From positions 1 to 23,173 of the forward strand of contig CAMDJS010000025.1 in NCBI GenBank assembly GCA_945900685.1: a DNA stretch of 23,173 bases, given 5' to 3'. A program made the position numbers and the translations under genes. The stretch is from Bordetella parapertussis (GTDB lineage: Bacteria; Pseudomonadota; Gammaproteobacteria; Burkholderiales; Burkholderiaceae_C). Under the pieces are notes generated by a model. The model ran no database searches. It was not told the DNA's origin and was given only the letters and a program-made list of their open reading frames with translations. How positions within the stretch are numbered: the first letter of the stretch is position 1; every line of letters begins with the position of its first letter. Below, in pieces: positions 1 to 23,173 of the stretch.

Positions 1-147
1 CGCGCCGGTTTGAATGGCAGCAGCAATTTCTTGCATGCGGGCATTGCCTGCGTCTTGGGAAAGAATCCAGCTGCGAGTCCAGAACCCGTAAATCACGGCG
101 ATGAGGCCGCACGCTAGCGCAAATAACAGCGCTGTAGAACCAGTCAT
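1..147 (-). CDS. hppA: Membrane-bound ion-pumping pyrophosphatase, N-terminal fragment
   Basis: Partial gene: 49 codons are visible and the rest lies beyond position 1. The translation starts [21 protein letters not shown] and continues into a [16 protein letters not shown] stretch. That stretch, just after a first membrane helix (about residues 5-22), is characteristic of bacterial H+/Na+-translocating inorganic pyrophosphatases, which couple pyrophosphate hydrolysis to ion export at the inner membrane. The start is fixed by a strong Shine-Dalgarno AAGGAGAT (complement of 151-158) just before the ATG at 147. It diverges from the soluble pyrophosphatase gene ppa. Ion specificity cannot be judged from this fragment. 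Confidence 0.85.
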
Positions 148-380
148 AAGATCTCCTTGAGTTGTTTCGCGAAGAGGGGGGGCAACGTTCAAAGGTTGTT
201 TGCCCCACCTTTGCGTTGCTTCCTCACGCGCTCAACAGAGCGTGATTGGCCAACCCCGAGAATGTACGTGATTCAAACTGGGTTTCACTTGTCAACAGGC
301 GGTTTGCCAAAGCAAAACTAGGGTAAGTACCGATGAGCGGTGCCATAATTCGGCATTCCATTCTTCAAAGCTGATTCAAT
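148..380. other. hppA-ppa divergent intergenic region with two potential hairpins
   Basis: This 233-base gap carries the control signals of both pyrophosphatase genes. Two inverted repeats are visible: GGGGCAA (179-185) with TTGCCCC (200-206), and TCACGC (224-229) with GCGTGA (240-245). The second can also fold as TCAC/GTGA plus GCTC/GAGC with a two-base bulge. Both would lie in the 5' leader of hppA if its transcript starts upstream of 245. A TTGACA hexamer reads on the minus strand at 295-290, but no convincing -10 follows it. No open reading frame of interest is seen. Confidence 0.4.
341..349 (+). promoter_or_regulatory. Candidate extended -10 promoter of ppa
   Basis: TGCCATAAT matches an extended -10 element (TGn followed by CATAAT, five of six to consensus). 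No clear -35 hexamer lies 16-18 bases upstream, as is usual for extended -10 promoters. It would start transcription near 356 and give a leader of about 25 bases before the ppa ATG at 381. Confidence 0.45.
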
Positions 381-917
381 ATGTCATTAGATAACGTCAC
401 CGCCGGAAACAAAACTCCCCATGAATTCAATGTGATCATTGAAATTCCCATGAATGCGGACCCGATCAAATACGAAGTCGACAAGGAAACTGGCGCGATT
501 TTTGTGGACCGCTTCATGAGCACATCCATGCACTATCCGACCAACTATGGTTATGTGCCCAAAACCATCAGTGGCGATGGCGACCCGGTGGATGTATTGG
601 TGATCACACCCGTGCCTTTGATTCCCGGTGTGGTCGTGACTTGCCGCCCGATTGGTATTTTGAAAATGGAAGACGAAGCCGGTATGGACGGCAAAGTGCT
701 GGCTGTGCCCACCGACAAAATTTTGTCCATCTATACGCAGTGGCAAAAGCCCGAAGACATGAACCCGATGCGCTTAAAAACCATCGCCCATTTCTTTGAA
801 CATTACAAAGATTTAGAGCAGGGCAAATGGGTGAAGATTTTGGGCTGGGAAGGCCCAGCTTCAGCTATGCAAGAAATTGAAGAAGGCATTGCGAATTACC
901 GCAATCAGCACGCCTGA
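381..917 (+). CDS. ppa: Soluble inorganic pyrophosphatase (family I)
   Basis: Cytoplasmic enzyme that hydrolyses pyrophosphate to two phosphates with Mg2+ and so drives biosynthetic reactions forward. The 178 residues match the usual bacterial length (E. coli 176). The signature DGDPVDV is at 66-72. The known active-site set of the E. coli enzyme is all present, shifted by one: E21, K30, E32, R44, Y52, Y56, D66, D68, D71, D98, D103, K105, Y142, K143. The Shine-Dalgarno is weak (AAAG around 367-370). The gene ends one base before the stop codon of the convergent downstream gene, so there is no room for a separate terminator. It diverges from the membrane pyrophosphatase gene. Confidence 0.97.
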
Positions 918-918
918 T

Positions 919-2095
919 TCAAACGCTGCGCTTGAACGGATTGCGTTCGTCGAGGTGTTCGAGGTAGTTATCTACGCCTCGTCCCTCGCGGTTTAAAAAT
1001 TCTTCTACCGCTTTAGAAAAACGCGGGTCTGCCAACCAATGCGCGCTGTGTGTACTGACCGGCATCAATGCGCGCGCCATTTTGTGTTCCCCTTGCGCAC
1101 CGCCTTCAAATCGCTGCACGCCGTTGGCAACACACCATTGCAAGGGTTGGTAATAGCAGGCCTCAAAATGCAAACAATCGACGCGTTCTAAGGCACCCCA
1201 ATAACGACCGTAAGCGACTGCCTGCGCGCTGCCTAGTTCGTGTGTGCCAATCAAACTGCTGGCTATCGGTTCACCGTTGCGTTCAGCGATAAACAGCAAC
1301 CAGTTTTGCGACATGTCTGTGCGCATGCGATGGAAAAAATCCGGTGTCAAATAAGGTGCATTGCCGTGTTCGAGGTAAGTGCGCTCATAGCACTGGTAGA
1401 AAAAACGCCAGTCTGCTTCGCTGATGGCCACACCATGCGAGTGTCTAAACACCACGCCAGCCTCGGCCACTTTGCGTCTTTCCTGGCGGATTTTTTTGCG
1501 CTTTTCCTGGTTCAGGCTACCCAGAAAAGCGTCAAAGTCTGACCAACCTAGGTTTTGCCAGTGAAATTGCACAGTTTGTCTTTGCAGCAAACCGGCTCTT
1601 TCGCAGGCCGCTATGTCCTTGCTACTGCCAAAAAGCAAATGCAGTGACGACAGTTCTTCTTCTGCACACCAAGACAGGACTGCTTGCAACAACATGTCGC
1701 GATGCTCTTCGCTGTTAGCCAATAAACGCGAGCCCGGCACTGGTGTGAATGGCACTGCTATCAAGGCCTTGGGGTAATAGTTCAAACCGTGTTGGTTGTA
1801 GGCATTGGCCCAAGCCCAATCAAACACATATTCACCGTAAGAGTGTTTTTTTAAGTAGAGGGGACAAGCAGCTACCAATTGATCATGTTGCCAAAGCGAG
1901 AAAAACCTGGCGGTCCAACCTGTTGAGGTGATGGCGCTCCCGCTGTCTTGCATGGCGCTCAAATAAGCGTGGTGCATGAAAGGGCTAGTGCAGTCTTGCA
2001 CTGCCAGCAACGCATCCCAGGCGGTGGCAGGTATATCGGCAGGGTGATCATTCACCCTGATGCCATAATCGTTCAGCTTTTTTTGCATTTCATCC

Positions 2096-2097
<2 letters not shown>
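919..2097 (-). CDS. FemAB/GNAT-like acyltransferase family protein (DUF482, COG3146 type)
   Basis: A 392-residue cytoplasmic protein of the family annotated as peptidoglycan biosynthesis/recognition or GNAT N-acetyltransferase. Recognisable parts are SPFMHHAYLSAMQDSGSA near residue 38, a YGEYVFDWAWANAY stretch near 90, and the C-terminal half (about 185-345) resembling the FemAB/GNAT fold. The substrate is unknown for the family, so a role in cell-wall amino acid transfer is only inferred from the fold. The N-terminus aligns with family members from about residue 10, so the ATG at 2097 (or the ATG at 2088) is right. Its start codon overlaps the start codon of nadE on the other strand within CATG at 2095-2098, and its stop is one base from the ppa stop. 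Confidence 0.8.
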
Positions 2098-4131
<2,034 letters not shown>

Positions 4132-4149
4132 AAATTAATTTAGCTTTGG

Positions 4150-4172
4150 TCAATCAATCGGTGGTTGATTGA
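4150..4172. terminator. Hairpin between convergent glnB and LOG gene
   Basis: TCAATCAA (4150-4157) pairs with TTGATTGA (4165-4172), extended by a T-G and a C-G pair around a three-base loop. There is no clear T-tract on either side, so it may be a weak bidirectional terminator or an RNA-stabilising hairpin. It lies in the 57-base gap between two convergent genes. Confidence 0.35.
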
Positions 4173-4188
4173 ATTCACAAGGGATTGA

Positions 4189-4776
4189 TTAGATGGCTTT
4201 CATGCCCTCGGCCTTTGCCAAGCCTGCAGATTCCACCAGTTTGGGTAGCAATGTCTCAACGCTGTCGGATTGGTAAACAAAATCCATTTGCCAATCTGAG
4301 ACAAACCCTTTGTCCACGGTGTTTTGCATGAACGCCAGCAAGCCATCGTAATAACCATCGACATTGAGCAAGCCTATCGGTTTGTTGTGAAATCCGAGTT
4401 GACGCCAGGTCCACACTTCAAACAGTTCTTCGAATGTGCCGATGCCACCGGGCAAAGCCAGAAACGCGTCAGCCCGCTCTGCCATCATAAACTTGCGTTG
4501 GTGCATGTTGTCAACCATGTGCAGTTCATCGCAACCGTCGTCATTGACGGATTCTTTTTCAGCCAGTGCATGCGGTATCACGCCTATGACCCTGCCGCCT
4601 GAAGATTTGGTGGCTCTTGCCACAGTACCCATCAAACCGCCGCCGCCGCCTCCATAAACAAGTTGCCCTTGATGAGAACCGATCCAATGACCGACAGCGG
4701 TTGCGGCTTGAACGAATGAGGGCTCAGTGCCCGGTCGGGATCCGCAATAAACGCAAATTGAAAAAGCAGGTGTCAT
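4189..4776 (-). CDS. LOG family protein (TIGR00730-type nucleotide phosphoribohydrolase)
   Basis: LOG-family enzymes release the base from cytokinin riboside 5'-monophosphates and, in many bacteria, from purine nucleotides such as AMP. With the ATG at 4776 the protein has 195 residues, the family's usual size, and begins MTPAFSICVYCGSRPG. The nucleotide-binding glycine run GGGGGGLMG and the catalytic signature PGGIGTFEE are both intact, so activity is expected. A TTG at 4815 would add 13 residues and overlap the RDD stop; the ATG fits family alignments better. It is the last gene of the sigma-factor transcription direction, 31 bases after the RDD gene. Physiological substrate unknown. Confidence 0.88.
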   Translation of the reverse strand: MTPAFSICVYCGSRPGTEPSFVQAATAVGHWIGSHQGQLVYGGGGGGLMGTVARATKSSGGRVIGVIPHALAEKESVNDDGCDELHMVDNMHQRKFMMAERADAFLALPGGIGTFEELFEVWTWRQLGFHNKPIGLLNVDGYYDGLLAFMQNTVDKGFVSDWQMDFVYQSDSVETLLPKLVESAGLAKAEGMKAI

Positions 4777-4807
4777 GATTGAAAGCACGCAAAACAGGTG
4801 ACTAAGT

Positions 4808-5341
4808 TTACGCAACTTCTATTTTGACGGGGCGTACATCTATCAATCTGGTGCCCGCCCAATGGTCATGCCAAAACTGACGGTCTTTGCGTAAAAAACT
4901 TGAGCCAGCCCACAAAAAAATCCACACAGGGCATGTGAGCAATGTCACTGTCAGGGGGACATTCATGACTTGAAAAAGTATCAGCGGAGGCATAAACCAG
5001 ACCCAACTCAACGCATACCTCAGTAAAGCTCGGCGATGTTGAAGCGGTTGCCCAGCCATATCCACCATACGTATGTGCCAAGTTTTCATGGCCAATGTCT
5101 GACCTTTGCGCCAGAACCAAGTGAAATAAAAGCCCAATACAAGAAAAATAAACACCTGCTGCCCAAGTCTGTTTTGCAGCGCATGCCGGGTTTGTGTGAG
5201 CGTACTAAATAAATAACTGGCCATGAAAACGACTGCAAACAACAACATGCCTTCATATAGCCAGCAACTCATTCTTCTTAACAAGGAGGGTGTGGAAATC
5301 AAACCTGAGGCGGTGCTGGTTTGATCGATAGGTGGAGTCAT
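4808..5341 (-). CDS. RDD family membrane protein
   Basis: A 177-residue inner-membrane protein with hydrophobic segments near residues 31-48, 61-77, 108-124 and 128-146. The RDD pattern is partly kept: R22-R23 before the first helix, E30 where the first Asp usually stands, and D159 in FWHDHWAGTRLI near the C-terminus. Function of the family is mostly unknown (some members are ion transporters). Its ATG overlaps the TGA of the upstream DUF3106 gene by four bases (ATGA), which suggests coupled translation. It belongs to the sigma/DUF3619/DUF3106/RDD operon. Confidence 0.82.
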   Translation of the reverse strand: MTPPIDQTSTASGLISTPSLLRRMSCWLYEGMLLFAVVFMASYLFSTLTQTRHALQNRLGQQVFIFLVLGFYFTWFWRKGQTLAMKTWHIRMVDMAGQPLQHRRALLRYALSWVWFMPPLILFQVMNVPLTVTLLTCPVWIFLWAGSSFLRKDRQFWHDHWAGTRLIDVRPVKIEVA

Positions 5342-5991
5342 TGCTTATTGGATGAAACGCGTTTTTTGATGGGAAGCAATGTGAGAGGATCAACTTCAGC
5401 AGTTTCAATGCGAGGAGGTTTGTCTTGACCTTCTTTTTTAATCACAGGCGTTGTTGTGAGTTTTGCGGGAGATACAGGTCGAGGAACCATAGCCGCACCT
5501 TTGGGTAGTACGGATTTAGGTTGATTCAATTTGTGTTTCTCTTCCTCATTCAGGGATTGATATTCTTCCCATTTCGCCAATTTCTCATCATTGCTGAGTT
5601 GTTGTGATTGGGTAAAGTGCAACCTCGCCTGATAACGCTGAGAAGGTGTGAGTGCTGCCCACTCACGCATTCGCTCTTGTGCTGTGGCTTGTGCCTGCGG
5701 GCTGAGTGTGGGGAAGTTTTTTGCTATTACCAGCCACTTGCGTTTGCGGGTTTCTTCCAGAGAGGGCCACAAATTTTGAAGGGGTTGAAGAATCTGTTGC
5801 TGGCTTGGACTTAATTCAGCCCACTTGGGCCCAGCTTCATGGGAAACAACGGGTGGTTTTTTTTTGATTGAGGTAGCAGAGTCGTGGCTAGGATCTTGAG
5901 CTTGTGCGAGTGCCATGCCCGCATGAACAAGCCCAGCGAGCAGAAGAGTGCAAATACTTTGAATCAAAAGGGCGAGGACTTTAGCTGGCAT
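5338..5991 (-). CDS. DUF3106 domain exported protein
   Basis: With the ATG at 5991 the product has 217 residues. It begins with a signal peptide (MPAKVLALLIQSICTLLLAG, then ALAQAQ as a likely cleavage area near residue 30). The mature part contains repeated Trp- and Pro-rich units of the type W..LSP.QQ, FPTLSPQAQ, EWAALTP.QR and KWEEYQSL, which is typical of DUF3106. The C-terminus is basic and Pro-rich. Probably periplasmic; function unknown, though heavy Gln/Arg/Glu helices resemble periplasmic sensors. The start overlaps the preceding stop as TGATG, a reinitiation arrangement; a TTG at 5994 is possible but less likely. Confidence 0.8.
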   Translation of the reverse strand: MPAKVLALLIQSICTLLLAGLVHAGMALAQAQDPSHDSATSIKKKPPVVSHEAGPKWAELSPSQQQILQPLQNLWPSLEETRKRKWLVIAKNFPTLSPQAQATAQERMREWAALTPSQRYQARLHFTQSQQLSNDEKLAKWEEYQSLNEEEKHKLNQPKSVLPKGAAMVPRPVSPAKLTTTPVIKKEGQDKPPRIETAEVDPLTLLPIKKRVSSNKQ

Positions 5992-6431
5992 CAATCTTTT
6001 TGATTGTTTTTGATTTTCAGGAAATCTATGAACGCTGGATCAGCATAGGCTTGCGGCGGTAAATCATCAATGAGCAGTGCTGAATCAATTTCAGCTAACT
6101 CTAGGGCAGACTCGTCATTGTGAAAGTCGTAAAGCAACATCAAACCTGCAGCAAGACAGACTAAGGGTATGAAGGATACAAACAAGTTGTAGATTTCTTT
6201 TGCCTTAGAGGGGAAAGGCATTCTGACAGAGCCATCAGCTTGTAAATAGGGGTCCGTTGCTGCCACTAAAACAGGCTGAAGTAAGCGACGTGAGGCCAGT
6301 GCACGTGTGCGAGCAGCACGCAAGCGTTCTGAAAATTCATACGGAATTTGTTGCTTGCCCAATTCAAGATGGGAAACGATAAATTTTCCGAAATGATCTT
6401 CTTGACCTTGATGATGGTTTGTCGTTTTCAT
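5991..6431 (-). CDS. DUF3619 single-pass membrane protein, possible anti-sigma factor
   Basis: A 146-residue protein with a basic cytoplasmic N-terminal half (FSERLRAARTRALASRR, about 33-49), one membrane helix at about 84-101, and an acidic C-terminal part ending DLPPQAYADPAFIDFLK, a recognisable DUF3619 ending. It directly follows the sigma factor gene with an ATGA overlap. One transmembrane helix plus a cytoplasmic domain beside a sigma gene is the layout of membrane anti-sigma factors. That role is inference from context; no zinc-binding anti-sigma motif (HxxxCxxC) is visible. Confidence 0.78.
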   Translation of the reverse strand: MKTTNHHQGQEDHFGKFIVSHLELGKQQIPYEFSERLRAARTRALASRRLLQPVLVAATDPYLQADGSVRMPFPSKAKEIYNLFVSFIPLVCLAAGLMLLYDFHNDESALELAEIDSALLIDDLPPQAYADPAFIDFLKIKNNQKD

Positions 6432-6994
6432 GGTTTAAATCCTCTAACAATCAGCGCTTTGTGTAAAGCCTGAATAGCTCTGGAACAATGGGTTTTAACA
6501 CTTCCCTCAGAGCATCCCATAGCTGCGGCCGTCTCAGCTACATCCAACTCCTCCCAATAACGCAGAAGGAAGGCTTCGCGTTGACGACCGGGCAGTTTTT
6601 GTATCTCTGACTCGATTTCATGCACCGTTTCAGTGCGGGAAAACAGATCTTGTGCACTTTCAGTGGCTTGCGAATCGTATTCAGAATGGGAGATTTCTAA
6701 AAAATCAAAACTTTCTGATTCGTTAGTGTCTCCAAAATCATTGTAATTGCTGAATAAGGCATTTCGGGTTTTTTGTCGTCTGAACCAATCCAAAGTGGTG
6801 TTGGACAAAATCCGTTGGAACAACATCGGCAGTTCTTCAATCGGTTTGTCCGCATAATGTTCTACTAGTTTCATCATGCTGTCTTGGACAATATCCAATG
6901 CCGCATCCTCATTGCGCACATGGTAGAGAGATCGCTTGAAAGCACGTTTTTCAACGTTTACAAGAAAATCTGATAGTTCTTTATCGGAGGCCAA
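6428..6994 (-). CDS. ECF-type RNA polymerase sigma factor
   Basis: A 188-residue sigma70-family protein. Region 2 is at about 13-75 (DAALDIVQDSMMKLVEHY, then LDWFRRQKTRN). An acidic, Ser-rich linker covers about 82-125. Region 4 is at about 127-182 (LPGRQREAFLLRYWEELDVAETAAAMGCSEGSVKTHC in two halves, with the DNA-reading helix near 160-175). The start is a TTG at 6994: the in-frame stop lies 13 codons upstream, no ATG or GTG intervenes, and MASDKELSDFL is the expected N-terminus. No good Shine-Dalgarno is seen. It heads the operon with DUF3619, DUF3106 and RDD genes and diverges from ilvB. Confidence 0.88.
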   Translation of the reverse strand: MASDKELSDFLVNVEKRAFKRSLYHVRNEDAALDIVQDSMMKLVEHYADKPIEELPMLFQRILSNTTLDWFRRQKTRNALFSNYNDFGDTNESESFDFLEISHSEYDSQATESAQDLFSRTETVHEIESEIQKLPGRQREAFLLRYWEELDVAETAAAMGCSEGSVKTHCSRAIQALHKALIVRGFKP

Positions 6995-7052
6995 GAGGAT
7001 GAATCTAGAAATTACGCTGTTGAGTGAAAGTCAAACTAAATAGACACCTTCG

Positions 7053-7061
7053 ATTATGTCA
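7053..7061 (-). promoter_or_regulatory. Candidate extended -10 promoter of the sigma factor operon
   Basis: On the minus strand the sequence reads TGACATAAT, an extended -10 match. The start would be near 7046, about 52 bases before the TTG start codon. No good -35 is present. A second minus-strand pairing, TTGACT (7034-7029) with TTTCTA (7011-7006), 17 bases apart, would start only a few bases before the TTG and is less attractive. Confidence 0.35.
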
Positions 7062-7107
7062 TCGAGTAATGCTTGCTCAGACATTAGCGATAACCATTAG
7101 TAAATAA

Positions 7108-7116
7108 TGTCATAAT
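7108..7116 (+). promoter_or_regulatory. Candidate extended -10 promoter of ilvB
   Basis: TGTCATAAT matches an extended -10 element. Transcription would begin near 7123, leaving a leader of about 136 bases before ilvB. No -35 hexamer is evident at 16-18 bases upstream. Confidence 0.4.
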
Positions 7117-7174
7117 CCAAGGCTGTCCCAAGAAAAGGATCCGAGCTTGGTGTTAAACGCTTATGGCTTGGTGT
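7117..7174. repeat. CCAAG/CTTGG repeat cluster in the ilvB leader
   Basis: CCAAG occurs at 7117-7121 and 7128-7132, and its complement CTTGG at 7146-7150 and 7167-7171. The second pair sits in a direct repeat GCTTGGTGT (7145-7153 and 7166-7174) with a 21-base period, two helical turns. The same elements can fold as RNA (7128-7132 with 7146-7150). Either a regulator-binding site or an RNA structure in the leader is possible. The remaining leader (7175-7258) shows no Leu/Val/Ile-rich leader peptide. Confidence 0.4.
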
Positions 7175-7258
7175 CCAAAGTCTTGATGCACTTTCAAAAG
7201 AAGTTGCAAAAAGGCACCCTGGGTTTTTCGTCTACGAAATTCACAAAGGTTTTACTCC

Positions 7259-9040
7259 ATGGAAATTTCCAAAGCTGAATTGAAATCGGCGGTGGCTGCA
7301 AGTCAACAAAACCATGCTGCGATTGAAATCAACGGATCAGATATTCTGGTCAAAGCCCTGCAAGCTGAAAATGTCAAATACGTCTGGGGCTATCCCGGCG
7401 GCGCAGTTCTTCATATTTACGATGCTCTTTACAAGCAAGAAACCATACAACACGTTTTAGTGCGCCATGAACAAGCTGCTGTTCACGCTGCTGATGGCTA
7501 CGCCCGTGCAACCGGTGATGTAGGCGTTGCACTTGTCACTTCCGGTCCCGGTGTGACCAATGCCGTCACAGGAATTGCTACTGCGTACATGGACAGTATT
7601 CCCATGGTCATCATCACCGGACAAGTGCCAACCCACGCCATTGGTCTGGATGCTTTCCAAGAATGCGACACAGTAGGCATCACCCGGCCGATCGTCAAAC
7701 ACAATTTCCTGGTGAAAGATGTGCGTGACATGGTGGACATTCTGAAAAAGGCATTTCATATTGCCCGAAGCGGAAGACCTGGCCCTGTGGTGGTTGATAT
7801 TCCCAAGGACGTGTCTTTCAAGAAAACCAGTTACACAGGTTACCCAGCAACTGTAGAGATGCGTTCTTACAACCCGGTCCGCAAAGGCCATTCAGGTCAA
7901 ATCCGCAAAGCTTTGCAATTGCTGCTGACTGCCAAGCGTCCTTTTATTTACACCGGCGGCGGTGTGTTGATGAGCGAAGCATCTGGTGAGCTGCGTGCGT
8001 TGGTAGACATGCTTGGTTTCCCTTGCACCAATACGTTGATGGGTTTGGGCGCTTACCCGGCCAGTGACCGCAAATTCCTCGGCATGTTGGGCATGCACGG
8101 CACGGTGGAAGCCAACAACGCCATGCAAAACTGCGATGTACTGTTGGCCGTCGGCGCACGTTTCGATGACCGCGTCATTGGCAACCCCAAGCACTTTGCT
8201 CAGAATGAACGCAAGATCATTCACATCGACATCGACCCCTCCAGCATTTCCAAACGCGTCAAGGTGGACATTCCTATCGTTGGCGATGTCAAAGACGTGT
8301 TGACTGAAATGATCGGCATGTTGAATGAAACACCCACCAAACCTGACGCCAAATCACTGGCGGCATGGTGGGAAACCATTGAAGCATGGCGCGCGCGCGA
8401 TTGCCTGAAATACGACAGAGCAAACACCCAAGTCATTAAGCCGCAAAAAGTCATTGAAACGCTTTGGAACATGACCAAAGATGTGGATGCTTACGTCACA
8501 TCTGATGTGGGTCAACACCAAATGTGGGCTGCCCAGTATTACCGTTTTGACCAGCCGCGTCGTTGGATCAACTCCGGCGGTTTGGGCACCATGGGCGTGG
8601 GTATTCCTTACGCCATGGGTATCAAACTGGCTAAGCCTGAGAGCGAGGTGTATTGCGTCACCGGTGAAGGCTCTGTGCAAATGTGTATTCAAGAGTTGTC
8701 CACCTGTTTGCAATACAACACGCCCATCAAAATTCTTTCTTTGAACAATCGCTATCTAGGTATGGTGCGACAGTGGCAGGAAGTGGAATACGAAGGCCGT
8801 TACAGCCACAGCTACATGGACGCTTTGCCTGACTTCGTCAAACTTGCTGAAGCCTATGGCCACGTCGGTATGTTGATTGAACGCCCCGAGGATGTGGAGC
8901 CCGCCTTGCGCGAAGCCCGCAAACTCAAGGACAGAACCGTGTTCATGGATTTCCGTACCGATCAAACTGAAAACGTGTTCCCCATGGTGCAAGCTGGCAA
9001 GGGCATCACAGAAATGCTTCTCGGTAGCGAAGACCTTTAA
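7259..9040 (+). CDS. ilvB: Acetolactate synthase large (catalytic) subunit
   Basis: First common step of valine/leucine/isoleucine synthesis: condenses two pyruvates, or pyruvate with 2-oxobutyrate, using thiamine diphosphate and FAD. The 593 residues cover an N-terminal TPP domain (about 25-190, with catalytic E71 in [15 protein letters not shown]), a central FAD domain (about 215-350) and a C-terminal TPP domain (about 410-560). The TPP/Mg motif reads GEGS..., then NN ([10 protein letters not shown]); Glu replaces the usual Asp of GDG, a conservative change. The start has AAAGG at 7246-7250, eight bases before the ATG. An extension of about 20 residues precedes the conserved core. ilvH follows after 91 bases. 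Confidence 0.96.
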
Positions 9041-9071
9041 TCCAAACTTAACTTTTTGACGAATCTATTGT

Positions 9072-9110
9072 CCGCCGAGTCGCCAAGTTACCGCTTGGCG
9101 GGGAGGGCGG
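9072..9110 (+). other. GC-rich hairpin in the ilvB-ilvH gap
   Basis: CGCCAAG (9081-9087) pairs with CTTGGCG (9094-9100) across a six-base loop, and an outer CCGCC (9072-9076) can pair with GGCGG (9106-9110). No T-tract follows, so it is not an intrinsic terminator. It ends just upstream of the ilvH Shine-Dalgarno (AGAGGAA, about 9116-9122), so it could stabilise the upstream message or tune ilvH translation. Confidence 0.45.
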
Positions 9111-9131
9111 CGAAAAGAGGAATCCATACAC

Positions 9132-9623
9132 ATGAAACACATCATTGCAGTATTGTTGGAAAACGAACCCGGCGCTTTATCCCGGGTTGTAGGTTTGTTC
9201 TCAGCTCGCGGCTACAACATCGAATCATTGACTGTCGCGCCGACTGAAGACCCTAGTTTGTCGCGCATGACTTTGCAGACATCGGGCTCAGACGACGTGA
9301 TTGAGCAAATTACCAAACACTTGAACCGATTGATAGAAGTGGTCAAAGTCGTAGACCTGACGGAAGGTGCCTACACCGAGCGCGAACTTATGATGGTCAA
9401 GGTTCGCGCGGTCGGCAAAGAGCGCGAAGAAATGAAACGCATGGCGGATATTTTCAGAGGCCGCATCATCGATGTGACCGACAAAAGCTACACCATTGAA
9501 TTGACTGGCGATGTGTCTAAGAACGACGCTTTTTTGGAAGCTATCGAGCGCAGCGCTATTTTGGAAACAGTGCGCACCGGCGCCAGTGGCATTGGCCGCG
9601 GTGAACGTGTGTTGCGGGTTTGA
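9132..9623 (+). CDS. ilvH: Acetolactate synthase small (regulatory) subunit
   Basis: Regulatory partner of IlvB that confers valine feedback inhibition and raises catalytic activity. The 163 residues match the family length. An N-terminal ACT domain covers about 3-78 (HIIAVLLENEPGALSRVVGLF, then GYNIESLTVAPTEDP), and the C-terminal small-subunit domain (about 85-160) ends SGIGRGERVLRV. The start is supported by AGAGGAA upstream of the ATG and by the canonical MKHIIAVLLENEPGALSR. It forms an operon with ilvB and ilvC, 27 bases before ilvC. The symbol ilvN is used in some species. Confidence 0.95.
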   Translation: MKHIIAVLLENEPGALSRVVGLFSARGYNIESLTVAPTEDPSLSRMTLQTSGSDDVIEQITKHLNRLIEVVKVVDLTEGAYTERELMMVKVRAVGKEREEMKRMADIFRGRIIDVTDKSYTIELTGDVSKNDAFLEAIERSAILETVRTGASGIGRGERVLRV

Positions 9624-10666
<1,043 letters not shown>

Positions 10667-10667
<1 letters not shown>

Positions 10668-11314
10668 TGAACTACCCGCACCCCTTGCTGGCGCGCGAAG
10701 GCTGGCCTTTCATCGGGCTGGCCTTCGTACTGTCTTTGATCCTGACTTTGGTCTGGAGTTGGAAAGTTGCCATACCAGCGTATATCGTGCTGGTGTTTGT
10801 GATTCAATTTTTTCGTGATCCACCTCGCGCTGTACCTGACGTGGCGAATGCTGTGCTCTCACCTGCAGACGGACGCATTGTCAAAATTGAAAAAGTGCGT
10901 GATCCCTATGCCGACAGGGATGCCTTGCTTGTCAGCGTATTCATGAACGTGTTCAACGTTCACAGCAATCGCGCAAGCGTGAATGGCAGGGTTCGCGCAG
11001 TTCATTATTTTCCTGGCTTGTTTGTCAACGCTGACCTTGACAAAGCATCCAATGAAAATGAGCGCAACGCGGTCATCATTGACGCCGATGTCAATGGTGA
11101 GCATCATGTTGTGACGCTGGTTCAAGTGGCTGGCCTGATCGCTCGAAGAATTCTTTGCTATGTGCATCCCGGCGACGCACTGGAAAAAGGTCAGCGCTAT
11201 GGCTTCATCCGATTTGGTTCCCGGGTCGACGTTTACCTGCCATTGACTGCTGTCGTTCGCGTCGCCCCTGGCGATGTGGTTTCAGCTACCTGCACTGTGT
11301 TAGCTACACTGTGA
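10667..11314 (+). CDS. psd: Phosphatidylserine decarboxylase proenzyme (short type)
   Basis: Makes phosphatidylethanolamine from phosphatidylserine at the inner membrane. The 215 residues fit the short Psd class, with hydrophobic segments at about 14-30 and 33-50. The self-cleavage site is in [11 protein letters not shown]: the G184-S185 bond would be cut so that S185 becomes the pyruvoyl cofactor of the alpha chain. Conserved LSPADGR is at 64-70 and [11 protein letters not shown] near 92-102. It starts within the ilvC stop (TGATG) and is followed four bases later by pssA, which supplies its substrate. Confidence 0.94.
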
Positions 11315-11318
11315 ACCC

Positions 11319-12122
11319 ATGAACCAGCAAGAACCCAGCGAACTTAACGAAGAAACGCCGAGCCGCCTGCGAAAAGGCATTTATGTGTTGCCGAATTTAT
11401 TCACTCTGGCGGCATTGTTCGGCGGCTTTTATGCCATCGTGATGGCCATCAACAACCAGTTTGAAGCAGCAGCCATAGGCGTGTTCACTTCTATGGTTTT
11501 GGACAGTTTGGATGGGCGAGTCGCACGAATGACGAACACACAGTCTGCATTCGGCGCGCAGATGGATTCGCTTGCCGATATGGTGTCTTTCGGTGCAGCG
11601 CCAGCATTGATCACTTATGTCTGGGTATTGAATGACCTAGGTCGATGGGGTTGGTTTGCTGCATTTGTTTACTGTGCATGTGCTGCATTGCGTTTGGCGA
11701 GATTCAATGTCAACACAACCGTAGTTGACAAGAGATTTTTTCAAGGTCTGCCGTCTCCTGCGGCAGCGGCTTTTGTGGTGGGTTTTGTTTGGCTTGTGAC
11801 CGTTCTTGAAATTGCCAAATCGGATATGGCTTGGTTATGTTTTGCATTTTGTTTGTATGCGGGCCTGACCATGGTGAGCAATGTTCCTTTCTACAGCTTC
11901 AAAGATTTTCAAATGCGCAAAAGCGTGCCTTTCGCTGTCATTGTTTCCATTGCACTTGTGATCGCTGTCATCAACATCCATCCGCCCATTGTTTTATTCG
12001 CTTTGTTTTTTGCCTATGCGTTCAGTGGCTACGTGGTTTATGCATGGCGACGAGCCAAAGGTTTACCTACCAGTGTCATCAGCACCTCGACGGATGAACC
12101 GGACGAGAAAGGGTTGCATTAA
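11319..12122 (+). CDS. pssA: CDP-diacylglycerol--serine O-phosphatidyltransferase
   Basis: Inner-membrane enzyme making phosphatidylserine from CDP-diacylglycerol and serine, the substrate of Psd. The CDP-alcohol phosphotransferase motif is complete: D62, D65-G66, A69-R70, G79, D83, D87. Several membrane helices follow (about 26-56, 90-106, 130-150, 157-175, 195-215 and 220-240). The 267 residues match the integral-membrane type of PssA, not the peripheral E. coli type. It lies four bases after psd. leuA follows after a 201-base gap containing an attenuator. Confidence 0.95.
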   Translation: MNQQEPSELNEETPSRLRKGIYVLPNLFTLAALFGGFYAIVMAINNQFEAAAIGVFTSMVLDSLDGRVARMTNTQSAFGAQMDSLADMVSFGAAPALITYVWVLNDLGRWGWFAAFVYCACAALRLARFNVNTTVVDKRFFQGLPSPAAAAFVVGFVWLVTVLEIAKSDMAWLCFAFCLYAGLTMVSNVPFYSFKDFQMRKSVPFAVIVSIALVIAVINIHPPIVLFALFFAYAFSGYVVYAWRRAKGLPTSVISTSTDEPDEKGLH

Positions 12123-12151
12123 GAAATCCGTTATTCGGAGACTATTTTCTT

Positions 12152-12157
12152 TATGCT
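12152..12157 (+). promoter_or_regulatory. Tentative -10 element of the leuA leader transcript
   Basis: TATGCT is the best -10-like hexamer upstream of the leader peptide. No convincing -35 accompanies it. If used, the transcript would start near 12165, only about four bases before the leader-peptide ATG. Transcription from the psd-pssA side could also reach the leader. Confidence 0.2.
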
Positions 12158-12168
12158 ACATTCCAAAC

Positions 12169-12222
12169 ATGACCAATTTGCAAAACCTGCTGCTACTAGG
12201 CTTTTTCGGGCCCATACAGTAA
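12169..12222 (+). CDS. leuL: leu operon leader peptide (attenuator peptide)
   Basis: A 17-codon frame reads MTNLQNLLLLGFFGPIQ. It has five Leu codons, four of them in a row at positions 7-10 (CTG CTG CTA CTA); CTA appears sparingly in the neighbouring genes. It sits between pssA and leuA, just before a strong terminator hairpin, which is the arrangement of translation-coupled attenuators of leucine biosynthesis. Ribosome stalling on the Leu run when charged tRNA-Leu is scarce would expose the segment starting at 12207. There is no visible Shine-Dalgarno before the ATG, which is unusual for such a peptide. Too short to be called by length-limited gene finders. Confidence 0.8.
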   Translation: MTNLQNLLLLGFFGPIQ

Positions 12223-12249
12223 CGCTTGCGCGATTATTTTCAAGGCCCG
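12207..12249 (+). promoter_or_regulatory. Putative antiterminator pairing of the leuA attenuator
   Basis: CGGGCC (12207-12212, within the Phe-Gly-Pro codons of the leader peptide) is complementary to GGCCCG (12244-12249), the left arm of the terminator. Pairing of these six G-C bases would prevent the terminator. A ribosome stalled at Leu codons 12187-12198 leaves the first segment free, while one that reaches the stop at 12220-12222 covers it. A weaker early pairing, CCTG (12186-12189) with CGGG (12207-12210), could act as the protector. The geometry is inferred. Confidence 0.6.
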
Positions 12250-12277
12250 TATGCTCCCGCATCGGGCCTTTTGTTTT
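12242..12277 (+). terminator. Intrinsic terminator of the leuA attenuator
   Basis: AAGGCCCG (12242-12249) pairs with CGGGCCTT (12263-12270). The inner ATGC (12251-12254) and GCAT (12259-12262) extend the stem past a one-base bulge to a four-base loop. A T-rich run (TTTTGTTTT, 12269-12277) follows directly. It is the clearest Rho-independent terminator in the window, and lies between the leader peptide and the leuA Shine-Dalgarno. Confidence 0.9.
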
Positions 12278-12323
12278 GGTGGCTTGCGGGACTGGCGGTT
12301 CTTTAATTCACAGGAGTTGATTC

Positions 12324-13862
12324 ATGAACAACCATTTGATAATTTTCGACACCACTTTGCGCGATGGAGAGCAATCTCCGGGTGCGTCCATGACGCGGGA
12401 CGAAAAATTACGTATTGCCAGACAGTTGGAAAGATTGCGAGTGGATGTGATTGAGGCTGGTTTTGCTGCCAGTTCAGAAGGTGATTTCCAGGCCGTTAAA
12501 GCCATTGCCAATGCCATCACCGAGTCCATAGTTTGTTCCTTGTCTCGCGCCAATGATCGGGATATTTCACGTGCCGCTGACGCACTCAAAGGCGCCAAGC
12601 GTTCCCGCATACACACTTTCATTGCAACCTCTGCTTTGCACATGGAGAAAAAACTGCGAATGACGCCAGATCAGGTGTTTGAGCAAGCCAAACAATCTGT
12701 GCGTTTTGCGCGTAACTTGGTGGCTGATGTTGAATTCAGCCCTGAAGATGGCTATCGCAGCGATATGGATTTTTTATGTCGCGTGCTTGAAGCTGTGATT
12801 GACGAAGGCGCAACCACCATCAATGTGCCGGACACAGTGGGTTATGCCGTACCAGAGTTGTACGGTAATTTCATCAAAACATTGCGTGAACGAATTCCCA
12901 ACTCAGACAAAGCCATTTGGTCTGTGCATTGCCACAACGATCTCGGTATGGCCGTTGCCAATTCTCTGGCTGGCGTGCAAATCGGCGGAGCCCGTCAGGT
13001 GGAATGCACCATCAACGGTTTGGGCGAGCGCGCTGGCAACTGCTCTTTAGAAGAAATTGTCATGGCCGTTAAAACGCGCAAAGATTATTTCGGTCTGACT
13101 TTGGGCATCGAGACTCAACATATTTTGGCTGCAAGTCGCATGGTCAGTCAGACCACAGGCTTTGTGGTGCAACCCAACAAGGCCGTGGTGGGAGCAAATG
13201 CATTTGCTCATGCATCCGGCATTCACCAAGATGGTGTGTTGAAGGCGCGTGACACCTATGAAATCATGCGTGCTGAGGATGTAGGTTGGAGCGCAAACAA
13301 AATTGTGCTTGGCAAATTAAGTGGTCGAAATGCCTTCAAACAACGCTTGCAAGATTTGGGTGTGGAGCTTGAGAGCGAAGCTGAAACGAATGCTGCATTT
13401 GCTCGCTTCAAGGAATTGGCTGACCGAAAAAGTGAAATTTTCGATGAAGACATACTTGCCCTCGTGAGCGAAGAAAGTGTTTCACACGAAGACGATGTGT
13501 TTGGTTTTGTGAAACTCTCTCAACGCAGCGAAACAGGCGAGCAACCTTATGCAGCTATTGTGTTCACACATTCTGGAAAAGAAGTGTTTTGTGAATCTGC
13601 CGGCAACGGCCCGGTCGATGCTTCACTCAAAGCGATAGAAAAGCATGTACAAAGTGGTGCCGAAATGGTGTTGTATTCGGTCAATGCCATCAGTGGCTCG
13701 ACAGAAAGCCAAGGTGAGGTCACGGTTCGACTTCAAAACAACGGACGCATCGTCAACGGAGTAGGCTCAGACCCGGATATTGTGGTGGCATCTGCCAAGG
13801 CCTATCTGAGTGCACTCAATAAATTGCAAAGTAAGGCGGAAAGAGTCGCGGCTCAGGGGTGA
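12324..13862 (+). CDS. leuA: 2-isopropylmalate synthase
   Basis: First committed step of leucine synthesis: acetyl-CoA plus 2-oxoisovalerate gives 2-isopropylmalate. The 512 residues match the usual bacterial form. The catalytic TIM barrel (about 5-270) starts [16 protein letters not shown] (R13, D14, E16) and carries the metal ligands H202 and H204 (HCHNDLGMA) and N238 (GLGERAGN). The C-terminal LeuA regulatory domain (about 385-505), which binds leucine for feedback inhibition, is complete. AGGAG at 12312-12316 sets the start. Expression is predicted to depend on the upstream attenuator. Confidence 0.97.
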
Positions 13863-13932
13863 TTTGCAAATGAATATTTTGTTACTAATGGAGAAATTAA
13901 CTGCTTGAGAAATGAGATGCAAGTCTTTGATA

Positions 13933-13961
13933 TTGCCAGATTTTTCAAATAGCCGTACACT
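13933..13961 (+). promoter_or_regulatory. Sigma70-type promoter of the D,D-peptidase gene
   Basis: TTGCCA (13933-13938, five of six) and TACACT (13956-13961, four of six) are separated by exactly 17 bases. The start would be near 13968, upstream of the Shine-Dalgarno AAGGG at 13987-13991. It supports a translation start at 13999, since an ATG at 13912 would lie upstream of this promoter. Confidence 0.55.
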
Positions 13962-13998
13962 TGTTAACAGTTTGTCAAATCCAGACAAGGGAACCCTT

Positions 13999-15000
13999 TT
14001 GAAAAATATTCGATCTACATTGGTTGTTTTTGCCTTGGCTTTGAGTTTGGCGGGTATTTCAAATACTTCTTTTGCCCAAGTGCAGTCGGCTGTGGTCAAG
14101 AAACAGTCGGCAAAACCAAAAACCAAATCCAAAGTTAAAGCCAAGTCAGCCTCAAACCGTAAAAAATCTGCATTAAGGGCCAAGGCGGTTGTTTCTAAGC
14201 GTCAATCATTTGGCGAAAAAGCAGGCCTGCATTCCCAGACAGACGAATTGTCACTGAAGTCCAGTGTGGCCTATGTGATTGACCAAGACACCCAAGAAGT
14301 TTTATTCAGTAAAAATGACAACGCAGTTTTGCCCATTGCGTCGATCACCAAACTCATGACCGGTGTAGTGATTCGTGAATCCAATTTATCCATGGATGAA
14401 CCCATCACCATCACTCAAGAAGACATTGACACAGAAAAAGGCAGCACCTCGCGTTTGCGCCCCGGCACCACCTTGACCCGCGGTGAGTTGTTGCATCTGG
14501 CTTTGATGTCCAGCGAGAATCGTGCGGCACATGCACTCGGACGTACATACCCCACCGGTTTGACAAGCTTTGTGTCGCAAATGAACTCAAAAGCTCAACA
14601 GTTGGGAATGAAAGATACCAACTATGCTGAGCCTACGGGTCTGTCCAGTAAAAACCTATCTAGCGCCAAAGATTTAGCCACCCTGGTGGCATATGCCGCC
14701 AACGACCCGACCATGCGCGAACTGACTACTTCCGTGGGTACTGCCGTGGAAGTTGGGCGCAGGACATTGAATTACAAATCCACTAACCGTTTGGTCAGTA
14801 ACCCCCATTGGGACATCGATTTGCAAAAAACCGGATACATATCGGAAGCGGGTCAATGCTTGGTGATGCAAGCCAAAATTGCAGGCCGCAAATTGGTGAT
14901 GGTATTTTTAGATTCTGCGGGTAAATTCAGCAGAACCGCTGACGCAGAACGTGTTCGACGCTGGGTAGAGTTAAGGCATCCCGCCGGCCCGCAAACCTGA
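13999..15000 (+). CDS. pbpG: D-alanyl-D-alanine endopeptidase, PBP7 type (serine peptidase S11)
   Basis: Periplasmic penicillin-binding peptidase acting on peptidoglycan cross-links. I place the start at TTG 13999 (333 residues): AAGGG lies seven bases upstream, and the product then begins with a normal signal peptide (KNIRSTLVVFALALSLAGIS, then SFA-Q). The active-site motifs are SITK (S115-K118), SEN (172-174) and KTG (277-279), all intact. Between the signal peptide and the catalytic domain lies a strongly basic linker of about 40 residues rich in Lys, Ser and Ala (residues about 33-69). The PBP7/PbpG label rests on overall similarity and the PIASITKLMT context; a DacA-like carboxypeptidase is the alternative. 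Confidence 0.85.
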   Translation: MKNIRSTLVVFALALSLAGISNTSFAQVQSAVVKKQSAKPKTKSKVKAKSASNRKKSALRAKAVVSKRQSFGEKAGLHSQTDELSLKSSVAYVIDQDTQEVLFSKNDNAVLPIASITKLMTGVVIRESNLSMDEPITITQEDIDTEKGSTSRLRPGTTLTRGELLHLALMSSENRAAHALGRTYPTGLTSFVSQMNSKAQQLGMKDTNYAEPTGLSSKNLSSAKDLATLVAYAANDPTMRELTTSVGTAVEVGRRTLNYKSTNRLVSNPHWDIDLQKTGYISEAGQCLVMQAKIAGRKLVMVFLDSAGKFSRTADAERVRRWVELRHPAGPQT

Positions 15001-15017
15001 TTTAAAAATTTAGCTAA

Positions 15018-15053
15018 GGCTGAGGCAGGCTTGCCATCAGTTCATCCTCAGCC
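15018..15053. terminator. Hairpin terminator between convergent pbpG and iclR-type gene
   Basis: GGCTGAGG (15018-15025) pairs perfectly with CCTCAGCC (15046-15053); an inner GGCA/TGCC pair is possible. The right arm overlaps the stop codon of the IclR gene. On the minus strand the stem is followed by an A/T-rich run ending in five T residues (complement of 15001-15017), so it best serves the IclR gene but may work in both directions. Confidence 0.55.
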
Positions 15054-15830
15054 AAAGGGCACGAAACCCAAAGACGTTGAGATAGTTCGTGCGGTTGCTT
15101 GCAGTTTGGGCAACCAGGACTCATCAAGCCTGTCCGCTGGCGCAGAAATAGACAAGCCTGCAATCAATTTGGCTTGGTCGTCATAAATACCAGCAGCCAT
15201 ACAACGAACACCTAATTCCAACTCCTCATTGTCACGGGCAAAGCCATGCTGCCTGACTCTGGACAATTCTTTTTCTAGTACTTGTAATTGAGTGATGCTG
15301 TTTTTGGTGTGACCAGACAAGCCAGTCTTGGCGGCATAGGCGCGCACTTTGACGGGTTCATCCGCTGCAAGAAAGAGCTTTCCTACAGAGGTCAAATGCA
15401 ACGGTGCTCTTCCACCAATAGCGCGAACCACTTGCATTCCAGAGCGTTCGCTGTAGGTGCGTTCTACATAAACTATTTCATCTGCTTGTCGGACACTTAA
15501 ATTGACTGGTTGATGAATCAGTTGGTGAAGTTCGCGCATGGGTGTCAAAGCCGCATCGCGCACATTCAATCTTGCTTTCACAAAATTGCCTAATTCCAGC
15601 AGACGCATACCCAGGCGGTAATGACCCGGATCAGGTCTATCCACATACCTCCCTGCCACTAAGTCATTCAAAATTCTGTGAGTGGTGGAAGGGTGGAGCT
15701 TGGTTTTTTCACTGATTTCTTTGAGGGTGGCAATACCTTCTTTGGCTGCCAAGACATCCATGAGTGAGAACATTCTCTCTAGGACCTGGATTGAAGGCGT
15801 TTGAACAGCATCTGGATTATTTTTTCGCAT
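15048..15830 (-). CDS. IclR family transcriptional regulator
   Basis: A 260-residue DNA-binding regulator. The N-terminal winged helix-turn-helix spans about 15-77 (ATLKEISEKTKLHPSTTHRIL with the recognition helix near 46-58). The C-terminal IclR effector domain (about 95-255) includes NEELELGVRCMAAGIYDD and LSISAPADRL. IclR proteins usually control aromatic or short-chain acid catabolism genes in response to a small ligand; the target here is unknown. It lies 29 bases after bpt on the same strand, so it may be transcribed with aat-bpt. The nearby divergent gene is an enoyl-CoA hydratase-like gene 1.5 kb away. Confidence 0.9.
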   Translation of the reverse strand: MRKNNPDAVQTPSIQVLERMFSLMDVLAAKEGIATLKEISEKTKLHPSTTHRILNDLVAGRYVDRPDPGHYRLGMRLLELGNFVKARLNVRDAALTPMRELHQLIHQPVNLSVRQADEIVYVERTYSERSGMQVVRAIGGRAPLHLTSVGKLFLAADEPVKVRAYAAKTGLSGHTKNSITQLQVLEKELSRVRQHGFARDNEELELGVRCMAAGIYDDQAKLIAGLSISAPADRLDESWLPKLQATARTISTSLGFVPFG

Positions 15831-15859
15831 GGCAAGATTTTAAGTCTTGGTGGTCAGGC

Positions 15860-16591
15860 TTATTGCCAAACGCCATCAATCAGTAGTTGGTGCGGGTTGA
15901 ACAAAGATTTGTAATCCATTTTGGGACTTTCTTTGATCCAATACCCCATGTATAAATAATCAAGTCCAAGTAAACGGGCTTGTTCTATTTGCCACAAGAT
16001 ACAAAAAGTGCCGAGACCCATTTTGAAGTCCGGTTCATAAAAAGTATAAACAGCTGAGATGCCATCGTTAAGTACATCCAAAATACTGACCATCAGTAAT
16101 TTACCCGGCGACCCAATCTGTGTGGGCGGAAGCCGAAATTCAACCAATCTGGAATTTACCCGTGTCTGTAGCAAAAATTGGGTGTATTGGTCAACGCTGT
16201 CTTGATCCATCCCGCCGCCTGAATGCCTGCCATTTTGGTACTTGAGATACAAGTCGTAATGTTCAGGTATGTATGCCAGATCAGAAATATGTATTTCAAG
16301 TTGACAATGGTTTTTATAAGTCCTTTTTTGACTTCGATTTGGTTGGAATGTGCTGACATTGATTCGAAGCGGTACACAAGCTTTGCAGCCATCGCAGTAG
16401 GGGCGGTAAGTAAACATGCCGCTACGCCTGAAACCCTTTGCAACCAGTTCAGAATAGGTGTCATTGTGTATGAGATGGCTGGGTGTTGCGACTTGCGATC
16501 TGGCTTCCCTATGGTCTAAATAACTGCAAGGGTAGGGCGCAGTCGCATAAAACTGTAAAGATTGAAGTGGTAAATCTTTTAAATGCGTCAC
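15860..16591 (-). CDS. bpt: Aspartate/glutamate leucyltransferase (bacterial Ate/Bpt)
   Basis: Transfers leucine from Leu-tRNA to proteins with N-terminal Asp or Glu, marking them for ClpS/ClpAP (bacterial N-degron pathway). The 243 residues match the family. The conserved N-terminal cysteines are C22, C66, C69 and C72, in the signature FRRSG.F.YRP.C..C.AC.P.R (54-76). The C-terminal acyltransferase part includes [21 protein letters not shown] and YMGYWI. The gene starts eight bases after aat, forming a two-gene N-degron operon. Older annotations call it arginyltransferase. Confidence 0.94.
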
Positions 16592-16599
16592 GTTCAGAT

Positions 16600-17355
16600 C
16601 TATCTCTGCAAAATGTGATTCCAGTATAAAGGCTCAAATTCCCAGACCATTGAACCCATTCGGCTTGCATGGGATAAATCCGCTAAAAATTGTTTTTTGG
16701 GAATTTCAGTTGCACCCAAGCTAGACAGGTGCTGTGTATTTTGCTGGCAATCAATCCAATCTGCATGTTGAGCGCGGCACAAAGCAACCAAACCAGCCAG
16801 CGCCAATTTGGAAGCATTTGTTTGGTGAGTGAACATAGACTCCCCAAAAACAGCCCTTCCGATGGACACGCAATACAAACCACCTGCAAGTTGTCCATCA
16901 ATCCATGCCTCAACGCTATGGGCATAGCCTTGTTGGTGCAGTTTTATGTAGGCCTCTATCATCTCCTTCACTATCCAAGTACCAGATTGCCCTTGCCGGT
17001 TTGATTGTGCGCATTCTTGAATCACGCGAGCAAAACTTTGATCAATCCTGATCTCTAGTCTTTGTAGCTTTAAAAGATGTGTCAATATTTTGCGCAAGGA
17101 TTGATGTAGACGGAAATGGTTGACCTGAAGCACCATGCGCGGATCTGTAAACCACCACATGATGGGCTGGCCTTCGCTGTACCAAGGGAAACAGCCTTGG
17201 CCATAGGCCTGCAACAATCTGTCAACAGATAAGCCACCACCAATGGCTAACAACCCAGGTGCTACAGTGTCACTGCCCCAGGCTAAATGGGGATCCGGCA
17301 GAGGATCACCCGCAGATAACTGAATGAGATGGGGCGTATGTTTCACAATGCACAC
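16600..17355 (-). CDS. aat: Leucyl/phenylalanyl-tRNA--protein transferase
   Basis: Adds Leu or Phe to proteins with N-terminal Lys or Arg for ClpS/ClpAP degradation. About 251 residues, the usual length. Signatures are [15 protein letters not shown] (54-68), DPRMVL (71-76) and [17 protein letters not shown] in the second half. The start is uncertain: GTG at 17355 or GTG at 17346, neither with a clear Shine-Dalgarno; conserved sequence begins at about residue 20, so either is possible. It diverges from the crotonase gene with about 30 bases between start codons, so each promoter probably reaches into the other gene. Confidence 0.94.
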
Positions 17356-17385
17356 AGTCTAGCTAAAGATTGAAGAGGAGAGGAT

Positions 17386-18174
17386 ATGGACTCAGAAAAC
17401 CAACGGTTGGTCATAGAGGAGACTCCTGCCACCGGCATTGTGAGACTTGTTCTGAATAATCCCGCAAGTTTCAATGCCTTATCCCAAAATATGCTGAATG
17501 AGTTGAAGCATGCTTTCAACAATATTTCTAAAAATACCGACTGCCGGGTAGTGATATTGGCGGCTCAGGGAAAAGCCTTTTCCGCTGGCCATGATTTGAA
17601 AGAAATGCGGCTTCATCCGGATCAGGATTTTTATACCGAGTTGTTCCAACAATGCTCACAAATGATGTTGCAGATTCAAAACTTAGCCCAACCAGTCATT
17701 GCCCAAGTGCAGGGCATTGCTACTGCTGCAGGATGTCAATTGGTCAGCATGTGTGACTTAGCCGTAGCTGCCCAGTCTTCAAAATTTGCGGTCTCAGGCA
17801 TCAATTACGGTTTATTTTGTTCAACCCCAAGTGTCGGCTTGAGTAGAAACATGCATCGCAAACAAGCCATGGAAATGCTGTTGACCGGCGACTTTATTGA
17901 CGCACCAACTGCGGTGCAAAGGGGACTGATCAATCAATACGTTGAAGATGACAAACTGGAAGAAACAGTATTGAATTTATGCCAGAAGATCTTGGCCAAA
18001 CCGGAGCCTGCGGTTCGCATGGGAAAACAACTTTTTTACAAGCAGCTTGAAATGGGTATCTCTGCGGCTTACCAATTAGCAGGACAAACCATGGCTTGCA
18101 ACATGATGGATGAAACTGCCCAAGAGGGGTTTCAAGCATTTTTGGATAAGCGCAAACCTCATTGGAATAATTGA
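17386..18174 (+). CDS. Enoyl-CoA hydratase/isomerase-like protein, ECHDC3 type
   Basis: A 262-residue crotonase-fold protein with a strong Shine-Dalgarno (AGGAG, 17376-17380). The oxyanion-hole segment FSAGHDLKE is at 65-73. The region GLFCSTPSVGLSR (about 142-154) and the ending FLDKRKPHWNN are like vertebrate mitochondrial ECHDC3. The two glutamates that catalyse hydration in classical enoyl-CoA hydratases are absent: the GCEL position is Q118 (GCQLV) and the PE position is G138 (VSGI). It therefore probably does not hydrate enoyl-CoA by the usual mechanism; it may bind or hydrolyse another acyl-CoA. Substrate unknown. It converges on the lipoprotein gene. Confidence 0.85.
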   Translation: MDSENQRLVIEETPATGIVRLVLNNPASFNALSQNMLNELKHAFNNISKNTDCRVVILAAQGKAFSAGHDLKEMRLHPDQDFYTELFQQCSQMMLQIQNLAQPVIAQVQGIATAAGCQLVSMCDLAVAAQSSKFAVSGINYGLFCSTPSVGLSRNMHRKQAMEMLLTGDFIDAPTAVQRGLINQYVEDDKLEETVLNLCQKILAKPEPAVRMGKQLFYKQLEMGISAAYQLAGQTMACNMMDETAQEGFQAFLDKRKPHWNN

Positions 18175-18183
18175 ATTTTCAGT

Positions 18184-18537
18184 TCAATGAGGATTTTCAA
18201 AAAATACGGTGTTTGAGTAATTACTGAATTCAAAATAGACTTTCTTTTCGTTCTGGTCGACTTGCATATTCAGATTTTCGTCAAGGTATCCATAGCCAAA
18301 GCGATATTCCCTTGGTTTGCCATCATCCGTACCTAAGGCCGTGCTGAGTTTGTCGATTTTCAAAAAACGGCGAACCAATTTGTCACCTGCATAGACTTCC
18401 AAAATCCCATCAGTGCCTGTCCAATTTTGAATTCCGCGCCCAATTTTGTTTTGCTGTTCCTGAGTACAAGCGCTGAGAAACAAAAAGCTGATGAGCGTGA
18501 ATGCCAAGTGAATCTTCGCCAAGGTAGTGGTTTTCAT
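18184..18537 (-). CDS. Small predicted lipoprotein of unknown function
   Basis: A 117-residue protein starting at ATG 18537. MKTTTLAKIHLAFTLISFLF is a lipoprotein signal peptide followed by the lipobox LSAC, giving lipidated C24. The mature part is polar and includes QNWTGTDGILEVYAGDKL, a repeated Lys/Asp pattern and a YRFGYGYLDENLNMQVDQNEKKVYFEF segment of likely beta strands. I do not recognise a domain. The reading frame runs 44 codons further upstream into the HIT gene but without a plausible signal there. It starts 13 bases after the HIT gene stop, so they are probably co-transcribed. Confidence 0.75.
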   Translation of the reverse strand: MKTTTLAKIHLAFTLISFLFLSACTQEQQNKIGRGIQNWTGTDGILEVYAGDKLVRRFLKIDKLSTALGTDDGKPREYRFGYGYLDENLNMQVDQNEKKVYFEFSNYSNTVFFENPH

Positions 18538-18550
18538 AAATATGACATTC

Positions 18551-18988
18551 TCATTGTTCGGGTTTGGTGATCCCAATATCGGGCGGGGCTTGTTCTGGTT
18601 TTTTATCCCAGAAAATGGCTTTTTCTGGAAATAGCCAACGAATCCCGCCTCTGGGTTCGGCAACATCACCCTTGAACCTGGGAATCAACTGTATGTTGGT
18701 ATGCATGACAGTTTGACCAGCAGCAAATCCCTCATTGAATCCGACATTGAATCCTTGCGGGTTTAATTCATCCTGAAGGTGGTTTTTGACACGGGTTAAC
18801 AAGTCAAACATGTCTTCTCGTTCCTGCTGGGTCAGGTCAAAAAATGAGTCCGTATGACGCCTGGGAATAATCAGTGTGTGTCCAGGGGAAATAGGAAAGG
18901 CATCTTTGAAGGCAATAGAAAGTGCGCTTTCATCAACGATTCTGGCTGCAGCAAGCGTGCAGTAATGACATGTGGTTGGTTTGTCCAT
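18551..18988 (-). CDS. HIT family protein with degenerate histidine triad
   Basis: A 145-residue HIT-fold protein: CHYC at 7-10 (zinc site of some HIT proteins), PISPGHTLIIPRRH (32-45), GFNVGFNEG...AGQTV (79-94) and RGGIRWLFP near 113. HIT proteins are nucleotide hydrolases or transferases using the triad HxHxHxx, the middle His being the nucleophile. Here the triad reads H96-T-N98-I-Q100-L-I: the first His is kept, the nucleophile is Asn and the third is Gln. It is probably inactive as a classical nucleotidyl hydrolase, or uses another mechanism. The rest of the fold is well conserved, so this is not a decaying gene. Confidence 0.87.
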   Translation of the reverse strand: MDKPTTCHYCTLAAARIVDESALSIAFKDAFPISPGHTLIIPRRHTDSFFDLTQQEREDMFDLLTRVKNHLQDELNPQGFNVGFNEGFAAGQTVMHTNIQLIPRFKGDVAEPRGGIRWLFPEKAIFWDKKPEQAPPDIGITKPEQ

Positions 18989-19104
18989 GAGAAATTATGC
19001 GCTAAGTTATTCAATCTTTGCATGCTGATATGCTTGATAAAAAGTATCGGTTGATTTTTTTCTTGATCGATTGCTCGGAGTCTGTATTCAATTCGAGGAA
19101 AACA

Positions 19105-19815
19105 ATGGGTGATTACACAAACATGTCTAATTATTACGATTTAATTATGACATCCGGCTACTATGATTATAAAAAAATAGTTAACGAACTGATTTTATGC
19201 GCTGACTTTGATAATGTGCTGGAAATAGGATGCGGAACCGGTTTGATCATCGAAGAATTGGCCAGCAGAAAAAAAGATATCGAAATTACGGGAATTGACC
19301 TGACCCAAGCGATGTTGGCTATCGCCAGGCAGCGGTTGAATAAATTTGACCATGTGACGTTGGCGCACCAAAACGTCACTGGCCTGACATTGAATAAAGA
19401 ATTTGATTTGGCTTTTTCCTATGGCGGTGTCTGGTATTTCGTCATGGATGGCGTGAACGAACCATTTCTTGTCAGCCATATTTACGATGAACAAGACAAT
19501 GTCAATGGACTGAAGCGAGTAGCTGATCATGTGCAAAAAAATGGTCACCTGCTGCTCGGGGTACAGGGGCCTCACCGTGATTACCAAAGCCCGATCACCA
19601 ATGGCTATGAGTACTCGCAAACCATACTGCCTTTAGAGCACGGTTTTACCAAGCATTATTTTTTGCATGATCACGACAAAAAATTGATGGAACAACGCAT
19701 TGATTACAGAACCTATTCAATGACCGAGGCTTTGGAATTGCTGGGCTCGTTCGGCTTTAAGCATCAAGCGGCCACGCAGGCCTTGCCGCAATTTCAAAGT
19801 TTTATGAAAGTATGA
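19105..19815 (+). CDS. Class I SAM-dependent methyltransferase
   Basis: A 236-residue methyltransferase. The start at ATG 19105 is set by GAGGAA at 19095-19100; the frame extends 29 codons further upstream without support. Motif I is VLEIGCGTG (38-46), the acidic residue after strand 2 is D65 (ITGIDLTQAML), and DLAFSYGGVWYFV fills the motif IV region. Substrate is unknown; the N-terminal SNYYDLIMTSGYYDY segment may help bind it. The DNA is AT-rich at the 5' end: I count 57 G+C in positions 19021-19200 (32%), against 33 of 60 in 20761-20820 of the same cassette. It overlaps the next gene by four bases (ATGA), so products are coupled. Confidence 0.85.
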   Translation: MGDYTNMSNYYDLIMTSGYYDYKKIVNELILCADFDNVLEIGCGTGLIIEELASRKKDIEITGIDLTQAMLAIARQRLNKFDHVTLAHQNVTGLTLNKEFDLAFSYGGVWYFVMDGVNEPFLVSHIYDEQDNVNGLKRVADHVQKNGHLLLGVQGPHRDYQSPITNGYEYSQTILPLEHGFTKHYFLHDHDKKLMEQRIDYRTYSMTEALELLGSFGFKHQAATQALPQFQSFMKV

Positions 19816-20726
19816 GTCGCAAACCTGTATTGGCTTTCATCGGCGTCGGCAACATGGGCAACCCCATGGCGCTGAACCTAGTCAAGGCGGGTTATGACGT
19901 GACTGTATTTGACATAGACCTTGGCAAAACCCATAACTTGCAAGCTACAGGTGCGCATGTGGCTCATAGCTTGCAAGCAGCGGTTAAAAACGCAGAAGTG
20001 GTCATGGTGTCATTGCCCGGACCGCAGCAAGTCGCACAAGTCATGCTGGGTGAAGAAGGCGTGTTGACGCATTTAAAGCTTGGTGTCACGGTGATAGACA
20101 CCACCACGAGTTCGGTGGAGTTGATCCAACAACTGGTCGATGTATTTAAGCAAAAACAGATCGACTATCTGGAGGCACCGGTCACCAATGCGGTGGATTT
20201 TGCGGCGCTTGGTAAGTTGTCTATTTTTGTCGGAGGCTCTTTGACTGCCTTTGAAAAGCACAAACCGATTTTTGAAGTCATAGGCGAAAAAATATTTCAC
20301 GTCGGCAAAGCGGGCAACGGTGCCACGGTGAAGCTGTTGACCAACTTGCTGTGGTTTGTCAGTGCGGCCACCATAGGTGAGGCATTGATGCTGGGTGCCA
20401 AGGCAGATATTCCATTGAATACCGTCTGGGAAGCAATCAAGTCCAGCGCTGGTAACAGCTGGGTGGCGGAACACGACGTACCTTCCATCTTCGCCGGACA
20501 TTACGACCCGAGTTTTTCATTGGCCTTGTGTTGCAAAGACTTAGGGCTGATCAATGACATCGCGCATTCGCAGGGCTACAGCCTGCCCATGGGTGCACAC
20601 GCTTTGGCCTTGTTTGAAAAAGCCAAAGCAGAGTATGGGCCAGATGCGGCTGAACTGCACGTGGTCAAGTTGCTTGAAGACCGCGTAGGGCACTATCTCA
20701 GACCATCGGACAACGCCAAGAGTTAG
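19812..20726 (+). CDS. Beta-hydroxyacid dehydrogenase (3-hydroxyisobutyrate dehydrogenase family)
   Basis: A 304-residue NAD(P)-dependent dehydrogenase. The Rossmann motif GVGNMGNPMALNL starts at 11, and the acidic D34 after strand 2 favours NAD. The catalytic lysine is K174, in GNGATVKLLTNLL with N178. The substrate-binding motif, usually DAPVSGG, reads EAPVTNA (121-127), so the carboxylate-binding Ser-Gly-Gly is altered and the substrate probably differs from 3-hydroxyisobutyrate. It might oxidise a hydroxy acid or reduce an imine. It overlaps the methyltransferase by four bases, and the aminotransferase gene starts two bases after its stop. Confidence 0.88.
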   Translation: MSRKPVLAFIGVGNMGNPMALNLVKAGYDVTVFDIDLGKTHNLQATGAHVAHSLQAAVKNAEVVMVSLPGPQQVAQVMLGEEGVLTHLKLGVTVIDTTTSSVELIQQLVDVFKQKQIDYLEAPVTNAVDFAALGKLSIFVGGSLTAFEKHKPIFEVIGEKIFHVGKAGNGATVKLLTNLLWFVSAATIGEALMLGAKADIPLNTVWEAIKSSAGNSWVAEHDVPSIFAGHYDPSFSLALCCKDLGLINDIAHSQGYSLPMGAHALALFEKAKAEYGPDAAELHVVKLLEDRVGHYLRPSDNAKS

Positions 20727-20728
20727 CT

Positions 20729-22042
20729 ATGAAGCAACAGCAACTGATGAAGGAAGCGCATTTGCACATGCCGCAGGGCGTGGCGGAGAATTACCGTTAT
20801 TGGGGCGACGACAAAACAGTATTTATTCAACACGCCAAAGGCTGTCAACTGACTGACAGCGACGGCAAAACCTATGTGGATTTCCGCCTAGGCTACGGTC
20901 CGATCATTTTGGGTTACCAAGATGCGCGTGTGGATGACGCTGTCATTCGACAAATCAAGCAGTCCGGCACATTGACTGGTTTCGCTACAGCGCTTGACAC
21001 CGAAGTGGTCAAGCAGATCAAAGCCATGTGCCCGCAGATAGACAAAATGCGTTTTGCCAACTCCGGCACCGAAGCCGTGATGGGAGCAGTTCGTACCGCC
21101 AGAGGCTTTACTGGACGCGAGCGTATTGCGTTGGTAGAAGGCAGTTTTCACGGTTTGTATGACGAATTGATGTGGAAATCAGATATTGAAAACTGGCAGG
21201 CCTCAGACACACACGCGCCTGCGGTGATTCCCTTTGGTGCTGGTATTCCTGCCAAAACCAGAGACTTGGTGGACATCATTGGATTGAATGATGGCGAGGC
21301 TTTGGAGAATCTTTTCAAGCAGCGTTCAGATCAATTGGCTTGTGTGCTGCTCGAGCCCATCATCGGTAATGCAGGCAGTATTGCTGCAACGCCAGCATGG
21401 CTTCAGCGGTTGCGTGACTTGTGCGATCAGAACGGCACTTTGTTATTGATTGACGAAGTCAAATCGGGGTTCAGAGTTGCTAAAGGCGGCGCGCAGTCTT
21501 TGTACGGTATTTACGCCGACCTCACCACCTATGCCAAAGCCATGGGCAACGGTTATCCTGTGGCCGCTTTCGGCGGACGCGCTGCAGTGATGGACGTTAT
21601 AGGCTCGAACAAAGGCGCGGTGGTGCACGGCGGCACCTACACCGCCAATCTCGTGGGCTTGAGCGCTGCGCACGCCACATTAGATATTCTGGCCAAAACA
21701 GATGCATTGAAAACCGTGGATGAGGCAGGCACACAAATTAAAAATGTATTGTCAAAGGTGTTCACCCGTGCCGGTGTCGAGCATGCCTTTGCCGGACCAC
21801 CCGCCATGCTGGGCATACATTTCACGCCGGATGTGCCGCAGACTTACCGTGATTGGCGCAAGACCGACAGCCGTTTGTACAACCTGTTTGCCTGGGAATT
21901 GATAGATCGCGGCGTGATGCTCGAACCCGATTCACGCGAACCCTGGTTTTTTTGCGAAGCGCACAGCCAGGTAGATTTAGCTTGGCTGGAGGACATGGCG
22001 ACGCAAGCGCTCAAAGCGGCACAAAACAAAAGCCAACTTTAA
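20729..22042 (+). CDS. Class III PLP-dependent aminotransferase (glutamate-1-semialdehyde aminotransferase-like)
   Basis: A 437-residue class III (omega-type) aminotransferase. The PLP lysine is K270 in TYAKAMGNGYPVAAFGG, D242 (LLIDEVKSGFR) holds the pyridine nitrogen, SGTEA (112-116) binds the phosphate, and FHG is at 140-142. The N-terminus GVAENYRYWGDDKTVF marks a subgroup often labelled aspartate aminotransferase family or GSA aminomutase. It is unlikely to be HemL, since HemL has a different N-terminus. The donor and acceptor are unknown. It follows the dehydrogenase by two bases, which suggests the two act in sequence on a carbonyl intermediate. Confidence 0.88.
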   Translation: MKQQQLMKEAHLHMPQGVAENYRYWGDDKTVFIQHAKGCQLTDSDGKTYVDFRLGYGPIILGYQDARVDDAVIRQIKQSGTLTGFATALDTEVVKQIKAMCPQIDKMRFANSGTEAVMGAVRTARGFTGRERIALVEGSFHGLYDELMWKSDIENWQASDTHAPAVIPFGAGIPAKTRDLVDIIGLNDGEALENLFKQRSDQLACVLLEPIIGNAGSIAATPAWLQRLRDLCDQNGTLLLIDEVKSGFRVAKGGAQSLYGIYADLTTYAKAMGNGYPVAAFGGRAAVMDVIGSNKGAVVHGGTYTANLVGLSAAHATLDILAKTDALKTVDEAGTQIKNVLSKVFTRAGVEHAFAGPPAMLGIHFTPDVPQTYRDWRKTDSRLYNLFAWELIDRGVMLEPDSREPWFFCEAHSQVDLAWLEDMATQALKAAQNKSQL

Positions 22043-22109
22043 TCCGTCAGCCGCTCGGGCAGACGCGCTATGCGTTAAAGTTTAGATAACTTGATCAACG
22101 GTATTTTCT

Positions 22110-22529
22110 ATGCGCTATTTGCACACCATGGTGAGGGTCACTGACCTCGAAGCCTCTTTGAAGTTTTACCGTGATGCCCTTGGTTTGGAAGTTTTGCGCT
22201 CCAAAGAAGTGCCTGCCGGTAGATTCACATTGGTATTTCTGGCTGCGCCGGGTGACAGTTCGGCGCAAGTGGAATTGACCTACAACTGGGATCCTGAAGA
22301 GCTGCTTGGCGGACGCAATTTCGGTCACCTGGCCTATGCAGTCGAGAATATTTACGCCACTTGCGAGCGCTTACAAGAGCACGGTGTGACCATACTCAGA
22401 CCGCCGCGCGACGGCTATATGGCGTTTGTCAGATCACCCGACAACATCTCTGTAGAGCTGTTGCAGGCCGGTCAACCTTTGCCCCCTGCAGAGCCCTGGG
22501 TCAGCATGCCTAACACCGGTCAATGGTGA
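22110..22529 (+). CDS. gloA: Glyoxalase I-type VOC family protein (lactoylglutathione lyase)
   Basis: A 139-residue vicinal-oxygen-chelate protein. The four metal ligands expected for glyoxalase I are present: H5, E55, H73 and E116 ([36 protein letters not shown]). It would isomerise the hemithioacetal of methylglyoxal and glutathione to lactoylglutathione. It has no strong Shine-Dalgarno. It sits 67 bases after the aminotransferase gene and seven bases before uvrC. VOC proteins can have other substrates, so the label is likely but not certain. Confidence 0.85.
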
Positions 22530-22536
22530 TGTCATT

Positions 22537-23173
22537 GTGAGCTTAGGTCAAACCGACCCTGCGGACGACAGTCAACCGCTTTTTTCTCAGGAATTATTGT
22601 CGCAAGTGGCGGCATTGCCTTCACTGCCCGGCGTTTACAGATACTACGACATTGAGGGTCAAGTTCTTTACGTTGGCAAAGCCAACCATTTAAAAAAACG
22701 CGTCAGTAGTTATTTTCAAAAAAACCATGATGGCACTCGGATAGGGCACATGGTGTCCAAAATTGTCCGCATGGAAACCACGGTGGTCAGGTCCGAGGCT
22801 GAGGCCTTGTTGTTGGAAAATAATTTAATCAAAAGCCTCAAACCGCGTTACAACATTTTGTTTCGCGACGATAAAAGCTACCCTTATTTGAAAATCACCC
22901 GGGCCAAATCCGCCGAACCTGATGATTTAGGACATCCCGCGCCCAAAGCCATTTCACGCGTGGTGTATTACCGCGGCGCTGTTGACAAGCAACACGATTA
23001 CTTCGGCCCGTACCCCAGTGTCTGGGCGGTGCGTGAAGCCATACAGCTGTTGCAAAAAGTCTTCCGCTTGCGCACTTGCGAAGACACGGTGTTCAGAAAC
23101 CGCACCCGTCCTTGTTTGCTGCACCAGATCAAACGCTGTTCCGCGCCTTGCGTCGGCCTGGTCACTGAGCAAG
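22537..23173 (+). CDS. uvrC: UvrABC system protein C, N-terminal part
   Basis: Partial gene, cut by the window end after about 212 codons. UvrC makes the two incisions flanking DNA damage in nucleotide excision repair. The GIY-YIG endonuclease domain is visible: [12 protein letters not shown] (27-38, GVY) and [13 protein letters not shown] (44-56, YVG), followed by [21 protein letters not shown] in a conserved helix and [11 protein letters not shown] downstream Cys-rich segment ([17 protein letters not shown]) is typical of UvrC. The start is taken as GTG 22537 with GGTGAT at 22525-22530 as a weak ribosome-binding site; a TTG at codon 21 is an alternative. Confidence 0.95.

What the first reader, a model, noticed from the sequence alone, without database searches (positions are those of the whole stretch)
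12169..12277. Complete leucine attenuator ahead of leuA in a betaproteobacterial context
Seen: a 17-residue leader peptide with four consecutive Leu codons (two of them CTA), then a strong terminator with T-run, and a six-base G-C complementarity between the end of the peptide frame (12207-12212) and the left terminator arm (12244-12249). This is the logic of E. coli/Salmonella leu attenuation. Positions fit: a ribosome stalled on the Leu run leaves 12207 free, and one at the stop covers it. It implies leuA is uncoupled from the upstream ilv-psd-pssA transcripts and senses charged tRNA-Leu. The peptide lacks a Shine-Dalgarno, so its initiation may itself be unusual.
Basis: partly seen in the sequence, partly recalled or inferred. 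Interest (0 to 1): 0.75.

Follow-up and report, generated by a model that had tools for sequence, protein, structure and literature searches.

The report
Leucine-sensing leader switch before leuA
A short leucine-rich peptide gene and a transcription stop signal in front of leuA very probably form a classical switch that turns on leucine synthesis when leucine runs short; the same switch, with an unusual start signal and often an extra pairing strand, recurs in most of the related genomes sampled.

Summary
In detail: leader ORF 12169-12222 (MTNLQNLLLLGFFGPIQ), terminator 12242-12277, alternative pairing 12207-12212 with 12244-12249. Comparison makes it a real leucine attenuator. A scan of 192 sources gave 160 leaders, 147 distinct, all 147 directly before a leuA. 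CTA is 347 of 663 leader Leu codons against 15 of 2916 in leuA genes. The terminator covaries. Two additions. (1) A conserved extended -10 promoter (TG in 144 of 147) lies 6-8 nt before the start codon in 127 of 147, so the leader mRNA is predicted to be leaderless, explaining the missing Shine-Dalgarno. (2) A strand after the U-tract (12285-12291 here) pairs with the terminator loop and covaries (64 of 96 non-redundant loci; z -14; z -9.5 in 45 further loci). It is made too late for the textbook decision; a pseudoknot is my best structural guess, its role unknown. Limits: the antiterminator core is invariant and so untestable by covariation; no 1:2 helix found; no expression data. No Rfam family matched above weak scores. 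Known kind, new variant.

The parts
12152..12162 (+). Extended -10 promoter-like element TATGCTACATT, no recognisable -35
   Evidence: Sequence; in relatives TG in 144 of 147, information confined to about -18 to -7 and none at -35 in the 144. That it is a promoter is inference.
12169..12169 (+). Predicted transcription start = first base of the leader ATG (leaderless)
   Evidence: 6 nt between hexamer and ATG here; 6-8 nt in 127 of 147 leaders. Not mapped experimentally.
12169..12222 (+). Leader peptide ORF, MTNLQNLLLLGFFGPIQ*
12187..12198 (+). Leucine sensor codons CTG CTG CTA CTA
   Evidence: CTA 347 of 663 leader Leu codons against 15 of 2916 in 80 leuA genes
12207..12212 (+). Strand 2 (CGGGCC), antiterminator left arm
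   Evidence: GGGC starts 12 nt before the stop in 129 of 147; GGG is 143 of 167 leader Gly codons against 298 of 3017 in leuA
12223..12232 (+). Small hairpin CGC-UUGC-GCG right after the stop, inside the antiterminator
   Evidence: fold; hairpin score >= 9 in 62% of 147 spacers against 24% of shuffles
12242..12249 (+). Strand 3 (AAGGCCCG), left arm of terminator T1; GGCCCG also pairs with strand 2
12255..12261 (+). Strand 4' (TCCCGCA): T1 loop and upper right arm, complementary to strand 5
12263..12270 (+). Strand 4 (CGGGCCTT), right arm of terminator T1
12269..12277 (+). U-tract TTTTGTTTT of T1
12285..12291 (+). Strand 5 (TGCGGGA), complementary to strand 4'
   Evidence: 7 bp here, 67 of 5000 shuffles do as well; family-wide covariation
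12312..12316 (+). Shine-Dalgarno-like AGGAG of leuA
   Evidence: Sequence
12324..13862 (+). leuA, 2-isopropylmalate synthase (TIGR00973 type)
   Evidence: 694.7 bits against cut-off 598.7 for TIGR00973; 893.9 against 729 for NF002087
11319..12122 (+). pssA, upstream neighbour; its stop codon ends 46 nt before the leader ATG, no terminator found between
   Evidence: TIGR00473, 127.4 bits against 107

Best explanation
A ribosome-mediated leucine attenuator for leuA. RNA polymerase starts at an extended -10 promoter at or next to the leader ATG (inferred). A ribosome loads on the bare 5' AUG and translates the 17-codon peptide (inferred). If Leu-tRNA, especially the CUA-reading one, is short, the ribosome stalls on the Leu run and leaves strand 2 free to pair with strand 3, so the terminator does not form in time and leuA is transcribed (inferred from geometry). 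If leucine is ample, the ribosome reaches the stop codon, covers strand 2, strands 3 and 4 form the terminator, and transcription stops before leuA. Strand 5, made after the U-tract, pairs with the terminator loop in read-through RNA, perhaps as an H-type pseudoknot on the terminator stem; its role (second-chance termination, pausing, or control of the leaky leuA mRNA) is open. Shown: sequence parts, their conservation, codon bias, terminator covariation, strand-5 covariation. Not shown: transcription start, translation, response to leucine, the actual RNA folds.
For: 147 distinct leaders, each directly upstream of a leuA gene: 92 before the TIGR00973 type, 55 before a second type (the one copy classified, in L017, passes TIGR00970). 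CTA 52% of leader Leu codons against 0.5% in leuA; for CUA sensor codons in the S. typhimurium leu leader see PMC1183508 (passages). GGGC at -12 from the stop in 129 of 147; commonest CTA at -18 from GGGC, 110 of 144. Leader Gly codon GGG 143 of 167 against 298 of 3017. Terminator covariation: A-U to C-G in 11 and G-C to A-U in 8 of 42 sequences. Extended -10 at near-fixed spacing. Model R1 matches 72 of 80 leuA loci at E <= 1e-6, among them 31 of the 39 not used to build it, and 305 of 399 genomes drawn from the family of the Acidovorax genome G001 at E <= 0.001 (matches not all inspected).
Against: The antiterminator core does not vary enough to covary, and the possible inner stem shows no covariation. 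Without a ribosome the terminator is on average 7.8 kcal/mol more stable than the antiterminator at the U-tract (134 leaders), so the switch must be kinetic. No 1:2 helix, so the untranslated state is not obviously 'off'. The -10 hexamer (TA...T, 3-12 nt upstream), at least 3 Leu and the terminator core were conditions of the leader scan, so only TG, spacing, codon choice, GGGC and gene context are free tests. 8 of 80 leuA loci have no match or only a weak one. No expression data. In Streptomyces coelicolor the effects of leuA leader mutations were not consistent with classical attenuation (PMC1262725, passages), so resemblance can mislead.
Confidence: 0.85

Rival explanations
1. The terminator is simply the end signal of the ilvBHC-psd-pssA operon, and leuA has an ordinary promoter; the Leu-rich frame is incidental.
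For: pssA ends 46 nt before the ATG and no terminator was found before T1, so T1 may also serve the upstream transcripts.
Against: The CTA bias, GGG codon and distances are conserved across 147 leaders, also in four loci (L093, L094, L095, L097) where no pssA was found in the upstream 1-1.5 kb held.
Confidence: 0.06
2. The element is a protein- or metabolite-bound structure, or a pseudoknot element comparable to the actinobacterial LEU element, and translation of the peptide is secondary; strand 5 with T1 forms the sensing pseudoknot.
For: Strand 5 covaries with the terminator loop; a rough pseudoknot estimate is more stable than T1 alone in 101 of 101 loci that had been selected for a good strand-5 helix. 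Actinobacterial leuA leaders also carry a Leu run plus a predicted pseudoknot (PMC1262725, passages).
Against: The CTA bias and the ribosome-compatible spacing of sensor codons, strand 2 and stop have no reason in a translation-independent sensor; 32 of 96 non-redundant loci score below 16 for strand 5, and the close relative L001 has only 5 bp.
Confidence: 0.06
3. Translational rather than transcriptional attenuation: the leader controls access to the leuA ribosome-binding site, and T1 is only a structural hairpin.
For: The element lies close to the leuA start in most loci, and strand 5 often 20-60 nt before it (by eye).
Against: A U-rich tract follows T1 in the 42 aligned leaders (at least 5 T in the last nine columns) and the stem covaries; in L051, L059 and L062 about 140 nt separate T1 from leuA, which seems too far to mask the start.
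Confidence: 0.03

Closest known systems
Enterobacterial leu operon attenuator (leuL of S. typhimurium / E. coli; Rfam leu leader family, name recalled)
   Same: Leu run with the rare codon CUA, terminator versus antiterminator, placed before leuA. CUA in S. typhimurium: PMC1183508 (passages); E. coli leader of 28 aa with 4 Leu: PMC6123439 (passages).
   Different: 17 aa, predicted leaderless with extended -10 promoter, no protector helix found, additional strand 5, no leu leader match in Rfam at E <= 10 in the window or E <= 1 in 20 relatives.
Leaderless Leu leader peptides before leuA in Actinobacteria (leuL1 of Streptomyces lividans; LEU element)
   Same: Short leaderless peptide with a Leu run before leuA (PMC8079986, passages); a predicted pseudoknot there (PMC1262725, passages).
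   Different: leuL1 lacks a typical Rho-independent terminator, and the LEU element pairs the Leu run with the leuA Shine-Dalgarno; here there is a strong terminator and the extra strand pairs with the terminator loop.
trpL of Sinorhizobium meliloti (rnTrpL/peTrpL)
   Same: Attenuator RNA that begins with the ATG of the leader peptide (PMC7298713, passages).
   Different: Trp rather than Leu; alphaproteobacterial (recalled); no strand 5 in the passages I saw.
ilvH RNA (RF02993)
   Same: Conserved RNA in the same branched-chain gene cluster; present in this window at 9058-9125.
   Different: Separate element between ilvB and ilvH; not examined further.

Membership tests
Ribosome-mediated (leader peptide) transcription attenuator | Short ORF rich in codons for the amino acid made by the operon | tested here: met
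   ORF, Leu/CTA bias and position in 147 leaders. Translation itself not testable.
Ribosome-mediated (leader peptide) transcription attenuator | Intrinsic terminator between leader ORF and the first gene | tested here: met
   Fold; covariation. Not listed by the mechanical scan.
Ribosome-mediated (leader peptide) transcription attenuator | Mutually exclusive antiterminator whose left arm is exposed by a stalled ribosome and covered at the stop codon | tested here: inconclusive
   Complementarity and spacing conserved; core nearly invariant, inner stem without covariation
Ribosome-mediated (leader peptide) transcription attenuator | Protector 1:2 helix (trp-type leaders; recalled, not a feature of every leader) | tested here: not met
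   z 0.8; 15886 of 20000 permutations as good, N 44
Ribosome-mediated (leader peptide) transcription attenuator | Expression responds to leucine through leader translation | not testable with these tools
   Needs a reporter experiment
Rfam leu leader family (enterobacterial) | Match to the covariance model | tested here: not met
   No such match at E <= 10 in 12000-12400 nor at E <= 1 in 20 relatives
Leaderless mRNA | Transcription start at or next to the start codon, no Shine-Dalgarno | tested here: inconclusive
   Extended -10 element 6-8 nt before the start in 127 of 147, no -35; 5' end not mapped
Actinobacterial LEU element | Stem between the Leu run and the leuA Shine-Dalgarno, plus pseudoknot | not tested
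   Definition from PMC1262725 (passages); strand 5 here pairs with the terminator loop instead
sX5 (RF02224) | Score at or above the gathering threshold of 50 bits | tested here: not met
   25.7 bits at 12241-12303; no match in 20 relatives at E <= 1
Thr_leader (RF00506) | Score at or above the gathering threshold of 55 bits | tested here: not met
   24.0 bits, E 0.64, in one relative of 20, L147 107-214; none in the window

The most novel reading that the evidence does not exclude
A two-stage leucine attenuator: a leaderless Leu leader controls terminator T1, and in RNA that escapes T1 a fifth strand snaps onto the terminator's loop as a pseudoknot (or alternative hairpin), adding a second, conformation-specific control step (extra termination, pausing, or silencing of the leaky leuA mRNA) that textbook attenuators lack.
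Probability: 0.35. Interest if true: 0.7.

Novelty: new variant of a known kind. Interest (0 to 1): 0.5.

Why it matters
It documents a leucine attenuator found before leuA in most sampled genomes of a large betaproteobacterial family (305 of 399; 72 of 80 loci). It had no Rfam match above weak scores and no description in the listings of seven literature searches (several listings were capped, and subscription papers are not held). It sits before two non-orthologous types of 2-isopropylmalate synthase. It suggests attenuation started from a leaderless mRNA, which takes ribosome-binding-site access out of the kinetic race and would give a compact model for ribosome-RNA polymerase coupling at the first codon. 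The strand-5 helix is an unexplained conserved element placed where the standard model has no use for it, and compensatory mutations can test it.

Tried and rejected
Rejected or leading nowhere. (a) sX5 homology: weak match in the window only. (b) Strand 5 as a general second terminator: at least 4 T in the 6 nt after it in 14 of 64 loci against 6.0% of random windows: enriched, but a minority. (c) Strand 5 as a thermodynamic lock of the antiterminated state: the gap moves only from 8.0 to 7.2 kcal/mol in 91 loci with strand 5. In pair probabilities without pseudoknots T1 is above 0.5 in 91 of 91, and the mean probability of the strand-5 helix is 0.01 (there strand 2 was cut at CGGGC and lacked its outer pair; one search restored it). 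(d) Covarying inner antiterminator stem and 1:2 helix: not supported. (e) The window's whole genome is not held, so its tRNA set could not be examined. (f) Literature: ten searches, all used; seven bear on a betaproteobacterial leuA attenuator and their listings show none. A review says that putative leader peptides and terminators occur before branched-chain genes in various Gram-negative species (PMC6123439, passages), so earlier mention is possible, also in non-open papers (e.g. a 2004 survey of proteobacterial attenuators and the 2017 paper behind ilvH RNA; both recalled). Of each paper cited only passages were seen.

Rows dropped. The covariance model used 42 of the 51 leaders (odd lengths, near-duplicates and two more left out). 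The leader scan took 192 sources; 160 met its conditions and 13 were identical to another leader, leaving 147. The 32 sources without one include L098-L103, L130 and L131 (weak model matches), variants that break a condition of the pattern (such as L013, L040, L056, L075) and L006, L010, L029. In some leaders of 11-12 nt spacing an internal start codon was probably taken. Of 21 order-level matches the 15 with E <= 1e-7 are full-length leaders; the six weaker (L098-L103) look unrelated or are terminators only. L130 and L131 were not inspected.

Full report
Observation. The leader ORF is 12169-12222 (17 codons), with CTG CTG CTA CTA at 12187-12198. CGGGCC 12207-12212 is complementary to GGCCCG 12244-12249, the left arm of an intrinsic terminator followed by TTTTGTTTT at 12269-12277. 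The terminator alone folds at -19.8 kcal/mol (0 of 200 shuffles as stable), and RNA ending before the right arm folds into the alternative helix. The mechanical scanner listed neither promoter nor terminator, and the leader as a whole is only mildly more stable than shuffles (z -1.91). The gene behind is leuA (TIGR00973) and the gene before is pssA; the window's LeuA is 95% identical (best segment) to that of a Comamonadaceae MAG (L001).

Conservation. I fetched 80 leuA loci (the best 80 of 586 relatives), searched genomes with a covariance model built from 42 leaders and fetched 60 further stretches. The model matches 72 of the 80 loci at E <= 1e-6, 31 of them among the 39 not used to build it; L056, L068, L070, L075 and L080 match weakly, and L006, L010 (its contig begins 141 nt before leuA) and L029 not at all. 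Of 399 genomes drawn from the family of G001 (the Acidovorax genome of L014), 305 match at E <= 0.001 (not all inspected; searches of this size use stricter filters). In the order 21 of 399 match, 15 of them full-length leaders at E <= 1e-7; in the class 5 of 274, three of them already known. A scan of all 192 sources held gave 160 leaders, 147 distinct. All 147 lie directly before a leuA: 92 before the window's type and 55 before a second type, 25-29% identical to the window's LeuA; the copy in L017 passes the TIGR00970 cut-off. The typical peptide is like MNxxxLALLLxPHGRRR, of 17 or 18 residues in 124 of 147.

Why it is a leucine sensor. CTA, the rarest Leu codon, makes up 347 of 663 Leu codons in leaders but 15 of 2916 in the 80 leuA genes and 5 of 367 in twelve window genes. 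In Salmonella, replacing the CUA codons of the leu leader by CUG reduced sensitivity (as told in PMC1183508, passages). GGGC begins 12 nt before the stop in 129 of 147 leaders; the commonest CTA lies 18 nt before GGGC (110 of 144), the next 12 nt before (89 of 144). With a ribosome edge about 15 nt past the first base of the P-site codon (recalled), a stall on the former leaves strand 2 free, on the latter it just touches it, and a ribosome at the stop covers it. The Gly codon is GGG in 143 of 167 leader cases, although leuA uses GGG in 298 of 3017, a sign of constraint on RNA rather than peptide.

RNA structure. The terminator covaries: A-U to C-G in 11 and G-C to A-U in 8 of 42 sequences, 96.6% of cells paired. 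The antiterminator core CGGGC:GCCCG is present in 134 of 147 leaders on the strand-2 side and cannot vary freely, because strand 3 must pair with two partners; covariation therefore cannot test it. Its outer pair is A-T in 113 of these 134; the window has lost it (T-T) but has an inner C-G pair that only 3 of 134 have, so it keeps six pairs. A possible inner stem does not covary (z -0.9, N 53) and no 1:2 helix is supported (z 0.8, N 44). Without ribosomes the terminator is on average 7.8 kcal/mol more stable than the antiterminator at the U-tract (134 leaders), so the decision must be kinetic. A small hairpin follows the stop codon (62% against 24% of shuffles).

Leaderless start. In relatives the only conserved upstream sequence is TRTGnTACATT, which reads as an extended -10 element without -35 (TG in 144 of 147; information confined to about -18 to -7 in these 144). 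It lies 6, 7 or 8 nt before the start codon in 56, 60 and 11 of 147 leaders, and 9-12 nt in the other 20; in the first set 6, 7 or 8 nt in 31, 19 and 1 of the 51 found among 54. This places the transcription start at or within a few bases of the ATG. The scan required a TA...T hexamer 3-12 nt upstream but neither the TG nor the spacing. Leaderless leader peptides are known in Actinobacteria, including a leuA leader (PMC8079986, passages), and for trpL of S. meliloti (PMC7298713, passages).

A fifth strand. Downstream of the U-tract a strand (window TGCGGGA 12285-12291) is complementary to the terminator's loop and upper right arm (TCCCGCA 12255-12261). In the window alone this is modest evidence (67 of 5000 shuffles do as well), and the close relative L001 has only 5 pairs. 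Across loci it is strong. In the first 54 loci the own downstream sequence scored 15.6 on average against 12.3 for swapped ones, and no permutation of 5000 reached it. In 96 non-redundant loci, 64 reach a score of 16 against 20% of swapped pairs, and duplex energy gives z -14.0. In 45 later-fetched loci without near-duplicates in the first set z is -9.5; because many loci share the same strand, the own partner is the best or tied best in only 6 of these 45. Pairs vary by compensation: at position -5 A-T 32, C-G 25, T-A 4, T-G 3; at -7 C-G 50, T-A 9, A-T 2, T-G 1; at -1 A-T 36, G-C 19, G-T 4 (the 64 loci). The strand begins 10-30 nt after the terminator arm, too late to affect termination at T1. 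What it forms is unsettled. Pseudoknot-free folding gives it almost no probability (mean 0.01) against T1, and a lock of the antiterminated state is not supported. A rough estimate (nearest-neighbour stacks, recalled pseudoknot penalty, no sterics) puts an H-type pseudoknot with the lower terminator stem below the plain hairpin in 101 of 101 loci chosen for having the helix. A T-run after it, as in a second terminator, occurs in 14 of 64. I leave its function open.

Comparison with known systems. It works like the enterobacterial leu attenuator, but Rfam finds no match at its thresholds in the leader; at relaxed thresholds the window gives only weak matches (best sX5, 25.7 bits against 50) and 20 relatives two weak ones, both in L147 (Thr_leader 24 bits against 55, Bp2_287). 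The actinobacterial LEU element also joins a Leu run and a predicted pseudoknot before leuA but pairs differently (PMC1262725, passages), and leuL1 of S. lividans lacks a typical terminator (PMC8079986, passages). Seven searches of the open literature list no betaproteobacterial leuA attenuator (some listings were capped); the premature-terminator survey PMC2965389 does not hold 'leuA' or 'leucine' in its main text. A review states that putative leader peptides occur before branched-chain genes in various Gram-negative species (PMC6123439, passages). Subscription papers were not searchable.

Verdict. Very probably a genuine leucine attenuator, a new lineage and variant of a known kind. The finding's core is right. 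The leaderless start and the fifth strand are the additions worth following.

Noticed in passing
window 9058-9125 (+): ilvH RNA (RF02993), 86.6 bits, in the gap between ilvB and ilvH of the same cluster.
   Followed up: no
L017 1066-2936, and similarly placed matches in L020, L038, L044, L048, L050: In some genomes the attenuator stands about 1.9 kb before the TIGR00973-type leuA, with another gene between; in L017 that gene is a 2-isopropylmalate synthase of the TIGR00970 type. The attenuator stays while the enzyme type differs.
   Followed up: partly
L101 (G281:C75, 43435-46561): A different short frame (MTSTLRIARMICTTPTVAG) behind a similar TTGCTACATT element and before a terminator, ahead of an ORF that reads like a PhzF family protein (by eye); possibly another leaderless leader.
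   Followed up: no
window 12241-12303: Sub-threshold match to Xanthomonas sRNA sX5 (25.7 bits, gathering 50), not seen in 20 relatives.
   Followed up: partly
L093, L094, L095, L097: Leaders probably outside the main family (found in the order search, not in the family draw) share a distinct start (MDT...) and have no pssA in the 1-1.5 kb upstream held.
   Followed up: no
L006 and L029: leuA loci without any model match in the DNA held: apparent losses of the attenuator that could show what replaces it.
   Followed up: no
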